Notes under the pieces: generated by a model | Database searches by the model: none | Told to the model about the DNA's origin: nothing | Seen by the model: the letters and a program-made list of their open reading frames with translations, nothing else | Part shown: positions 1-64,000 of the stretch, in pieces | How positions within the stretch are numbered: position 1 is the stretch's first letter | Layout of the letters: the number at the start of each line of letters is the position of its first letter | Translations under genes and position numbers: made by a program | Assembly (NCBI RefSeq): GCF_018069705.1 | Contig: NZ_CP072943.1 | Coordinates: forward strand, 1,105,260 to 1,169,259 | Length of the DNA: 64,000 nucleotides | DNA from: Aminithiophilus ramosus | GTDB taxonomy: Bacteria > Synergistota > Synergistia > Synergistales > Aminithiophilaceae | Direction: 5' to 3'

Positions 1-83
1 ACCACCCCGTACCCGTTCCCTTATCATCCTGCGAAAGGAACGGCGATTCCGCTTCGCGGGGAGGACGAGAGGAGATGCACGGG

Positions 84-1538
84 ATGGTCGACAAAGAATA
101 TATCCGCAAACAGCACTTCAGGGAAGGCTGGTCCATCAGGAAGATCACCAGGCAGACGGGAATATGCCGGAAGACGGTCCGCAGAATGCTGAGGGACTCG
201 GAGATCCCCGCTTACAGGCTGAAAGCTCCCCGTCCCAGACCGGTGACGGGTCCCTACCTGGAGATCATCCGGACCTGGCTCCGGGAGGATCGAAACGCCC
301 CCGGGAAACAGCGCCATACCGCCAAGCGCGTCTACGACCGTTTGGTGGCGGAGCACGGTTTCAGTGGGAGCGAGTCCAACATCCGCAAGGTCGTGTCGGA
401 CCTGAAGAGCGAGATCACCCCGGAGAAGGGGTTCGTTCCCCTGACGGCATATCCGGGCGAGCAGGCCCAGGTGGACTGGGGCGAGGCTCTGGTCCGCATC
501 GGAGGGGAGGAACGGAGGATTTACCTTTTCTGCATGCGCCTTCGCCACAGCGGTGCTCCCTTCGTGTACGCCTTTCCCGACGACGGGCTGGAGGCCTTCA
601 TGGCGGGACATCGACGTGCCTTCGAGTCCTTCGGCGGGGTACCCAGGGAATGCGTCTACGACAACCTCAAGTCGGCGGTGACCAAGGTCCTCCCGGGGCC
701 GAACCGGGAAGAGAACCGGCACTTTTCGGCCCTCCGGGGCCATTACCTCTTCGACAGTTCTTTCTGCAACGTCCGAAGCGGCAACGAGAAGGGTTCCGTG
801 GAGAACCTGGTGGGCTATGTGCGGAGGAACGCCCTGGTTCCCGTGCCGGACCTGGCGACACTGGACGATCTCAATTCCGTCCTGGCCGACTGGTGCGGGA
901 GGGAACGGCAGAGGCGCGCAGCCTCTTTCGAAGAAGAAGCCCTACGGCTTATGCCTCTTCCGGAGATACCTCATCCCTGTGCCCTCACCACCGTGTCGGT
1001 GGTGAGCCGGACCTCCCTGGTCCGGTTCGAGGGCAACGTCTACTCGGTCCCGGTAGGGCACGAGAAAGAGGCCGTCGACCTCTCCGTCACCTGGGACCGT
1101 GTCCGTGTCTCCAGCCGAGGAAAGGTTCTGGCGAATCATCGCCGCCTCTCCGGGAAGGGTAAGGCCTCCATGGAACTTGTCCACTACCTGCCGCTGCTGC
1201 GGGCGAAACCCGGGGCCGTCCGAAATGCGGCGGTCGTGCGGGATCTGGAGGAGCCCTGGCAGAAGGCCCGGACGCTCCTGTGCGCCCATTCGGGTTACAG
1301 GGAACTCTGTGCCATCCTCCAGCTCCACCGGGACCATTCCCACGAGGCCCTGACGCAAGCCCTCGAAGAGGCCCTGGCCCTGAAGAGGGTTACGGCGGAG
1401 ACGGTTCGCCAGCTGCTTCTCAACAAAACGCCTTCGGCCAGTCTCACTGTCGCCGTTCCGGACTCCCTCGCGGAACTGCCCCTTCCCGCCCCCGATCCGG
1501 GACGCTACGACGCTCTGCTCGAAGAAGAGGTGGCCTGA
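84..1538 (+). CDS. istA: IS21-family transposase IstA
   Basis: Transposase of an IS21 element that cuts and joins DNA together with the IstB helper ATPase. The N-terminus (about residues 10-40) is a helix-turn-helix region of the type that recognises IS ends. The middle holds an rve-type DDE integrase core: the Asp of QAQVDWGEA, the YDNLK segment, and the Glu of KGSVENLVGYVRR. The length, about 484 residues, is normal for the family, so the gene looks intact. A GAGAGGAG ribosome binding site at 67-74 abuts an ATG at 75 but is 9 nt from the ATG at 84, so I start at 84. The stop overlaps istB by one base (TGATG). Confidence 0.92.
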   Translation: MVDKEYIRKQHFREGWSIRKITRQTGICRKTVRRMLRDSEIPAYRLKAPRPRPVTGPYLEIIRTWLREDRNAPGKQRHTAKRVYDRLVAEHGFSGSESNIRKVVSDLKSEITPEKGFVPLTAYPGEQAQVDWGEALVRIGGEERRIYLFCMRLRHSGAPFVYAFPDDGLEAFMAGHRRAFESFGGVPRECVYDNLKSAVTKVLPGPNREENRHFSALRGHYLFDSSFCNVRSGNEKGSVENLVGYVRRNALVPVPDLATLDDLNSVLADWCGRERQRRAASFEEEALRLMPLPEIPHPCALTTVSVVSRTSLVRFEGNVYSVPVGHEKEAVDLSVTWDRVRVSSRGKVLANHRRLSGKGKASMELVHYLPLLRAKPGAVRNAAVVRDLEEPWQKARTLLCAHSGYRELCAILQLHRDHSHEALTQALEEALALKRVTAETVRQLLLNKTPSASLTVAVPDSLAELPLPAPDPGRYDALLEEEVA

Positions 1539-2281
1539 TGAACGCGGAGATCCGGGACATGGCCGTCGAACGCCTCTGCCGGGACCTCAGGCTTCCCGGC
1601 GTCCTGAGCTATTACCGGCATGGCGGCGCCGACATGTCCCCCGGGGACTACCTCCGCGAGAGCCTGGAGGCTGAAAGCGCCTCCCGCCGGGAGAAGCGGC
1701 TCAGGAACCTTCTGAAATCGGCCAGACTCCCCTACGCCCGGTCCCTCTCGGATTACGACTTCCTCCGGCTTCCCTCCCTCCCGAAGGACAAGCTTCTCTC
1801 CCTCGCCGACGGAGGCTTCGTCGGACGGGGGGAAAACCTGGTCCTCCTGGGCAGCTCGGGCACAGGCAAGACCCACATCGCCATCGGCCTCGCGGCGTGC
1901 TGCGTCGCGGCGGGATGTTCGGTCCGCTTCACCACCGCCCTGACCCTGGCCCAGGAACTGCTCCTCGCCCAGGACGAACACCGGCTTCCCAAGCTCCTCA
2001 AAAGCTACGACCGGTACGACCTGGTGATCGTCGACGAACTGGGCTACCTGGGACTGGGTCCCGGCGGAGCACCTCTCTTCCAATTCTTCGCGGATCGGTA
2101 CGAACGGAAGAGCGTCTGCATCACCACGAACCTGGAGTTCAGCCGCTGGCCTGAAGTCTTCGGCGACGCCACCCTGACCGAGGCGCTCCTGGACCGCCTG
2201 ACCCATCACGCTCACATCTTCGTCTTCAAGGGGGAATCCTATCGATTCGCTCAGCGCAGCACCAAAGAACTGAACGCCTGA
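1538..2281 (+). CDS. istB: IS21-family helper ATPase IstB
   Basis: AAA+ ATPase of the DnaC/IstB family that assembles on DNA and activates IstA for transposition. About 247 residues, full length. The Walker A motif is GSSGTGKTH near residue 110 and the Walker B motif is LVIVDELGYL near residue 167. The ATG at 1538 overlaps the istA stop by one base (TGATG), which suggests translational coupling. The open frame extends further upstream inside istA, but the family alignment and the coupling favour 1538. The IS right end follows immediately. Confidence 0.92.
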   Translation: MNAEIRDMAVERLCRDLRLPGVLSYYRHGGADMSPGDYLRESLEAESASRREKRLRNLLKSARLPYARSLSDYDFLRLPSLPKDKLLSLADGGFVGRGENLVLLGSSGTGKTHIAIGLAACCVAAGCSVRFTTALTLAQELLLAQDEHRLPKLLKSYDRYDLVIVDELGYLGLGPGGAPLFQFFADRYERKSVCITTNLEFSRWPEVFGDATLTEALLDRLTHHAHIFVFKGESYRFAQRSTKELNA

Positions 2282-2356
2282 CGGCAGTAGGGGTGGGCTC
2301 CTTTTACAGGATCATGATGGGTACCTTTTCGATTGACGAAAACAGCCAACTCTATA

Positions 2357-2378
2357 GTGGACCCCGAAAACTGGACCA
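2357..2378 (+). repeat. IS3 left terminal inverted repeat
   Basis: Begins GTGGACCCC and continues to ACCA. Compared with the reverse complement of 3596-3617, the outer nine bases match exactly, the middle is poorly conserved, and the inner ACCA matches again. This pattern is common for IS3 ends. Confidence 0.75.
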
Positions 2379-2439
2379 CGAGCTAAGTTGCAGTTGAAGT
2401 CGGGCTGTATCATAGGGTCCCAGAAAGAGAGGGGACATC

Positions 2440-2724
2440 ATGGCAGCCAAGCGACAGAGGCGTTCAGCGGAGTTCAAAAGCAAAGTGGCCTTCGCTGCCC
2501 TGAAAGGGGATAAGACCCTGGCTCAATTGTCGGGTGAGTTCGAGGTTTCCGCCGTCCAGATCGGTCAGTGGAAGAAGCAGCTTCTGCAAGGGGGTCCGGA
2601 GATCTTTCAACGCAAAGGCACTCCGATGGATGTCGAGACGTTGATGGCCCCCCTCTACCAGGAGATCGGTCGGCTCAAGATGGAGCTCGACTGGCTCAAA
2701 AAAAAATCAGGCGCTGACGCTTGA
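2440..2724 (+). CDS. IS3-family transposase OrfA (HTH protein)
   Basis: A 94-residue HTH_Tnp_1 (OrfA) protein that binds the IS3 ends. The N-terminus is basic (KRQRRSAEFKSKVAFAA), followed by a helix-turn-helix (LAQLSGEFEVSAVQIGQWKKQ) and a C-terminal leucine-zipper-like helix (EIGRLKMELDWLKKK). A GAGAGGGG ribosome binding site lies 5 nt before the ATG. The reading frame crosses a run of nine A (2698-2706) shortly before its stop, the usual place where IS3 elements slip from orfA into orfB. Confidence 0.9.
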   Translation: MAAKRQRRSAEFKSKVAFAALKGDKTLAQLSGEFEVSAVQIGQWKKQLLQGGPEIFQRKGTPMDVETLMAPLYQEIGRLKMELDWLKKKSGADA

Positions 2725-3571
2725 GGGAAAGCGGACCTCCATCGATCCCGAGCACCCTTCGATCAGTGTTCGTCGGCAATGTGACCTCCTTGATCTTAAC
2801 CGGTCCAGCTTCTACTACGCGAGCTCTTCCGCGACGGAGACGGCGGAGAACCTTGAAATCATGGAGCTCATCGACGGCCGGTACACCTGCGCCCCCTCTT
2901 ACGGGAGCCGCCGGATGACGGCCTGGCTGCGTCGACAGGGACAGGACGTGAACCGCAAACGGATCGGACGGCTGATGAGGCTTATGGGGCTCGAAGGGAT
3001 TGGCCCCAAACCGGGAACCAGCAAGCCTCACCCCGAACATGAGATTTATCCCTACCTGCTCCGGAACGCCGTCATCGTCAGACCGAATCAGGTCTGGAGC
3101 ACCGATGTCACCTACCTCCCGATGAGTGGCGGTTTCATGTACCTCGCGGCCGTCATCGATTGGCACAGCCGCTTCGTCCTCTCCTGGGAACTTTCCAACA
3201 CCCTGGACGCAGAGTTCTGCGTCGTCGCCCTCGACAGGGCTCTTCGGCAGGGAACGCCGGAGATCTTCAACACCGACCAGGGCTGTCAGTTCACCAGTAA
3301 GGCCTTTCTGTCTCTGCTCAAGGAAAAGGAGATCCGGATCAGCATGGACGGTCGTGGCAGGGCCCTCGACAACATCTTCGTGGAACGCTTCTGGCGGACC
3401 CTCAAGTATGAGTGGCTCTACTTGAACGACTATGAGCGGGTCCGCGATCTCCGCTGCGGCCTGCGGGAGTATATGGACTTCTACAACGACGAAAGGCTTC
3501 ACTCCTCACTGAACTACAGGACACCGCGGGAGGTTCACTTTGCCGACCGGGAGGGACCGATGGCGGTCTGA
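2705..3571 (+). CDS. IS3-family transposase OrfB (DDE integrase), probably made as an OrfAB fusion
   Basis: The catalytic half of the IS3 transposase. The frame is open from the A-run at 2698-2706. Before 2861 it encodes a typical OrfB start region (DPEHPSISVRRQCDLL, then NRSSFYY), so the ATG at 2861 is probably not the true start. No ATG, GTG or TTG lies in frame before 2861. The rve core is complete: WSTDVTYLP (first Asp), FNTDQGCQFT (second Asp) and DNIFVERFWRTLKYE (Glu). This frame is +1 (equivalently -2) relative to OrfA rather than the usual -1, so the fusion mechanism is unresolved; an A-run miscount would also explain it. Confidence 0.85.
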   Translation, partial: NQALTLEGKRTSIDPEHPSISVRRQCDLLDLNRSSFYYASSSATETAENLEIMELIDGRYTCAPSYGSRRMTAWLRRQGQDVNRKRIGRLMRLMGLEGIGPKPGTSKPHPEHEIYPYLLRNAVIVRPNQVWSTDVTYLPMSGGFMYLAAVIDWHSRFVLSWELSNTLDAEFCVVALDRALRQGTPEIFNTDQGCQFTSKAFLSLLKEKEIRISMDGRGRALDNIFVERFWRTLKYEWLYLNDYERVRDLRCGLREYMDFYNDERLHSSLNYRTPREVHFADREGPMAV

Positions 3572-3595
3572 CTTTAACTAACTTCGGGCCTCAAA

Positions 3596-3617
3596 TGGTC
3601 TTGACAATGGGGTCCAC
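3596..3617 (+). repeat. IS3 right terminal inverted repeat
   Basis: Ends GGGGTCCAC, the complement of the left-end GTGGACCCC. It is followed directly by the in-frame remainder of a FecCD-type permease, which begins around 3618. Confidence 0.75.
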
Positions 3618-4255
3618 CATACTCCTTCGTCTGCGCGCTTCTTGCCTCGGTTTGCATCTATGCCTTCTCCTGTCGACGAGGGGCCGGGAAAAACTCGATT
3701 ATCCTTTTTGGAATTGCCTTAAACTTCCTCTTCAGCGCGCTGACCACGGTACTGCAATACCTCTCAGACGATGAGGATCTCAAAAGCCTCGTCTTCTGGA
3801 ACATGGGCAGCCTTTTAAAATCCACATGGCCGAAATTTCTGATCGTGGCGACTGCGCTGACCTTCTGTTTTCTTGTACTGAGCAGAAACGCATGGAAGCT
3901 TACCGCCATGACCCTTGACGACACGAAGGCGCGCAGTCTGGGCGTCAACACCCACAGCGTCCGACGCATGGTCATCATCCTGACCTCTCTGCTCACGTCA
4001 TTTGCCGTCTGCTTTGTCGGCTCCGTCGGCTTTGTCGGCATCATAGCGCCCCACGTCGCGCGTCAGCTCGTCGGCGAGGAGCAGCGGTTTTTCCTTCCGC
4101 TGTCGGGACTGGTGGGCGCTGTCGTCGTCTCGCTGGCCTTTGTGGTCAGCAAGCTCGTCATACCGGGCGTCGTTTTGCCGATCGGGATTGTCACGGCCGT
4201 TATCGGTATTCCTGTGTTCCTTGTCATCATCTTTGGAAAAATGAGGACACTGTGA
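3618..4255 (+). pseudogene. 5'-truncated FecCD-family iron-siderophore ABC permease
   Basis: Only the C-terminal part (about 212 of the usual 330-350 residues) of a FecCD/BtuC-type membrane permease remains. It reads in frame from the IS3 right end: YSFVCALLASVCIYAFSC, then a helix with GIALNFLFSALTTVLQYL, VFWNMGSLL, and the family-typical GFVGIIAPHVAR region. Several hydrophobic helices follow to the end. The N-terminal helices and any start codon are missing, replaced by IS3 DNA. The internal ATG at 3803 would leave even less of the fold, so I regard the gene as broken. The stop overlaps the ATPase start (TGATG). Base composition is visibly AT-richer than the rest of the window, suggesting acquired DNA. 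Confidence 0.85.
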
Positions 4256-5052
4256 TGCTAAAGGTGGAAAATTTCTCGTTTTCATATAATTCCACAAAGG
4301 GGATGCACCCCGTCTTTAAGGAGCTTGACATCACTTTCAGCAACGGCCTGAACGCCATGCTCGGGCCTAATGGGGCAGGCAAGTCCACCCTTCTGAAATG
4401 CATTTTCGGGCTTTTACGATGCAACGGTTCTGTCTTTTTCGGCGGACGGGACATCACTCGCATGAAAACGAATGATAAAACGAAGCTGATGTCCTATCTG
4501 CCTCAGATGGACATTGAAATGTCTTCACTGACGGTGCTTGAGATGGTACTGCTCGGCAGGCTGCCGGAACTTGGCCAGAGAGTGTCGGATGAAGACCTGA
4601 AAAACGTTATGGACACACTGAATGCCCTGAATATCGCAGGTCTCGCCTCACGGAGCTTCAGCGAGCTGAGCGGCGGCCAGAAGAAGCTGGTTTTCATAGC
4701 CCAAACCCTTGTGCGCGAACCTAAAATCATTTTGCTCGACGAGCCTGTCAATTCCCTCGACTTACAGAAGCAGCTGGAGTTGTGTCTTTTGCTTCGCCAC
4801 ATAGCAGAACACAAAGACATCGAAATTATCGTTGTACTTCATGACATCAATCTTGCCGCCAGGTTTGCCGACCATATCATCGTACTTGACGAAAAAGGCA
4901 GGATGTATAGTTCCGGCACACCGCACGAAGTTATATCAAAGAAGATGCTCCGCGAGGTCTACGGCGTGGAAGCCTCACTGAGCCACGATGAGAACGGAAT
5001 CCCATCCATATCACCGATAAGATCTATTCGGGATTCAAGCGTCATCGCCTAA
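4255..5052 (+). CDS. Iron-siderophore-type ABC transporter ATP-binding protein (FecE/FepC family)
   Basis: A 265-residue ATPase that would energise uptake of an iron-siderophore or corrinoid through a FecCD-type permease. It has Walker A (GPNGAGKST), a Q-loop (SYLPQMD), the signature (ELSGGQKK), Walker B (IILLDEPVNSLD) and the switch His (VVLHDINLAARFADH), so it is catalytically intact. An in-frame GTG lies one codon upstream, but the ATG at 4255 gives the usual TGATG overlap with the permease stop. The permease is truncated and no substrate-binding protein is in view, so the ATPase may be orphaned. The C-terminal residues after about 235 are the short tail usual for this family. Confidence 0.88.
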   Translation: MLKVENFSFSYNSTKGMHPVFKELDITFSNGLNAMLGPNGAGKSTLLKCIFGLLRCNGSVFFGGRDITRMKTNDKTKLMSYLPQMDIEMSSLTVLEMVLLGRLPELGQRVSDEDLKNVMDTLNALNIAGLASRSFSELSGGQKKLVFIAQTLVREPKIILLDEPVNSLDLQKQLELCLLLRHIAEHKDIEIIVVLHDINLAARFADHIIVLDEKGRMYSSGTPHEVISKKMLREVYGVEASLSHDENGIPSISPIRSIRDSSVIA

Positions 5053-5240
5053 AAGTAGACGTAGCCTTTTTACTGGCCATAGCACACGGACCAAGGCATT
5101 TTTATTTTTAATTAAAACGATCACCTGACAACCCATAATATTTCAAAGCACTTTCATGAGCTTGTCGAAAGCACAAAATATAGTTAATAGAATTTGACCC
5201 TATCTGTAGCGTTGAAATTTCATATTTTTATTAATTTTAA

Positions 5241-5582
5241 TTAAAAATTATCGTGATTGTGCTTCGCCAGCCATATTTCAAGCAGCACACCAATATCTTC
5301 TGAGAATTCCCTTTCTGTTTGGGCTTTCCCCTTTTTTAATTCCTCTAATATGATAAACGAAAACGATTGTACTCCATATTCGGCCCACTCCGCACGCATT
5401 GCCGGTTCCGGGCAGGAATTCGTCGAAACCGCAAAATCAAATCTATTTCTCATACTCTCCATGTCTTCTGTGGATTTTATCCATCGGCGCTGGTTGCCAC
5501 TGCACTGAATGCAGTAAATTCCCCCTACAGAAGCCTTGTCTTTATAGGCGTTTTTCAGTTCTTTTCTCTTCGACGAATCCAT
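5241..5582 (-). CDS. Small GIY-YIG nuclease-like protein
   Basis: A 113-residue protein starting [16 protein letters not shown]. It resembles a group of short proteins from low-GC anaerobes annotated as GIY-YIG nuclease family. GGIYCIQC is the GIY half; RWIKSTEDM would be the second half, but without a clear YIG, so nuclease activity is doubtful. The C-terminal part ([18 protein letters not shown], then a charged helix) fits the group. The open frame extends 25 codons upstream, but an AGAGG site lies about 8 nt before the ATG at 5582, so I start there. It sits alone in AT-rich DNA and its function is unknown. Confidence 0.6.
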
Positions 5583-5760
5583 GAGCCGCACCTCTTCTTG
5601 TTTTTTATTTAATACAAACATCGGTTTTTTGATATTTCTGACGCGTCTTGAACTCATTAGAGGGGATCAACATGAGCCGCAGAGGACTCCCTGCGCTATC
5701 GTCGCGTCCGATCCCGAGCCGACCGATCTCCCGATGAGAGCGGCAAGGCGCCCGTCCCTC

Positions 5761-6444
5761 TCAGGCGCCGTACCTCCCCCTCTCGGCCAGACGCTGAAGG
5801 CCTTCCTGATCGAGGAGGGTCACTTCGCGGCGATCGACGTCGACAAGCCCTCTTTCGGCCATGTCGGAGAAGATCCGCGAGAGGGTCTCGGGCGTCGTCC
5901 CCAGCATGGAGGCCAGATGAGCCTTGGACGTGTCCAGAGTGACCGTTCCGGGGCTTTTCCGCTCCTCGGCCAGGTAAAGAAGGTAGGCGGCCAGTCGTCC
6001 CGGCACCTCCTTGAGGGCCAGGCTTTCGACCTGAGTCGTCAGCTGCCGGAGGTGGGCGGAGAGGACGGCAAGAAGACTCAGCGCAAGCTGCGGTTCGTGC
6101 CCGATGAGGTCGATCATGGCCTGGCGGGGGAAGAAAAGCAGCTCGCAGTCCGTCAGGGTCTCGGCCGAGGCCGGGTAGGCATGACCGGAGAAGACGGCCA
6201 CCTGGCCGATGTGATCGCCGGGTCCGCAGAGATGGAGAATGACCTCCTTCCCTTCAGGAGAGACCTTGATGACCTTCACGCGCCCTCGGACGATGACGAA
6301 AAAACCCGCTCCCCTTTCTCCGTCGGAGAAGAGGAGCTCTTTTTTTTCGTGCTTTTTCACGACGGCGATGGCGAGGATTTTTTCCAGATCTTCCTCCTTC
6401 AGGCCGTCGAAACCGGGCAGAGTCGCCAGGATCTTTTTTCCCAC
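5761..6444 (-). CDS. Crp/Fnr-family transcriptional regulator (probable regulator of hcp)
   Basis: A 227-residue regulator with an N-terminal cyclic-nucleotide-binding-type beta-roll (about residues 10-120, including HLCGPGDHIGQVAVFSG) and a C-terminal Crp-type winged helix (TSKAHLASMLGTTPETLSRIF). It lacks the N-terminal Cys cluster of E. coli Fnr, so sensing by a 4Fe-4S cluster of that type is unlikely; HcpR-type relatives sense NO through other means. Translation starts at GTG, with an AGGGGG ribosome binding site about 8 nt upstream. It is divergent from cupin-hcp, and an FNR-like palindrome lies between them. I infer that it controls hcp in response to nitrosative stress. Confidence 0.82.
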   Translation of the reverse strand: MGKKILATLPGFDGLKEEDLEKILAIAVVKKHEKKELLFSDGERGAGFFVIVRGRVKVIKVSPEGKEVILHLCGPGDHIGQVAVFSGHAYPASAETLTDCELLFFPRQAMIDLIGHEPQLALSLLAVLSAHLRQLTTQVESLALKEVPGRLAAYLLYLAEERKSPGTVTLDTSKAHLASMLGTTPETLSRIFSDMAERGLVDVDRREVTLLDQEGLQRLAERGRYGA

Positions 6445-6484
6445 CGCACATCCCCCTCGCCAATCGTTTCGGATCGGTCCTTTT

Positions 6485-6500
6485 CTTGATCTCCGTCAAG
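6485..6500. promoter_or_regulatory. Candidate Crp/Fnr-type operator (TTGA-N6-TCAA)
   Basis: The palindrome CTTGATCTCCGTCAAG matches the TTGA-N6-TCAA core of Fnr/HcpR-type boxes. It lies 40 bp upstream of the regulator start and about 125 bp upstream of the cupin start, inside the divergent intergenic region. The site is seen directly; the assignment to the adjacent regulator is inference. Confidence 0.6.
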
Positions 6501-6625
6501 GAAAAGTTCCGTCCCTTCTGTCACGATGGAACTCGGAAGAGGGGAACTCCTTTTCCCTTTCCATCATACCCGAGAAACCCTGACCCGGCCGCAAGAGGCA
6601 CGGGGATCGGAAGGAGGGCTCCGCC

Positions 6626-6964
6626 ATGAAAGTCACGTCTTATGAAGAGGCCGCCCCTCTGCAGACGCCTCACGGCGTCAGCGTCTGCAAGCTCTACGAC
6701 AACCCCGACGCCCAGGTCATGCATATCACGCTTGAAGCGGGAGAATCCTTGAAACGCCATGTCACGCCCGTCGACGTCTTTTTTTACGTTCTCCAGGGAA
6801 CGGGAACTGTGGAGATCGGCGACGAAAAACGCTCCGTCGGCCCCGACAGGCTCGTCGAGAGCCCCAAGGACATCCCCCACTGCTGGCGCAACGAGGGCGA
6901 CGAACCTTTTCGCGTTCTCGTCGTGAAGACGCCCCGGCCTGCAGCATCAGCCCGTCTGCTCTGA
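6626..6964 (+). CDS. Small cupin-domain protein
   Basis: A 112-residue single-domain cupin. It shows a cupin motif 1 region (ITLEAGESLKRHVTPVDVFFYVLQGTGTVEIG) and motif 2 (LVESPKDIPHCWRNEGDEPFRVLVVKTP). The metal-ligand pattern is reduced: one His in KRHV and one in IPHCW. A ribosome binding site (GGAGGG) lies about 8 nt before the ATG. It is the first gene after the FNR-like operator and precedes hcp by about 44 nt, so the two are likely co-transcribed. No enzymatic role can be assigned; a metal- or small-ligand-binding role in nitrosative stress is possible. Confidence 0.85.
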   Translation: MKVTSYEEAAPLQTPHGVSVCKLYDNPDAQVMHITLEAGESLKRHVTPVDVFFYVLQGTGTVEIGDEKRSVGPDRLVESPKDIPHCWRNEGDEPFRVLVVKTPRPAASARLL

Positions 6965-7008
6965 TCCGATCTTCCCTTTCTTCATTTATCTGACGAGGAG
7001 GAATGACG

Positions 7009-8667
7009 ATGTTCTGTTTCCAGTGTCAGGAATGCGCCAATAACAAAGGGTGCACCGTCCGCGGCGTCTGCGGCAAGCCGGAGGCAACGGCCAATCTTCA
7101 GGATCTGCTCATTCACACACTGAAGGGAATCGCCCTATGGTCGAAAGAGGCCCGCAGCCTGGAGATCGCCCACTCGGAAGGGCTGTTCGTCGCCCAATGT
7201 CTTTTCTCGACCATCACCAACGCCAACTGGGACGACGAGCGCTTCGCCTCTCTCATCGGCCAGGCCCTGGAGCGGCGCGAAGTCCTGCGACAGGACGTTC
7301 TGGCCGCCTACAAGGCCGAGAGGGGACGCGACTTCGACAAGACTATGGACGACAGTGCCACATGGAGCGGCCCGACCGACTCCTTCGCCGAAAAATCCCG
7401 GAGCGTGGGCGTTCTGGCCACGGAAAACGAAGACGTCCGCTCGCTGAGACAGCTCCTCATCATCGGCCTCAAAGGCATCGCCGCCTACGCCGACCACGCC
7501 GCCGTCCTGGGGTACGAGGACGAAAATCTTTATGATTTCTTCATGGAGGCTCTGGCGTCGACGACGGAGGACCTCTCCGTCGACGCCATGGTGGCCCTCG
7601 TCCTCAAGGCCGGGGAGATTTCCGTCCAGACCATGGCCCTTCTCGACAGGGCCAACACCGAGACTTACGGGAACCCGGAGATCACCCAGGTCAACATCGG
7701 CGTCGGCACGCGCCCGGCCATCCTCATCAGCGGCCACGACCTGCGCGATATGGAGGACCTTCTCAGGCAGACCGAGGGGACCGGCGTCGACGTCTACACG
7801 CACGGCGAGATGCTGCCTGCCCATTACTACCCGGCCTTCAAGAAATATGACCACTTCGTCGGCAACTACGGAGGATCGTGGTGGAAGCAGAACGACGAGT
7901 TCGAGGCCTTCAACGGCCCCATCCTGATGACCACAAACTGCCTCGTCCCTCTCAAGAGGCACAACACCTACGCCGACCGCCTCTTCACGACGGGCATGAC
8001 GGGCTATCCCGGAGCCGTTCACATTCCCGACAGGCCCGAAGGAGGCGCCAAGGATTTTTCGGCCCTCATCGCCAGGGCCAGGACCTGCAAGGCCCCGACG
8101 GAACTCGAGACGGGAACGATCGTCGGCGGTTTCGCCCACCGTCAGGTTCTGGCCCTGGCCGACAAGATCGTCGAGGCCGTCAAGAGCGGAGCCATCAGGC
8201 GTTTTGTCGTCATGGCCGGCTGCGACGGGCGCCACAGGAGCCGCGACTACTACAGCGAGGTGGCCCAGGCCCTTCCGAAGGACACGGTCATCCTCACGGC
8301 GGGCTGCGCCAAATACCGCTACAACAAGCTCGCTCTGGGCGACATCGGCGGCATTCCCCGCGTCCTCGACGCCGGTCAGTGCAACGATTCCTACTCTCTG
8401 GCCGTCATCGCCCTCAAGCTCAAGGAGGTCTTCGGCCTCGCCGACATCAACGAGCTGCCCCTTTCCTACGATATCGCCTGGTACGAGCAGAAGGCCGTCG
8501 CCGTCCTCCTGGCCCTCCTCTTTCTGGGCATCAAGGATATCCGCCTCGGCCCTACCCTGCCGGCCTTCCTCTCGCCCAACGTGGCCAAGGTCCTCGTGGA
8601 AAACTTCGGCATCAGGGCCATCGACACCGTCGAGTCTGACGTGGCGGCCATGATGGACGGCCGCTAG
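7009..8667 (+). CDS. hcp: Hybrid cluster protein (hydroxylamine reductase)
   Basis: Cytoplasmic iron-sulfur protein. In this family the enzyme reduces hydroxylamine and, in E. coli, acts as a high-affinity NO reductase and S-nitrosylase. The N-terminal Cys residues at 3, 6, 15 and 21 (CFQCQEC...GC...VCGK) form the cubane site. Hybrid-cluster ligands are visible farther on: [23 protein letters not shown], and GQCNDSYS. At about 552 residues it is full length. The AGGAGG at 6996-7001 is only 1 nt from the ATG at 7003 but 7 nt from the ATG at 7009, so the protein should begin MFCFQ. It is the second gene after the cupin. No Hcr reductase partner is visible here. Confidence 0.96.
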
Positions 8668-8692
8668 TTCTCTCGGCCCGGTTCAGGAGACG

Positions 8693-8726
8693 AGAGGGGC
8701 GGGAGTCGATCGACTCCCGCCCCTCT
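8693..8726. terminator. Perfect 34-bp palindrome between convergent hcp and rimI
   Basis: A perfect inverted repeat with no spacer (17 bp per arm, AGAGGGGCGGGAGTCGA and its complement), lying 25 nt after the hcp stop and about 100 nt before the rimI stop. It has only weak T-rich flanks, so it is probably a bidirectional terminator or transcript-end stabiliser rather than a classic U-tract terminator. Confidence 0.65.
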
Positions 8727-8827
8727 TCTCGTTAGGGCAAACCCCGAAATCCCCTGAGCCGCGTCCGTCCCCTCAAGGCCAACAAGCCCTTTTTCCCTCA
8801 GGAGGGAAGGCACCTCCGGGCAGCGGT

Positions 8828-9289
8828 CTACCCCAGATCGAGGGGCAAGGAGGTCATCATGACGTAGGAATCCTCCCCGTCGTTGTAGTAGCCCCGGGTA
8901 CGACCCACGACGCGGAAGCCGAAGGCCCGGTAGAGGGACTGGGCATCGGCATTGCCCTCCCGGACGTCGAGGGCGACGGCCTTCATCTCCCAGGTGAGAC
9001 CGATCTCGCAGAGGGCCAGAAGAAGTTGGGAGGCAATCCCTTTCCGTCTGTAGTCGGGATGGACGGCGAGGTTCATGATGTAGAGTCGCTTTTTTTGTCT
9101 TTTGCAGGCACCGAAGCCGATGAGGCATTTTTTCCTCCAGGCCCCGAGGTAGCAGGAGAGGCCACTTTCCAGGGAGAGGTCCTTCTCGATCCAGGCCCTT
9201 TCCCAGGGCGTGGGGTTGCAGAGCCTCTCGATGGCGTAGATCTCGTCGAGAGTGGAAAGATCGCAGAAGTCGATGTCGACGAGAAGCAT
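8828..9289 (-). CDS. rimI: Ribosomal-protein-alanine N-acetyltransferase (RimI family)
   Basis: A GNAT-fold acetyltransferase of 153 residues that uses acetyl-CoA to acetylate protein N-termini, classically ribosomal protein S18. The acetyl-CoA-binding motif A is clear (NLAVHPDYRRKGIASQLL, about residues 72-90), followed by LDVREGNADAQSLYRAFGF, the RimI-type motif B with NxxAxxLYxxxGF, and RGYYNDGEDSYVM near the C-terminus. Its start lies 10 nt after the purA stop on the same strand, so it is the last gene of the long minus-strand run. Other GNAT substrates cannot be excluded. Confidence 0.88.
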   Translation of the reverse strand: MLLVDIDFCDLSTLDEIYAIERLCNPTPWERAWIEKDLSLESGLSCYLGAWRKKCLIGFGACKRQKKRLYIMNLAVHPDYRRKGIASQLLLALCEIGLTWEMKAVALDVREGNADAQSLYRAFGFRVVGRTRGYYNDGEDSYVMMTSLPLDLG

Positions 9290-9299
9290 GGCGCAGTCG

Positions 9300-10586
9300 T
9301 CAGAGTCCGCGAAGGATGGTCTGTTCTCTTTTCGGCCCCACTCCGATGAGGATGACGGGAACGCCCGTCGTCTTTTCGATGTAGGTCACGTAGTCCTGGG
9401 CCGCCTGAGGCAGAGAGTCGAAGGTGCGGCAGGCGTCAAGAGACTCGCTCCATCCCGGCAGGGTCTCGTAGATGGGCCGGGCCTCGATGAGCTTGTCGCT
9501 GTTGTTGGTGAAGTGGCGCTCTTTCTTGCCGTCGATTTCGTAGGCCGTGCAGACGGAGATCTCACTCAGACCGTCGAGGACATCGAGTTTGGTGAGGGCG
9601 ATGGCCGTGATGCCGTTGACGCGGACGGCATAGCGGAGGGCGACCATGTCGAGCCAGCCGCAGCGTCGGGGACGCCCCGTCGTGGCGCCGAACTCGCATC
9701 CCTTTTCGCGGAGATAGGCCCCCTTCTCTCCCTGATCCTCAGTGGGGAAGGGACCGTCGCCGACGCGGGTGCAGTAGGCCTTGACGATGCCGATGACCCT
9801 GTCGATCCGGGTGGGACCGATGCCGACACCCAGGCAGCCGCCTGCGGCGGTGGGATGGGAGCTGGTGACGAAGGGATAGGTGCCGTGGTCTGCGTCGAGA
9901 AGCGTTCCCTGGGCCCCTTCGAGGAGGACCGACTTCCCTTCTCCGAGGGCCTCGTCGACGAGGAGGGAGGCGTCGCCCACGTAGGGAGCCAGAGCCTTGC
10001 CCCAGGTCAGGGCCTTGTCGTAGAGGTCGTCGAAGGGAAGAGGCGATTCGTCGTAGACGCGGCTGAGAAGGAGATTTTTGATCTCCAGGTTGAACTCCAG
10101 CTTTTCCCTCAGGACATGGCCGTCCAGGAGGTCTTCGACGCGGATGCCGACGCGGTTGTACTTGTCGACGTAGCAGGGGCCAATGCCCCTTTTCGTCGTG
10201 CCGATCTGCCGGTCCTGACCGCGGAATTTCTCGTCAAGCCCGTCGAGGACCTTGTGGTAGGGCATGACGACATGGGCCGAACCGCTGATGAGCAGTCGGG
10301 CCCTGTCTTTGCCCTTCTCCTGAAGCTCTTTCAGCTCAGAAAGGAGCTGGTCGGGATCGACGACGACGCCGTTGCCGATGACGCAGAGGCAGCCCGAGTA
10401 GAGCATTCCCGAGGGAAGGAGATGAAAGACGTGCTTCTCGTCGCCGACGATGACGGTATGCCCGGCATTGGCCCCTCCCTGATAACGGACGATGACATCC
10501 ATCCGTCCGGCAAGGGCATCGACGACGCGTCCCTTGCCTTCGTCTCCCCACTGGGCTCCGATGATGACGTCAACCTGTCCTGCCAT
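9300..10586 (-). CDS. purA: Adenylosuccinate synthetase
   Basis: Catalyses the GTP-dependent condensation of IMP and aspartate to adenylosuccinate, the first committed step to AMP. The 428-residue length is typical. The N-terminal GTP-binding motif GAQWGDEGKGR (residues 10-20), the catalytic His in GGANAGHTV, TTKRGIGPCY, the TGRPRRCGW loop and the C-terminal base-binding GVGPKREQTI are all present. It lies 15 nt downstream of the deacetylase gene and just before rimI on the same strand. Confidence 0.97.
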   Translation of the reverse strand: MAGQVDVIIGAQWGDEGKGRVVDALAGRMDVIVRYQGGANAGHTVIVGDEKHVFHLLPSGMLYSGCLCVIGNGVVVDPDQLLSELKELQEKGKDRARLLISGSAHVVMPYHKVLDGLDEKFRGQDRQIGTTKRGIGPCYVDKYNRVGIRVEDLLDGHVLREKLEFNLEIKNLLLSRVYDESPLPFDDLYDKALTWGKALAPYVGDASLLVDEALGEGKSVLLEGAQGTLLDADHGTYPFVTSSHPTAAGGCLGVGIGPTRIDRVIGIVKAYCTRVGDGPFPTEDQGEKGAYLREKGCEFGATTGRPRRCGWLDMVALRYAVRVNGITAIALTKLDVLDGLSEISVCTAYEIDGKKERHFTNNSDKLIEARPIYETLPGWSESLDACRTFDSLPQAAQDYVTYIEKTTGVPVILIGVGPKREQTILRGL

Positions 10587-10601
10587 CGTTCTGATTCCTC
10601 C

Positions 10602-11567
10602 TCATCTGGGATAGACGGCCTCGAGCAGCTCCGGAAGGGTCACAAAGCGCAGACCCGGCTGAAGACGCCGATCCATCGTCTCGAAAAAGGTGATCGTCAA
10701 AGGCCGCACGTGGCCGATGACGACGACCCACCCTCGACTTCGGGCCAGCTTCTGGGCCCGGAGCCACTGGCTCTTCATGAAGTCGAGCGTCGCCTCGTGG
10801 TCGAGGAAAATACTGTTGTAGGCCGTCTTCAGCCCCATTCGCCGGGCCGTCCGGAAGGCCACGGAGGTGGAGCTGGTGCGGCTGTCGAGAAAGAGAAGCC
10901 CTCTTTCGGCGAGAGGCTTCAGGACGGCCTCCATGACGCGTTCGTCGGCCGTGGCCCGCGAGCCGCGATGGTTATTGACGCCGACGAGAGTCGGCATCTC
11001 GTCAAGGAGGGCGGCCACCGTCTCGGAGATGACGTCGTCGCTCATGGCGACGCCGACGAGGAAATCCCCCCTCGTTCCGTCACCCTCGGCCTCCATGGGC
11101 AAGTGAAGGATGGCGGGGAAGCCGCGCGCCTCAAGGAGGGCCGCGACGTCAAGGCTGTGCCTCTCTCTGGGCAGAATGGCGAAGGTCATGGGAATCGCCA
11201 CGTCGACCAGACGGCGCGGACCGTCGACGTTGAAGCCGCAGTCGTCGATGACGAGACAGATCAGCCCCTCTCCGTCAGGCCTTTCGGGCGCGAAAGGATC
11301 TTCGTCCGACCGGGAGAGGTCGCCTTCTTTCGAGACGGGTGTCGGCCCAAAGAGAGAACTGGCGTCCTGAGACGGAGGCGCCTCCGTCGTCCCGGGAGCT
11401 TCCGGCCCCTCCTCCTCACGGATCTCCCCGACAGACGGGTGAGGCGTGACGGGATGTCCGTCACGTCTCACCGCCGCTCCGATGAGAAGGCCGCCGGAAA
11501 AGACCATGATCAGGACAAGGAGCCAGGCCCGGGAGACGCGGCCCCGTCTCCCGACGAAAAGCCCCAT
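10602..11567 (-). CDS. Divergent polysaccharide deacetylase family protein (DUF610/YibQ-like)
   Basis: A 321-residue envelope protein. Residues 13-35 form an N-terminal membrane anchor, followed by a Pro/Glu/Ser-rich linker and a NodB-like deacetylase-related domain from about residue 100: CLVIDDCGFN, the PMTFAILP strand, ILHLPMEA, and GVNNHRGSRAT. In this family the Asp-Asp and His-containing segments are kept but substrate and activity are poorly known. It is 3 nt downstream of the C-terminal processing protease gene and follows the EnvC-like factor, an arrangement suggesting a role in cell-wall remodelling. A carbohydrate substrate is inferred. Confidence 0.85.
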   Translation of the reverse strand: MGLFVGRRGRVSRAWLLVLIMVFSGGLLIGAAVRRDGHPVTPHPSVGEIREEEGPEAPGTTEAPPSQDASSLFGPTPVSKEGDLSRSDEDPFAPERPDGEGLICLVIDDCGFNVDGPRRLVDVAIPMTFAILPRERHSLDVAALLEARGFPAILHLPMEAEGDGTRGDFLVGVAMSDDVISETVAALLDEMPTLVGVNNHRGSRATADERVMEAVLKPLAERGLLFLDSRTSSTSVAFRTARRMGLKTAYNSIFLDHEATLDFMKSQWLRAQKLARSRGWVVVIGHVRPLTITFFETMDRRLQPGLRFVTLPELLEAVYPR

Positions 11568-11570
11568 CGT

Positions 11571-12779
11571 CTAAGAGGCCGCCTGTCGCCGCGGCGAAGC
11601 GATCCGATCCAGTTCTTCGAGGGCTCGCTTGAGCTGCAGGTCTTCCTCTCTCTCTTTCGTCATCTCGCCGTCGACTTCCACGTCGGGGTCGAGGCCGTTG
11701 TGATCGATATTGACCCCATTGGGCGTGTGGTAGCGGGCGATGGTAACGTAGAGGCCGGAGCCGTCGGGAAGATTGAAGAGGGTCTGGACCGATCCCTTTC
11801 CGAAGCTCTTCTTGCCGACGAGAGGGACCTCGCTCCGATCCCGGAGGGCACCGGCGACGATTTCCGAGGCGCTGGCGCTCCCCTCGTTGATGAGGACGAC
11901 GAGAGGGAGAGAGGTGCGGACACCGGGCCTGGCGTAGAGGGTATCGTTGGAGCGTTCGACTCGTCCCCGCATACCGACGACGAGGCCTCCGTCGAGGAAG
12001 AGGTCGGCCACGTCGACGGCCACGTTGAGAAGCCCGCCGGGGTTGTTGCGCACGTCGAGGACGATCCCCTCCACGTCCTGGCTCAGGACGTCGTCCAGGG
12101 CGGCCTGAAGCTCCTCCGTCGTCTTCTGGTTGAACTGGATGAGACGGATATAGCCCCAACGCTCCTGGAGGACCTCGTGACGCACGGAGTGGATCTGGAT
12201 GTTTTCGCGGACCAGATCGAACTGGAGGAGTTCGTCGGCCCCTTCCCGGCGGATCCAGACCGTCACGGCCGTCCCCGGGGCACCGCGGAGTTTCTTGACG
12301 ACCTCGTTCTGGTCGACGCCGATGATGACTTCGTCATCGACCTTGACGATCTCGTCGAGGGGTTTGAGACCGGCCCGATCGGCCGGCGTCCCCTCTATGG
12401 GGCTGATGACCATGGTCCGCCCCTCTTTTTTGCCGATGTAGATCCCCAGGCCGCCGTACTCGCCCTGCATCTCGATCTCTTCCTGTTTCATCTGATCGGG
12501 ATCGACGTAGCGCGTATAGGGGTCCTCCCAGGCCGAAACCATGCCTCTCAGGGCGCCGTGGACCAGTTTGTTCTCGACGTCCTCCTGCTTGTCGGCATCG
12601 ACGTGGTACGTCTCCAGGATGGCCCGGGCCTGCTTCATCAGCCAGAGGCCCTGGTTGCCGAAGGGAACGGACCTCAGATCGAAGCCTTCGACGAGGTTCG
12701 TGCGAAAGACGAGGACTCCCCCTGCCAGGGTAAGGCCGATCAGGATGCCAGCGATGATGTCTCGACTGCGTTTCCACAT
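11571..12779 (-). CDS. C-terminal processing serine protease (S41 family, CtpA/Prc-like) with PDZ domain
   Basis: A secreted or membrane-anchored protease. A hydrophobic segment lies at about residues 8-26, then a PDZ domain (GGLGIYIGKKEGRTMV...LDEIVKVDDEVI), then the S41 catalytic core with the nucleophile Ser in GSASASEIVAGAL and the general-base Lys in GKKSFGKGSVQT. About 402 residues, normal length. The longest frame would start at GTG 12791, but the AGAAGG site overlaps that GTG and instead lies 11 nt before the ATG at 12779, which I prefer. It follows the EnvC-like gene directly, as in many bacteria where the pair tunes peptidoglycan hydrolysis. Its substrate here is unknown. Confidence 0.93.
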   Translation of the reverse strand: MWKRSRDIIAGILIGLTLAGGVLVFRTNLVEGFDLRSVPFGNQGLWLMKQARAILETYHVDADKQEDVENKLVHGALRGMVSAWEDPYTRYVDPDQMKQEEIEMQGEYGGLGIYIGKKEGRTMVISPIEGTPADRAGLKPLDEIVKVDDEVIIGVDQNEVVKKLRGAPGTAVTVWIRREGADELLQFDLVRENIQIHSVRHEVLQERWGYIRLIQFNQKTTEELQAALDDVLSQDVEGIVLDVRNNPGGLLNVAVDVADLFLDGGLVVGMRGRVERSNDTLYARPGVRTSLPLVVLINEGSASASEIVAGALRDRSEVPLVGKKSFGKGSVQTLFNLPDGSGLYVTIARYHTPNGVNIDHNGLDPDVEVDGEMTKEREEDLQLKRALEELDRIASPRRQAAS

Positions 12780-12806
12780 AGAAGCGTTCACCTTCTGTTG
12801 AGGGGC

Positions 12807-14033
12807 TTATCGTCCGCCCAGATAGCGCATCGGGTCTTTGGCCTCACCGTTGACGCGCACTTCGAAATGGAGGTGGGGGCCCGTGGCGACGCCCGTGTCG
12901 CCCACCAGTCCCACGGTCTGGCCCACTTTGACGCGATCGCCTTCGGCGACGGAGATCCGCGACAGGTGGGCATAGACGGTGGTCAAGTCGCCTCCGTGGT
13001 CGACAACGACGATCTGGCCGTAGCCGCGCAGCCATCCCGTGAAGAGGATCTCTCCCGCCTCGGCGGCCCCCACGAGATCGCCTCTGTTGCCGTCGATGTC
13101 AATTCCCGTGTGGGTCGTCTTCGTCTTGAAGACGGGATGAACACGCGTGCCGAAGGGGCTCATGACCTTGCCCTGGATGGGCCACTTCAATCTGCCTCCC
13201 GGCTTGTAGGCCGCAGGAGGAGGCGAAGGGGGCCGGCGACCGGATTGGGCGGCCGCCGCAGCCGCCGCGGCCCTCCGTGCCTCCTCGGCCAGGCGCTGCT
13301 TCTCCTGGAGGAGACGGCGAATCCTCTGTTCCAATTCGGCCTGGGCCTGGGCGAACTCCTTCTCGGCCCTCTCGAAACTGACCTTCTCGCGGCGGATCGT
13401 GTCGAGAGCCTTGTTCCGCTGAGCCAAGGATTGATTATACTCTTTTTTCTCCTTTTCCAGAGAGGCCCTCTGCCTCTTCAGCTGCCCTCTCTGGCTCTCC
13501 AGCTCGCCCAGGGCCTTCTCCAGGCCCTCTTTCTTGCGGGCCAGGTCGTCGAAGAAGAGACGGTCCTGGTCGGTGATCCGTTTCAGGAGATAGGTCGTCG
13601 CCAGGGCCTCCTGAACGTCGCCGGTAGAGAGGAGAAGGTCGAGATCGGCGCCGTTACCGTACTTGTAGAGGGCCAGGAGCCTTTTGCGAAGAAGCTCCTG
13701 CACGCCGACCAGATCCTTGCGGGTCGAGGCGATCTCTTTCTCGAGATCTTCGATGCGGCCAGCCACCTTTTTCTGCTGAAGGTCGAGGACAACGATCTTC
13801 TGCTGGGTGACGACGGTCTTCTCGTTGATCCGCGACAGCTCGTCGAGGAGGCTTTTTTCCTTCTGGGCAGTCTCGCCCAGCTTCTGGCGATGGGCGGCCA
13901 CCTGAGCCTCGATCTGGGCCAGCCTGGCCTCCTCCTGCCGCAGGCTCCGGTCCACCTCCTCCCGCGTCAGGGCCTGAGCCGTCAGAGGCGAGAGAAGAAG
14001 GACGGCGAGAAGCAGAGCTGCCGAACCTTTCAT
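12807..14033 (-). CDS. EnvC-like murein hydrolase activator, M23/LytM domain
   Basis: An exported 408-residue protein with a signal peptide (about residues 1-22, ending AQALTREE), a long coiled coil (about residues 25-245, rich in Glu/Gln/Lys/Arg), an Ala- and Pro-rich hinge, and a C-terminal LytM/M23 domain. The domain has HTGIDIDG and PHLHFEVRVNG, so His ligands of the zinc site appear present; some EnvC proteins lack them and act only as activators. The gene is downstream of ftsE-ftsX, the ABC-like complex that recruits EnvC to the division site. I infer septal wall splitting controlled by FtsEX. Confidence 0.92.
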   Translation of the reverse strand: MKGSAALLLAVLLLSPLTAQALTREEVDRSLRQEEARLAQIEAQVAAHRQKLGETAQKEKSLLDELSRINEKTVVTQQKIVVLDLQQKKVAGRIEDLEKEIASTRKDLVGVQELLRKRLLALYKYGNGADLDLLLSTGDVQEALATTYLLKRITDQDRLFFDDLARKKEGLEKALGELESQRGQLKRQRASLEKEKKEYNQSLAQRNKALDTIRREKVSFERAEKEFAQAQAELEQRIRRLLQEKQRLAEEARRAAAAAAAAQSGRRPPSPPPAAYKPGGRLKWPIQGKVMSPFGTRVHPVFKTKTTHTGIDIDGNRGDLVGAAEAGEILFTGWLRGYGQIVVVDHGGDLTTVYAHLSRISVAEGDRVKVGQTVGLVGDTGVATGPHLHFEVRVNGEAKDPMRYLGGR

Positions 14034-14062
14034 GGACGTTCCTCCTCTTCCTCGGAGAGTGA

Positions 14063-14947
14063 TCAGAGGGGCCTCACGGCCGAACGGATGAAGCGGACGA
14101 CGGCGAACCAGCTGGCGATCCAGCCAAGGCTGATCCCCGCCCCGACGAGGACGATGCCGAGGCGGACCAGAAGGGCTCCGTCTCGGACGAAAAGCAGGAA
14201 GGGCATCGTCGCCGAGAGAACATCGACGGCCGAGGCATAGGTCCGCAGAAGGGTCAACGAGGCGAGTCCGGCGCCGACCATTCCCAGAATCATCCCCTGG
14301 AGGACGAAAGGAAAGGCCACGTAGGCCTGAGTGGCTCCCACCTGGAGCATGACGTGGATCTCGTCGCGGCGGGAATAGACGGCCATGCGCACCGTGTTGA
14401 AGAGAACCATGACGGCGGCGGCGACGGCGATGACGAGGGCACCCAGGGAGAGACGTCCGACGAAGGAGGAGAGGCGCTCCAGCTTCTCGGCCAGGCCACC
14501 GGCGTAGACGACGTCCTCCACCTCGGCCATGGCCACGAGACGACGCGCCAGAGGGGTAACCTGAGAGGCCCTGTCGACGCGGATCTCCAGGGCCGGAGGC
14601 AGGGGGTTCTCTCCCACGAGAGTCACCACCTCGGCCCTGTTGCCCAGGCGTGCCTTGAGACGCTCCAGCGCCTCTTGGGGTGTCACGGCGACGACGTGCG
14701 CCGTGTTGCCGAAGCTCTCCACCTTGGCCTTCATGGCCGCCAGGTCGGCGTCGTGCCGGAGGTAGGCCTGGACGGTGAGCTGGCCCTCGACGTTGCCCAG
14801 GACGTGGCGGGCATTGAGGCTCAGGAGAGAGCTGACGCCGAGGAGGAAGAAGACGGCCGAGATGGAGAACAGCGTCAGGAGGCTCATGCCCCAGTGGCGG
14901 AAGAGGAGTCGGAAGGTGTCGCGCAAGAGGTACCTAAAGGTCGACAT
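14063..14947 (-). CDS. ftsX: Cell division protein FtsX
   Basis: Membrane partner of FtsE. The topology is typical: a short cytoplasmic N-terminus, a first transmembrane helix (about residues 20-44), an extracytoplasmic loop of about 110 residues, then three transmembrane helices (about 165-190, 215-240, 262-285). Two starts are possible. The GGGGAGG site is only 1 nt from the ATG at 14956 but 10 nt from the ATG at 14947, so I choose the latter. The gene overlaps the end of ftsE by 14 nt, which implies coupled translation. FtsEX transmits ATP hydrolysis to periplasmic murein hydrolase control, here probably the EnvC-like product of the next gene. Confidence 0.93.
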   Translation of the reverse strand: MSTFRYLLRDTFRLLFRHWGMSLLTLFSISAVFFLLGVSSLLSLNARHVLGNVEGQLTVQAYLRHDADLAAMKAKVESFGNTAHVVAVTPQEALERLKARLGNRAEVVTLVGENPLPPALEIRVDRASQVTPLARRLVAMAEVEDVVYAGGLAEKLERLSSFVGRLSLGALVIAVAAAVMVLFNTVRMAVYSRRDEIHVMLQVGATQAYVAFPFVLQGMILGMVGAGLASLTLLRTYASAVDVLSATMPFLLFVRDGALLVRLGIVLVGAGISLGWIASWFAVVRFIRSAVRPL

Positions 14948-15629
14948 CGGCCACATACCTCCCCTGGCTTTCGTCGCGGACGATGCGCCCCCGGTTCAGC
15001 TCGACGACACGGTGACGGTAGGCGTCGACGAGATACTGATTGTGCGTCGCCATGAGGATCGTCGTCCCCGAGGCGTTGATCGACGTCAGAAGCTGAACGA
15101 TCTCGTCTGACGTACGGGGATCGAGGTTGCCCGTGGGTTCGTCGGCCAAGAGGAGGGCCGGAGCGTTGACGATGGCCCTGGCGATGGCCACCCGCTGCTG
15201 CTCCCCTCCCGAGAGCTGAGTGGGACGCAGGAAACGGCGGTGCCACATGCCGACCCGCTCGAGGACGAAACCCGACCGGTCACGGACCTCCTTGGGGGGG
15301 ACACCCATGGCCTCGAGGATGAAGGCCACATTCTCAAGGACCGTCAGGTGGGGCAGAAGACGGAAATCCTGAAAGACGATCCCCAGATCTCTCCTGTAGT
15401 AGGCAAGGTCGAGGGACCGCATGCGCCGCAGGTCGAATTCGCCCACCATCACCTGCCCCTTCGTGGGAAGGACTTCGCGGGAAATGACGCGCATGAGCGT
15501 CGTCTTGCCCGATCCCGTCGTTCCGACGAGGTAGACAAACTCGCCGGCTCCTACGGTGAGATAAATTCCTTCCAGGGCGACGATATCGCCTTCAAAGACT
15601 TTTGTCACCCCTGAGATGCGGATATCCAT
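14934..15629 (-). CDS. ftsE: Cell division ATP-binding protein FtsE
   Basis: A 231-residue ABC-type ATPase that pairs with FtsX at the division septum. It has Walker A (GTTGSGKTT), the Q-loop ([15 protein letters not shown]), the signature ([14 protein letters not shown]), Walker B ([11 protein letters not shown]) and the switch His ([11 protein letters not shown]). Its 3' end overlaps ftsX, and the gene starts 3 nt after the transketolase C-terminal-subunit stop, so it belongs to the same transcriptional run. Confidence 0.96.
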
Positions 15630-15632
15630 GGC

Positions 15633-16580
15633 TTACCTCCTCCGCATCGCCCAAGCCTGGGCGGCCGCTCCGACGATCTCCTTATAGGTGAGACCGTAGT
15701 ATTCCTGAAGGTTGGCCGTCGTTCCGCTCTGGCCGAAGCGCTCTCCCGCCGTGACGAAGCGGAGAGGGACGGGACAACGCTGAGAGACCCGTTCCGCCAC
15801 GGCGCCGCAGAGGCCGCCGACGACGCCATGCTCCTCGGCGACGACGCAACACCCCGTGCGGCGCACCGACGAGAGGATGAGGCGTTCCGGAAGGGGTTTG
15901 ACGCTGTAGCAGTCGATCACCTCGGGGGAAAGCCCCTGTTGGGCGAGAATCTCGGCGGCTCGAAGGGCCTCGTGGACCATGACGCCACAGGCACAGAGCG
16001 TCACCTCGTCGCCGCTGCGGAGGAGGCGCCCCTCGCCGAGGGCGAAGTCGGCGTCGTCCTCGCCGTAGAGGGAGGCCCTGGGATGATCGCCCAGGCGGAG
16101 GTAGACGGGTCCCTCGCTCCGGCAGGCCTCGACGGCGAGACGGCGTGCAGAAGGGGCGTCGGAGGGCACGACGACGGCCATTCCCGGAAGGGCCCTCATG
16201 AGAGCCAGATCCTCCAACATCTGATAAGGGGCTCCCTCGTCGCCTCGGGAAAAGCCGCTGCCGCTGCCGACGAGACAGAGGGGTAACCGGGGCAGGGCGA
16301 CGAGATTGCGGATTCGGTCGTAGGCACGGCCGACGAGAAAGGAGGCCGTCGAGGCGACGACGACGCGGAATCCGGCCAGGCTGAGACCGGCCGCCGCAAC
16401 GACGAGATCCTCCTCCGTCGACCCCGTCCGGACGAACTGGTCGGGAAAGGCCTCGGCGAAGGAGAGGAAACCCTCTTCCTGCGCCGAGACGCAGAGGAGA
16501 AAATCGGCGCTGTCACCGGCCAGGGAGGCCAGAGCCTCGCCGAACCCTTCCTGGGCGCTTCGACAACCGTGACCGTTCAT
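15633..16580 (-). CDS. Transketolase, C-terminal subunit
   Basis: A 315-residue protein carrying the pyrimidine-binding and C-terminal domains of a two-gene transketolase. It has DEGAPYQMLEDLALMRALPGMAVVVPSD and the C-terminal-domain stretch VIDCYSVKPLP. With the N-terminal subunit it would move ketol groups between sugar phosphates using thiamine diphosphate. The ATG overlaps the stop of the N-terminal subunit gene by 4 nt (16577-16580). It is embedded between csaB and ftsE. Two-subunit enzymes of this type are sometimes not true transketolases, so a related ThDP reaction is possible. Confidence 0.85.
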   Translation of the reverse strand: MNGHGCRSAQEGFGEALASLAGDSADFLLCVSAQEEGFLSFAEAFPDQFVRTGSTEEDLVVAAAGLSLAGFRVVVASTASFLVGRAYDRIRNLVALPRLPLCLVGSGSGFSRGDEGAPYQMLEDLALMRALPGMAVVVPSDAPSARRLAVEACRSEGPVYLRLGDHPRASLYGEDDADFALGEGRLLRSGDEVTLCACGVMVHEALRAAEILAQQGLSPEVIDCYSVKPLPERLILSSVRRTGCCVVAEEHGVVGGLCGAVAERVSQRCPVPLRFVTAGERFGQSGTTANLQEYYGLTYKEIVGAAAQAWAMRRR

Positions 16581-17398
16581 CGCCCGTCCTCCGCGCCGTC
16601 CAGACCGTTCAACTCCCCCAGGGCCCGATCCACGTCATCCCTGCCGGGCGCCACCGTCGAGCGGGGCCAGCGCCCCTCCTCGAAAAAGGTGACGCCTTTC
16701 CCGAGACAGGTTCTCACGAAAAGGGCCGCAGGGCCAGACCGTTCGGCCGAAAGACCGCCGAAAACCTCCTCCATGTCGGCGAAACTGTGGCCGTCGACGT
16801 GGGCGACGGTCCAGCCGAAGGCCTGAAAGGCCCTCTCTCCGGCCCGAGTCTGGAGACGCTCGCCTTCGGCGACGTTGCAGTCGACGAGGGCGACGAGATT
16901 GGCCAGGGCGAAGCGCGAGGCCATGGCGATGGAGGCCCAGACCGTGCCCGTCTCCAGTTCCGAATCCCCCAGGAGGCAGAAGACCCGTGAGGCACATCCC
17001 TTTTTGACGAGCCCCAGGGCCAGACCTCCGGCCAGCCCCAACCCCAGCCCGGGAGAGCCGCTCGGACCGTCGATGCCGGGCGTGCGACGCCATTCGGGTC
17101 GGTGCTGCAAGATGGCGCCGAGGCTCCGGAAGTTCCATAGCTCTTCGCGGGGGAAAAAACCGCCGTGGGCCAGAACGGTATAGAGGGCCGGAGCGCCGTT
17201 GCGCTTGCTCAGTATGAAACGATCCCTCTCGGGCCATTGAGGTTCGGCGGCACGAAGACGCAGCTCCCTCTCGTAGAGGTAGACGAGAAGATCGACGAGA
17301 GAAAGGGACGAGGCGAGGTGCCCCGACTTGGCCATGCCGACCATGCGGACCACATCCTTGCGCACGTCGACGGCCCGAGCCCGAAGGGCTTTCAACAT
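16577..17398 (-). CDS. Transketolase, N-terminal (ThDP-binding) subunit
   Basis: A 273-residue thiamine-diphosphate-binding half of a split transketolase. It shows the N-terminal family pattern (VRMVGMAKSGHLASSLSLVDLLVYLY), the DRFILSKRNGAPALYTVLA segment, SPGLGLGLAGGLALG and the ThDP/Mg motif beginning GDSELETG. The usual GHPGG reads GHLASS, a deviation also found in some split enzymes. The open frame runs 49 codons further upstream into csaB but without family similarity. The ATG at 17398 has a close GGAG; a TTG at 17410 with GGAGG 10 nt upstream is an alternative. Cytosolic. Confidence 0.85.
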   Translation of the reverse strand: MLKALRARAVDVRKDVVRMVGMAKSGHLASSLSLVDLLVYLYERELRLRAAEPQWPERDRFILSKRNGAPALYTVLAHGGFFPREELWNFRSLGAILQHRPEWRRTPGIDGPSGSPGLGLGLAGGLALGLVKKGCASRVFCLLGDSELETGTVWASIAMASRFALANLVALVDCNVAEGERLQTRAGERAFQAFGWTVAHVDGHSFADMEEVFGGLSAERSGPAALFVRTCLGKGVTFFEEGRWPRSTVAPGRDDVDRALGELNGLDGAEDGR

Positions 17399-17406
17399 CT
17401 CTCCGT

Positions 17407-18447
17407 TCAAGAGTCCGAGACCTCCTCCATCCTTCGTCGGGCCCAGGCAAGATCGCCTTCGATCCGTTTCCCGGCGGCCCGGAGATTCGCGTCGCGATCC
17501 TCTTCGCCCGCGACGGGGAAAGCGATCCCCCCCCGTCCCTCCCATAGAGGGATGTTCCAGGCCTCGGCAAAAGCCCTCACTTTCGGGTCATAGGGGATGG
17601 CGACAGAGGAAACGCCTTCGATGAGGGAGAGGACGTTGAAGTGGAGGCGCATCCCCACAGCGCTCCCTCCGCGGGCCCAGGCGGGCCCCACGTCGAAGAG
17701 ATTCTTCAGGTGAAGAAGCTCCGTGAGGGGTAGCCGCCCCTCACGGCGGAGGCGATCCATGAGCGCCTCGTCTTCGGAGGCCATGGCCACGCCGACGAGG
17801 GGAAGGCCCCTCTCTTCGGCGAGAGCCGTCACCGCCTCGGCGGCCCTGCCGGGAAGATCGCCCCAGGGGCGCAGATTGACCAAAAGAGCCTCGCCTCGCG
17901 ACGGAAGACGTTGGGGCTCCAGGGCAAGAACGGGATCAGGGGACAGCAGGGCGGCGATCCCCCAACTCTCCAGAAGAGATCGAGACGGCTCGTCTCGAAC
18001 GACGACAAGGGGGCAGGCCGCCAGGGCATTTCGCGCCACCATGCGCCCCAGGGCGCTCCGCAGGGGACCGACGGACTGACCGAAAGACCAGGGCCGACAG
18101 CCCAGGAGGCGGGCCAACGCCACGACGGTTCCATAGAAAAGAGGCGATCGGGAACTCGTGCTGTCCTGGAAGAGACCTCCGCCGCCGAGAAGGAGCGTCC
18201 GGCTTCGGCTCAGGGCCGTGACGATGCCTCCGAGGGACCATCGGTCGAAGGAGGCTACGCCTAATGCGGCCTGACTTCCCGCGGGATCGGCCGAAAGGAG
18301 GGCGATCTCCCGGCGGTCGAGACCCGTTTTGACGAGAAGAGCGACGAGCGACTGAGCCAACAGCTCGTCGCCCAGATTGCCGAAGCCATAGTAACCGCAC
18401 AGAAGCACCCGGAAGGGGCGCCTCAGTCGAGAAGAAGCCGTCCCCAT
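17407..18447 (-). CDS. csaB: Polysaccharide pyruvyl transferase CsaB
   Basis: Transfers a pyruvyl ketal from phosphoenolpyruvate to a cell-wall polysaccharide. In bacteria with SLH-domain proteins this is the modification that SLH domains bind. About 346 residues from the ATG at 18447. Family signatures include the N-terminal LLCGYYGFGNLGDELL, LLLGGGGLFQDSTS, SFGQSVGPL, VVRDEPSRSLLESWG, and the C-terminal GMRLHFNVLSLIEGV. The frame extends 31 codons upstream but only inside the preceding gene. From 18447 it overlaps the DUF5693 gene by 25 nt. It suggests an S-layer or outer-envelope attachment system that depends on pyruvylated polymer. Confidence 0.9.
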   Translation of the reverse strand: MGTASSRLRRPFRVLLCGYYGFGNLGDELLAQSLVALLVKTGLDRREIALLSADPAGSQAALGVASFDRWSLGGIVTALSRSRTLLLGGGGLFQDSTSSRSPLFYGTVVALARLLGCRPWSFGQSVGPLRSALGRMVARNALAACPLVVVRDEPSRSLLESWGIAALLSPDPVLALEPQRLPSRGEALLVNLRPWGDLPGRAAEAVTALAEERGLPLVGVAMASEDEALMDRLRREGRLPLTELLHLKNLFDVGPAWARGGSAVGMRLHFNVLSLIEGVSSVAIPYDPKVRAFAEAWNIPLWEGRGGIAFPVAGEEDRDANLRAAGKRIEGDLAWARRRMEEVSDS

Positions 18448-20336
18448 CTCCGCCAGGCCGGTTCGATAAGGTGCAGGACGATGAAGGCCGCGAGAACCCC
18501 GAAAAGGCAGCCCAGGAAGACACCGTTGCCGACGCGCCATAGGGTGAAAATCAGGTGCGTATGGAAGTGACAGAAACTGTTGGCCGCCGAAGCGAAGGCC
18601 AGAGTGCTGCCGATCCTCAGCACCTCCCGGTAGGAGGGAAGCCAGTCACGCCGGCGGAAGAGGTACCAGAGGATCAGAGCGGGATAGCCGATGAAGGTCT
18701 CTTTCGTCCTCGGTCGGGCTACGAGCCACTGCTCCAGGAAATCGCGAAGGTCGATCTCCCACTGGGGAACGGACTCGACATTGCCGCTTCGGATGGCCAC
18801 AACGGCGGCCCCGCCCAGAAGGAGAACGAGGAGGAAAATCTCACCCCACAGAGGAGGCCTCCGGAGCAGATCGCCCAACCCCTCGGGGTGCACCTTCCGC
18901 TTGAGATCATGAAAGAGGACGAAAAGGGGCGGAAGGAGAAGGGTCAGTTTGACGCCCGAGAAGGCCTTGAGACGCAGCATGAAATAGGGGGTGCCGAAAA
19001 AGGCCGCCACGGCCACCCCTCCGACGAGGAGAATGAACAGCCCCTCGAGGAGCCCCTTCCAGGGCGTGCGCCACCCCTCGAGAGCGGCCAGACAGGCCGC
19101 CGAAGCGAAAAGGGGCACGGCAAAGGCCCCGACGACTCGGGCGACGAAAGGCACCTTCCAGGTGACGACGCCGAGAGCGACGGCAAAAAAACCCAACAGA
19201 AGGGCGGGCAAAACCCCCATGACCTCGCCGTAGCGACCGCCTATCCGCCAGAGGAGAACCATCGCCGAGAAGACGAGGACGAGGGCCAGCGCCACGGCAT
19301 CGGGCAGACCGGCCTGCCAGAGGGGGATCGGTTCGGGCCAGCCCAGACGGGGCCCGTGACGGCCCATTCCCCGCGAGATGGCGAGCAGATCGGCGCGGAA
19401 GGCCTCCATCGTCTGCGGTCCCGAATAGGAGACGGGACGCATGACGAGGAGGCGGAGGGAACGCTCCCTGGCGGCGCGAACCATCCGCTCGACGATCTGA
19501 CGACCGTCAAGGCCACGGCTCTGGATCTCCTCGGCCGTGACGCTGTGGAGGGGCAGAAGGGAGGGAAAAACGCGCCACTCCAGGGGGATGGCCCCCACCT
19601 GGCGGGAGAACTCCACCTTGGCCAGAGGCAACTTCCGTTCCCTCACGACCTCGGCCAGGAGCTCGACATTAGGATAGGCCGTGACGACAGGTCCCGACGG
19701 GGCCAGGGCGCGGACCTGGGCGTTCTCGTCGAGGACGGCGCCCAGGGCGGCCATGGCTGCGGAGCCGTCGAGACCGTGAGAGGGGGCGGGACGGAAGAGA
19801 ATGGGAAGGGCCAGCTCCTTCGAAAGGGCCAACCCCTCGAAATCGGGAAGGACGGCGGCCTCCTCCAGAGCCGAAAGGGAAAGAGGAAGGAGGAAAAGAG
19901 CCCCCTCCTCTCCCTCGTAGAAGGGCACGTCGCCGAAGCGGGCGACGACATGACGCCGGACGAGATCCACGTCGAGATCTCCCTGCCGGACCCAGACGAC
20001 GGCGCCATCGGAATCGCCTTCCAAAGCCCCTGACCAGGTCGACGGAAGGCCGTTTTTGGGGCCGAACCAGAGGGGAAGGGCCCCGTTACTCAGCTCCTTG
20101 CCCGTAAGATCGCCCACCATGAGCCCCGTCAGCCCCGCCTCCTGCAGGAGGCCCAGGGCTTCCTCGTCTTCGATCCCCTCCTGATCGGCCAACGCGGCCA
20201 CATCGCGATAGGCGGCGACGAGACCTACCGTGTGGGTGGCCTCCTCGACGCTCCAGCGCTGGAAGAGACCGGGGAAGGAAAGCAACAGGGCGAGGGAGAG
20301 GGCGCCCCAGAAAACCTTGTGCCGATTGCCGTTCAT
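18423..20336 (-). CDS. DUF5693 family membrane protein
   Basis: A polytopic membrane protein of about 637 residues. One N-terminal transmembrane helix is followed by a large extracytoplasmic domain (about residues 30-330, with GLVAAYRD, the MVGDLTGKELSNG segment and MRPVSYSG), then about eight hydrophobic segments to the C-terminus. DUF5693 proteins usually sit directly upstream of csaB, as here, so a role in export or assembly of the pyruvylated polymer is plausible but unproven. The ATG at 20336 overlaps the maf stop as ATGA and has GGAGG 11 nt upstream. The in-frame ATG at 20354 has only a weak site. Confidence 0.82.
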   Translation of the reverse strand: MNGNRHKVFWGALSLALLLSFPGLFQRWSVEEATHTVGLVAAYRDVAALADQEGIEDEEALGLLQEAGLTGLMVGDLTGKELSNGALPLWFGPKNGLPSTWSGALEGDSDGAVVWVRQGDLDVDLVRRHVVARFGDVPFYEGEEGALFLLPLSLSALEEAAVLPDFEGLALSKELALPILFRPAPSHGLDGSAAMAALGAVLDENAQVRALAPSGPVVTAYPNVELLAEVVRERKLPLAKVEFSRQVGAIPLEWRVFPSLLPLHSVTAEEIQSRGLDGRQIVERMVRAARERSLRLLVMRPVSYSGPQTMEAFRADLLAISRGMGRHGPRLGWPEPIPLWQAGLPDAVALALVLVFSAMVLLWRIGGRYGEVMGVLPALLLGFFAVALGVVTWKVPFVARVVGAFAVPLFASAACLAALEGWRTPWKGLLEGLFILLVGGVAVAAFFGTPYFMLRLKAFSGVKLTLLLPPLFVLFHDLKRKVHPEGLGDLLRRPPLWGEIFLLVLLLGGAAVVAIRSGNVESVPQWEIDLRDFLEQWLVARPRTKETFIGYPALILWYLFRRRDWLPSYREVLRIGSTLAFASAANSFCHFHTHLIFTLWRVGNGVFLGCLFGVLAAFIVLHLIEPAWRRWGRLLLD

Positions 20337-20956
20337 CGTGAACCGAACCTCCATTGCCGTTCCAGAGAGAGCCCCGCCTCGGCCAGGAGAAGACTGAGCC
20401 GCGCCAGAGGCAGACCGACGACGTTGAAATAACAGCCGCGAATCGACGTGACGAGAAGAGCGCCCCGGCCCTGTATGGCGTAGGAACCGGCCTTGTCGTC
20501 GCCCTCGCCCGTGTCGACGTAGCCCCTCACTTCAGACTCCGAAAGGGGACGAAAGGTGACCTCCGTACGCTCCGACGCCGAAAAGACTTTCCCCCGCCAG
20601 GCCAGAGCGACGCCGCTGAAAACGTCGTGCGTCCTTCCGGCAAGGAGGCCGATCATGGCGCGCCCTTCGGCCCTGTCGCGAGGCTTGCCCAGAAGGAGCC
20701 CTCCTACGGCGACGACCGTATCGGCGGCGACGACGCAGGACTCGGCCCTCCTATCGGCCACGGCCGAAGCCTTCAGCCTGGCCAGGCGCTCGACGGCCGA
20801 GGCCGCGGGCTCCCCTTCGGGAATCGTCTCGTCGACGCGGGAGGGCTCGACCGAAAAGGACCAGCCCAACTCGGAAAGAAGCTCTCTACGACGAGGGCTG
20901 GCCGAGGCCAGGACGAGAGGGGGCGAAGGGAGAGGGACGATCAACGAAGAATCCAT
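20333..20956 (-). CDS. maf: Maf family nucleoside-triphosphate pyrophosphatase
   Basis: A 207-residue cytosolic house-cleaning enzyme that hydrolyses non-canonical or modified NTPs to NMP and PPi. The N-terminal signature LASASPRRRELLSELG, SRVDETIPEGE, the ADTVVAVGG motif with the catalytic Asp, LLGKPRDRAE and GCYFNVVGLPL near the C-terminus are all present. It overlaps DUF5693 by 4 nt. Its first 16 bases overlap the end of the DUF4321 gene. A connection with cell division has been reported for Bacillus Maf. Confidence 0.94.
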   Translation of the reverse strand: MDSSLIVPLPSPPLVLASASPRRRELLSELGWSFSVEPSRVDETIPEGEPAASAVERLARLKASAVADRRAESCVVAADTVVAVGGLLLGKPRDRAEGRAMIGLLAGRTHDVFSGVALAWRGKVFSASERTEVTFRPLSESEVRGYVDTGEGDDKAGSYAIQGRGALLVTSIRGCYFNVVGLPLARLSLLLAEAGLSLERQWRFGSR

Positions 20957-21183
20957 AGACTGACGAGACCTCCAAGAAGACTTCCGAGATTGAGCCGGAG
21001 ATGAAAGGACAGGCCAAACTGCATAAAGACCAGATCGACGTCGCGGAGATCGAAACCGGAGCGGATGACATCGCGGAAGAAGGGAGCCGTGACGTCGAAG
21101 CGCTGGAGGTAGACGCCGAGAAAGGTCCCCAAAAGGACGAGAAGGATGACGAAGGTCCAGTGAGCTCCTCCTCTTGCGGCCAT
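20941..21183 (-). CDS. DUF4321 family small membrane protein
   Basis: An 80-residue protein with an N-terminal transmembrane helix (HWTFVILLVLLGTFLGVYL), a short polar loop, and a second amphipathic or membrane segment ending LSFHLRLNLGSLLGGLVSLWILR. This matches the two-helix pattern of DUF4321 proteins, commonly found near maf. The open frame runs much further upstream, but that part overlaps uppP and has no family similarity. The ATG at 21183 lies 4 nt after the uppP stop, with GGGGTGAG just upstream. Function unknown. Confidence 0.8.
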   Translation of the reverse strand: MAARGGAHWTFVILLVLLGTFLGVYLQRFDVTAPFFRDVIRSGFDLRDVDLVFMQFGLSFHLRLNLGSLLGGLVSLWILR

Positions 21184-21187
21184 CGCC

Positions 21188-21994
21188 TCACCCCCTGACG
21201 ACGGAAAGGGCCAGGGTGCCCAGTCCCAGCAGGAGACAGTAGAGGGAAAAACCGCGCCACCTGCCCAGTGTAACGACTCGTCGGAGAAGAACAAGGGAGA
21301 AATAGCCCGTCGCGAAGGCGGCCATCGCCCCGACGAGCCATCCTGACGGAAGGGCTGCCGTGAAGTCGCCCCAGCTCCCGACGGAACGCAGCTCCAGAAA
21401 GGTGGCACCGCAGATGGCCGGAACGGAGAGGAGGAAGGAAAAACGAAAGGCCTCCTCGGACTTGAGCCCCGTGGCCAAACCCGTGACGATCGTCGCGCCC
21501 GATCGGGAAAGGCCGGGGATGACGGCCAATCCCTGTGCCAGACCGACGAAAAAGCCCGAGGAGAGGACGACCTGCCCTCCTCGGCGGGGAAGGCGACCTG
21601 CCGCGAAAAGCAGCGACGCCGTCAGCACCAGGGCAAGCCCCACGGCCCAGGGGAGATGGATCATCCTCTCCACTAAAGGCTTGAGCCCCAGGGCAGGAAA
21701 AGCCGTGACGACCGTACCGGCGGCCACGGCCCAGCCGTAGCGCCATCCCTCGCTCCAGCGGCCTCGGGCAGAGACAAACCCGCCGAGCCACTCCAGGACC
21801 AGATCGACGATGTCGCGCCAGAAGTAGAGCACCGTCGCGCCCATCGTCGCCATGTGAAGCACGAGATCAAAGGGCAGAGGCGCCTCATCGAAGCCGAGGA
21901 GCCACTGGGCCAGGGCGAGGTGCCCCGAGCTGCTGACGGGAAGGAACTCCGTCGCCCCCTGGACGACGCCGAGAAGCAGACTATGAACGGCCAT
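21188..21994 (-). CDS. uppP: Undecaprenyl-diphosphatase (BacA/UppP)
   Basis: An integral membrane phosphatase that recycles undecaprenyl pyrophosphate to the monophosphate carrier for peptidoglycan and other wall polymers. Both family motifs are present: GATEFLPVSSSGHL (residues 12-25) and PGLSRSGAT with the catalytic Arg/Ser. About seven or eight hydrophobic segments; about 268 residues. The ATG at 21994 has GAGGGGG 9 nt upstream. It is preferred over the outer start at 22027, and it overlaps the end of the Na/Pi gene by 14 nt. Confers bacitracin resistance in other bacteria. Confidence 0.96.
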   Translation of the reverse strand: MAVHSLLLGVVQGATEFLPVSSSGHLALAQWLLGFDEAPLPFDLVLHMATMGATVLYFWRDIVDLVLEWLGGFVSARGRWSEGWRYGWAVAAGTVVTAFPALGLKPLVERMIHLPWAVGLALVLTASLLFAAGRLPRRGGQVVLSSGFFVGLAQGLAVIPGLSRSGATIVTGLATGLKSEEAFRFSFLLSVPAICGATFLELRSVGSWGDFTAALPSGWLVGAMAAFATGYFSLVLLRRVVTLGRWRGFSLYCLLLGLGTLALSVVRG

Positions 21995-23615
21995 GAGAGA
22001 TATCCCCCTCTCGGAGACGGACGACATCGGAGACCCCCAGGGCGAGATTGCGCGAATGATCGCCGATCCGTTCGAGGTTGCTCAGGATGTCGATGAAAAT
22101 GACGCTCGCCGCCGGAGAACAGACACCGGCGTTGAGGCGGCCGATGTGTCGCTTGCGCAGCATCTTCTCGTCGTTGTCGATCTCGTCTTCGATGCGGTCG
22201 ACTTCGGCCATGTCGGGCAAGGCCTCGAGGCGGATCGCCTCGACGGAGGAGGCGAAGGCCCCTCGCGTCTTGTCGAACATGGAGGTGAACTCGGCCATGG
22301 CCGTCGGCGAGAATTCGATGTGCTGGTCCTGCTTCATCTCGAAAAGCTCGATGATGTTCTGGGCGTGATCACCGACGCGCTCCACGTCGCCGATGCCGTT
22401 GACGTAGAGGGAGAGGACGCTGGCGAGATCGGAGGAGAGGCTGGCCTGGCCCAGCTCGGCGGCGAAACGGGTGATCTCGCGGTTCAGCTCGTTGACGAGC
22501 TTCTCGTTCTCGTTGACCATGTCGATCCTTCTTGCGTCGTCGTTGACAAAGGCCTCGCGGACGAAGTCGAGCATCTCCAGGGCCAGCACTCCCATACGGA
22601 CCATCTCCATGCGGACGGCGTCGACGGCGGCGGCAGGGGCCGCCGCGATGAGGCGCCTGTCGAGAAAACGGGGACCCGTCTCGTGGACGATGCCCTGCGT
22701 CGGCACGAGCCGTTCGATGAGCTTGACGAAAGGCGTCGTGAAAGGGAGGAAGAGAAGGGTATTGGAGACGTTGAAGAGGGTATGGGCGTTGGCGAGCTGT
22801 CGGGCGATGTCGTCGGAGGTAAGCAGAACGACCTGGGTAAAGACAGGAAGGAGGAGCATGAAGAAAAGGACACCGAAAACGTTGAAAAGCACGTGCGAAG
22901 CTGCGGCCTGCTTGGCCTCGCGCCCAGAACCGGCCGAGGCCAGAACGGCCGTGATCGTCGTCCCGATGTTATCGCCGAAAAGGATGGGAATGGCCGCCCC
23001 CAGGGGGAGAAACCCCTGGGAGGCCATGGCGATGGTGAGCCCCACCGTGGCCGAGCTGGACTGGACCAGGACCGTCAGCCCCACTCCGGCCAGGACGGCC
23101 AGGACGGGATGGTGGGAGAAGGCCAGGAAAAGATCCTGACGCCCGGCCAGGAACTTCATGGCCTCCTCCATCGTCGTCATCCCCAGGAAGAGGAGGCCGA
23201 AACCGATGAGGCCGTTCCCCATGTACCTGCGCATCTTCGAGCGTCCGATGAAGGAGAGCGCCACGCCGAGGGCGATGATGGGCAGGGCGAAATCCTTGAT
23301 CTTGAAGGCGATGAGCTGAGCCGTCACCGTCGTGCCGATATTGGCCCCCATGATGACGCCCACGGCCTGCTTGAGCGTCATCAGCCCGGCGTGGACGAAG
23401 CTGACCGTCATGACCGTCGTGCCGCTGCTGCTCTGGATCAGGATGGTCACCAGCGTCCCGACCAGGACGCCCCGGACAGGCGTCTTGGTCAGCGCGGCGA
23501 TGAGCCGTCTGAGGCGGTCTCCCGCCAGATCCTGAAGGGCCTCGCCCATCAGTCTGATGCCGAAAAGGAAAAGTCCCACGCCGCCCAAAAGCTGCATGAG
23601 GGTCATCGTCGACAC
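21981..23615 (-). CDS. Na+/phosphate cotransporter family protein (NptA/YjbB-like) with PhoU-like domain
   Basis: A 544-residue membrane protein. The N-terminal half has two repeats with the QSSS signature (QSSSGTTVMTVSF and QSSSATVGLTIAMA) typical of Na/Pi cotransporters. The C-terminal 200 residues are a PhoU-like helical domain (MEMVRMGVLALEMLDFV..., VERVGDHAQNIIELFE, LERIGDHSRNLALG). In this family such proteins move phosphate, in YjbB's case out of the cell. GTG at 23615 has GGGAG about 9 nt upstream; ATG at 23606 is too far from it. The gene follows RNase J and precedes uppP on the same strand. Confidence 0.92.
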   Translation of the reverse strand: MSTMTLMQLLGGVGLFLFGIRLMGEALQDLAGDRLRRLIAALTKTPVRGVLVGTLVTILIQSSSGTTVMTVSFVHAGLMTLKQAVGVIMGANIGTTVTAQLIAFKIKDFALPIIALGVALSFIGRSKMRRYMGNGLIGFGLLFLGMTTMEEAMKFLAGRQDLFLAFSHHPVLAVLAGVGLTVLVQSSSATVGLTIAMASQGFLPLGAAIPILFGDNIGTTITAVLASAGSGREAKQAAASHVLFNVFGVLFFMLLLPVFTQVVLLTSDDIARQLANAHTLFNVSNTLLFLPFTTPFVKLIERLVPTQGIVHETGPRFLDRRLIAAAPAAAVDAVRMEMVRMGVLALEMLDFVREAFVNDDARRIDMVNENEKLVNELNREITRFAAELGQASLSSDLASVLSLYVNGIGDVERVGDHAQNIIELFEMKQDQHIEFSPTAMAEFTSMFDKTRGAFASSVEAIRLEALPDMAEVDRIEDEIDNDEKMLRKRHIGRLNAGVCSPAASVIFIDILSNLERIGDHSRNLALGVSDVVRLREGDISHGRS

Positions 23616-23651
23616 AAATCGTCACTCCCGACCTTGAAATCTTTCGGAGGG

Positions 23652-25364
23652 CTAGACCTCCACGAGGGAAATCAACGGCATGATTACCGGGTAGCTGCGC
23701 GTGTGGCGGCGGACCAGGTCCTTGACGCGACCTCTGATCTTCTGGGCCAGATCCTCCTCGTCGATGGAACCCTTGCGGGCAGCCGTCTCGACGAGTTTCA
23801 TCACCGTCTCGCGGACCTCTCGATGGAGCTCCTCGGCCATATCGACATGGAGGAAGCCTCGACTCTCGGTAACGACGGGACGGAGAAGCACTCCGTCGGT
23901 GGAGAGGACGACGGAGACGGTGAGAATCCCCTCTTCGGAGAGATCGCGTCGCTCCTGCATGACGCTCCCCTCCAGCTCGCCCATGACCCGGCCGTCGACG
24001 AGGATGCTGCCGAAGGGGACGTTCCCTTTGATCTGGGCCTTATCGGCGCTGATCTGGAGGACATCGCCGTTGAGGAGGAGAAAGGTGTTCCGGGCCGGCA
24101 CTCCCGTGTCCTGGGCCAGCTGATTGTGGCGCACCAGGTGACGGTATTCGCCGTGAACGGGGACGAAGTAGCGGGGCCTGACGATGGAGAGCATCATCTT
24201 CAGCTCCTCCTGCGCCGCATGGCCCGAGACGTGAATCTGCCTCTCCCTCTCGTAGACGACGTCGCAGCCGCAGGCGAAGAGACGGTTGACGGTATGGCTC
24301 ACGAGCTTCTCGTTGCCCGGAATAGGCGTGGCGCTGACGACGACGACATCCTTTTCGGAGAGCTTGATGTGATGGTGCTCCCCCTTGCTCATGAGAACGA
24401 GGCCCGAGAAGGGCTCTCCCTGACTCCCCGTCGTGAGGACCACGAGGCGATTGTGGGGGATCTTGTCCACGTCCTGGGGGGCGATCAAAAGGCTCTCGTC
24501 GACGCTGACGTAGCCCAGCTCCCGTGCCAGGGCGACGTTGTTGATCATGCTCCGCCCCATGAGAACGACCTTGCGGTTGAAACGGGCCGCCACGTCGAAG
24601 ACCTGCTGGGCCCGGTGAAGGTTGCTGGCGAAGGTGGCCAAGACGATGCGTCTGTTACGGTGAAGGCGGAAAAGTTCCTCCAAGGTCCGTCCCACGAGGC
24701 GCTCCGAGGCGGTAAAGCCGGAACGCTCGACGTTCGTCGAGTCCGACATGAGAAGCAGGACACCCCTTCGCCCCAGCTCGGCGAAGGTGCCGTAATCGGT
24801 GACCCGGCCGTCGATGGGCGTGGGATCGAGCTTGAAATCTCCCGTGTGGACCACCGTCCCGAGCGGCGTGTGGAGGGCATAGCCGACGCCGTCGGGAATG
24901 GAGTGACAGACGGCGATGAACTCGAAGCTGAAGGCGCCAAGCTCGACGACATCGCCGGCGCGGATCTCGTGAAAGCGGGGCTCGTAGGCGGGGGCCGCCT
25001 CCTTGAGCTTGTTGCGGATCATGCCCAGAGTCAGTTTCGTGGCATAAACGGGGACGTCGAGACGGGGAAGGACGAAGGGAAGGGCCCCGATGTGGTCCTC
25101 GTGGCCATGGGTGACCACGATGGCCCGGAGATTCTCCCTGCGCTCTTCGACATAACTCACGTCGGGGATGACGTAATCGATGCCCAACATGTCCTCTTCG
25201 GGAAACATGAGTCCACAGTCGACCATCACCAGATCGTCTCCGTACTCGAATACCGTGCAGTTCTTGCCTATCTGCCCCAGTCCCCCCAAAGGAATGACGC
25301 GCAGATCGGCGGCACCGGAAGCGCTCTTGCCGCTTCGACGCCTTCTTGTCTTTGATTTAGCCAA
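23652..25364 (-). CDS. rnj: Ribonuclease J
   Basis: A metallo-beta-lactamase/beta-CASP ribonuclease with 5'-3' exonuclease and endonuclease activity, central to mRNA decay and rRNA maturation. It has the zinc motif THGHEDHIGALPFVLP, the HTGDFKLDPTP segment, the beta-CASP core (SDSTNVERSGFT, TTGSQGEPFSGL, HVSGHAAQEELK) and a C-terminal RNase J domain to residue about 570. The first residues are basic (AKSKTRRRRSGK). The frame is open to 25406, but the only well-placed ribosome binding site is GGGAGG, 7 nt before the TTG at 25364, so I start there. Its own promoter may lie just upstream (TATGAT around 25390). Confidence 0.95.
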   Translation of the reverse strand: MAKSKTRRRRSGKSASGAADLRVIPLGGLGQIGKNCTVFEYGDDLVMVDCGLMFPEEDMLGIDYVIPDVSYVEERRENLRAIVVTHGHEDHIGALPFVLPRLDVPVYATKLTLGMIRNKLKEAAPAYEPRFHEIRAGDVVELGAFSFEFIAVCHSIPDGVGYALHTPLGTVVHTGDFKLDPTPIDGRVTDYGTFAELGRRGVLLLMSDSTNVERSGFTASERLVGRTLEELFRLHRNRRIVLATFASNLHRAQQVFDVAARFNRKVVLMGRSMINNVALARELGYVSVDESLLIAPQDVDKIPHNRLVVLTTGSQGEPFSGLVLMSKGEHHHIKLSEKDVVVVSATPIPGNEKLVSHTVNRLFACGCDVVYERERQIHVSGHAAQEELKMMLSIVRPRYFVPVHGEYRHLVRHNQLAQDTGVPARNTFLLLNGDVLQISADKAQIKGNVPFGSILVDGRVMGELEGSVMQERRDLSEEGILTVSVVLSTDGVLLRPVVTESRGFLHVDMAEELHREVRETVMKLVETAARKGSIDEEDLAQKIRGRVKDLVRRHTRSYPVIMPLISLVEV

Positions 25365-25407
25365 GGCATCACCTCCCATCAAATAATCATAGTACCACGA
25401 GGGCACG

Positions 25408-25434
25408 AAAAGCGGGGAGGGCTCTGCCCTCCCC
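25408..25434 (-). terminator. Rho-independent terminator after the class II aldolase gene
   Basis: On the minus strand a 9-bp perfect GC-rich stem with a 3-nt loop (25434-25414) is followed by GCTTTTCG. It lies 46 nt after the aldolase stop and before the RNase J start, so it separates the two transcription units. Confidence 0.8.
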
Positions 25435-25479
25435 GGGCGATAATCCCTCCGGAAGAGGGACTACCGGAAACGGTCCTGC

Positions 25480-26742
25480 CTAGTCGGAATAATCGTTGCC
25501 GTCGCCCCGGCGGCTGTCTGGAGCCGTCTCCGGGGAAAACTCGGAGCGAGAGCGGAGAATCGTGCGCTCCGGCGCGCAGTTGTGGTCGCGCCGGGCGGAC
25601 ATCAGCTCCAGGACGGCATCGGCCGTCCCCTCGGCCCTGAAGGCCCTGATGAAACGCTCGGCCCAGGCCTGCGTCTCGTCGACGATCCGGTCCTGAACGG
25701 GTCGGGGCAGGGCCAGGATCTCGTCGCCGAAGGGCCTGTTGGCCTTCTTGTAGTCGCCGCTCTTGCGGGAGTAACCCTTTCCGTCGGCCCAGGCGACAAT
25801 GCGCTCCCAGAGTTCGGCGGGAACCCCCCTGTCGGCCTCCTTGACGTAGCTTCCCCCTTCAGTGAGGGCGTTGCCCGTCTCGGGATCCATCTTGAGGCCG
25901 AAGAGGACGTTCTGAAAGAGCGTCGCCACGTTTCCCTTGTTGATGCCGTAGTGGGAGAAGCGCCCGCACTTGTCCAGAGGCGTTCCCGAAATGCCGTGCT
26001 GGGCGATGGAGACGCCGTAGGGGGCGATGGCCTCGGCGATGGCCTTCGTCGCCTCCAGATCGATCCCCTCGACCTGCCCCATCGAGGGATCGTAGGTGCC
26101 GTGAAGCGAGCCGTTGGAGATGGCCAGAAGGTCGGGGAAGACGCCCCAGGCGTTGAGACCTCCGACGAAGAAAAGGGCCTCCTCGGGCGTCGAAACCTCG
26201 CCGGCCCCCTTGATCTCTCCCACCTCGACTTCGAGACCGATGTAGGGGGGAACATGCATGGCCACGTCACGGGTGAAACAGAGATTCTCCCAGTCTGGAC
26301 TGTGAGAGGCGTCGATGGCCACCGACGTCCACCCCTTCTCCATGGCCATGCGGATCTGGGAGATCGCCCTGAGAAGATCCTCATCGGACTTCACGGCGTA
26401 GTGATCCATGTGAAGGGCGAAGATCACGCCGTGGCCCAGTTCGGCCGAATAGCGGACGGCATACTCGACCATGTTCTCGTAGGTGCTGGCGCAGTAGGTC
26501 GACTCCGACTTGGCCAATTCGAGAACGACGGCGGCGTCGAGTTTTTTCGCCGCCCGAAGGACGCCCTTGATCGTCAGAGGGTTGCGGGCGTTGGCAGCCA
26601 GCATGATCGCTCCGACCCTCTTGGCGGCGCCGAAGACGTCGCGACCGCTCACCAAGCCAACGGGCTCGCCGCCGTAAGCGGCCTGCACGTTCAGGGGACG
26701 CTTGCGCAACATCTCCCCATAGGCCGCACCTTCCACGTTCAT
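25480..26742 (-). CDS. Class II fructose-bisphosphate aldolase family protein
   Basis: A zinc-dependent aldolase of about 420 residues that would interconvert fructose-1,6-bisphosphate with DHAP and glyceraldehyde-3-phosphate. The class II pattern is clear: FALHMDHY (active-site Asp and zinc His), the DASHSPDWENL region, VEVGEIKG, SNGSLHGTYDP and QHGISGTPLDKCGRFSHYGINKGNVAT. It belongs to the longer aldolase subtype rather than the about 290-residue FbaA. The ATG at 26742 has GGAGG 10 nt upstream; the outer start at 26808 lacks one. The C-terminus after about residue 400 is a charged, non-conserved tail. Confidence 0.9.
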   Translation of the reverse strand: MNVEGAAYGEMLRKRPLNVQAAYGGEPVGLVSGRDVFGAAKRVGAIMLAANARNPLTIKGVLRAAKKLDAAVVLELAKSESTYCASTYENMVEYAVRYSAELGHGVIFALHMDHYAVKSDEDLLRAISQIRMAMEKGWTSVAIDASHSPDWENLCFTRDVAMHVPPYIGLEVEVGEIKGAGEVSTPEEALFFVGGLNAWGVFPDLLAISNGSLHGTYDPSMGQVEGIDLEATKAIAEAIAPYGVSIAQHGISGTPLDKCGRFSHYGINKGNVATLFQNVLFGLKMDPETGNALTEGGSYVKEADRGVPAELWERIVAWADGKGYSRKSGDYKKANRPFGDEILALPRPVQDRIVDETQAWAERFIRAFRAEGTADAVLELMSARRDHNCAPERTILRSRSEFSPETAPDSRRGDGNDYSD

Positions 26743-26865
26743 AAAACAGCCACCTCCAGAGGATTCTATGATTTCGACCCCGAGGGCCGACTCTTCTCCG
26801 GAACCCATTCTACACCATGACGTGGAGGAACCGGGCGAACGACGGAGCTGTGGCCGTCGCCCCTT

Positions 26866-27687
26866 TCATTGGAACTCGGCTGTGATCTGGCCTGGCCCGA
26901 CGACACGGACGGCGAGGTTGTTCTGGCGCTTGGCCAGGGAAGAACCCAGCTCCTGGATGTCGCCGCGATAGTCGAGCTCGATCTGTCCCGCTCCGCCCGA
27001 ATAGCCCGTGGCCTTGGCGGAAGTGACTCCGGCCAAGTGGCGGCAGGTCTCGAGCACTTCGTTGATCTGATTGAAGGAGGTCACCTTGTTGAGGGTGAGG
27101 CGGACCGTCGCGGAGGTGGACAGTGCTGCGGACTCCTGGGGAGGGGCACCGACGAGGGAGGCCGCCATGGCCCGGGCGGCCTCGGTCAGGGCCTTTTCCA
27201 GTGCCTCTCCGGCGCTGTAGCCGAGCTGTTTTCCCGATGCCGTGCCCGAAAAGACATACTTGCCCGTCGCCGTCGAGTAGGCCTCGACGGCGATATCGGC
27301 CGTGGCCGTGAAGAGGCCGAACTCGTTCTGGCGCGGCTGAGGGAGCTTGGCCCGGCCGGAGACGAAAAAGCCGACGCCGTACTGGGAGCCGAGCCTGAGG
27401 ATGGCGTCGACGTCGCCGTCGAGGGCGGCGCGGGCGGCCTTGCTCCGGCGGATCTCCTCCATTCTCCTGGGGTTGACGACGGAATAGCCGTTTTGAAGGA
27501 GGATCTCCAGGACCGTCGCCTCCGCCGTGCCCAGCGTCTGTCCCGATCCGTCCAGACTCGCCGATCCCTCGTGGAGGACGAGGGCGACGGTTCCCTTCTT
27601 GGGAAGGGCCGACTGGGCCGCCGAAGGAGAGAAAAGGAACAGCAGCAGCAGACCGGCGAGAAGCCTCCGGGAATAGGCAGCGGTCAC
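26866..27687 (-). CDS. Secreted protein related to CsgG/LpoB-type envelope proteins
   Basis: A 273-residue exported protein with an N-terminal signal peptide (hydrophobic residues 10-27, ending AQSALP). Its middle resembles the N-terminal part of CsgG- or FlgT-like proteins: ATVLEILLQNGYSVVNPRRMEEIRRSKAA, then a segment on strand formation (YGVGFFVSGRAKL). A C-terminal part (about residues 200-270, VRLTLNKVTSFNQINEVLETCR) looks like a small secretin/LysM-like alpha-beta fold. GTG start with AAGGGGG 8 nt upstream. It begins 13 nt after the CsgG-family gene, so the two form an operon. Precise function unknown. Confidence 0.65.
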   Translation of the reverse strand: MTAAYSRRLLAGLLLLFLFSPSAAQSALPKKGTVALVLHEGSASLDGSGQTLGTAEATVLEILLQNGYSVVNPRRMEEIRRSKAARAALDGDVDAILRLGSQYGVGFFVSGRAKLPQPRQNEFGLFTATADIAVEAYSTATGKYVFSGTASGKQLGYSAGEALEKALTEAARAMAASLVGAPPQESAALSTSATVRLTLNKVTSFNQINEVLETCRHLAGVTSAKATGYSGGAGQIELDYRGDIQELGSSLAKRQNNLAVRVVGPGQITAEFQ

Positions 27688-27700
27688 GGTTCAGGCCCCC

Positions 27701-29086
27701 TTAAAGTTTGTACTTGGCCCGGTATTCCAGGGCCGGCTCATAGGCGGGATTGATCTTCAGGGCCTTGTCGAGCCACTGGGTGGCGTCCTTTTTCCGGCCC
27801 AGCTTGTGAGCGGCGCGGGCGGCCCAGTAGGCGTCGAGGTAGTTCCCCTCGTAGGCCTCGAAGGCGTTGACGAAGGCCTTGTAGGCCTGAGAGAACTGGT
27901 TATTCGAGTAGCTGTAGTAGCCTCCCTTGTGGGAGATGAGGATGGCGTTCTTCGTGGCCCCGTCTATGGGGTAGCCGTCGACGACGTCGGTCTGATCCGA
28001 GGTGTTGGCCGTTCCTCCCGTGAGGGGGACCTGGGACGGAGCCGGAGCGCTTTCAGGAGCCGGGGCGCTTTCGACGGCCACGGTCTGGGGCACAGGTGCC
28101 GGCTGGTAGGGGGCAGCCGGAGCCGCATCGGTCCCGATCCGGCTCAGCTCCTCCAGGGAGCGGCTGCGCAGGGGCTCCTTCTCGACGTCGCCGAAGAAGA
28201 ACTCGATCTTGTCGCCTCGGCGCAGCTCGCCTCCCTTGCCCTTGGCGACGGAGCACTTGGAGTAGCGTCCCTGGACCTCTTCGGCCTTCAGGAGGGCCAC
28301 CGTCTCCTTTTCGACGTCGATAAGACTGCCGTCGATGCCGATAACGGGGTTGGTCTCGATATAGACGCGGAAGATCTGCCCCTTCTGGACGCCGTTGGCG
28401 CTGCCCACGTCGACGGTTACGGAGGAAGAGGAGGAGGCCAGGACGTTATAGGCCACGGGACTCAGGTCGCGCATGAGCCGCTGGGAGATCTTCTGGACGC
28501 AGTCGTAGGTGGCGGCCGAGAGAAGGCCGCCGCTCTCACCCTGGCCGAGGACGACGCCGCCCAGGTAGGCTCCGCTCATGGAGTGATCGGCCAGTCCGGC
28601 CTCGCGGATGGAAGTGCGGACCTCGGCCGTCTCGACGTCGATGACGCGGACATCGAGGGAGACCTTGGCCTTCGTCTGGCCCGTGGCGATGCCGACGCCG
28701 ACGCCGAGAAGAGGGATGGCTCCTCCCGAAGTCGTCGAGGTGAACTCCGTGATGGCTCCGGTGATGATGCACTGAACGCCGACGAGGCGTCCCAAAGAGA
28801 CAGCCGTTCCGGCGTCAACGAGGCCTGAGACGGCCAGACGCTGTTCCTGGGCGAGGCCTTCCAGCTGGCTTCGTTCGTAGACGGAGAAGGCCCCCGTCCG
28901 GACCAGCTCCGTCGTCAGCATGTCCGTGATGCCGCGACGGACGGCATCGTCGACGGCCGAGCCGCCGGTGGCGTTGTTCTGGAACTCGAGGACGGCGATC
29001 TTCATCTTCGCCTGAGCCTGAGGAGCGGACAGCAAGAGCAGCGGCAGGGCCAGCAGAATGAGGACGACTCTCTTTTTTCTCAACAA
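27701..29086 (-). CDS. CsgG/HfaB-family envelope protein with C-terminal TPR segment
   Basis: An exported protein of about 461 residues with a signal peptide (about residues 1-26, ending APQAQA). A CsgG-type domain follows: KIAVLEFQNNATGG, LTTELVRTGAFSVYERSQLEGLAQEQRLAVSG, IITGAITEFTS, LDVRVIDVETAEV. Next come a domain around residues 220-310 (VTVDVGSANGVQKGQIF), a Pro/Ala/Glu-rich linker, and TPR-like helices (FSQAYKAFVNAFEAYEGNYLDAYWAARAAHKLGRK). It lacks a lipobox Cys. A GGAGG lies 8 nt before a TTG at 29086, which I choose. CsgG forms an outer-membrane secretion pore; here a scaffold or export role with the next gene is only inferred. Confidence 0.78.
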   Translation of the reverse strand: MLRKKRVVLILLALPLLLLSAPQAQAKMKIAVLEFQNNATGGSAVDDAVRRGITDMLTTELVRTGAFSVYERSQLEGLAQEQRLAVSGLVDAGTAVSLGRLVGVQCIITGAITEFTSTTSGGAIPLLGVGVGIATGQTKAKVSLDVRVIDVETAEVRTSIREAGLADHSMSGAYLGGVVLGQGESGGLLSAATYDCVQKISQRLMRDLSPVAYNVLASSSSSVTVDVGSANGVQKGQIFRVYIETNPVIGIDGSLIDVEKETVALLKAEEVQGRYSKCSVAKGKGGELRRGDKIEFFFGDVEKEPLRSRSLEELSRIGTDAAPAAPYQPAPVPQTVAVESAPAPESAPAPSQVPLTGGTANTSDQTDVVDGYPIDGATKNAILISHKGGYYSYSNNQFSQAYKAFVNAFEAYEGNYLDAYWAARAAHKLGRKKDATQWLDKALKINPAYEPALEYRAKYKL

Positions 29087-29367
29087 TGCATACACCTCCA
29101 AAAAGATAAGACCGATCTCATAGCGACTCGGAAAAGGGTATTGAAAAAGAATGCGTTCATTCCCTTATATAGCAAAAAAAGAGTCAAAGGGAAAGACGGA
29201 TTTCCTGCATTTCCTCTATTAAAGAGCGATTCTCTCGGACACCAAGGCTTCTCCTTTCGAAAAAATTCCGACAGGATCCCTTTTCGCGCTCTCACCTGTC
29301 CTGCGGCATCCGAAAGGACGGACGCTCCGACCCTCGTTTTCCCCCATGAAGATCTTTGTGTTTAATG

Positions 29368-29399
29368 CCGGCGACGGAGAGCTCTCCCTACGTCGCCGG
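29368..29399. repeat. Strong stem-loop in intergenic region
   Basis: Arms CCGGCGACG (29368-29376) and CGTCGCCGG (29391-29399) are perfectly complementary. The loop contains GGAGAGCTCTCC-type self-complementarity. No U-tract follows on either strand, so it is not a standard terminator. Confidence 0.55.
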
Positions 29400-29404
29400 A
29401 CAGG

Positions 29405-29690
29405 GAAAAGATCGGCGGGCCCCGTTCAGGTTGAATCCCTGAGACAGGGGATACCTCGAGCATCTGACCGCCGATTTTAATTAAATATGCGCGAAACGAC
29501 CTTCTCGACTGTCCGTTGATGCCCCCCGTCGGTCACGGACGGGGCGGCGTCTTCCACGACGGTGGCATCGTCACGCAAAGTCCTGCGTGTCCGGTGTCGC
29601 AGGTTTCACCTCTCGGGCCTGGCCAGGCGACACCGATCTCGGTGAAATCCGCGGTAGTGCCGGCTCGGCCTCGGCTACCTCCGCGATCGT
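29405..29690 (+). ncRNA. Candidate structured non-coding RNA (multibranch folds and an H-type pseudoknot)
   Basis: Read on the plus strand, several nested pairings are visible by eye. ATCGGCGG (29411-29418) pairs with CCGCCGAT (29469-29476), followed by TTTTAATT. GATGCC (29518-29523) pairs with GGCATC (29564-29569), enclosing two hairpins. CACGCA pairs with TGCGTG. A pseudoknot is also possible: 29592-29600 pairs with 29627-29635, while 29602-29610 pairs with 29641-29649. I find no tmRNA tag, SRP signature or RNase P motif. Strand and existence of a transcript are inferred; GC-rich sequence produces some such pairings by chance. Confidence 0.35.
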
Positions 29691-29859
29691 CGTCAGCCCT
29701 TTCCATTGCGCCATCGCCGGATCGTTCTCCAGGCCTATCGCCTGATTTCGGGAAATTCTCTCCGGATGACAAAATGCGACAAACGTTGAAGCTGGAAACT
29801 CGAGAGCGCATAGGTCTGAAGGCTCATCTTTTAGGTAATTTTACGGGCTCAGATGCCTA

Positions 29860-29888
29860 TGGACGTGAGGGACAATCCACGATATACT
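29860..29888 (+). promoter_or_regulatory. Probable sigma-70-type promoter of tRNA-Gln
   Basis: TGGACG, 17 bp, TATACT. Transcription would begin near 29895, about 60 nt before the mature tRNA-Gln. Confidence 0.6.
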
Positions 29889-29956
29889 GCCTCCGTCTCA
29901 GTGGGGGCGCAGCCCCATGCCAGCTTCGGAAGAGTGAACCGCCTCTGCCGACATGT

Positions 29957-30030
29957 TGGGGAATGGTGCAACGGCAGCACGCCTGACTCTGGATCAGGTA
30001 ATCGTGGTTCGAATCCACGTTCCCCAGCCA
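29957..30030 (+). tRNA. tRNA-Gln (anticodon CTG)
   Basis: A 74-base gene with the acceptor stem TGGGGAA paired to TTCCCCA, anticodon loop CTCTGGA between CCTGA and TCAGG (anticodon CTG), the T-arm GGTTCGAATCC and an encoded CCA end. Discriminator base G. Confidence 0.97.
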
Positions 30031-30232
30031 AGACTCCCATCGTTGCGGTCCTTCGCGGCGTTCGTCATATGAAGAGAATCGGATGAGCTCTCGTGTCGGG
30101 GGAGAATCCGGTTCTTTTTTTGTCAAAAAACCCATTCCCCGGCCGAGGAGCCGACGGTCCTGAAAGGAGCCTTCTTTCCGCCGCTCCTATCGTGACGCCC
30201 TCCCTGCCGGACGACAGGCTCACGATCCGGAC

Positions 30233-30261
30233 TTGCCCGACCCGTCCATGCCTGTTATAAT
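30233..30261 (+). promoter_or_regulatory. Sigma-70-type promoter of the first tRNA-Glu
   Basis: TTGCCC, 17 bp, TATAAT. It lies about 75 bp upstream of the tRNA and independent of the tRNA-Gln unit. Confidence 0.7.
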
Positions 30262-30336
30262 GCATTTCGCTCCACAAGGTGCGCTTCGGTCCGGTGTGCT
30301 CTCCCCGCCGGTAAGCACCTAGAGTGCGACAAGAAC

Positions 30337-30412
30337 GGTCCCTTCGTCCAGTGGCCTAGGATAGCGGGTTCTCAGCCCGTCGACAGGGGTTCGAATCCCC
30401 TAGGGACTGCCA
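30337..30412 (+). tRNA. tRNA-Glu (anticodon CTC), copy 1
   Basis: 76 bases: acceptor GGTCCCT paired with AGGGACT, anticodon loop TTCTCAG (anticodon CTC), T-arm GGTTCGAATCC and encoded CCA. Identical base for base to the copy at 40685-40760. Confidence 0.97.
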
Positions 30413-30425
30413 GAATTTCATGAAA

Positions 30426-30463
30426 GAGCCGAGTCTCCTCTCCAGGGAGATCGGCTCCTTTTT
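30426..30463 (+). terminator. Rho-independent terminator after tRNA-Glu copy 1
   Basis: GAGCCGA with TCTC pairs with GAGA and TCGGCTC (one bulged base), followed by CCTTTTT. It begins 13 nt after the CCA end. Confidence 0.85.
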
Positions 30464-30952
30464 CGTTTGCCTCCCCCTTTTCCCCTCAGACCATGAAAAT
30501 CCCCATTCCGCAGGAAGATTTTTGACGTTTTTTAATTCAATGACATTCCAGCAACATTCCAGACCAATCTCACGCTGCCAGAGCGACAACCAGAGTGTCC
30601 TAAATTCCTGTTGTTTTTACCACAAAAATGTTTAGGCATCCAAACTGAGCCTGACGGCTATCCGAAACGCAATTTTTCAGGGTTTGATATATTTCCGTTT
30701 TACCACTTGAAGAAACAGAAGTGAATCTCTAGAATAGTACTCAAGATGGTGATTTTGCCCCTTCACTTCTCCATCGACAGGTTTTGCGTCCCTGTGGTCT
30801 CCGTGAAGCCTCGGCGAAACACCTTTTGTTTTATCAGAAATTGAAACCAAACTTTTTATTCGCATAATTTAATACACTCCTTTTCGTTTTTTCACGTGAA
30901 ACGACGTCAGCGCGTCCGGCTCCGCTCCGGCCAGAAAGGTTCAGGTGAGATC
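30464..30952. other. AT-rich intergenic region before cheW
   Basis: About 490 bases, AT-richer than its surroundings, with no convincing gene or repeat. It must carry the promoter of the cheW-chemoreceptor unit, but I cannot pick one with confidence. Confidence 0.5.
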
Positions 30953-31423
30953 ATGTCGGAAAGACAGATCGTCGTTTTCAGCCTCGGCAAGGAACATTTC
31001 GGCGTCGATATCGCCGGCGTCCGAGAGATCGTCCGCTTCTCGGGATGCAGAAGCCTTCCCGGCGCCCCCTCTTTCGTCCTGGGCCTTATCCAGCTCAGGG
31101 GAGAGCTGGTGACCCTCGTCGATCTGGCGGCACGCTTTGCTCTGGCCCCTCCGGAGAGGGATGACGCTCAGCGCAAGGTCATCATCGTCCGTCAGGGGAC
31201 GAAACAGATCGGCATCGTCGTCGACGGCGTCAGCGAAATTCTCCGCGTCGACGACGACGAAATCCGTCCCGTCGATGAGCTTGCCTTCATGGAGAGCCCC
31301 GTCGACACCAGCCAGATCACCGGCGTTGCCGCCATCGACGATCGCCTCGTCGTCCTTCTCGATCTGGCCCGGGTCCTCTCGGAAAGGGAGCGAGAGCGGC
31401 TGGAGAGCTCCCTCGACGGCTGA
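30953..31423 (+). CDS. cheW: Chemotaxis coupling protein CheW
   Basis: A 156-residue scaffold protein that links chemoreceptors to the CheA kinase. It shows the CheW-fold landmarks: [62 protein letters not shown] and [21 protein letters not shown]. The ATG at 30953 follows AGGTGA; the frame extends 19 codons upstream without a site. It is 94 bp upstream of a chemoreceptor gene on the same strand and probably co-transcribed with it. No cheA is in the window. Confidence 0.94.
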
Positions 31424-31517
31424 TCCCCGCCGAACCCTTCGGTCAGCGGAGACCTTTTCCCTCTGTTCTCCGCCCCTTCACGGGAGGGGCGGGGCACTTT
31501 CGTCAGGAGGTGCTGCC

Positions 31518-33539
31518 ATGAACTCGTTGCGTGGAAGACTGATCGTCACCTTTCTCGCCGTCGCCCTCTCCGCCATAACCCTCGTCGGTTTCGTCGCCCT
31601 CAATCGCTCCCAGAAGGCCCTGCTCGATCTCGCCTGGAAGGAGGGCGACGCCTTGGCCGTCGCCCTCGCCCAGGAAGTCGACGCCTATCTCCGGGAGAGC
31701 GCGATGGTGCTCGAGATTCCCGCCGAGACGGAGATCTTCCGTTCCATGAACTGGGCCGACCAGAAGCCCCTTCTGGCTCCCATCCGCACTCGTTTCGGCT
31801 TCAACGACGTCTTCATCGCCAAGCCCGACGGATCGGTCTACTCGGCCGTACGCGACGTCGGCGGCGTCAACATCAAGGACAGGGAGTACTTCATCGAGGC
31901 CTTCAAACGAAACGAGACCGTCGTCTCCCACCCCGTCGCCGACCGCACGACGGGAGAAATGAGTATTTTCGTCGCCTCGCCCATCGCGCGCCCCGGAGAA
32001 AATCCCGTCGGCCTCGTCGTCGGCGCCCTGACGCTGAAGGCCGTTACCGAAGAGGTCGCGTCCGTCACGTGGGGCCAAAAGGGCTACGGCTATCTCCTCG
32101 ACAGCCGCGGCGTCGTCACGGCCCACCCCAACGGGGATCTCCTGGGACGGCTCAACGCCACGGAAGAAGGAGAGAAGGTCGCCCCCGAGCTGGCCCGGGC
32201 CATGAGGGAAGGCCTTTCGGGGAAGCCGGGCCGAGTCGGCTACTTCTTCCTCGGCGAGGACAGGATGACCACCTACGCCCCCGTTCCCTCCACGGGGTGG
32301 CTGGCGGCGGTGACGACGCCCGAAGCCGAGCTGCTTGCCCCCGTCCGGGCCCTGCGCACCCTCATCCTCGTCGTCTCGGCCCTTCTGGCCCTCGTCGTCG
32401 TCGTCTCCTTCTTCTTCGCCAACGCCGTCGCCGGTCCCGTCACGGCCATCGAGCGCCGCATGGAGGCCCTGGCCGAGGGCGACCTGGCCAGCCCGCTGGA
32501 GGCCCGAAGCTCCATCGCCGAGATCAGGAACCTCTCTTCGGCCATGGAGAAAACCCTTGCGAGCCTTTCCGATTCCTTCTCGGCCGTGGCCGACGTGGCC
32601 CACGAGCTGGGATCGGAGGCGGAGACCTTCGCCGCCGTGGCCCAGGAGACCAACGCCAGCGCCGAAGAGGCCCGATCGGGCGTCGAGACGGTGGGAGGCG
32701 CCATGGAGGCCCTGGCCGCCATCGGCCAGGAGCTGAACGCCTCCGTCGAGGAGGTGGCCTCCGGAGCCGCCACGGCGGCCACGAGAAGCGGGGAGACTTC
32801 GGAGGAGGTCGAAAAGGCGCGCCGTGCCGGAGAGCGGGGGCTCGAAGCCGTCAAGGGAACGGTGACGAACATCAACGGCGTGACCGTCGAAATCGAGGGC
32901 TCGGCCCGGGCCGTAGCAGAGCTGGCCGACAAGGCGGCCCAGATCGGGAAGATCGTCGCCGTCATCTCGGGCATCGCCGACCAGACGAACCTGCTGGCCC
33001 TCAACGCCGCCATCGAGGCGGCCCGGGCGGGCGAGCACGGCCGGGGCTTCGCCGTCGTCGCCGAGGAGGTGCGCAAGCTGGCCGAGGAGTCCAACGGGGC
33101 GGCGCGCAACATCGCCGACCTGGCCGGATCGATCGCCTCCGACCTCTTCTCCGTCAAGGAGGGGGCGGGGCGCAATCAGGAGGGAGCCCGCCAGGTCCTG
33201 GACCAGAGCCGCGACGTGGTGGAAAAGATCGAACTCATCCTCGAGACGCTGGATCGGATCGCCGCCTCCACGCAGGACGTGGCCACCGTGAGCCAGGGAC
33301 AGGCCTCCTCCAGCGAGGAGATCGCCTCGGCCATTCAGGACATGGCGAACAAGGTCAACGACTCCAACGCCATGGCCGGCAATGTCCGGGACCAGATGGC
33401 CGAAGTCGTCCAGGCCGCCGAGCGCGTCGCCCTGGGCGGAGAGGGACTGGCCCGCATCAGCGGAGAACTCCGGCGGCGCGTCTCGGCTTTCCGCCTTCGG
33501 GAGAGTCAGGCCGGACTCGTCGCCGTGCGAAAACGCTGA
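31518..33539 (+). CDS. Methyl-accepting chemotaxis protein with dCache-type sensor domain
   Basis: A 673-residue transmembrane chemoreceptor. First helix at about residues 7-30, a periplasmic dCache_1-like double-PAS sensor (about 35-285; [48 protein letters not shown]), second helix (about 288-315), HAMP linker, then a cytoplasmic signalling domain with the conserved hairpin tip [21 protein letters not shown]. dCache domains often bind amino acids or organic acids. ATG at 31518 with AGGAGG 7 nt upstream; the longer open frame overlaps cheW and is rejected. A stretch of 179 bp is almost identical to the second chemoreceptor gene at 60.2 kb. Confidence 0.95.
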
Positions 33540-33563
33540 AAGAAGGAGAGCCCTTCTCTCCCG

Positions 33564-33613
33564 CCGCAAAAGGGCGCCGTCGCGGTGAAGACCGCGACGG
33601 CGCCCTTTTGCGG
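33564..33613. terminator. Long perfect hairpin between convergent genes
   Basis: 23-bp perfect arms with a 4-nt loop (GAAG), 24 nt after the chemoreceptor stop and 10 nt before the amidohydrolase stop. AAAA and TTTT at the stem ends let it act as a terminator in both directions. Confidence 0.85.
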
Positions 33614-33623
33614 ACCTATCGTC

Positions 33624-34826
33624 TCAGGATCGGGGAAAACGCCAGGCCAGAGAGGCCAGAAGGGCGGCCCCTTCGGCGAGGACAGACTCGTCGACCTGAA
33701 AACGGGGATGGTGATGGGGCCAGTCGGCCCCGCCGCGGCCTCCCATCCCGAGCAGGAGGAAGGCTCCCGGCACCTTTTCGAGGTAGAAGCTGAAGTCCTC
33801 CCCGGCCATGGTCGGCCTGAGACGAGTCAGGCGGCGGGAGCCGAAAAGAGTCTCCGCGACGAAACGGGCATAACCGGCCATGGCCTCGTCGTTGACGACG
33901 GGAGGCAGGTTGCGCCGATAGTCGAGGACAGCCCCGCATCGGAAGGCCCGGGCCGTGCCGACGGCAATCCTTTCGATGCGCTCCGGCAGGCCGTCGCGCA
34001 GCTCGGGAGAAAGGGTCCGTGCCGTCCCCTCGATGACGACCCTGTCGGGAATGACGTTAAAGGCCTCGCCGGAGCGAAGGCTTCCCACGCTGACGACGAT
34101 GCTTTCAAGGGGGTCGGTCTGACGGCTGACGACCGTCTGAAGGGCCATGAGGAAGGACCCGGCGGCGACGGTGGGATCGACGGCCTCATGGGGCATGGCT
34201 CCGTGGCCGCCTCGACCCTCGATCGTGACGGTCCAGCGGTCCGACGAGGCCATCAGAGCCCCGTCGGACCAGCCGATGAGCCCCGCTTCGAGAGGCTGCC
34301 AGACGTGAAGGCCGAAGATGGCCTCCACGTCCTTCAAGGCCCCAGAGGCGATCATCGCCTCGGCGCCGGGCCTCGGAACGGCGGCCTCCTCCGAGGGCTG
34401 AAAGATCAGCCGGACCCGATGAGAAAGGGAAGAAGCCCGCAAAGCCAGAATGCGTGCCGCTCCCAGAAGGATCGCCACGTGGGCGTCGTGGCCGCAGGCA
34501 TGCATCCGTCCCGCCACCTCGGAGGCAAAGGGCAGCCCCGTCTCTTCCGTCACGGGAAGGGCGTCCATGTCGGCCCGCAGGGCCACGAGAGGCCCCTTCC
34601 CGCCGATGTCGGCCACCACACCCGTCTCGAACCCCTCGCAGCCGAGGCGGATGTCGGCGATTCCCATCTCCTCCAGCCTTTTCGCGACCCAGAGGCTGGT
34701 CTCCCTCTCCTCGTAGGCCAGCTCGGGATGGCGATGGAGATGGCGGCGCCAGGCCACCAGCTGTGCCTCTCCCTCGCGGGCCTCCTCCAGGAAGACTCCG
34801 GGGAAGAGGGCGGCGTCTCCTGTCAT
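33624..34826 (-). CDS. M20-family amidohydrolase (N-acyl amino acid / aminobenzoyl-glutamate hydrolase type)
   Basis: A 400-residue metallo-amidohydrolase. It has the two-metal motifs LRADMDALPV, MHACGHDAHVAILLG, FQPSEEA (catalytic Glu pair) and FGLHVWQ, a dimerisation domain with GRGGHGAMPHEAVDP, and PTMAGEDFSFYLEKVPGAF near the C-terminus. It starts MTGDAALFPG at 34826, 2 nt after the permease stop; the longer frame inside the permease gene is an overlap artefact. The upstream carrier suggests that an imported N-acylated amino acid or dipeptide-like conjugate is cleaved. The exact substrate cannot be read from sequence. Confidence 0.92.
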   Translation of the reverse strand: MTGDAALFPGVFLEEAREGEAQLVAWRRHLHRHPELAYEERETSLWVAKRLEEMGIADIRLGCEGFETGVVADIGGKGPLVALRADMDALPVTEETGLPFASEVAGRMHACGHDAHVAILLGAARILALRASSLSHRVRLIFQPSEEAAVPRPGAEAMIASGALKDVEAIFGLHVWQPLEAGLIGWSDGALMASSDRWTVTIEGRGGHGAMPHEAVDPTVAAGSFLMALQTVVSRQTDPLESIVVSVGSLRSGEAFNVIPDRVVIEGTARTLSPELRDGLPERIERIAVGTARAFRCGAVLDYRRNLPPVVNDEAMAGYARFVAETLFGSRRLTRLRPTMAGEDFSFYLEKVPGAFLLLGMGGRGGADWPHHHPRFQVDESVLAEGAALLASLAWRFPRS

Positions 34827-34828
34827 CT

Positions 34829-36223
34829 TCAGGCCGGCCCCCAGTTGACGGCCACGGCCAGGGCCAGGAAAGCCCAGCTCACGACGAGGATCTTGAGGAC
34901 CAGAGGGAAGGCGAAGCGGAACCAGCGGTCGAAGGGCACCCGAGCCAGGGCGATCATGGCAAGCAGGCCCCCCAGAGTGGGCACGAGAAGGTTCATGACA
35001 CCGTCGCCGACCTGAAAGGCCAGGATGGCCGTCTGGCGCGTCATGCCGATGAGATCGCTCAGGGGAATCATGATGGGAAGAGTCGCCATGGCCTGCCCGC
35101 TTCCCGAGGGGATGAAGAAGTTGATGACGCTGTGGACGACGGTCATGAGGATGGCGGAAAGGGTCACGGGAAGCCCCGACAGGGGGGATGCCAGGGCCTG
35201 GACGATCGTGTCGCCGATGCGTCCGTCGTCGAGAATGACCTGAATGCCCCTGGCGACTCCGATGATGAGGGCGCCTCCGGCGATGTCGCCCGCCCCGCGG
35301 ACCATTTTGGCGATGATGGCGTCGGAGGTCATTCCCGCCAGGTAACCGGCGACGACGGCCATGATGATGAAGACGGCCGAAATCTCCGTGATGTACCACT
35401 TCCATTGGAAGACGCCGAAGAGGATGATCCCCATTCCCAGGAGGAACGATGCCAGGACGAGGCGGTCCCTACCGTCGAGAGAATATTCCTCCAGGGGGCG
35501 CCTGAGAGAGAGCCCTTCCGTGTCGATACCTGCGACGAGGCTGGCCGACCGGTCCTTCTTGATCCTGGCCAGGTAGCGGCAGGTGTGATCGGCCACCAAG
35601 GCGAGGCTGGCCAGGCAGAAACCGGTCCGAAGAAGCGCGCCGGAGAAGATGGGCAGATTGGCGATGACATGGCCCACGCCGACGGTGTAGGGATTGATGG
35701 GCGACGTGGCGAATCCGACGCCGATGCCGGCCACGGCCATGCCGGCTCCGACCATGAGATCGCCGCCCAAGGCCAGGGCGACGAGAATGGCGATGGGGAC
35801 GAGGGCGATGTTGTTCTCGAAACCCACCGTGGCCCCCAGGAAACCGAAGACGAAGGTCATGAGCCAGACAAGCCGGGGCCCCTTGTCGACGCCGATGCGC
35901 CTCACGGCGAGACCCACGGCGTTTTCGAGGGCCCCCGTGGCGTTGAGGAGGCCGAAAAGGGCGCCGGAGATGAGGGTGATGAAGATGATGCTGGCAGCCT
36001 TGACCATGCCGATGGGCAAAGCCGTAAAAAGGTCGAAGAGGCCGACGGGAGCCTGGTCGACTCGGTGGTAGGTCCCGGCGACGACGCCCATGCGGCCTCC
36101 CACTTCGGCCCTGTCGAACTCTCCTGCGGGAACGATGTAGGTCATGATGCCGGCCATGACGATGATGAGAAAAAGAAGAATGTAGGGATTGGGAATCCTC
36201 TCGTACCAACGCTTGCTCTTCAA
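34829..36223 (-). CDS. YfcC-family membrane carrier (DcuC-like)
   Basis: A 464-residue polytopic membrane protein with about 11-12 hydrophobic segments. It shows the family pattern near the N-terminus (RIPNPYILLFLIIVMAGIMTYIVPAGEF), GFENNIALVPIAI, ATSPINPYTVGVGH, and the conserved C-terminal IPSGSGQAMATLPIMIPL. YfcC-like proteins are uncharacterised or assigned to basic amino acid or dicarboxylate exchange. The longest frame starts at 36316, but similarity begins at a TTG (36223) with AAAGG nearby. It is followed 2 nt later by the M20 amidohydrolase and preceded by a strong promoter with candidate operators, divergent from an IclR regulator. Confidence 0.85.
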   Translation of the reverse strand: MKSKRWYERIPNPYILLFLIIVMAGIMTYIVPAGEFDRAEVGGRMGVVAGTYHRVDQAPVGLFDLFTALPIGMVKAASIIFITLISGALFGLLNATGALENAVGLAVRRIGVDKGPRLVWLMTFVFGFLGATVGFENNIALVPIAILVALALGGDLMVGAGMAVAGIGVGFATSPINPYTVGVGHVIANLPIFSGALLRTGFCLASLALVADHTCRYLARIKKDRSASLVAGIDTEGLSLRRPLEEYSLDGRDRLVLASFLLGMGIILFGVFQWKWYITEISAVFIIMAVVAGYLAGMTSDAIIAKMVRGAGDIAGGALIIGVARGIQVILDDGRIGDTIVQALASPLSGLPVTLSAILMTVVHSVINFFIPSGSGQAMATLPIMIPLSDLIGMTRQTAILAFQVGDGVMNLLVPTLGGLLAMIALARVPFDRWFRFAFPLVLKILVVSWAFLALAVAVNWGPA

Positions 36224-36470
36224 CGGCCTTTCACACCTTTCTCCTCTTGGGGAGGTCACCCTCCTCAGCACCCGTCGCCACTTCGAGCGACGTCGGCCAC
36301 GGTCCGGGCCGCCCACGCCAGGTGATCCTCATCGCTCCACTCCTGGAGACAGTGACTCCTTCCGCCCCGACTGGAGACGAAAGACACCGCCGTCGGGCAC
36401 GTCCGGGCAAGATACGTCCTCCCCCGGCCGAATCGGCTCCGAAACCGGCCAGGATAGACAGGTCACTTTC

Positions 36471-36498
36471 GATGCGCTCCCCGGAAGAGGAGCGCATC
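36471..36498. repeat. Stem-loop in the carrier leader
   Basis: GATGCGCTCC (36471-36480) and GGAGCGCATC (36489-36498) form a perfect 10-bp stem with an 8-nt loop, within the untranslated leader of the carrier gene. No U-tract follows, so attenuation is only a possibility. Confidence 0.5.
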
Positions 36499-36518
36499 GC
36501 CATCCGCTTTGCATTCTA

Positions 36519-36548
36519 TCCCATTTAGCGGAATTCCTTTCCCATTTA
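36519..36548 (-). promoter_or_regulatory. Candidate operator: two direct copies of TAAATGGGA
   Basis: On the minus strand TAAATGGGA occurs at 36548-36540 and again at 36527-36519, a 21-bp period (two helical turns). The copies lie just downstream of the -10 element of the carrier promoter, a position that suits a repressor. The neighbouring IclR regulator is the obvious candidate; this is inference. Confidence 0.5.
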
Positions 36549-36552
36549 CGCG

Positions 36553-36580
36553 AGTTTAGCAGATCGACGAAGGCTGTCAA
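36553..36580 (-). promoter_or_regulatory. Sigma-70-type promoter of the carrier-amidohydrolase operon
   Basis: On the minus strand: TTGACA (36580-36575), 16 bp, TAAACT (36558-36553). A perfect -35 element. The leader to the TTG start codon would be about 320 nt. Confidence 0.65.
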
Positions 36581-36650
36581 TTGACTTTTGAGGCTCTTGG
36601 AGCGAAAAACGGTGGGGACGGCCCTGCGCCGTCAGGAAGGAGGCACGCCT

Positions 36651-37406
36651 TTGACGACGCCTGTCGGTCTGACGACGAAGGTTCTCAGGCTTCTGGAAGC
36701 GCTCTTCCACGCCGAGGAGGATCTTGACCTGAAGGAAATAGCCGCCCGAACCGCCATGCCCAAAAGCACCGTCCACCGCATTCTGACCTCGCTCGAGGGG
36801 GAGCGGTGGGTCCTCCAGGACAGGGAGACGCGTCACTACCGCATAGGGACACGGATGCTCCTGTTCGCCAACGACTGGCGTCTCCGCCAGGAACTTGTCC
36901 GCCAGAGCGACAGCCCCATGCGCGACCTCGTCGGCAGGGCGGGCGAGACGACGGTACTGGCCCTGGCCGACGGGGAGGTGGCCCGGTGCATCCATATCGT
37001 CGAGTCACCGAGGGCCATCAAATTTTCCTTTGCCGTCGGAGGAGAGCTGCCCATCTACGCCGGGGCCATGGGGAAGATCCTGCTGGCCTACTGCCCCCAG
37101 ACGTTTCGGGACTGGATCCTCTCCCAAAGCCTCCGGCCCTTCACGTCCAACACGCTGACCGACTCCGTCCGCCTCCGCGAGGAGCTGGCCCTCGTCCGCA
37201 GCCGGGGCTATTCGGTGAGTATCGAGGAGATCAACCCCGGAGGGACGGCCATCGGCGCCCCCATCCTCTCCCCAGGCGGCGAGTTGGTGGCAGGCCTTAT
37301 CCTGTCGGGACCCCGCTTCAAGTTCGAGGACAAAACGGAGTCGCTGGCCCTTCTCGTCGTCGAAACGGCCCGAAAAATCGAGAAAAACCTTGCGGGACAG
37401 CGTTGA
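36651..37406 (+). CDS. IclR-family transcriptional regulator
   Basis: A 251-residue regulator with an N-terminal winged helix (VLRLLEALFHAEEDLDLKEIAARTAMPKSTVHRILTSLEGERWV) and a C-terminal IclR effector domain (GETTVLALADGEVARCIHIVESPRAIKFSF, GELPIYAGAMGKILLAY, GYSVSIEEINPGGTAIGAPI). Starts at TTG 36651 with AGGAGG 8 nt upstream; the outer ATG at 36588 lacks a site. It diverges from the YfcC carrier-amidohydrolase operon and probably represses or activates it, perhaps through the paired TAAATGGGA repeats. Confidence 0.92.
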   Translation: MTTPVGLTTKVLRLLEALFHAEEDLDLKEIAARTAMPKSTVHRILTSLEGERWVLQDRETRHYRIGTRMLLFANDWRLRQELVRQSDSPMRDLVGRAGETTVLALADGEVARCIHIVESPRAIKFSFAVGGELPIYAGAMGKILLAYCPQTFRDWILSQSLRPFTSNTLTDSVRLREELALVRSRGYSVSIEEINPGGTAIGAPILSPGGELVAGLILSGPRFKFEDKTESLALLVVETARKIEKNLAGQR

Positions 37407-37426
37407 GGAAAGAGCGAAAAGCCGAA

Positions 37427-37472
37427 GCCATAGACAGGGGGCCCTCCCTCAGGAGGGCCCCCTGTCTATGGC
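37427..37472. terminator. Long perfect hairpin between convergent regulators
   Basis: 21-bp perfect arms with a 4-nt loop (CTCA), 20 nt after the iclR-type stop and 18 nt before the gntR-type stop. Probably a shared bidirectional terminator, though no clear T-tract follows. Confidence 0.75.
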
Positions 37473-37490
37473 ACTATGGCCCCGTCCCCC

Positions 37491-38183
37491 TCAGCGTCGC
37501 CGCCTCGGCCCCTGTTCCTGCCTCATGTAGGACTGAAGGTCGTTGGAGGTATAGGTGAGATGGGAGACGAGCGCTTCGAGGGCAGCGGGCAGATCTCCGG
37601 CCTCCACGGCAGCCAGGATCCCTCGATGCTGTCTTTGAGACTCGTCGCGCATGGAGACCAGATGGATGCGGATGTTGCGGTCCGTCTTCTGTCTCAGACG
37701 GGCGACGACATCCAGCGTCAGGGGGCGGTCGGCCGGTTCGTAGAGGAGATTGTGGAACATCTGATTCAGGTCGCGCCAGCCGATGCAATCCCGCTCCGTC
37801 TCCATCCTGTCCAGAACCCGGGCCGCATCGCCGACGATGCGCAAGGTGATCCGGGGAAAGGCGATGCGCAGCAGATTCGCCTCCAAGGCCGCCACCATCT
37901 CGTAAAGCTCCTGAGCCTCCTCGACGGAAAGGGCCGTCACCCTGGCTCCTCTGTAGCCCTGAAAACTGACGAGCCCCTCCGTTTCGAGAAGACGAAGGGC
38001 CTCCCTGAGAGGGATGGGGCTCACGCCCAGCCGAAGGGCCAGCTGCGCCTGAGGGAGGGGCCTTCCCTCGGGAAGGATGCCCCTGTAGATGGCCTCCCGC
38101 AGAACGGAGGCGATGAAGTGGGGGGCCGTGCTGGAACCGGCCATGCGCGAAGCCAGACTTTCAAGGGTAAGCTCTTCGTCCAC
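37491..38183 (-). CDS. GntR-family regulator, FCD subfamily (probable regulator of kbl-tdh)
   Basis: A 230-residue regulator with an N-terminal GntR winged helix (LREAIYRGILPEGRPLPQAQLALRLGVSPIPLREALRLLETEGLVSF) and a C-terminal all-helical FCD ligand domain (ELYEMVAALEANLLRIAF..., FHNLLYEPADRP, HRGILAAVEAGDLPAALEAL). GTG start at 38183 with GGGAGG 9 nt upstream. It is transcribed divergently from the threonine-degradation operon, so it most likely controls it. FCD proteins commonly bind organic acids or amino-acid-derived ligands. A 12-bp palindrome lies just upstream of its start. Confidence 0.9.
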   Translation of the reverse strand: MDEELTLESLASRMAGSSTAPHFIASVLREAIYRGILPEGRPLPQAQLALRLGVSPIPLREALRLLETEGLVSFQGYRGARVTALSVEEAQELYEMVAALEANLLRIAFPRITLRIVGDAARVLDRMETERDCIGWRDLNQMFHNLLYEPADRPLTLDVVARLRQKTDRNIRIHLVSMRDESQRQHRGILAAVEAGDLPAALEALVSHLTYTSNDLQSYMRQEQGPRRRR

Positions 38184-38204
38184 AGCATGATCCCTCCCCA
38201 GAAG

Positions 38205-38216
38205 AAACTATAGTTT
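38205..38216. promoter_or_regulatory. 12-bp palindrome AAACTATAGTTT upstream of gntR
   Basis: A perfect palindrome 22 bp upstream of the GntR start, in the divergent region shared with kbl. Possible autoregulatory operator; a chance palindrome in AT-rich promoter DNA is also possible. Confidence 0.4.
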
Positions 38217-38258
38217 TTCACCTTAAAGATATAATAAATCCATCGCCATTATACTCCA

Positions 38259-38288
38259 TTGACAGCCTTTCCTCTCCGTCGCCATACT
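38259..38288 (+). promoter_or_regulatory. Sigma-70-type promoter of kbl-tdh
   Basis: TTGACA, 18 bp, CATACT, 37 bp before the kbl GTG start. Confidence 0.6.
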
Positions 38289-38325
38289 GAGTCGAAAGGT
38301 CGAACCCAACGAGGAGGGATCGGAC

Positions 38326-39513
38326 GTGACCCATTCCATGTCCTTTATGGCCCGGGAGATCGAGGCGATGAAAGAGGCGGGGCTTTACGGAACCATCCGG
38401 ACCCTCGATAGCCCCCAGGGAGCGTGGGTTTCCATCGAGGGAAGAAACGTGTTGAACCTCTGCTCCAACAACTATCTGGGTCTCTGCAACCACCCCCGTC
38501 TGGCGGAAAAGGTGAAAGACGACGTCGACGTCTGGGGGGTGGGGCCCGGTGCCGTGCGGACCATCGCCGGAACGCTCAGGCCCCACGTCGAACTGGAAAG
38601 AAGGCTGGCCTCTTTCAAGGGAGCCGAGGCGGCCATCCTGGTCCAGTCGGGCTTCTGCGCCAACCTGGCCGTCATCCCCACCCTGGTCCCCGGCGAGGAG
38701 GACCTGATCTACAGCGACGCCCTCAACCACGCCTCCATCATCGACGCCTGCCGCCTTTCCAAGGCCCGGGTCATCCGCTACGAGCACTCCGACATGGACG
38801 ATCTGAGGCGGAAGCTGGAGGAGACGAGAGGGGCCCGAGGGCGCAAACTGCTCATAACCGACGGCGTCTTCTCCATGGACGGCGACATCGCCCGCCTTCC
38901 CGAGATCGTCCGTCTCTGCCGGGACTTCGACGTCATGACCGCCGTCGACGACGCCCACGGGGAGGGCGTCCTGGGGCGGGGAGGACGGGGCATCGTCGAT
39001 CACTTCGATCTCCACGGCCAGGTCGACGTCGAGATCGGCACCCTGTCCAAGGCCTTCGGCGTCATGGGCGGCGTCGCCGCCGGAAGCGCCACCCTGGTCG
39101 ACTACCTCCGCCACAAGGCACGGCCCAATCTCTTCAGCAGCGCCCTCACCCTTCCCGACGTGGCGGCCAATCTGGCGGCCCTGGACATTCTCGAGGAGGA
39201 CGATCGCCTTGTTCGGCGCCTCTGGCAGAACGGGAACAGGCTTAAAGGCGAACTCAAGGAGTTGGGGTTCGATACGGGCCGGAGCGAGACGCCCATAACG
39301 CCCCTCATCATCGGCGAGGCCGCCGATGCCAAGCGATTCAGCGCCGAACTCTTCGAGGCGGGCCTTTTCGCCACGGCCATCGCCTTTCCCACCGTTCCCC
39401 GCGGAACGGCCCGAATCCGGGCCATGATCTCGGCGGCCCATTCCGACGACGATCTGCGTTTCGCCGTCGAGACCTTCGCCGCCGTGGGGCGAAGGCTGGG
39501 GATCATAAGATGA
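38326..39513 (+). CDS. kbl: 2-amino-3-ketobutyrate CoA ligase (glycine C-acetyltransferase)
   Basis: A PLP-dependent alpha-oxoamine synthase that cleaves 2-amino-3-ketobutyrate with CoA to glycine and acetyl-CoA, the second step of threonine breakdown by threonine dehydrogenase. 395 residues. Seen: [34 protein letters not shown], the [11 protein letters not shown] loop with the cofactor Asp, and the PLP Lys in [14 protein letters not shown] start with GGAGG 8 nt upstream. The stop overlaps tdh by 4 nt (ATGA), giving a coupled pathway operon. Confidence 0.95.
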
Positions 39514-40466
39514 AGCGCGTCGTCGTAACGGGATCGGGAGGTCAGATCGGATCGGAGCTGGTACCCCATCTCCGCCGCCTCTACGGCGCCGAGAGGGTTC
39601 TCGCCACCGACCTCCGCCCCGCCTCGGGCCCCCTCGCCGAAGGAGGTCCCTTCGCCTGCCTCGACGTCCGTGACGGCGAGGCCTTCTCCGCTCTGGTCCG
39701 CCACTTTCGGGCCGACACAGTGCTTCACCTGGCGGGGCTCCTCTCGGCCAGGGGAGAAAAAGACGTGGCTCTGGCCTGGGACGTCAACGTCAACGGTTCG
39801 GCAACGGCCCTGGAAGTGGCCCGGCAGGAGGGTACGGCCTTCTTCTTCCCCAGCTCCATCGCCGCCTTCGGCCCGTCGACGCCGAAAAAGGAGACGCCTC
39901 AGGAGACGTTGCAGCGTCCCACGACCATTTACGGCGTGGGAAAGGTGGCCCTCGAACTCCTCTGCGACTACTATCACCTCAAATTCGGCGTCGACACGCG
40001 AGGACTCCGCTTTCCGGGGCTGATCAGCCACGAGACCCAGCCCGGAGGAGGGACGACGGACTACGCCGTCCACATCTACTACGAGGCCGTCAGGAAGGGA
40101 AACTACACCAGCTTCATCGCCCCCGGGACCTTCATGGACATGATGTACATGGCCGACGCCCTCGACGCCGTCGTCGGCCTCATGGAGGCCGACCCGGCCC
40201 GACTGGTCCACCGCAACGCCTTCAACATATCGGCGATGAGCGTCGATCCCGAGGCCATCGCCTCGGCGATCGGCAAGGTGATCCCCGGCTTCACCATCGC
40301 CTACGACGTCGACCCCCTGAGGCAGGCCATCGCCGAGTCCTGGCCCGACTCCCTGGACTGCTCCGCTGCCCGGAAAGAGTGGGATTTCGCTCCCCGCTAC
40401 GACCTGGAGACCATGACGAGGGAGATGCTGGACCGCATCGCCTCCAAGGGAGGCCGGGCCGCCTAG
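39510..40466 (+). CDS. tdh: L-threonine 3-dehydrogenase, SDR/epimerase-like type
   Basis: A 318-residue NAD-dependent short-chain dehydrogenase that oxidises threonine to 2-amino-3-ketobutyrate. It is of the UDP-galactose-epimerase-like type rather than the zinc type. Rossmann motif [10 protein letters not shown] at residues 8-17, [25 protein letters not shown], the catalytic YxxxK as YGVGKV, and LRFPGLIS. Overlap with kbl supports the assignment: Tdh makes the unstable ketoacid that Kbl consumes. Confidence 0.92.
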
Positions 40467-40641
40467 AAATCTGTCGGACTTCTCCGGGAAAAGGTTGATT
40501 TGGCCTGATCTATGGGGCGAAGCGCCTGTCTTTGATAAAAAAGACTTTCTTCCAGTTAACGCGAAAGGGCATCGATCAACGATCGTCAGGTCAAGCCCGA
40601 CAGGCTCCTCGAGAAATCGTTCCGATCTGCCCGATCCCTCT

Positions 40642-40670
40642 TTACAACACCCCCCTCGGTGTCGTAGAAT
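40642..40670 (+). promoter_or_regulatory. Sigma-70-type promoter of the second tRNA-Glu
   Basis: TTACAA, 17 bp, TAGAAT, ending 14 bp before the tRNA. Confidence 0.7.
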
Positions 40671-40684
40671 TCTCCTCACCGAGC

Positions 40685-40760
40685 GGTCCCTTCGTCCAGT
40701 GGCCTAGGATAGCGGGTTCTCAGCCCGTCGACAGGGGTTCGAATCCCCTAGGGACTGCCA
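40685..40760 (+). tRNA. tRNA-Glu (anticodon CTC), copy 2
   Basis: Identical to the gene at 30337-30412 over all 76 bases including CCA, but with unrelated flanks, its own promoter and its own terminator. Confidence 0.97.
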
Positions 40761-40771
40761 AAAAAAGACCG

Positions 40772-40803
40772 GAGCCGAGGCTTTCACGCCTCGGCTCTTT
40801 TTT
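40772..40803 (+). terminator. Rho-independent terminator after tRNA-Glu copy 2
   Basis: GAGCCGAGGC and GCCTCGGCTC (10-bp perfect stem, 6-nt loop) followed by six T. Confidence 0.92.
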
Positions 40804-40900
40804 GTCTCGACCCTTTCACCTCGAGCGGAAATCGACGTCTTTTAACGGTGACTGGCAACGCCTCACCGAGGAGTTCCCTCCCTCACCCCGCTCGGGGGAC

Positions 40901-41437
40901 TCATGGGCGCTTCCTTTCGAGGGCCGATAGCCCCTTCACAAGCGCCAGTCCGATAAGGAGAGCCCCTCCCAGCCAAAGAGAGCCATCGGGACCGACGTCA
41001 CCGAAGAACGAGACTTTGCCCAAAGTGCCGGCCGCGAAGATCCCCCTCGACATGAAGGGGAAGATTTCCGCGTAGATCATGGCGCCGAAGATCATGCCGA
41101 TCATGCCCCAGAGAACATCGATGCGCCCTTCGCCGAAGGCTCCGGCAGCCGTTCCGGGACAGTACCCCAGAAGCCCCCAACCGAGACCGAAAAGGAGGTC
41201 GCCGATGACGTTCGTGCCCAAAACGGTGGCTTTGATGTCCATCGTCACCAGCCCCATCTGACGGGCAGCGACGAGCCCTGTCATTCCCGAGAGGATGGCC
41301 GCGACCATGAACTTGACGATGGTAAAGTCACGAAAGAGAAGGGCTCCGACCTGACGGTCGTAGCGTAGCACTTCGCTGCGCTGGAGCAGAATTCCGAAGA
41401 GAGCTCCCGTGATCAAGCCCGTGACGAGGGGATTCAT
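40901..41437 (-). CDS. YeeE/YedE-family transporter subunit (second half)
   Basis: A 178-residue membrane protein with about four or five hydrophobic segments and the family Cys motif GYCPGTAAGAFGEGR. YeeE/YedE (TsuA-type) proteins import thiosulfate or related sulfur species through conserved Cys residues. Here the usual single protein is split into two adjacent genes, this one being the downstream half, 3 nt after the first. No TusA-like sulfur carrier gene is next to it. Confidence 0.85.
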   Translation of the reverse strand: MNPLVTGLITGALFGILLQRSEVLRYDRQVGALLFRDFTIVKFMVAAILSGMTGLVAARQMGLVTMDIKATVLGTNVIGDLLFGLGWGLLGYCPGTAAGAFGEGRIDVLWGMIGMIFGAMIYAEIFPFMSRGIFAAGTLGKVSFFGDVGPDGSLWLGGALLIGLALVKGLSALERKRP

Positions 41438-41440
41438 GGC

Positions 41441-41986
41441 CTAGACCTCCCTTCCGAAAAGCACACGGGCGACGATGGCGCCGCCGACAAAGAAACACAG
41501 GAGAGAGACGAGACTCCCCGGGGCCAGCGGCATGACCCCGCTCAGGCTGTGGCCGCTGGGACACCCTCCGGCCATGCGGGCGCCGACGATGGACAAAGCA
41601 CCTCCGAAAAAGGCCGCCAAGGCGCGATTCAGGGGGCTGGACCCGAAACGTCTCTCCCAAAGAGGCGGAACGACACGAAAGCGGAAGGTGCCACTCTGAA
41701 GAGAGGCCGCCAAAGAACCGAGGCCGATTCCGATCACGAAAAACATCTGCCAATCGACTTTGAATCCGTCCTTCTTAAAATAGGTCAAAGAGGCGACGTG
41801 CTCAGGGGCAACGAATCCCTCGACGAGGGCACCCAGGCGGGCGAAGGTCGTCGAGGCCCCGAAGAACTTCCCCGCGACCACGATGGAAAGGACCATCAGG
41901 GCACCTGCAAGAATGCCGCCGAAATAGGGATTCATCGGCCGCTTTTCCACAGCCACCACGCTCTTTTTTCTGAAATTTTTTATCAT
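41441..41986 (-). CDS. YeeE/YedE-family transporter subunit (first half)
   Basis: A 181-residue membrane protein with about four hydrophobic segments and the family motif GGCPSGHSLSG, whose Cys would relay sulfur. It forms a two-gene unit with the downstream half. The annotated ATG at 41986 has no good ribosome binding site. An ATG at 41935 (beginning MNPYFGGILAG) is an alternative that would remove a basic N-terminal extension. It diverges from the HpaI-type aldolase. Confidence 0.83.
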   Translation of the reverse strand: MIKNFRKKSVVAVEKRPMNPYFGGILAGALMVLSIVVAGKFFGASTTFARLGALVEGFVAPEHVASLTYFKKDGFKVDWQMFFVIGIGLGSLAASLQSGTFRFRVVPPLWERRFGSSPLNRALAAFFGGALSIVGARMAGGCPSGHSLSGVMPLAPGSLVSLLCFFVGGAIVARVLFGREV

Positions 41987-42069
41987 TTTAAATAACTGGC
42001 CGTGGAGTATCGAAAGAGCTCGATGGGGTCGCTCTGCGTTAGAATAAGAAGCACAAGGGAGGTGGCGCC

Positions 42070-42849
42070 ATGTTCGAAAACGCGCTGAAAAAACGGCTCC
42101 GCGAGGGGAAAACGGCCTTCGGAGCCTTTTCGGTCATCCCCTCGCCGGAAACCGTCGAGATTCTGGGCATCGCAGGGTTCGATTTCGTCATCCTCGACAC
42201 GGAACACGGGCCGGCCTCGCACGAGACCCTTCAGGAACTGGTCCGAGCCGCCGAGAGCCGCAGTCTGACGCCCATCGTCCGCGTGGCCGACAGCCGTCCC
42301 TCGACGGTGCTCAGGGCACTCGATGTGGGAGCCCAGGGGATTCAGGTGCCTCAGGTGACGAGCCTCGAGGAGGCCCGGTCCGTCGTGGCCGGATCCAAGT
42401 ACCATCCGCTGGGAAGACGGGGGCTGGCCATTCCCCGGTCGGGCGACTACGGCGCCGTGCCGACGGAGACCTACTTCCGGAAATCCAACGAGGAGACGCT
42501 CATCGTCGTCCAGTGCGAGAGTCTCGAAGGGCTCAAGGCCCTCGACGAGGTTCTGACGGAGCCCCAGATCGACGTCGTCTTCTTCGGCCCCTTCGACATG
42601 TCCCAGTCCCTGGCCATGCCCGGCCAGGTCCATCACGAGCGCGTCGAAGAGGCCTCCCGTGAAGTCCTCCGTCTGGCCCGCAAACACGGGAAGGCGGCCG
42701 GCACCTTTCTTCTCGACGGAGAGGAGGCCCAGCGCAGGGCCGAAGAGGGCTTCCAGTACATCGCCATCAGCCTCGATGCGACGCTTCTCTTCCAGGCCTG
42801 CCGCCGCGAACTGGTCCGTGCCAGGGAAAGCCGGTGCCCCGAAGAATGA
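42070..42849 (+). CDS. HpcH/HpaI-family aldolase
   Basis: A 259-residue class II (metal-dependent) pyruvate-type aldolase of the HpaI superfamily, which splits 2-keto-3-deoxy or 4-hydroxy-2-oxo acids to pyruvate and an aldehyde. Seen: the N-terminal FGAFSVIPSPETVEILGIAGFDFVILDTEHGP, VRVADSRPSTVLRALDVGAQGIQVPQV (metal and Arg region), IVVQCESLEGLKALDEVL and FFGPFDMSQSL. AGGGAGG site 7 nt before the ATG. The stop overlaps nudC as ATGA. Substrate unknown. Confidence 0.9.
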   Translation: MFENALKKRLREGKTAFGAFSVIPSPETVEILGIAGFDFVILDTEHGPASHETLQELVRAAESRSLTPIVRVADSRPSTVLRALDVGAQGIQVPQVTSLEEARSVVAGSKYHPLGRRGLAIPRSGDYGAVPTETYFRKSNEETLIVVQCESLEGLKALDEVLTEPQIDVVFFGPFDMSQSLAMPGQVHHERVEEASREVLRLARKHGKAAGTFLLDGEEAQRRAEEGFQYIAISLDATLLFQACRRELVRARESRCPEE

Positions 42850-43622
42850 AGTCCCTATTCGTCTTTCGCGGCGACGACATCCTTCTCGTCCAGGAAGGCT
42901 CTCCCCGCCTGCCGGCGCCCGAAGAGATCGTCCCCCTGGAAGGGCAGGTCGTCCGTGGCCGCTTTCCCGACAGGGAAGGGCTCTTCTGGGCGGAGGTTCC
43001 GGCGGAGACGGAACCTCCGCGGGGAACGGCCTTCGTCTCCCGGCGATCGCTCTGGGGCATCGTCGACGAAAGGCTGTTTTTCACCGTCGGCAAGGCCTTC
43101 CACCTCATGGACTGGCACAGGACCAACCGCTTCTGCGGCCGCTGCGGAGAGTCGCTGACGGACCACCCCGAAGAGAAGGCCCTCCTCTGCCCCAGCTGCG
43201 GACAGGTGATCTACCCCGTCATCGCCCCGGCTGTCATCGTCGCCGTCGAGCGCGAGGGGAAACTCCTCCTGGGCCGGAGTCCCGGATTTCCGCCGGGGCG
43301 CTACTCCGTGCTGGCCGGCTTCGTCGAGGCCGGCGAGTCCCTCGAGGAGACCCTCGTCAGGGAGATCAACGAAGAAGTGGGCATCGAGGTGGACCACATC
43401 ACCTACTTCGGCAGCCAGCCCTGGCCCTTCCCCCGGTCGCTCATGCTGGGATTCAGGGCCCTGTGGAAATCGGGCGAGATCGCCATCGACGGCCGGGAGA
43501 TCGTCGACGCCCGGTGGTTCGCGCCGGACGAAATGCCCGACTTCCCCCCCTCCTTCAGCATCTCGAGAAAGCTCATCGACGACTTTCTCAGGCGCCATGA
43601 CAACGGGAGGGGGCTCCCCTGA
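42846..43622 (+). CDS. nudC: NAD+ diphosphatase / RNA deNADding Nudix hydrolase NudC
   Basis: A 258-residue Nudix enzyme that hydrolyses NAD(H) to NMN and AMP and removes NAD caps from RNA. It has a zinc ribbon (CGRCG ... CPSCG), the Nudix box GFVEAGESLEETLVREINEEVGI and the NudC-specific SQPWPFPRSLM. ATG at 42846 overlaps the aldolase stop (ATGA); the GTG at 42834 is a less likely start. The coupling to an aldolase gene is unexplained. Confidence 0.94.
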   Translation: MKSLFVFRGDDILLVQEGSPRLPAPEEIVPLEGQVVRGRFPDREGLFWAEVPAETEPPRGTAFVSRRSLWGIVDERLFFTVGKAFHLMDWHRTNRFCGRCGESLTDHPEEKALLCPSCGQVIYPVIAPAVIVAVEREGKLLLGRSPGFPPGRYSVLAGFVEAGESLEETLVREINEEVGIEVDHITYFGSQPWPFPRSLMLGFRALWKSGEIAIDGREIVDARWFAPDEMPDFPPSFSISRKLIDDFLRRHDNGRGLP

Positions 43623-43635
43623 AAGGAGAGCCCCC
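43609..43635. terminator. GC-rich hairpin between convergent nudC and ccdA-like genes
   Basis: GGGGGCTC and GAGCCCCC arms with a loop of about 11 nt, overlapping the nudC stop. No T-tract; a modest terminator at best. Confidence 0.45.
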
Positions 43636-43658
43636 TGAAGAGCCTGCCCCGCTTCGGA

Positions 43659-44354
43659 TCAGGGGGCGCTGTAGACGAGGTAGAGGGCTGCGGCGATGAC
43701 GAGAATCCCACAGACCTGGTTGATTCTCCTCGTTCCTCTCGATCGGGAATCCCATTCGAGGACGCTCTGGACGAAACCGGCGAAAGTACCGCAGAGAACG
43801 AGAACGCCCACGTGGCCCAGGGCATAGCCTCCCAGAATCGCCGCCCCTCGCAGAAGATCGGATGCCGCCGCCTTGAGAACGAGGACGAGGATCGGGGCCG
43901 AATAGGCCAGAGTGCAGGGACCGAGGGCCATGCCCGAAAGGAGGCCCAGGACAAGGGCACCCTTGAGCCCCTTGCGCTCGCCGTAGGTGCCTGTCTTCAT
44001 GCCCGGCAGAGAGATGACGTCGAGGAGATGGAGTCCGACGCAGAGGAAGACGACGGCCACGATATAGGTCGTGTACCGGGCAAGGTCGGCCAGGAGGCGC
44101 CCCGCCGTGGCCACGGCCAGACCGACGACGACGAGGTTGACGAGAACGCCCAGGCCGAAGCAGAGGGAAAGGGAAAAGGCACGCCTCGTCGAGATAGCCT
44201 CCTGAGAATCGACGAAGCCGACGACGAGAGGGATGAAGACGAGGCTGCAGGGGCTTAGAAGGACGCTCATCACTCCCCAGAGCAGGGAGGCCCCGACGAC
44301 GAGAGCTCCCGATCCCTCGAGGGCGGAGGCCACCGATCCGATCAGATCGAACAT
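43659..44354 (-). CDS. CcdA/DsbD-family thiol-disulfide electron-transfer membrane protein
   Basis: A 231-residue membrane protein with six hydrophobic segments. It carries the paired Cys of CcdA in SPCSLVFIPL (first helix) and LGPCTLAYSAP (fourth helix), which carry reducing equivalents from cytosolic thioredoxin across the membrane. It lies 9 nt downstream of a membrane-anchored thioredoxin-like gene on the same strand, so the two form an electron relay to periplasmic thiols, for cytochrome maturation or oxidative repair. Confidence 0.9.
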   Translation of the reverse strand: MFDLIGSVASALEGSGALVVGASLLWGVMSVLLSPCSLVFIPLVVGFVDSQEAISTRRAFSLSLCFGLGVLVNLVVVGLAVATAGRLLADLARYTTYIVAVVFLCVGLHLLDVISLPGMKTGTYGERKGLKGALVLGLLSGMALGPCTLAYSAPILVLVLKAAASDLLRGAAILGGYALGHVGVLVLCGTFAGFVQSVLEWDSRSRGTRRINQVCGILVIAAALYLVYSAP

Positions 44355-44363
44355 GGCGCCTCC

Positions 44364-44765
44364 TCAGGGACGGCTGATGCCGTGGGATTCGACGAGCGAG
44401 ACCAGATCCTCCAGGGCCATGAACCCCTCCCGGCGATCGAGGACCTCCCCTTTCTCATCGAGAAGGACCAGCGTCGGCACGTAGCGGACCTTGTACTTCT
44501 CCCCCAGCGCCGGGTTCTCCCAGACGTCGACGATGTCCACGACGAGGGTCCCGGCATAGTCGGCCTTGAGCCGTTCGAGGTGGGGCAGTATGGCCTTACA
44601 GGCCGGGCAGCTGGACGTCGACAGGTCGATGAGCCGAGGCAGCGCCTCCGTCCCGGACGTTCCGGCAATACCGGGAGAAGAAGGCCGCTGTCCCTTCACG
44701 AAGAGGACGCCGCCCAAAGCGGCAACCACGAGAAACACCACAAAAACTTTCATTTTTCCGGTCAT
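44364..44765 (-). CDS. Membrane-anchored thioredoxin-like protein
   Basis: A 133-residue protein with an N-terminal transmembrane anchor (VFVVFLVVAALGGVLFV), a short linker and a thioredoxin domain with the active site SSCPACKAIL (CPAC), YKVRYVPTLVLLDEKGEVL (cis-Pro) and a final helix. ATG at 44765 has AAGGAG 9 nt upstream; the longer open frame upstream has no similarity. It works with the CcdA-like product encoded next. Confidence 0.9.
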   Translation of the reverse strand: MTGKMKVFVVFLVVAALGGVLFVKGQRPSSPGIAGTSGTEALPRLIDLSTSSCPACKAILPHLERLKADYAGTLVVDIVDVWENPALGEKYKVRYVPTLVLLDEKGEVLDRREGFMALEDLVSLVESHGISRP

Positions 44766-44946
44766 GCCCTCACGCTCCTTCCGCGCTGGCCGATTCCGAC
44801 GGACCTCCCGATCTGCTCCGACTCGGCCGAGGACCATGAAACGGCATCGACGAGGCGCATCGCATCGGACCCCGCTGCGCCTTTCCCCCAGTATAGGGAC
44901 CCTCTCCCATCTGTCAAGATTACCCTCAGGGGTATGAGAATCGGAG

Positions 44947-46965
44947 GTGCCTCTCCTGAAACGACAGGCCTTCATCGTCCCAGCGCCGCAGAGGATCTCC
45001 CTCGCGGGAAAAAGACGTCTCGCACGGACGTTTCATGCGGCCCTTTTTGCCGCTTTGTTCCTTCTCTGGGCCGCTCTTCCGACAAGCGCCTCGGAGCGGA
45101 TCATCCTCTTTTCCAGCGTCGTCACCGTCGAAGCGGATGGATCGCTCCTCGTCGAGGAGTCGATCCGCCTCAACGTCGAGGGGAAGGCGATCCGGCGGGG
45201 CATTTTCCGCGACTTTCCCACAGGCTATACCGATTCGGAGGGAAAGAGTTATCGCGTCGGCTTCAAGCTTCTGTCCGTCACCCTCGACGGGAGAAAGGAG
45301 CCCTACGAGGTCACCAGCAGAAGCAACGGGGTCCGCATCCGCATCGGCAACCCCGACAGGCTCGTCGTCCCGGGCGAACGAGAATATACCCTGACCTACC
45401 GCACGACGGGGCAACTCGGTTTTTTCGATGATCACGACGAGCTTTACTGGAACGTGACGGGCAACGGCTGGGAATTCCCCATCGACCGCGCCGAAGCTCA
45501 GATTCTTCTTCCCGAGGGCGTCGACGGGCGCAAGGCCCTGCTTTTCACCGGCCCTCAGGGCTCCCGCCAATCGAGGGGAGAATGGCGGCTCGACGGAAAT
45601 CGGGCTTTCTTCGAGACGACGACCTCCCTGGGAACGGGCGAAGGTCTGACGGTGGTCCTCGCCTTCGATAAAGGTCATGTCACCCCCCCGAGCGAGGCAT
45701 TCGGTCGGACGCTCCCCCCCTCTCCCTGGCTCGTGAACGCGGCTCCCCTTCTCGTCCTGGCCCTCGTCTCTGCCTACTACCTCCGGGTCTGGCATCGCCA
45801 CGGCAGGGACCTCAAAGGAGGCCCCATCTTCGCCCGCTTCGTGCCCCCTCAGGACATCTCTCCGGCCTTCGCCTCGCGGCTTCTCCACCGTCGCTTCCGC
45901 AACGAGGCCCTGACGGCGACCCTCGTCGACCTCGCCGTCCGGAAACTCCTCGTCATCGAAGAGGTCGAAGGAACCCTGGGACGGGCCGTCCGCAAGCTCT
46001 TCGGCAGGAAAACGGCCGGATCGTACCGCCTCCGCCGTCTTGAGGGGGGCAAACCCTCCAAGGAGGACGCTCTCTTTCTGAAGTCCCTTTTCGGGAGGGC
46101 CGACCGGCTCGACCTCACGGCCGATTCGGACAAAGAGAGGCTCCGCCTGGCCCGAGAGTCTTTCAGGAAAGGGCTCGACAGAGACGTCGAAGACTGCCTC
46201 CGCTCCAACATCGGTCGAAGCGCCCTGGGGCTGGGCCTTTCCGTCCTGGCCTTCTCTTTCCTCCTCGTCGCCGTCGGCCCCACGGTTGAGCGGGTTTTCT
46301 CCGTCTTCTGGATGGCTCTGTGGACCTTCTTCCTCTCCTTTCTCCTCCTGACGGGAACGGCCTTTCTCGGCCGAGCCATGAGAACGCGGCGGCCCGGTCC
46401 CTTCATGCGAGGCCTACTTCTCCTCTTCGCAGCCGCCCCCGTCTCCTTCCTCGGTCTTCTGGGAGCCATCTACTCCGTCGAGGAGCTCTCGCCCCTTTTC
46501 ACCCTATCCGTCATCGGCACTTCTTTGATTAACGCCCTATTCATCCGCATCATGGGCAACGTCACAGCCAGGGGGCGAGCCCTTTTGGACGAACTGGAGG
46601 GCCTCAAGCTCTATCTCTCCGTCGCCGAGCGGGAACGCATCCGCCGTTTCGCCGACGTCACGCTCCCTCCTGAAACGCCCGAGCAGTTCGAGAGGCTTCT
46701 CCCCTGGGCTATCGCTCTGGGCGTCGAGAAGGAATGGGCCGCCCATTTCGAGACGGCCCTCGCCGAGGCCCGCTACGAACCGACCTGGTATGCCGGAACG
46801 ACAGCCTGGCATGCGACGGGGTTGACGTCGATGGCATCCAGCCTCTCTTCAGGCCTGGGTGGCGCCATCGCCGCCGCCTCTTCCCCGCCGGGATCCGGTT
46901 CCGGCTTCGGCAGCGGCGGTTCGTCGGGAGGAGGAGGAGGTGGTGGCGGCGGCGGCGGATGGTAG
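44947..46965 (+). CDS. DUF2207 family membrane protein with Gly-rich C-terminus
   Basis: About 672 residues. After a basic N-terminus comes a signal/anchor helix (about 31-45, ending LPTSASERI). The DUF2207 beta-rich domain follows ([65 protein letters not shown]), then a helix near 260, a cytoplasmic segment, about four more membrane helices, and a tail ending in a run of Gly. Start unsure: GGAGG (44943-44947) overlaps the GTG at 44947, while a CTG at 44956 sits 8 nt after it. Function of DUF2207 is not established. It is divergent from the thioredoxin-like gene. Confidence 0.85.
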
Positions 46966-47022
46966 AGCCACAGGGAGAGACCACAGGCCGATAGCCAACC
47001 GATGGCCGCAGGGACATGAAAG

Positions 47023-47063
47023 ACAGAGGAGGAGGTTCCCCTTCCGGGGACCTCCTCCTCTGT
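47023..47063. terminator. Hairpin between convergent DUF2207 and Pro-rich genes
   Basis: Arms of 18-19 bases (ACAGAGGAGGAGGT and complement, then CCCC/GGGG, one bulged T), loop TTCC. 58 nt after the DUF2207 stop. No T-tract; likely a shared bidirectional terminator. Confidence 0.7.
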
Positions 47064-47111
47064 GAACAGGGGACCGGAACGGCAAAAAACGCCGTGCCGC
47101 TACATTTCCCC

Positions 47112-47660
47112 CTATAGGGACGGACTCTGGCTGGCACCCGGCTTTTGCGGGGGAAGCGGCGGCTGATCCGGCTTCTGAGGATCACCGGGTTTCTGCGGCT
47201 GGTTCGGCTTCTGGGGATCTCCGGGCTGCGGCGGCTGGCCCGGCTTCTGGGGGTCTCCGGGCTGCGGCGGCTGGCCCGGCTTCTGGGGGTCTCCGGGCTG
47301 CGGCGGCTGGCCCGGCTTCTGGGGGTCTCCGGGCTGAGGCGGCTGGCCCGGCTTCTGGGGGTCTCCGGGTTTCTGCGGCGGCTGGCCCGGCTTCTGGGGG
47401 TCTCCGGGCTGCGGCGGCTGGTTCGGCTTCTGGGGATCTCCGGGCTGAGGCGGCTGACCCGGCTTCTGGGGGTCTCCAGGCTGAGGGTTCTGAGGCGGAA
47501 TCTGAGGAGGTTGCTGCGAATCGTCAGGCTTGGCCGGAACGTTGAGAGCCGAGATCGTCGACGCCGAGAGGACGCCGTTTCGCACCTCCTCGGCGGAGAG
47601 CGGCGCCGTTGCCGTGACCAGACAGGACAACGCCAAAACAGACACGAAGAATTTCTTCAC
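47112..47660 (-). CDS. Secreted Pro/Gln-rich repeat protein
   Basis: A 182-residue exported protein with a signal peptide (about residues 1-22, ending APLSAEEV), a short unique part (NGVLSASTISALNVP), then nine tandem copies of a 12-residue unit around PGDPQKPGQPPQ, ending PGASQSPSL. The repeat is a likely extended polyproline-type rod. GTG start at 47660 has GAGAGG 8 nt upstream. No anchor motif is visible, so it may be released or bind the wall. Function unknown. Confidence 0.8.
   Translation of the reverse strand: MKKFFVSVLALSCLVTATAPLSAEEVRNGVLSASTISALNVPAKPDDSQQPPQIPPQNPQPGDPQKPGQPPQPGDPQKPNQPPQPGDPQKPGQPPQKPGDPQKPGQPPQPGDPQKPGQPPQPGDPQKPGQPPQPGDPQKPGQPPQPGDPQKPNQPQKPGDPQKPDQPPLPPQKPGASQSPSL
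47150..47485 (-). repeat. 36-bp tandem repeat encoding the Pro-rich units
   Basis: Nine near-identical units; variants are GQ/NQ/DQ at one position and an inserted Lys codon in two units. The DNA repeats are close enough for length change by slippage. Confidence 0.8.
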
Positions 47661-48020
47661 GAGAAACACCTCTCTTTCTGAAAGTCCGGATACATACACT
47701 CACATCGCAGAATAAGCTTCCTCCACTCACGAAAACAACAAAAAAACATGCTAAAAGTTTTGCATTCCAAATACCGCAAAATCATTTCAGTAAGATGCTA
47801 CATCGTTTATCCCTTGGAATCAATACCATATTTGCGATCTTCATAAAACTTTATGATTCTTGGCATGAAATAAAATTAAATAAAAAGAATAATATTGAAA
47901 GCTTCTGTGCCGATCTTCTGCACATTTTTTGTCTGTGGTCAAAATTCTCAGCCTATGTTAAAATTGAAGAAACTGGCCTGCCTTGGAATCTGAAGCTACC
48001 TTTTGAAAGGAGAGACATTT
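47661..48020. other. AT-rich divergent intergenic region
   Basis: About 360 bases between the Pro-rich gene and the SYLF gene, markedly AT-rich with many A- and T-runs. It must hold both promoters; no single pair of elements is clear enough to name, and I see no gene. Confidence 0.55.
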
Positions 48021-48707
48021 ATGAAAAAATCATTACTGATCCTTCCCCTCCTCGCTCTGTTTTTAACCATTGCCTCTATCCCCGCCTCGGCCAACACGCC
48101 TGAGGAGCGCATCACGGGCTCCGTCAGAATTCTTCAGGAGATGGCCAAACAGCAGGACGTGGGGCACATGGCCCACCTCCTCTCCAACGCACGGGGCGTC
48201 GCCATCTTCCCCTCCGTCGTCAAGGCGGGCCTCGTCATCGGCGGGCGCTATGGGGAAGGGCTCCTCCTCAAATACGATCCCAAGGCCAAGCGCTGGTACG
48301 GCCCCAACTTCATCACCATCGCCGGAGCCTCCTGGGGACTCCAGATCGGCGTCCAGTCGACGGCCCTCGTCTTGGTCATCACCAATGATCGGGGGATGGA
48401 TGGCTTCGTCGGCAACAAAGTGACGCTGGGCGGCGATTTCGCCGTCGCCGCCGGCCCCATGGGCCGCAGCGCCCAGGCCGCCACGGACGGCAAGCTTCAG
48501 GCCTCCATCTACAGCTACTCCATGAGCAAAGGCCTCTTCGCCGGGCTCTCCCTGGAGGGAGCCGCCGTCAGCGTCGACGAGAACGCCAACTCCGTCTACT
48601 GGGGAGGCTCCCTGTCCGCCCGTCAGGCCTTGGACAAGAGAGCCACATCGTCGAAGATCCAGCCCCTCGTGAAGGAGCTCAACGGTCTCCTTTCGAAGGC
48701 GAAGTAG
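48021..48707 (+). CDS. SYLF (Ysc84-type) lipid-binding domain protein
   Basis: A 228-residue exported protein with a signal peptide (KKSLLILPLLALFLTIASIPASA) and a SYLF domain: ARGVAIFPSVVKAGLVIGGRYGEGLLL, ASWGLQIGVQSTALVLVITN, FVGNKVTLGGDFAVAAGPMGR, YSYSMSKGLFAGLSLEGAAVSVDENANSVYWG. SYLF domains bind phosphoinositides in eukaryotes; bacterial members are exported and uncharacterised. AAAGGAGA site 7 nt before the ATG at 48021. Confidence 0.92.
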   Translation: MKKSLLILPLLALFLTIASIPASANTPEERITGSVRILQEMAKQQDVGHMAHLLSNARGVAIFPSVVKAGLVIGGRYGEGLLLKYDPKAKRWYGPNFITIAGASWGLQIGVQSTALVLVITNDRGMDGFVGNKVTLGGDFAVAAGPMGRSAQAATDGKLQASIYSYSMSKGLFAGLSLEGAAVSVDENANSVYWGGSLSARQALDKRATSSKIQPLVKELNGLLSKAK

Positions 48708-48720
48708 TCTTTCCGAGACC

Positions 48721-48781
48721 GGAGAGAGTCGAAGAGGGAGGGGGCCGCCTGATGCGGCCCCCTCCCTCTTCGACTCTCTCC
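48721..48781. terminator. Very long perfect hairpin after the SYLF gene
   Basis: 28-bp perfect arms with a 5-nt loop (CTGAT), beginning 13 nt after the stop. The longest of several such hairpins at 3' gene ends in this window. The next minus-strand gene ends at 49018. Confidence 0.8.
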
Positions 48782-49017
48782 CCAAGCCCTTTATCCTGCC
48801 GACGGAACGGAGATGGAGGGCTTCGGCGGCGACATTCCCCTTTTCTCCCCCTCCTTCGGACCTGAGGAGTCTGTCGTCCTTGGTCTGACTAAAGTGGATC
48901 CATGTTCTTTTCTGATATCTAAAAGAAATTCTTTGTCATTGAAGTCATGTTTCAGTCTCCCGGGGCAGGCCAAATCAATCTTTTCCCCGAGACGTCCGCC
49001 TGACGTATAGCCCCCCT

Positions 49018-50730
49018 CTAACGATCGCGCCTCGACAGGAGAAAGGGGACCAGGAGGAGGAGTCCCGCCGGAGCGAACCCCAGGGCACAGCCGCTGCTGC
49101 TCCCGCCCGAGGTGGGTTCGTCGCCGCTCGTCGGCTCGGCGATGGCCTTCTCGAAAAGACGGACGTCGGGGCTGGCGGGGTCGACGATGACAAGCTTGCC
49201 CGCCCCCACCTCGCTTATGGCCAGTTTCCCGTCGGGGAGAACGGCGGCGACGGGCGCCGAGATGCGCCGGGCCACGGCGACGCCCGTCGCATCGGCGGCG
49301 CTTTCGAGGCCCGAGCCGGAACCTCCGTCAAGAGCTGCCAGCTGGGGAACCCTGAGCGTGCCGGCGTCATCGAAAGGCCCATAGCCCGTTTCATTGTTGG
49401 CGCCCGGCACTCCCCACGGGAGATCGGCCGCCTCGTACTTCAGGACCCAGCTCCCGAGAGGATCGGAGAGGATGAGGTTGTCCGCTTCGTCGAAGGCCAG
49501 GGCGACGGCATGGGCATACCAGGAGAGGTAGAGGCCGGACTGAACTCCCTCTTCGGTGATCCGCATCAGCAGTCCCTGACGTCCGTCGACGAGGGCATGG
49601 AGCAGGCCCGTCGAATCGAAGGCGATGGCGTAGATGGAAAGAAGGGGATTTTTCTGTCCCTCCTCCGTTTCCACCTGTTCCATGTGAAGGTTTTCTTTGA
49701 TCGTCTCCATGGAGCAGAACTCGGTGAACGTCTCCCCTCCCGCCCGAAGCCTTTCGATGGACTGCCCCAGCCAATCGCCGTTGAAGACGGCTGTGACACT
49801 TCGAGGCGCCGTGGCGACGTAGACGTCGCCCGTCGAGGGATCGACGGCGATGGAGCTGGGCATCGTCCCCAGCGTATCCCACTCCCCCTGTTTGGTCAGG
49901 CCGGCATCGTAGCGGATCACCTTCGACGTGCCGAAATCGGCCACGTAGACGTCGCCGCCGGGAGAGACGGCCATCGCCATGGGCGTATCGAGCCCCGTCG
50001 CCGAGGCGGCGCCGAGGGAGGCGGAGTCCCCTCCTGCGGAGAGGTCGCCGACGGAAAGGGCCGTGACGAAGCCCTCGAAGAGATTGGCGATGTAAATCTT
50101 TTCGTTTCCCACGGCGAGGCCGCCCGTGGCGTTGAGCGCTCCCGTGACGGAAAGGGCGGCGGAGAGGGGCTCGGAGAACCCCGTTCCGTCATATTCGAGG
50201 CGCAGGGAGAGCCGGGCCGGCTCCGAGACGCCGTCAGGCTCCTCCACAGTCCCCTCGTAGGCCGTGCCCAGGGCCGCGGCCGTGGGGATCGTGGGACTCC
50301 AGGGATCGTCGTAGCCCTCCACGCCGAGAGGTGATACGGCGATCACGTCGTTCCACTCGCCGAAAAGGGCGGCGGAGAAGGTCACCGTCTCGCCCGGCAG
50401 AACTTCATGGAGCACCCGCCCCCAGCTCGTCGCCCCGGGAGACTCGGCCGGAGAATAATGCCAATGGAGGGGCCAGATCAGGTGGCCGAGATCGCCATGG
50501 TAGCCGTCACCGCTTCGCTCCTGGATTAACGTTTTATTCAGGGCGGCAGGCCACACGGAATGATCGGAACGGTTGACAACCGTGACGTCGACCACAAAGG
50601 CACCCTGTTTAAGCAGACCATCGACCAGCAGGGCGCCCATACGCCCTCCATAAACGATGCCGCAGAAGAGAAAGACGACGAGACAGACGGGCAAGAGCAA
50701 ATAAAGCGAGAACCGAACTCTCTTATTCAC
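49018..50730 (-). CDS. Exported beta-propeller (NHL-like) protein with Synerg-CTERM-type sorting signal
   Basis: About 570 residues. N-terminal signal anchor (about 10-30), a beta-rich domain (FVVDVTVVNRSDHSVW...LHEVLPGETVTFSA), then NHL/SMP30-like blades (GLAVGNEKIYIANLFEGFVTAL, AMAVSPGGDVYVADFGTSKVIRYD, SIAVDPSTGDVYVATAP). The end is a sorting-type signal: TSGGSSSGCALGFAP, a hydrophobic helix and RRDR, as in the Synerg-CTERM family. GTG at 50730 has GGAGG 8 nt upstream. Probably surface-bound after processing. It is paralogous to the next upstream gene, which lacks the C-terminal signal. Function unknown. Confidence 0.82.
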   Translation of the reverse strand: MNKRVRFSLYLLLPVCLVVFLFCGIVYGGRMGALLVDGLLKQGAFVVDVTVVNRSDHSVWPAALNKTLIQERSGDGYHGDLGHLIWPLHWHYSPAESPGATSWGRVLHEVLPGETVTFSAALFGEWNDVIAVSPLGVEGYDDPWSPTIPTAAALGTAYEGTVEEPDGVSEPARLSLRLEYDGTGFSEPLSAALSVTGALNATGGLAVGNEKIYIANLFEGFVTALSVGDLSAGGDSASLGAASATGLDTPMAMAVSPGGDVYVADFGTSKVIRYDAGLTKQGEWDTLGTMPSSIAVDPSTGDVYVATAPRSVTAVFNGDWLGQSIERLRAGGETFTEFCSMETIKENLHMEQVETEEGQKNPLLSIYAIAFDSTGLLHALVDGRQGLLMRITEEGVQSGLYLSWYAHAVALAFDEADNLILSDPLGSWVLKYEAADLPWGVPGANNETGYGPFDDAGTLRVPQLAALDGGSGSGLESAADATGVAVARRISAPVAAVLPDGKLAISEVGAGKLVIVDPASPDVRLFEKAIAEPTSGDEPTSGGSSSGCALGFAPAGLLLLVPFLLSRRDR

Positions 50731-50844
50731 CGCACTCACCTCCATTTTTGAAGTCTAGCATCGCTTCGTTCTCTTAGATATGGGAGCTTTCCTTGCACAA
50801 CAGTGCATAAATTATTCATTTTTTCCCGTTCCGCCATACACCCC

Positions 50845-52287
50845 TCAAAAAGAGTTTCCCAAAGGAAGCTCTTCCAGGAAGACATCGAAACGGCGGAGGC
50901 GCGGGGTGGCCGCCTCGACGACAGCGATCGTTTCATCGGCGGCGACGACGGGGTAGGCCAGCCTCGTCGTCACCCGTTCAGGAAGGACGCACGGTCCGTC
51001 GTCTCCCGGAAGCCCCAAACGGGCCGAGGAGCCGAACCCGCCCTCTTCGGGCGGCCCCCAGGGCAAGGTCCCGGCATCGTAGAGGAGGAGACGACGTCCG
51101 ACGAGATCCGCCAGAAGGAGGTCGCCTCGAGCAGTGAAGGCGAAGGAGAGGGCTCCTCCGCGAGGGAGCTCCAAACCCGCCTCGACCTTGCCCTCTCCGT
51201 CGAGACGGACGACGAAGTAGGTCCGTCCGCCGACGAGGAGATGAAGCCGTCCCCGATCGTCGCAGGCCAGATCGAGAAGGACCATGAAGCGGTCGAGGGA
51301 GAGGGCCCGCCGCAGCTCGCCCACGTCAAAAAAAGGAAGGCTCCCTCCTCGGGCCACGTCGACTCTCTCGACGGACTGGCCGAAAAGCTCCCCCTTGGCG
51401 AAGGCCACGAGATTCCAGGGGGCCGTCACGACGAAGAGGACGCCGTCGGAGGCGGCCATGGCAGCAGGAAGACGCCCGACGGTCCGGATCTCTCCGAGAC
51501 GGTGGAGATCGCCGTCGTAACGGACGATTCTTCCCGCGCCCAAATCGGAGACATAGACCTCGCCCGTCGCGGCGTCGGCGGCCACACCCAGAGGCGCGTC
51601 CAACCCCTCCGCTCTCTGCGGAGACGATCCGTCCGCGGGAAAGGCGAGAAGGGCTCCCTCCAGGACATCGGCCACGTAGGCCCTGCCGCCTAGGAGGGCC
51701 ACGTCGCCGAAAACGCGGGGAGGGACCTCCTTGAGGGTCAGGGGGGAAACGACGAGGAAGGCCCTGCCGTCGTAGGCCACCGTGACGGAAAGCCGCGCCG
51801 GCTCCGAAGGGGGGACTCCGGGGCTCGTCGCGGGAAGAGAGAGAGAGCTTCCCGCGCTCTCGGCTCTCCCCCCGGCGAGACGGAGAGGGCGAAGGTCGAC
51901 GGCATCGCCCCACCGTCCATGGACGGCTGCGGGAAAGGTGATCGTCTCGCCGGGTCGGACCTCGTGAAGAAGACGCCAGGGAGAGGGCCTTTCGCTGCCG
52001 TCGATCGTCACGACCCAGTGGTGAGGCCACTTGCAGCTCTTCGCCCTCGCCGGGGAAAAGGCCGACTCGGCCAGATCGAGGTAGGTCCGGGCCAGTCGGG
52101 CGTTGGAGACGGCCGCCGTCACGGCCCCACCCGAATCGTTGACGACGGTGACGTCGACGACGAAATCGGCCTTGGTTCGGGCGAAACGGATCAGGTAGGC
52201 GCGCCTCGGCGTCCCGATTGTAAGGGCAATGACGACGGCGAGGGCGAGAGCCGCGACGGGCAGGACGAAAAAACGGAAGCGCTTCAC
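50845..52287 (-). CDS. Exported beta-propeller (NHL-like) protein, paralogue without sorting signal
   Basis: 480 residues with an N-terminal anchor (about 5-25) and the same layout as its neighbour: FVVDVTVVNDSGGAV, LLHEVRPGETITFPAAVHGRWGDAVDL, then blades such as AADAATGEVYVSDLGAGRIVRYD and LACDDRGRLHLLVGGRTYFVVRLD. It ends FLEELPLGNSF with no Gly-Cys-hydrophobic tail. GTG start with GAGGAGG 7 nt upstream. It follows the RND pump gene closely, so it could be co-transcribed with it. Function unknown. Confidence 0.8.
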   Translation of the reverse strand: MKRFRFFVLPVAALALAVVIALTIGTPRRAYLIRFARTKADFVVDVTVVNDSGGAVTAAVSNARLARTYLDLAESAFSPARAKSCKWPHHWVVTIDGSERPSPWRLLHEVRPGETITFPAAVHGRWGDAVDLRPLRLAGGRAESAGSSLSLPATSPGVPPSEPARLSVTVAYDGRAFLVVSPLTLKEVPPRVFGDVALLGGRAYVADVLEGALLAFPADGSSPQRAEGLDAPLGVAADAATGEVYVSDLGAGRIVRYDGDLHRLGEIRTVGRLPAAMAASDGVLFVVTAPWNLVAFAKGELFGQSVERVDVARGGSLPFFDVGELRRALSLDRFMVLLDLACDDRGRLHLLVGGRTYFVVRLDGEGKVEAGLELPRGGALSFAFTARGDLLLADLVGRRLLLYDAGTLPWGPPEEGGFGSSARLGLPGDDGPCVLPERVTTRLAYPVVAADETIAVVEAATPRLRRFDVFLEELPLGNSF

Positions 52288-52299
52288 CGATGCACCTCC

Positions 52300-55200
52300 T
52301 CAAGGAACGGAAAGCCTCGAAAAAGGGAATCCCGATGCGGTCGACCTCATGACCGCCGTGCCGCCCTCCACTGCCGGAAGGCCCAGATCCGCTCGTAGAT
52401 GGGCGGAACGACAAAAAGGGCCCAGAGTGCCTCCGGCGAAAAGCCCCCCGATGGCCACCATGGCCATGGGAACCCTATAGGCGCCGCCGGCTCCCAGCCC
52501 CATGGCGAGGGGGATCATGGCGATGATGGACGTGGCGTCGGCCATGACGATGGGACGGAGTCTGACGCGGCAGGCCTCGACGACGGCGTCGAAGGGGGTA
52601 CGCCCCCTTTTGCGGACGATTTCGGCGTAGTCGACGACGACGATGGCGTTGTTGACGACGAGGCCGACGAGCATGATCAGACCCAGGGCCCCGTAAAGGG
52701 AAATGTTGGTCCGCGTCACGAGAAGGAGAGGGACGACGCCGATGAGGGAGAAGGGAACGGTGACCATGATGACGAGGGCGAAGACGTAGGATTCGAGGAT
52801 GGCGGCGATCATGAGAAAGGTGATGACGATGGCCATGGCAAAGGCGATGATCATGTAGGTGAAATTCTCCCTCATGTCCTCCACCTCGCCGCCGTAGACC
52901 AGACGGTACCCTCGCGGCAGCTTCATGGCGTTCAGCTCGGCGGAGATGTCCCGAAAGGCCTCCCCCACGGAACGTCCCGTCACGTCGGCCTCGACGGTGA
53001 CGGAGCGGACTCGGTCCTTGCGGAGGATCTGCGTCGGACCGGCGCCGTAGGTCGTCTCGGCGAGGACGTCGAGGGGAGCGAAACCCCGGGGCCCCCTCAG
53101 AGGCAGGTCGGGAACGAGGAAGACGTTGTCCACCTTTTCCGGCGCCAGACGGACGAGGATGTCGTACTCCTTTCCCTCGCTGCGGAAGACACCGGCCTTT
53201 TTGCCCGTCACGTAGCCGCGGACCGTGTCGGCCAGGTCGGTCACCGTCAGCTCCTGCTGGGCCAGACGCCATCTCACGGGGCGGATCTGAAGTTCCGTAC
53301 GGCCCAGCCGCCAGTCCGTATCGGCGTCGACGATGCCCTCGGTGCGGCGCACGACGTCGAGAACGGCCGTGGCCAGTTCGTTGAGGAGGATCATGTCATC
53401 GCCGACGACGGAAATCTGAAGGGCTTTCCCCGGGGCACCTCCCCCCTCGGCCGCGGCGGTGAGGCTCGCCGTCAGGTCGGGAAAGGCCGCCAGGAAGGGG
53501 CGTATCGCGTCGGCCACGGCGAAGGTGCTCGGCCTTCCCGGATCATCGCCGAGAAAAAGTCGGATGCGGCTCCTGTTGACGCCCGAGCTGGAACCGGCAC
53601 CGCCGACGAGAACCTCGACGGCGTCGAGATGAGGCAAGGAGCGGACATGCTCTTCGATTCGATTCGTCACCTCCGTCGTGTAGGCCAGAGAGGCGACGGT
53701 GGGCAGCTCCAGATCGATCTGGACGATGCCCTGGTCGGCCTTGGGAAAAAACTCGAAGCCCAGCCGGGGGACAAGGGCCACGGAACCGCCGAAAAGCAGC
53801 AGGGAGAGGCCGATGGAGAGAAGGGGATGGCGCAGGGCCGTCACGACGAGCTCATCGTGGATCTCCTCGAAGCCGCGGTAGAGCCAGCTCCACCACCCAG
53901 TCAGGAGACGGCTGAGCCTGCCGGGCTCGTCGTAGCGGACTCGGGCGGCCATCATGGGCGTGAAGGTCATGGCCACCCAGAGAGAGAAAAGCGTCGAAAA
54001 GACGACGGCCAGGGCGAAATCGCGCAGAAACTGTCCCACGATGCCCCCCATGAAGGCCACGGGGATGAAGACGCCCAAATTGGTGAACGTCGTCGAGAGG
54101 ACGGACAGGGCGATCTCCGACGTCCCCCTCTCGGCGGCCTCGACGGGGCCGTAGCCCATTTCTCGGTAGCGGAAGATGTTCTCGATGACGAGGATGGCGT
54201 TGTTGACGAGGACGCCGATGGAGATGGCCAACCCCAGGGTGCTCATGATGTTCATGGTGATGTCGGCGCCGTAGAGGAGGATGAAGGTGGCGACGACGGC
54301 CGTGGGCATGGCCAGGACAACGACGAGGGTGACGCCGAGGCGTCTCAGGAAGAGGAAGAGGATGAGGGCCGTCAGGGCGATGCCCGACGCCATGTCGCGG
54401 AAGACGTTGCCGATGGACTCGGCGATGAAGGTCGAGTCGTCGTTGGTCACCTCGATCGCCATCCCCTCGGGAAGATCGTCGGCGATATCGCCGACGAGAC
54501 CCTCGATGCGGCGGCTGATCTCGACGATGTTGCTGTTGGGCGTGGCGATACACTCGATGAAAAGGGCCGATCGGTCCCGATAGCGGGCAAAACCTCGGCG
54601 TTCCTCCGTCGTGTCGACGATGCGGGCCACGTCGGAGAGGAGGACCGAGGCCCCCTCTCCTCGGGCGATGCGGATCTCGCCGAGGCGTTCCACGTCGTCG
54701 ATCTCGCCCATGACGCGGATGGAGAGCTCCTGACGCCCCTTCGAGATGTGCCCTGAGGGATCGTTGAACTTGTCGCGCCGGAGGACGGCCACGATCTCCA
54801 TCAGGGGCAGGCCGTACTGGTTGAGCCGGTTGGGATCGAGGTAGACGTGGATTTCGCGACGGACGTCTCCTCGGATGTCGGCCTTGGCCAGCCCCTCGAT
54901 CTGAGTGATGCGCCTCTGGATCTTGTCCTCGACGATGTCGTAGGCCTGTTCCGGCGGGAGGTTGGACGTGACGGCCAGGGTCAGAAAGGGCTGGGCGTTG
55001 ATGTCGTACTTTTCGACGATGGGATCGTCGGCCTCATCGGGCAGGAGCCCCTGGACGGCCTTGACCCGGTTGGAGACATCCAGATTGGCCTCGGAGACGT
55101 TGATGCCGTACTCGAACCAGACGACGACGTAGGAGATGCCCTCCAGGGAGTAACTTTCTATCTCCTTCACGCCCTCGACCTGCGAAACGGCATCCTCGAC

Positions 55201-55395
55201 GGGTTTGGTGACGAGCGTTTCGATCTCCTGGGGGCCGGCCCCGTCATAGAGGGTGGCGACGACGACGGGGATGTCGATCTTGGGGAGCAGGGCAATGCCC
55301 GTGGAAAAGTAGCTGTAGGCACCGATGACGACGGCGAGGAGGACGAAGACCGTCGTCATGACGGGACGGCGGATGAAGACGGAGAGGAAGGCCAT
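52300..55395 (-). CDS. RND efflux transporter permease with frameshifted C-terminus
   Basis: Inner-membrane proton-driven pump of the HAE/AcrB family, 1031 residues as read. Seen: N-terminal IRRPVMTTVFVLLAVVIGAY, IATPNSNIVEISRRI, first membrane-domain GVLVNNAILVIENIFRYRE and second GLVVNNAIVVVDYAEI repeats, and MADATSIIAMIPLAMG. About residue 990 the family-like ending breaks: in the +1 frame after base 52418 the DNA reads ALFVVPPIYERIWAF and stops at 52347, as expected. The current frame instead gives an unrelated Cys/Arg/Ser-rich tail to 52300. One extra base in GGGCCC (52418-52423) explains this. Whether the product still works is unknown. Confidence 0.88.
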   Translation of the reverse strand: MAFLSVFIRRPVMTTVFVLLAVVIGAYSYFSTGIALLPKIDIPVVVATLYDGAGPQEIETLVTKPVEDAVSQVEGVKEIESYSLEGISYVVVWFEYGINVSEANLDVSNRVKAVQGLLPDEADDPIVEKYDINAQPFLTLAVTSNLPPEQAYDIVEDKIQRRITQIEGLAKADIRGDVRREIHVYLDPNRLNQYGLPLMEIVAVLRRDKFNDPSGHISKGRQELSIRVMGEIDDVERLGEIRIARGEGASVLLSDVARIVDTTEERRGFARYRDRSALFIECIATPNSNIVEISRRIEGLVGDIADDLPEGMAIEVTNDDSTFIAESIGNVFRDMASGIALTALILFLFLRRLGVTLVVVLAMPTAVVATFILLYGADITMNIMSTLGLAISIGVLVNNAILVIENIFRYREMGYGPVEAAERGTSEIALSVLSTTFTNLGVFIPVAFMGGIVGQFLRDFALAVVFSTLFSLWVAMTFTPMMAARVRYDEPGRLSRLLTGWWSWLYRGFEEIHDELVVTALRHPLLSIGLSLLLFGGSVALVPRLGFEFFPKADQGIVQIDLELPTVASLAYTTEVTNRIEEHVRSLPHLDAVEVLVGGAGSSSGVNRSRIRLFLGDDPGRPSTFAVADAIRPFLAAFPDLTASLTAAAEGGGAPGKALQISVVGDDMILLNELATAVLDVVRRTEGIVDADTDWRLGRTELQIRPVRWRLAQQELTVTDLADTVRGYVTGKKAGVFRSEGKEYDILVRLAPEKVDNVFLVPDLPLRGPRGFAPLDVLAETTYGAGPTQILRKDRVRSVTVEADVTGRSVGEAFRDISAELNAMKLPRGYRLVYGGEVEDMRENFTYMIIAFAMAIVITFLMIAAILESYVFALVIMVTVPFSLIGVVPLLLVTRTNISLYGALGLIMLVGLVVNNAIVVVDYAEIVRKRGRTPFDAVVEACRVRLRPIVMADATSIIAMIPLAMGLGAGGAYRVPMAMVAIGGLFAGGTLGPFCRSAHLRADLGLPAVEGGTAVMRSTASGFPFSRLSVP

Positions 55396-55403
55396 CGATC
55401 CCC

Positions 55404-56504
55404 CTACTCCCGGTCGCTCTCGGGCTTTTCGTTGTCGCCGTCGAGCCAGACCCGGGCGCCGTCATAGAGGCCGTCCATCCCCTCGACGACGACGGCCTCT
55501 CCCACATCCAATCCTGCGGGGATCTCGACGAGCCCCTCCTGGGCCGATCCGGCCTGGAAATCGCGCCGGAAGGCCCGGTCGCCGGAGACGACGAAGAGGT
55601 AGGTTCGGCCCGACTCGCGGCGGATCGCCTCGTAGGGAACGGCGACGACGTCGGGCCGGTCGTCGACGAGAAAGCGCACCTCCACGTAGGTGCCGGGCCG
55701 GAGAAAGCGCTCTCCTTCGAGGGAGACGACGGCCCGATAGAGACCCGTGGCCTCATCCGCTTCGGGATCGACGCGCTTCACGCTCCCCTCGACGGTAGGG
55801 CCGTCGACGATGATCTCGGCCCTCGTGCCGGACCCGACGGCGAAAAGATCGCCGGGGGCGATCAGGGCCTCCACTTCGAGTGACTCCAGGTCGGCCAGGC
55901 GGAGGAGAATCCGCCCGCCTTCGGCCACCTCGCCCACCTCGGCGTCGCGCATGACCACGACGGCCCGCCGCTGAGCCCTGACACGGGTCCGTTCCAGGGT
56001 GGAGCGGACTTCGGCCAAGGAGGAGCGAAGCGTTTCAAGAAGAACGGAGGCCGTGTCCAGCTCCTTGCCGGCCATGCCTCCCGCCTCGACAAGGGCCTTT
56101 CTGCGCCGATAATCCCTTTCGGCCTCGCCGATTTCGGCGAGACGGGCCTTGAGAGCGGCCGACTGCGTCTGTCGGGAAAGCTCGACGAGGATTTCTCCCG
56201 GACGGACCTCCTCGCCCACGTCGACAGGGACATGAACGATCACCTCGCGGAGAAAGGAGGAGATCTCCTGAACCGTCGCCGCCCGGACCTTGCCGTAGGC
56301 ACTCTTCCATCGCCGCCAGGGAAGGGCCTCGACGGACCAGGTCCTGACGGGAAGGCCCTTCTCCGCCCGCAGCGCGGCCGCACTCCGGGCAGGGGCCTCC
56401 CTGTCGTGAGGGACGACGACGCGATAGGTCACGAGGCAAGCCACAGCCAGGAAGAGAAGGCTCCAGAACCCCTTTTGCAGGCGCCGTTCCGTCGCACGCT
56501 TCAC
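55404..56504 (-). CDS. RND efflux periplasmic adaptor subunit
   Basis: Membrane-fusion protein of about 366 residues linking the RND pump to an outer-membrane channel. N-terminal membrane anchor (about 11-30), lipoyl-type half motifs (VPVDVGEEVRPGEILVEL, and RAVVVMRDAEVGEVAEGGRILLRLADLESLEVEALI), a helical hairpin between them, a beta-barrel (GTYVEVRFLVDDRPDVVAVPYEAIRRE) and a C-terminal beta domain. GTG at 56504 has GGAGG 7 nt upstream and overlaps the tolC-type stop (GTGA). 8 nt before the RND gene. Confidence 0.9.
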   Translation of the reverse strand: MKRATERRLQKGFWSLLFLAVACLVTYRVVVPHDREAPARSAAALRAEKGLPVRTWSVEALPWRRWKSAYGKVRAATVQEISSFLREVIVHVPVDVGEEVRPGEILVELSRQTQSAALKARLAEIGEAERDYRRRKALVEAGGMAGKELDTASVLLETLRSSLAEVRSTLERTRVRAQRRAVVVMRDAEVGEVAEGGRILLRLADLESLEVEALIAPGDLFAVGSGTRAEIIVDGPTVEGSVKRVDPEADEATGLYRAVVSLEGERFLRPGTYVEVRFLVDDRPDVVAVPYEAIRRESGRTYLFVVSGDRAFRRDFQAGSAQEGLVEIPAGLDVGEAVVVEGMDGLYDGARVWLDGDNEKPESDRE

Positions 56505-57782
56505 GGGAAGACCTCCTCCACCCCGTAGACTCCCATGGCCCGCCGCATATCGACGAGGGCCAGACACATCCCCCTGACGGCTTCGAGCTCTTCCGTTCGA
56601 GCCCGTTGCTGTTCCGTCTGAGCCTCCATGACGTCAAGCTGGGAGCCGTAGCCTTCCTCGTACATGAGGAGCGTCACACGGAACTCCTCATCCGCCTGGA
56701 CAACCTGCTTCCGGGCCGAACGCTCCAGAGCCGCCGCCCGCTCCCAGCGGTTCCGGGCCAGGTCCAGCTCCTCTTCGAGAGCTCTCTCCTCGGCACTCAG
56801 GGCGCTACGGGCACGCGCCAGAGAGGCCTCGGCCCTGGCCCTCTCGGCGCGGGCCCGTCCTCCGTCGCTCAACGGCAGGGTCAGGTCGAGGCGGAAGACC
56901 ACCTCTCCCCGATCGGGAAGCGTCGCCCCTTCGGGATCGGCCAGAGCCGTATAGGCCCACGGAACCGTCGAGGACCGGAGCCATACCCCTGGCGGCCAGA
57001 GCCCGCTCGACACGGCAAAGTTCCGCCTCTCCCTCGAGGCGGACCAGAGCCGGTCTCTGCCGCCGAGCCCGTTCGCGATCGGCCTCAAGGAAGGACGGGA
57101 GGAGAAACGCGCCCTCGTCGGGCTCGACATCGCCGCCTCCGACGAAAGTCGACAGGCGGGAGAGCTCGTCTCTCTCGTCTGCCCGAGCCCGGACGAGAAG
57201 GCTCTCCTGCTCCTTCAGCCTTGTCGAGGCCCGGACCACGTCGAGGCGGGGAACCAGACCCTGGCGGAAACGTTCCTCCACGACGCGCAACGTCTCACGC
57301 CTCTCGTCGAGGAGCGCCTCCTGGAGCTTCACTCGACGGCGGGCCATGAGGGCGGACCAGTAAACCTCCTCGGCATTGCCGAGGAGGTCGTTGACCGTCT
57401 CTTTGTGACCGGCGACGGCGACGGCATAGGTGAGCAGGGCATGCCGTTCCTCGAGGGAGTGCCGGCCGGAAAGGTCGAAAGGCTGGGTCAGGGCCAGCTG
57501 CACATAACCATAGCCCTCCCGATCTCCCTCGGAGAGCAGCCACCCCGCCCCCTTGAGGGCGAGAGAAGAACGCTGATGGACCACGGAGAGGGTCGCCGTC
57601 TCGCGGCGAGCCTCCAGATCGTGCCGGGATGTTTCCAGTTCCTCGTTTCCCTGCAGCACTCTCTCGAGAAAGAGATCGAGGGAGAGGGGCTCGGCACCGG
57701 GAGGAGCGGCCAGCGGCACCGGGAGGAGGGAAAGGAGCAGCAACAGCGGAACGAAGCGGCGTCCAACGATCGTCGGGGTCAT
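56501..57782 (-). pseudogene. TolC-family outer-membrane efflux protein, interrupted by a frameshift
   Basis: Two overlapping frames together encode one TolC-type channel. The first, from ATG 57782 (GGAGG 7 nt upstream), has a signal peptide and the first coiled-coil half (LQGNEELETSRHDLEARRETATL, RLKEQESLLVRARADERDELSRLS) up to about residue 274. The second continues with LADPEGATLPDRGEVVFRLDLTLPLSDGGRARAERARAEASLA and the second coiled coil (YEEGYGSQLDVMEAQTEQQRARTEELEA) to the stop at 56501. They join if one base is removed near 56951-56960 (GTGGGCCTAT on the minus strand). Either a real lesion that breaks the pump or a sequence error. Joined length about 426 residues, normal for the family. 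Confidence 0.85.
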
Positions 57783-57816
57783 CCCATTTCCTCCCGGGGA
57801 ACTGAAAAATCGGCGG

Positions 57817-59850
57817 CTACTTCACCGGTGGCTTCGAGCCACCTCGCGGCCTTCCTCTCCCCTTTTTATCGGCGAAACGGGAAAAGGCGAAGGCTCGTTC
57901 AGGACGGGAGCCGTCGGAGCGGGGCCGGTCGTCGCGGCGGGGAGCGTCGGAGCGGGGCCGGTCGTCGCGACGGGGAGCGTCGGAGCGGGGCCGGTCGTCG
58001 CGACGGGGGCCGTCGGAGCGGGGCCGGTCGTCGCGGCGGGGAGCGTCGGAGCGGGGCCGGTCGTCGCGACGGGGAGCGTCGGAGCGGGGCCGGTCGTCGC
58101 GGCGGGGAGCGTCGGAGCGGGGCCGGTCGTCGCGACGGGGGCCGTCATAGCGGGGCCGGTCGTCGCGACGGGGGCCGTCGGAGCGGGGCCGGTCGTCGCG
58201 ACGGGGGCCGTCATAGCGGGGCCGATCGTCGCGACGGGGAGCGTCGGAGCGGGGCCGGTCGTCGCGACGGGGGCCGTCATAGCGGGGCCGATCGTCGCGA
58301 CGGGGAGCGTCGGAGCGGGGCCGGTCGTCGCGACGGGGGCCGTCGGAGCGGGGCCGGTCGTCGCGGCGGGGAGCGTCGGAGCGGGGCCGGTCGTCGCGGC
58401 GGGGAGCGTCGGAGCGGGGCCGGTCGTCGCGGCGGGGAGCGTCGGAGCGGGGCCGGTCGTCGCGGCGGGGAGCGTCGGAGCGGGGCCGGTCGTCGCGACG
58501 GGGGCCGTCATAGCGGGGCCGATCGTCGCGACGGGGAGCGTCGGAGCGGGGCCGGTCGTCGCGACGGGGGCCGTCATAGCGGGGCCGGTCGTCGCGACGG
58601 GGGCCGTCATAGCGGGGCCGGTCGTCGCGACGGGGGCCGTCATAGCGGGGCCGGTCGTCGCGACGGGGAGCGTCGGAGCGGGGCCGGTCGTCGCGGCGGG
58701 GAGCGTCGGAGCGGGGCCGGTCGTCGCGGCGGGGACCGTCGGAGCGGGGCCGATCGTCGCGGCGGGGACCGTCGGAGCGGGGCCGGTCGGAGGCGGGGCG
58801 CCCCTGATAGGTCTCTCCGGCTTCACGGCGCCTGAGCTGGCCGCAGGCGGCATCGATATCGGAGCCTTTCTCGGCCCGCGTCTCGACCTCGACGCCGAGA
58901 GACTGGAGTTCCTCCTTGAAACCCTGAACGCGCGCCCGGGAAGAACGCTTGAAATCGGCCCCTTCGACGGCGTTGAAGGGGATGAGGTTCACGTAGGCCT
59001 TCATGCCCGAAAGGAGGGCAGCCAGGTCGCGGGCATGGGAGAGACTGTCGTTGACATCGGCCATGAGGAGATACTCGAAGGAGATGCGGTTGCCCGTCCG
59101 CTCCTGGTAATCGCTGAGGGCGGCCATGAGAGCCCCCAGAGGATAACGCTTGTCGACGGGCATGAGACGACTCCGGAGTCCGTCGGTGGGGGCGTGGAGG
59201 GAGACGGAGAGCCCCACCCCAGGCGCCTCCTGGGCGAGACGCCTTATGGCCGGAACGATGCCGGCCGTCGAGACGGTGAAGCGGCGGATGCTCATGGCGC
59301 GCAGCTTCGTATGATTGAGGATGGCGATGGCCTTGAGAAGGGCATCGACATTGAGGAGCGGCTCTCCCATGCCCATAAAGACGACGTTGGCGATATCCCG
59401 TCCGAGGTGGGCCTCCATGGCCAGGAGCTGGCCCACGATCTCTCCTGCCGACAGATCGCGTACGAATCCGCCCTGCCCCGTGGCGCAGAACGTGCAGCTC
59501 AGAGGACAGCCGACCTGTGTCGAAAGGCAGGCCGTCTGGCGGTTATCGTGAACGAGGAGGACCGATTCGACCGTCTCCCCGTCGTCGAGGCGCCAGAGGA
59601 ATTTTTTCGTTCCGTCCCTCTCGGAAGTCACATCCCGGGAGAGACGGGGAGGCGTAAAGTCAATTTCCAGAGCCAACCGCTCCCTCAGGGGAATCGAGAG
59701 ATCGGTCATTTGCGAAACATCGAAGATGCGCCTGCGGTAGACCCAGGCCCCGACCTGATCCACGCGAAAACGGGGCTCTCCGAGTCGTTCCTCGAAAACA
59801 AGGCGCAACTCTTCGTAATCCATATCCAATCCTTTAATGACACTTCCCAT
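57817..59850 (-). CDS. rlmN: 23S rRNA/tRNA adenine-C2 methyltransferase RlmN with a long Arg/Asp/Pro repeat tail
   Basis: Residues 1 to about 345 are a complete RlmN, the radical-SAM enzyme that methylates C2 of A2503 in 23S rRNA and A37 in some tRNAs: iron-sulfur ligands C115, C119, C122 (GCPLSCTFCATGQGGF), VVFMGMGEPLLN, SVSLHAPTD, and the methyl-carrier Cys C336 in DIDAACGQL. From residue 355 an unrelated tail follows: 26 complete copies plus one degenerate copy of an 11-residue unit (DRPRSDGPRRD and variants with SDA or YDG), then a basic end (KKGRGRPRGGSKPPVK). ATG at 59850 with GGAGG 7 nt upstream. Such tails occur on RNA helicases; on RlmN this is unusual. The efflux genes follow 34 nt later. 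Confidence 0.95.
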   Translation of the reverse strand: MGSVIKGLDMDYEELRLVFEERLGEPRFRVDQVGAWVYRRRIFDVSQMTDLSIPLRERLALEIDFTPPRLSRDVTSERDGTKKFLWRLDDGETVESVLLVHDNRQTACLSTQVGCPLSCTFCATGQGGFVRDLSAGEIVGQLLAMEAHLGRDIANVVFMGMGEPLLNVDALLKAIAILNHTKLRAMSIRRFTVSTAGIVPAIRRLAQEAPGVGLSVSLHAPTDGLRSRLMPVDKRYPLGALMAALSDYQERTGNRISFEYLLMADVNDSLSHARDLAALLSGMKAYVNLIPFNAVEGADFKRSSRARVQGFKEELQSLGVEVETRAEKGSDIDAACGQLRRREAGETYQGRPASDRPRSDGPRRDDRPRSDGPRRDDRPRSDAPRRDDRPRSDAPRRDDRPRYDGPRRDDRPRYDGPRRDDRPRYDGPRRDDRPRSDAPRRDDRPRYDGPRRDDRPRSDAPRRDDRPRSDAPRRDDRPRSDAPRRDDRPRSDAPRRDDRPRSDGPRRDDRPRSDAPRRDDRPRYDGPRRDDRPRSDAPRRDDRPRYDGPRRDDRPRSDGPRRDDRPRYDGPRRDDRPRSDAPRRDDRPRSDAPRRDDRPRSDAPRRDDRPRSDGPRRDDRPRSDAPRRDDRPRSDAPRRDDRPRSDGSRPERAFAFSRFADKKGRGRPRGGSKPPVK
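57898..58788 (-). repeat. 33-bp tandem repeat array inside rlmN (26 full units plus a partial)
   Basis: On the minus strand each 33-bp unit encodes D-R-P-R-[S/Y]-D-[G/A]-P-R-R-D. Three variants (SDG, SDA, YDG) are interspersed. The unit length is a multiple of 3, so all frames stay open through the array, producing spurious long frames on both strands. Confidence 0.95.
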
Positions 59851-60008
59851 TGAAGCACCTCCATGGCCCGATTTTTATCGGCACCGTCGGTTTATTATCC
59901 CACGCGCCATGATCGGCAGTCAAAAAAAAAAGACAAAAACCATCCCGCCAATGGCGATTGTTTGGGTCGCAGACGAGGCGGATTTCTCGGTCCGCAGGGT
60001 TTTCACCT

Positions 60009-60040
60009 GTTCTCGTCGCCTTCTCGAAGGCGACGAGAAC
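60009..60040. repeat. Perfect stem-loop upstream of rlmN
   Basis: 14-bp perfect arms (GTTCTCGTCGCCTT and complement) closed by a CTCG tetraloop, about 160 bp upstream of the rlmN start on its transcribed side. Possible leader structure; role unknown. Confidence 0.5.
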
Positions 60041-60186
60041 GCCCCGCCCCGCCGCCCCCTTCGGGGCGAACGCCGCCGATGTGACCGCGCTCCGAGAGAA
60101 AAGGGCAGCGGGGCTTTCCTCCCTTCCGCGATGGACTCCGACTCCGCACCGGAAGAGCTCGCCGTCGGGAGAGATTCTTCCTGCCA

Positions 60187-60221
60187 CGAAAAGGGACGGC
60201 CCTTGCAGAGAGTCGTCCCTT
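60187..60221 (-). terminator. Rho-independent terminator of the second chemoreceptor gene
   Basis: On the minus strand AAGGGACG (60221-60214) pairs with CGTCCCTT (60198-60191), followed by TTCG; 25 nt after the stop. Stem 8 bp, loop 15 nt. Confidence 0.65.
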
Positions 60222-60245
60222 ACCTCCTCCCTCGATTCGGCGATT

Positions 60246-62000
60246 TTATCGGCTCTCCCTGGCAGGAACGAGACCGCCTTCGGTGCCTCCGATTCGGAAG
60301 AAGGCCATTCTCTCTTTCAGTTCCTCGCTCACCTGGGCCAGCCCCTCCGCTCCATGGGCCATACGTTCGGCGGCCTGAGACACCTCGCCGACCTGGCTGC
60401 CCACTCTGTGAGCCATGGCATTGGAGTCACCGACCTTGCCCGCCATGTCCTGAACGGCCGAGGCGATCTCCTCGCTGGAGGCGGCCTGCTCCTCGCTGAC
60501 GGCGGCCACGTCCTGCGTCGACGCGGCAATCTTCTCCAGCGCCCCCAGGATGAGGGTGATCTTCTCGGCGACGTCGCGCACGAGGCGATCGACGTTGCGG
60601 GCCCCCTCCTGATTGCGCCCCGCTCCTTCCTTCACGGCGACCAGATCGGAGGCGATCGATCCGGCCAGGTCGGCGATGTTGCGCGCCGCCCCGTTGGACT
60701 CCTCGGCCAGCTTGCGCACCTCTTCGGCGACGACGGCGAAGCCCCGGCCGTGCTCGCCCGCCCGGGCCGCCTCGATGGCGGCGTTGAGGGCCAGCAGGTT
60801 CGTCTGGTCGGCGATGCCCGAGATGGTCCCGACGATCTTCTGGATCTGAGCCGCCTTGGCGGCCAACTCCACCGTGGCTCTGGCCGAGTCCTCGACCCGT
60901 TCGATCTGGCCGGCCACGTCGGCCACCGTCGTCTTGACGACGGCCATTCCGGCCTCTCCGGCCCGGCGGGCCCCTTCGACCTGCTGCGAGACGTCGCCGC
61001 TTCGCGCGGCCGCCGTCCCGGCCCCGGCGGCCACCTCTTCGACGCTGGCGTTCAGCTCCTGTCCGATGGCGGCCAAGTTCTCCATGGCATCTTCCAGAGA
61101 CTCGGCTCCCGATCGGGCCTCCTCGACGCCGGCGTTGGATTGTTCCGCGAGGGCGGCTATTTCCTCGGCCTCGTGGCCGAGCCTGACGGCGACGGATCCG
61201 ACGGCACCGATGACCTCGCGCAGAGCTGTCCCCATCATCTCAAGCTTGGCGGCGATGTCGGCGACCTCGTCGCGCCCCTCGTCGGAGAAGGAGACCGTCA
61301 GATCTCCCCCGGCGAAGCGCTCGACGAGAGCCTCCAGGCGGGCGAGAGGTCTCGTGACGCCCCGCCCGACGGCCCAACCGATGAGGGCGGACAGGAAGAG
61401 GGCCGAAAGGGAGGCGATGAGAAGCCGCCTCGAGGCGACGCCATTGGCTGCGAGAACGGACTCCTTCCCGCTTTCGGCGAAAGCCTCCTGGCGCTCGGCG
61501 AAGGCGAGGAGGGCGGCCTGATAGGCCTCGCTCAGCGGAGCGACATCCTCAAGAAAGATCTCGTAGGCGATCCGGTTCTGGTTGGCCTGGGCCAGTATGA
61601 TGACTTCCTGACGGGCGTCGACGAAGGCTTTGCGGGCCTCGCCGACGCGGGCCAGAAGACGGCGATCCTCGTCGTCGAGATCGGCCTCGCCGATACGGGC
61701 AAATCCCTCGTCGATGAGACGGGTTCTTTCGTCCATCTCCTTCAGGATGGCCCTGTTGCGTCCCTCGTCGTCGGTGAGCATGAGGTGATAGGTCTCGCGC
61801 TCCGTCACCGTGACATGGGTGCAGATGTCCTTGGCGATGAGGGCGGGAACGAGAGCGTTCTCGTAAAGATCGACGAGGTTCTCTCCGGCGTGTTCCGCCG
61901 CTCCGTAGCCGATGTAGCCGACGGCGGCGACGGAAAGAGCCGAGACGGCGACGAGGATCAGGATTTTGGCGAACGTTCGCATGCGGCGCAGCAGGGCCAT
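60246..62000 (-). CDS. Methyl-accepting chemotaxis protein with four-helix-bundle sensor
   Basis: A 584-residue chemoreceptor. First helix at about 8-30, a helical periplasmic domain of the 4HB_MCP type ([25 protein letters not shown] ... [20 protein letters not shown]), a second helix near 185-205, HAMP ([27 protein letters not shown]), and a signalling domain with [24 protein letters not shown] at 62000 has GGAGG 7 nt upstream; the longer frame is not supported. A 179-bp stretch (60646-60824) differs from the other chemoreceptor gene at only one base. Confidence 0.94.
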
Positions 62001-62557
62001 GGCGGTACCTCCTTCTTTCAGCAGAGAAAAGGCCAAAGAATGTCCCAACGACAAGGGAGGATCGACCTGACAGGGCTTCCATTTTATGGACTTCAACCGA
62101 CAACCTCTCCGGCCCAAAGGCCGCAGCCACCCGGAAAAGCGTTTTCTCCCCAAGGGGCCTCCATCTCCTGCCGGACAGGAACAAATCGGAACATTCCGCC
62201 TTGTCGATCTTGATGCCACCTGGCGCCCACTATACCAAAACCGAGAAGGCAACACCATCCGAATTCAGCGGCCGACCAGGCTCCACCGGATCTTTCGTCC
62301 CCGTTCCGCCAGGGTCCGATCAGGCCGATGACGTCCGAAGCCCGACCGCCGATGAGGGCGGGAGCCGCCACGACGGAAGGTTCCCGGCGACAGGGGAAGC
62401 CCCTTCCCCCTCGCCCACGACCTCCTTCCGACGAATCGAATCGGATCGGGGCCTCTTGACGCATTTTTGACGGCCGGAGACTATCGTTCCTTCAAGGACA
62501 CAAAGGGAACCTCTCCGGCGAAGAGGCCCTTCGTGAAGAGCATGGGAGGGATGGCAC
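62001..62557. other. Divergent intergenic region before the molybdenum hydroxylase operon
   Basis: About 557 bases between two divergent genes. It must hold both promoters. Open frames present lack ribosome binding sites and domain similarity. I see no RNA gene or repeat. Confidence 0.5.
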
Positions 62558-63022
62558 GTGAAAGTCACCATGACCGTCAACGGACGGCTCCGCGAGGCCG
62601 ACGTCGAGGCCACGCTCCGTCTCGTCGATCTTCTGCGGAACCGCTTCGGGCTGACGAGCGTCAAGGAAGGGTGTTCGGAGGGAGAGTGCGGCGCCTGTAC
62701 CGTCCTCGTCGACGGCAAGGCCGTCACCTCCTGCACGGTCCTCGCCTTTCAGATGGAGGGCAGGTCGGTGACGACGCTGGAGGGTCTGAGCGACGGCGAG
62801 CGTCACCCCCTCCAGCAGGCCTTCATCGATAACGACGCCGTCCAGTGCGGCTTCTGCACGCCCGGCATGATTCTGTCGGCCAAGGCCCTTCTCGACGCCA
62901 ACCCCTCTCCCACGGAGGAGGAAGTCCGCCGCGCCCTGGAGGGAAACCTCTGCCGCTGCACGGGCTATCTCCCCATCGTCAGGGCCGTTCTCGACGGCGC
63001 CGAGAGGCTCCGTTCGCGATGA
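62558..63022 (+). CDS. Xanthine-dehydrogenase-family 2Fe-2S subunit
   Basis: A 154-residue small subunit of a molybdenum hydroxylase, carrying two 2Fe-2S clusters that pass electrons from the Mo site to FAD. N-terminal plant-type cluster: EGCSEGECGACTVLVDGKAVTSC. C-terminal helical cluster: QCGFCTPGMILSAKALL and NLCRCTGYLPIVRAV. All eight Cys are present. GTG start with GGGAGGG 7 nt upstream. The stop overlaps the FAD-subunit gene (ATGA). Confidence 0.95.
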   Translation: MKVTMTVNGRLREADVEATLRLVDLLRNRFGLTSVKEGCSEGECGACTVLVDGKAVTSCTVLAFQMEGRSVTTLEGLSDGERHPLQQAFIDNDAVQCGFCTPGMILSAKALLDANPSPTEEEVRRALEGNLCRCTGYLPIVRAVLDGAERLRSR

Positions 63023-63822
63023 GGGGCGCCCGTCCCACCGACCTGGGAACCTTGAGGGCCCTGCTGGCCTCCGATGACGGAAAGGGGCGCCTCGTCGCGG
63101 GAGGGACCGATCTCGTCGTCCACCTTCACCGACATCCCGAGGAGGAGCCCCATCTGATCGACATCTCCTCCCTCGAAGAGCTGCGGCAGATCGAGAAAGT
63201 CGGCGACGCTCTTTCCGTCGGCGCCGCCGTCACCTTTTCCGAGATCGGGGACTCGCCCCTCATCCGAGAGAGGGCCGGCGCCCTCGCCATGGCCGCCGCC
63301 GTGATGGGATCGACGCAGATCCGCAACAGGGCCACTCTGGGTGGGAACGTGGCCAACGCCTCGGCCGCCGCGGACGGCACGTCGGCCCTCTGTGCCCTCG
63401 ACGCTCTGGCCGTCGTCGAGGACAGTCGGGGCAACGAAGAGAGGGTTCCCGTCCGAACCCTCATCACCGCTCCGGGGAAAACCCTCATCGGCCCGGGCCG
63501 ATTCCTCCGCTCTTTCCTGATTCCTCCTCAGGGAGGGCCTTCGGCCTTTTTCAAGACGGGCAGCCGCCGGACCGTCACCATCTCCAAGCTCAACATCGCC
63601 CTGGGCCGCCGTCTCGTTCTTGGCGCCCTGGCCCCCGCTCCTCTCGACGTTCCCGAGGCGAAGACCCTTCTCCGAGGCCGATCGGAGGAGGCCTTTCTCG
63701 ACGGCCTGACGGCCGCCGTCGAGCGGGCCATCCCGACGCGGAGCTCTCTCGCCTACAAGCGGAGCGCCGTCCGGGGCCTGGGCGACGATCTCTGGAGATT
63801 CCTTTTGGAGGCGGGAAGATGA
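63019..63822 (+). CDS. Xanthine-dehydrogenase-family FAD-binding subunit
   Basis: A 267-residue medium subunit (CoxM/XdhB type) that binds FAD. Seen: RLVAGGTDLVVHLHRHP (FAD pyrophosphate loop), HLIDISSLEELRQIEK, VMGSTQIRNRATLGGNVANASAAADG (second FAD motif) and TVTISKLNIAL. ATG at 63019 overlaps the 2Fe-2S gene by 4 nt, and its stop overlaps the next gene as ATGA, a tightly coupled operon. The longer upstream frame lies inside the 2Fe-2S gene and is rejected. Confidence 0.94.
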   Translation: MRGARPTDLGTLRALLASDDGKGRLVAGGTDLVVHLHRHPEEEPHLIDISSLEELRQIEKVGDALSVGAAVTFSEIGDSPLIRERAGALAMAAAVMGSTQIRNRATLGGNVANASAAADGTSALCALDALAVVEDSRGNEERVPVRTLITAPGKTLIGPGRFLRSFLIPPQGGPSAFFKTGSRRTVTISKLNIALGRRLVLGALAPAPLDVPEAKTLLRGRSEEAFLDGLTAAVERAIPTRSSLAYKRSAVRGLGDDLWRFLLEAGR

Positions 63823-64000
63823 CCCTTCGCTACGTCGGCCGCGACGTGCGGCGCAACGACATCGTCGAGAAGGTCTCGGGACACCTCCGCTACCTCGCCG
63901 ATCTGCCGCCCGGGGGAACGACCCACGGCCGCCTCCTCCTTTCCTCCGTCGCTCACGGCCGGGTCCGCTCCGTCGACGGCACCGAGGCGGCGAAGGTGCC
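63819..64000 (+). CDS. Xanthine-dehydrogenase-family molybdopterin-binding subunit (5' part only)
   Basis: The first 60 codons of the large catalytic subunit, cut by the window end. It begins MTLRYVGRDVRRNDIVEKVSG, with HLRYLADLPPGGTTHGRLLLSSVAHGRV typical of the N-terminus (GxxxYxxD and the R-S-x-x-AHA-like stretch). Coupled to the FAD-subunit gene by an ATGA overlap. The substrate (xanthine, other purines or aldehydes) is determined further downstream. Confidence 0.9.
   Translation, partial: MTLRYVGRDVRRNDIVEKVSGHLRYLADLPPGGTTHGRLLLSSVAHGRVRSVDGTEAAKV

Follow-up and report, generated by a model that had tools for sequence, protein, structure and literature searches.

Does the tripartite RND efflux operon on the minus strand of this stretch encode a working multidrug pump, and are the frame breaks that its sequence appears to contain inherited mutations or errors of the assembly? 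The window, by which we mean the whole stretch of 64,000 nucleotides analyzed here, covers bases 1105260-1169259 of a single-contig genome of 3.11 Mb with a completeness of 98.45%. Among named records, those nearest to this genome are L-13 (Synergistota bacterium, CP074691.1) and a MAG of the same genus, Synergistales SV1-B2.2. On the minus strand, the operon runs from an rlmN-like gene through a tolC-family gene, an adaptor gene and an RND permease gene to two genes for propeller-like proteins. We propose that its tripartite part, tolC, adaptor and RND permease, is very probably a recent pseudo-operon that arose in the common ancestor with L-13.

Two altered genes in a three-gene pump

The RND permease ORF (52300-55395, minus strand; 1031 aa) is of the AcrB/MdtB type and gives a near full-length match to the Pfam family ACR_tran (709 bits, profile positions 2-1006 of 1021), which ends at residue 989 and leaves the final 15 profile positions unmatched. 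The protein scores under the NCBIfam cut-offs for named subfamilies; of the chains with a solved structure, E. coli MdtB is nearest to it in sequence. The ORF departs from the family sequence after ...GGTL, at a TGGGCCC run (52424-52418, minus strand), and its last ~40 residues, the replacement tail encoded at 52300-52417 (minus strand), are unrelated to the family, as a sequence-only reading of this DNA had proposed for a tail that it put at about 35 codons. That reading had also pointed to a family-typical tail in the other frame with a stop at 52347, and this is borne out: past the run, positions 52347-52415 (minus strand) encode FVVPPIYERIWAFRQWRAARRS, which corresponds to the end of TM12 plus a basic tail, with the stop at 52349-52347, and the SV1-B2.2 counterpart is FAIPPIYERIWAFRQWRAARRDG. 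The run is one base longer than in SV1-B2.2 and the net length difference at the lesion site is one base, in agreement with the extra base that had been suspected there. Over 23 tail codons, a count that takes in two non-homologous terminal codons, the window and SV1-B2.2 differ at 3, 2, and 8 sites at family-frame codon positions 1, 2, and 3, respectively. A nearly identical stretch of 21 residues in the alternative frame would not plausibly arise by chance.

Only the window and L-13 carry the replacement tail. In a 31-sequence alignment of selected loci, rather than of every match from a search that matched 60 of 61 genomes, the [IV]P..Y tail motif is present in all 29 other RND sequences and absent from these two, so that neither the window nor L-13 has an RND permease with an intact TM12 and C-terminal [IV]P..Y tail. 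Left out of the alignment were the search's own copy of the window (L012) and L013, whose tail equals that of L010 and which we treated as a duplicate of that record; a Planctomycetota locus with 26% identity (L011) was not used. The viral contigs searched contained no relative of the RND protein.

Could the family tail still be reached by translation? A +1 frameshift, whether programmed or simply productive, would restore it, and slippage on the T5 run that immediately follows the RND site could, for instance, bring one about: CCTTTTTG, directly after the site, would allow re-pairing of a Phe codon in the +1 frame, and the tail in that frame is still conserved. However, the tail lies in frame without any shift in the 29 other relatives, which argues against a conserved frameshift signal, and the tolC lesion, with no T5-like run at its site, would have to be bypassed by a separate mechanism. 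For lack of a conserved signal we reject this reading, which we regard as the least probable of those considered.

The lesion appears to swap the second half of TM12 and the basic tail for unrelated residues, and the best 19-residue mean hydropathy in the TM12 region is only 1.54 in the window, against 2.14 in SV1-B2.2. A permease altered in this way probably does not fold properly or has no activity. One account places TM12 of AcrB in R2, a repeat of five helices that moves (PMC4359379).

The second altered gene is that of the tolC-family outer-membrane channel (56501-57782, minus strand), whose profile matches are split over two frames. TolC-family matches fall in two ORFs, 57782-56805 and 57130-56501, which lie in different frames and meet near 56955, at a TGGGCC run (56954-56959, minus strand) that is again one base longer than in SV1-B2.2. 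TIGR01844 matches the two ORFs at profile positions 100-254 and 277-399 of 414, and no uninterrupted channel gene is found in the window; the corresponding place in SV1-B2.2 holds an uninterrupted ORF of 436 residues. Among 11 loci compared for tolC and adaptor, L-13 has the same split as the window, tolC is in one frame in each of the five relatives in which the adaptor is accompanied by both tolC halves (L010, L071, L072, L077, L078), and no tolC match was found at the five further loci. TolC would, from these frames, no longer be made as one protein.

The sequence-only reading was thus right that two of the three pump genes are altered, both at GGGCC-type runs (TGGGCC at 52424-52419 and 56959-56954). 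The third, the periplasmic adaptor (55404-56567, minus strand), is unbroken: it belongs to the RND_mfp family by TIGR01730 (140.8 bits, cut-off 94.9) and lies in a single frame in the window, in L-13, and in the relatives that have it. Its real start is probably the GTG at ~56504, overlapping the tolC stop.

Lesions shared with strain L-13

Both lesions are common to L-13. Between 47.6 and 57.8 kb the window and L-13 differ by four substitutions and no indels, and for both pump sites the lesion is present in this second strain and missing from the relatives examined. The two records are nevertheless clearly different strains: over ~77 kb they differ by 82 substitutions outside repeats, a second pump locus has 98.2% identity, and the genome sizes are 3.11 Mb here vs 3.20 Mb in L-13. 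Outside tandem repeats, the same ~77 kb contain only two single-base indels. One, within a run of G, frameshifts and interrupts the L-13 gene at 27701-29101 (minus strand), which reads through in the window copy; the other lies in a run of C outside the window. With so few indels between the strains, we do not find it credible that each assembly acquired errors independently at the two pump sites; such a coincidence would be very unlikely. An error private to this assembly is rejected, since L-13 has both lesions.

The sequence-only reading had left the choice between a decaying pump and assembly indels at these runs. The comparison supports the first alternative and not the second: a search for an orthologue that shares the alternative tail found one, in L-13, which has the tolC lesion as well, and such runs are not generally broken. 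The two frame breaks were most likely inherited as genuine mutations, rather than introduced by this assembly alone, and annotation of the locus as a working multidrug pump is probably wrong. Apparent frameshifts in a single assembly can, as here, be cheaply tested against a near strain. Being common to both strains by descent, the lesions count as one event.

How might the decay have proceeded? One single-base length change splits tolC in its middle and a second lies in the last codons of the RND permease; in either order, the failure of one component would have relaxed selection on the rest, and the second lesion would have followed. The decay is recent, since the DNA past the RND lesion has kept the code for the family tail. 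In the L-13 permease, residue 845 has changed to S, where F is found in 26 of 29 other relatives, and residue 870 to C, where all 29 have an aromatic residue; both changes are consistent with relaxed selection. A third substitution in the operon falls at a variable position of the adaptor. All three change an amino acid, vs 29 of 62 in called genes elsewhere, a sample too small to weigh.

The permease might instead be functional with its new C-terminus, perhaps together with another outer-membrane channel, so that only tolC was lost. The RND protein matches its family all the way to residue 989, the adaptor is unbroken, and in some relatives no tolC was seen next to the adaptor and RND genes (four loci with an adaptor match: L070, L074, L075, and L076, of which the L070 stretch stops at a contig end). 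However, the replacement takes out the final half of TM12, a part that all 29 other aligned relatives conserve, the hydropathy is lower, and the L-13 permease has its two changes at conserved aromatic positions; we consider a working permease improbable. It is far less probable that the new C-terminus, or translational coupling to the downstream gene 52287-50845, is being kept and that the former permease serves a lineage-specific role; the shifted RND frame does extend the ORF to about a dozen bases from that gene. Peptides from FVVPPIYERIWAF or a full-length TolC-family protein, if made, would mean function or frameshifting rather than decay of the pump.

A possible sequence error at TGGGCC runs

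The only artefact left after the comparison with L-13 is an error of sequencing or assembly that recurs systematically and affects both records, to which we assign a low probability. By this explanation, TGGGCC runs would be misread in both records, for instance by base-modification-linked miscalling on one long-read platform, and the operon would be intact in the living cell. The two lesions do both lie at TGGGCC (52424-52419 and 56959-56954, minus strand) and have the same sense. The motif is over-represented in the window (67 occurrences, where shuffled sequence gives 50.6 with sd 6.6). GGGCCC is more frequent than its reversed control in this genome (2636 vs 1947) and in L-13 (2651 vs 2015) but not in SV1-B2.2 (1404 vs 1651). 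Each assembly also has private one-base differences, in L-13 the one in the gene at 27701-29101 and in this genome one in its second RND gene. A literature search found no sequencing platform for the two assemblies.

A systematic error of this kind predicts, however, that other TGGGCC sites should be broken as well. We found 59 such sites in homologous frames without a break. Of these, 34 lie around the window, the two lesions not counted, and 25 in five unbroken RND genes, which indicates that TGGGCC runs are not generally broken. In addition, a scan for frame changes against relatives around the window, which is blind to short lesions at gene ends, that of the RND gene included, reported four places, two of them from the tolC lesion and two from opposite-strand ORFs, and thus no real break besides tolC. 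A second decayed pump in this genome has moreover lost roughly 1 kb, a deletion too large for a homopolymer error. These observations make an error shared by both assemblies unlikely, and inherited decay of the operon the explanation that we prefer.

A codon-usage Viterbi scan for frameshifts returned no junctions in a first run and many false ones, from opposite-strand coding, in a second; it was not counted.

Spare pumps and neighboring genes

The second RND locus (G000:C1:249529-251635) has an ACR_tran match that begins at position 299, the first 298 positions being absent in both strains (L007, G000:C1:248029-252762, in this genome; counterpart L049 in L-13). At the same place SV1-B2.2 has a full-length gene, with an open frame of 1089 matched from residue 8 to 988, and parts that abut in this species lie ~1 kb apart there. 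This deletion of ~1 kb indicates that the decay of pump loci in this species is not limited to indels at short runs. The private frameshift of this genome in the second RND gene lies near profile position 889 and is absent in L-13. The adaptor of the second locus apparently shifts frame too, as read from translations only.

Five further RND genes in this genome lie in one frame and span profile positions 1-4 to 1019-1020. With at least five other unbroken RND genes, losing one spare pump would plausibly be tolerated.

Systems of the AcrAB-TolC and MdtABC-TolC type share with the window the order outer-membrane channel, adaptor, RND permease, as well as matches to the Pfam families ACR_tran, HlyD_3/HlyD_D23, and OEP. 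The window differs from them in that the channel gene lies in two frames and the permease C-terminus has been replaced. Pseudogenised RND loci in bacteria show small frameshifts in several genes of an operon, common to close strains and intact in relatives, and set against such loci the operon in the window is not different in kind. We thus regard the finding as ordinary biology that opens no long-standing question.

The genes that flank the pump have features of their own. Directly after the RND gene lie the two paralogous propeller-like proteins (49018-52287, minus strand), which align over 459 residues with 32% identity; an NHL repeat and a Synerg-CTERM sorting signal are present in the downstream protein. 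A search of 140 kb of the SV1-B2.2 contig found neither gene. At the other end of the operon, 57817-59850 (minus strand) encodes an RlmN-family rRNA methyltransferase, with a TIGR00048 match above cut-off at residues 8-345, followed by an extended C-terminal tail in which an 11-residue R/D/P-rich unit is repeated ~27 times. At the DNA level this tail is a 33-base tandem array (57906-58789), whose copy number in L-13 differs by a 33-base unit. Finally, matches to L-13 drew attention to two segments of the window, 32650-33453 and 60335-61138, that are ~82% identical and lie in opposite orientation.

Follow-up and report, generated by a model that had tools for sequence, protein, structure and literature searches.

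A predicted disordered, arginine-rich repeat tail on RlmN of Aminithiophilus ramosus and its possible role in RNA tethering

RlmN is a widespread RNA-modification enzyme. In the 64,000-nucleotide stretch of the Aminithiophilus ramosus genome that we analyzed (the window), the rlmN gene runs in frame past the end of a complete catalytic core into a long array of 11-residue units, which raises the questions of whether this extension truly belongs to the protein and what it might contribute to the enzyme. The parts of the gene are as follows.

57817-59850, minus strand: rlmN open reading frame, with an ATG start at 59850, open over 677 aa
58816-59850, minus strand: RlmN catalytic core, residues 1-345 (TIGR00048, Pfam, invariant cysteines, AlphaFold2)
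58789-58815, minus strand: short linker ETYQGRPAS, residues 346-354 (translation)
57931-58788, minus strand: 26 full units of 33 bp or 11 aa, DRPR[S/Y]D[A/G]PRRD, residues 355-640 (tandem repeat, codon reading)
57898-57930, minus strand: degenerate 27th unit DRPRSDGSRPE, residues 641-651 (codon reading)
57820-57897, minus strand: C-terminal basic end RAFAFSRFADKKGRGRPRGGSKPPVK, residues 652-677, containing FAFSRFxDxKGxG, which is kept in two sister species
57817-57819, minus strand: stop codon (open reading frame)

Catalytic core, reading frame, and tail architecture

The enzyme is RlmN by every sequence test. TIGR00048 matches residues 8-345 (2e-111; 372.4 bits against a cut-off of 290), and the Cfr models score far under their cut-offs. 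Pfam places RlmN_N (PF21016, 5e-13) and Radical_SAM on the core, with the N-terminal accessory domain present. The radical SAM cysteines C115, C119, and C122 and the methyl-carrier C336 are invariant in 29 aligned RlmN sequences, AlphaFold2 gives the core pLDDT values mostly above 90, and the best PDB matches by sequence are the solved RlmN structures 6fz6, 3rf9, 5hr6, and 4pl1. Shared with TIGR00048 RlmN are the whole core, the radical SAM CxxxCxxC, the methyl-carrier cysteine in ACGQL, and the single copy, this being the sole RlmN match in the single-contig 3.1 Mb genome; the predicted activity is formation of m2A2503 in 23S rRNA and m2A37 in tRNA.

The start codon is preceded by GGAGGT at Shine-Dalgarno spacing. 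Within the repeat, other frames are also open (ORFs of 476 aa and 343 aa), so that the open rlmN frame alone is weak evidence for coding; the Jensen-Shannon composition similarity between frames did not single out the coding frame either, and the assignment rests instead on a second strain of the species and on the conserved end. In Synergistota bacterium L-13 (CP074691.1; genome labelled as the same species), the rlmN core is identical (0 differences in 1035 nt), as is the 186-nt 3' end, and the array holds 25 full units rather than 26; two in-frame changes, one of 2 units and one of 3, separate the two unit strings. An identical core combined with in-frame unit changes, together with the in-frame tails of the sister species, makes a frameshift or missed stop very unlikely. 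That the tail is an artefact of assembly or reading frame, the true protein ending near residue 345, draws on the openness of the other frames, but it is exceedingly improbable and already largely refuted by the second strain and by two other species with long in-frame tails and the same terminal motif. The 677-residue ORF is confirmed as a complete RlmN core with an in-frame repeat tail, and chance is excluded.

The array itself was detected at 57906-58789 as 26.8 copies of a 33-bp unit with 92% matches and no indels. The initial annotation, which described a complete RlmN with all four cysteines followed in frame by 26 complete 11-residue units and one further unit, was exact in its anatomy and its count. 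Its extent of 57898-59850 captured the start of the gene and the units, but on the left it reaches no further than the degenerate unit, so that the 26 C-terminal residues and the stop codon (57817-57897) are missing from it. What it called a basic end is indeed basic and 26 residues long, but it is also a motif conserved in the sister species.

AlphaFold2 assigned pLDDT values below 50 to residues 346-411, 413-636, and 638-672, leaving the tail without confident structure, and we take it to be disordered on the strength of this model. The tail comprises 36% Arg/Lys, 25% Asp/Glu, and 1% Val/Ile/Leu/Met/Phe/Trp/Cys, with a net charge of +36; aromatic residues (Phe/Trp/Tyr) make up 3%, and Tyr occurs in seven units. 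With this composition the segment is a mixed-charge polyampholyte, not a simple cationic tail. Its GC content is 80%, compared with 64% for the core.

Distribution and conservation of the tail

RlmN normally ends soon after the methyl-carrier cysteine, and this held outside Synergistota, where 57 complete genes in a sample drawn by similarity, and therefore uneven, end 5-36 residues past the matched core, compared with 332 residues added here. Within the order, 158 of 183 genomes yielded an RlmN, and the 3' end was read for 82. Long tails, defined as at least 60 residues, were present in 3/3 members of the window's own family (f1), 33/38 of a second family (f5), and 3/4 of a third (f6). In two of the five f5 exceptions the gene runs off the contig, in one a frameshift intervenes and a tail is present in the following frame, and the remaining two have short ends. 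No tail of at least 60 residues was seen in the sampled members of f2, f3, f4, f7, f8, and f9, with one f3 gene obscured by N. The search for C-terminal extensions that the initial annotation had proposed thus found tailed RlmN to be common in parts of the phylum and not peculiar to one gene.

At G075:C1:1254097-1255068 (L186), RlmN is followed by a long N run that masks any tail, and at G037:C1:409900-412500 (L051), RlmN is interrupted by a frameshift and an Arg/Gly-rich tail lies in the next frame. Separately, an RlmN match was absent from every listed genome of family f10 (for example, G011), one of which is 99% complete; it is possible that this nearly universal enzyme was lost there, or that the copy is too divergent for the query used.

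When mapped onto the tree of the core, tail presence required 5 changes, compared with a mean of 25.8 and a minimum of 19 after shuffling. The f1 sequences did not join those of f5 and f6, and because deep support in this tree is only moderate, the tail may have arisen once and then been lost in places, or may have been gained separately.

Tails of 210-338 residues are carried by each of the three species sampled in the genus; they are built from different units but retain 34-39% Arg/Lys and 22-25% Asp/Glu. The terminal FAFSRFxDxKGxG is kept in all three, the sister-species ends being FAFSRFTDKKGKG and FAFSRFTDGKGKG. The f5 tails are Lys/Arg-rich and differ in sequence, with net charges of +12 to +41, and they occur with core GC fractions from 0.41 to 0.69; they are basic across this range, so GC content alone does not account for tail composition.

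Possible functions of the tail

Our preferred reading, plausible though tentative, is that the disordered, multivalent Arg-rich tail tethers RlmN to nascent 23S rRNA and tRNA and that its conserved terminus makes a contact of its own. The four Arg of each 11-residue unit would contact RNA phosphates, and its three Asp would keep binding weak and reversible, so that about 27 units would enrich the enzyme locally at nascent 23S rRNA and tRNA while contributing no specificity. The aromatic-basic end FAFSRFxDxKGxG may make an additional contact, either with RNA or with a partner. The benefit would fall in early 50S assembly, while incompletely folded rRNA is available; the steps that we infer run from translation of the tail through RNA binding and tethering to this assembly benefit. 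Work in Escherichia coli showed that 50S assembly is stimulated by active RlmN and assigned the enzyme to an early stage of it (PMC11194073). Support for such a tether comes from the complete core, the single RlmN match, the lack of confident structure in the tail, the charge make-up and end kept across three species, the net basic f5 tails over a wide range of core GC, and the small number of changes that tail presence needs on the core tree. Against it, the 25% Asp/Glu of the tail may make RNA affinity low, the quick change in unit number within the species would also be expected if selection on the repeat were weak, and the tail is not needed for the reaction, since RlmN is tail-less in six families of this order.

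A close precedent lies in DEAD-box helicases, in which disordered tails rich in Arg or RGG bind RNA and serve to tether the substrate (PMC10193013); disordered RGG tails confer RNA binding on Dbp2, and RNA binding by the bacterial CsdA reportedly depends critically on its C-tail (PMC10193013). Like those tails, the extension described here is low-complexity, Arg-rich, predicted to be disordered over nearly all of residues 346-672, and appended to a folded RNA enzyme. Here, however, the enzyme is a radical SAM methyltransferase and the tail is an 11-residue tandem repeat, a quarter acidic, in which no RGG or RG repeats were found. A helicase-like RNA-binding tail, as first proposed, remains the best reading of an Arg-rich segment that AlphaFold2 leaves unstructured, although the lack of RGG in its units and its acidic quarter keep it out of the RGG family. 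Asp/Arg-rich repeats also occur in the DRYG repeat of eIF4B and in other Arg/Asp mixed-charge domains. The resemblance to eIF4B, which extends to Tyr in part of the units, is one of composition and a lead only, in another protein from another organism, and about half of the rlmN tail residues are Arg and Pro. An open-access literature search on RlmN C-terminal extensions found nothing relevant.

Two main rivals stand against a tether: a docking motif borne on a linker, and a repeat that is nearly neutral. In the first, which we consider unlikely but a serious contender, the repeat would be a length-tolerant entropic linker, and the conserved end would serve as a short linear motif through which RlmN docks onto an rRNA site or a partner in ribosome assembly. 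The retention of the end across three species while the repeat units were replaced is consistent with this, and ends resembling AF[S/A][K/R]F are found in f1 and in some f5 tails. The pattern F-x(0-2)-[KR]F ends 10 of the 39 complete long tails, compared with 0.3 expected and a maximum of 3 in 2000 shuffles of the tails, but the pattern was chosen after the tails had been inspected and related sequences are not independent, so that this enrichment is a lead and not a test. Of the long tails, 18 carry RYRSGKMK-type motifs and 16 carry SGGF, both motifs being known from f5, but many tails have none of these three motifs. A search of six genomes for the SGGF/RYRSGKMK stretch returned RlmN only, apart from weak matches in other frames, and thus revealed no common partner.

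The second rival, which we rate as rather unlikely, holds that the 3' end of a GC-rich gene underwent slippage and recombination, which produced an expandable array that is tolerated and functionless. The 2-unit and 3-unit changes between two strains whose cores differ by no base, the higher GC content of the tail, and the several lineages without a tail all fit such a by-product. It is harder to reconcile with disordered basic tails in nearly all sampled f5 members over a wide range of core GC, with a charge make-up that is kept as the sequence is replaced, and with a conserved end beyond the repeat.

Two other proposals assign the tail a larger part. It is distinctly unlikely, in our estimate, that parts of Synergistota evolved, perhaps more than once, a tail with a role of its own, making RlmN an early 50S-assembly scaffold or RNA chaperone that is tuned between strains by repeat number. 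Similarly doubtful is that the tail drives condensates, the Arg/Asp/Tyr polyampholyte gathering RlmN and perhaps other assembly factors in rRNA-rich foci near nascent transcripts: long repetitive disorder, the mix of basic and acidic residues, and the Tyr-bearing units would suit such a role, but aromatics are scarce, and the tail of the genome's top-scoring DEAD-box helicase is short, so that no second strong scaffold is seen.

Tailed RlmN (tails of 338 residues at most) beside tail-less families of the same order provides a natural comparison for tail function, which could ask whether tails on RNA-modifying enzymes ease their access to nascent rRNA, bring in partners, or make no difference. 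The change in unit number between strains enables dose-response tests.

The repeat elsewhere in the genome

A genome-wide repeat family was rejected, the pattern occurring outside rlmN in only one CRISPR spacer; two weak protein matches were obtained, neither of them the tail of another RNA enzyme. A phage origin was likewise rejected, with no exact 28-mer in IMG/VR and no protein match in phages. One pseudouridine synthase of the genome was inspected and has no tail. The top-scoring DEAD-box helicase (L147 1378-2877) has an Arg-rich tail of about 45 residues (DRANRDRGRRPDPRSSNRRSEYRGDRSRN...).

The matching spacer (G000:C1:302640-302672, plus coordinate 302640; L009 3641-3673) belongs to an array of 102 spacers at G000:C1:300766-307277, which adjoins genes that, by eye, resemble a type I-E cas set. 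Of its 33 bases, 30 agree with the rlmN repeat, including all of the first 28, at eight units; the runner-up among spacer matches in the window reaches 70%. The spacer is absent from strain L-13. Its first base is A, whereas 92 of the 102 spacers begin with G; because this base is atypical, the spacer source probably lacked the usual PAM, and a self-matching spacer against a housekeeping gene is probably tolerated for want of a PAM. The last bases of the spacer read RPRT in the rlmN frame, so the spacer may derive from a variant rlmN tail; the sister species has RPRT units, but in other codons.

The window also encodes a second tandem-repeat protein (47112-47699, minus strand), of 195 aa, with a signal-peptide-like start followed by (PGDPQKPGQPPQ)n in about nine 36-bp units.
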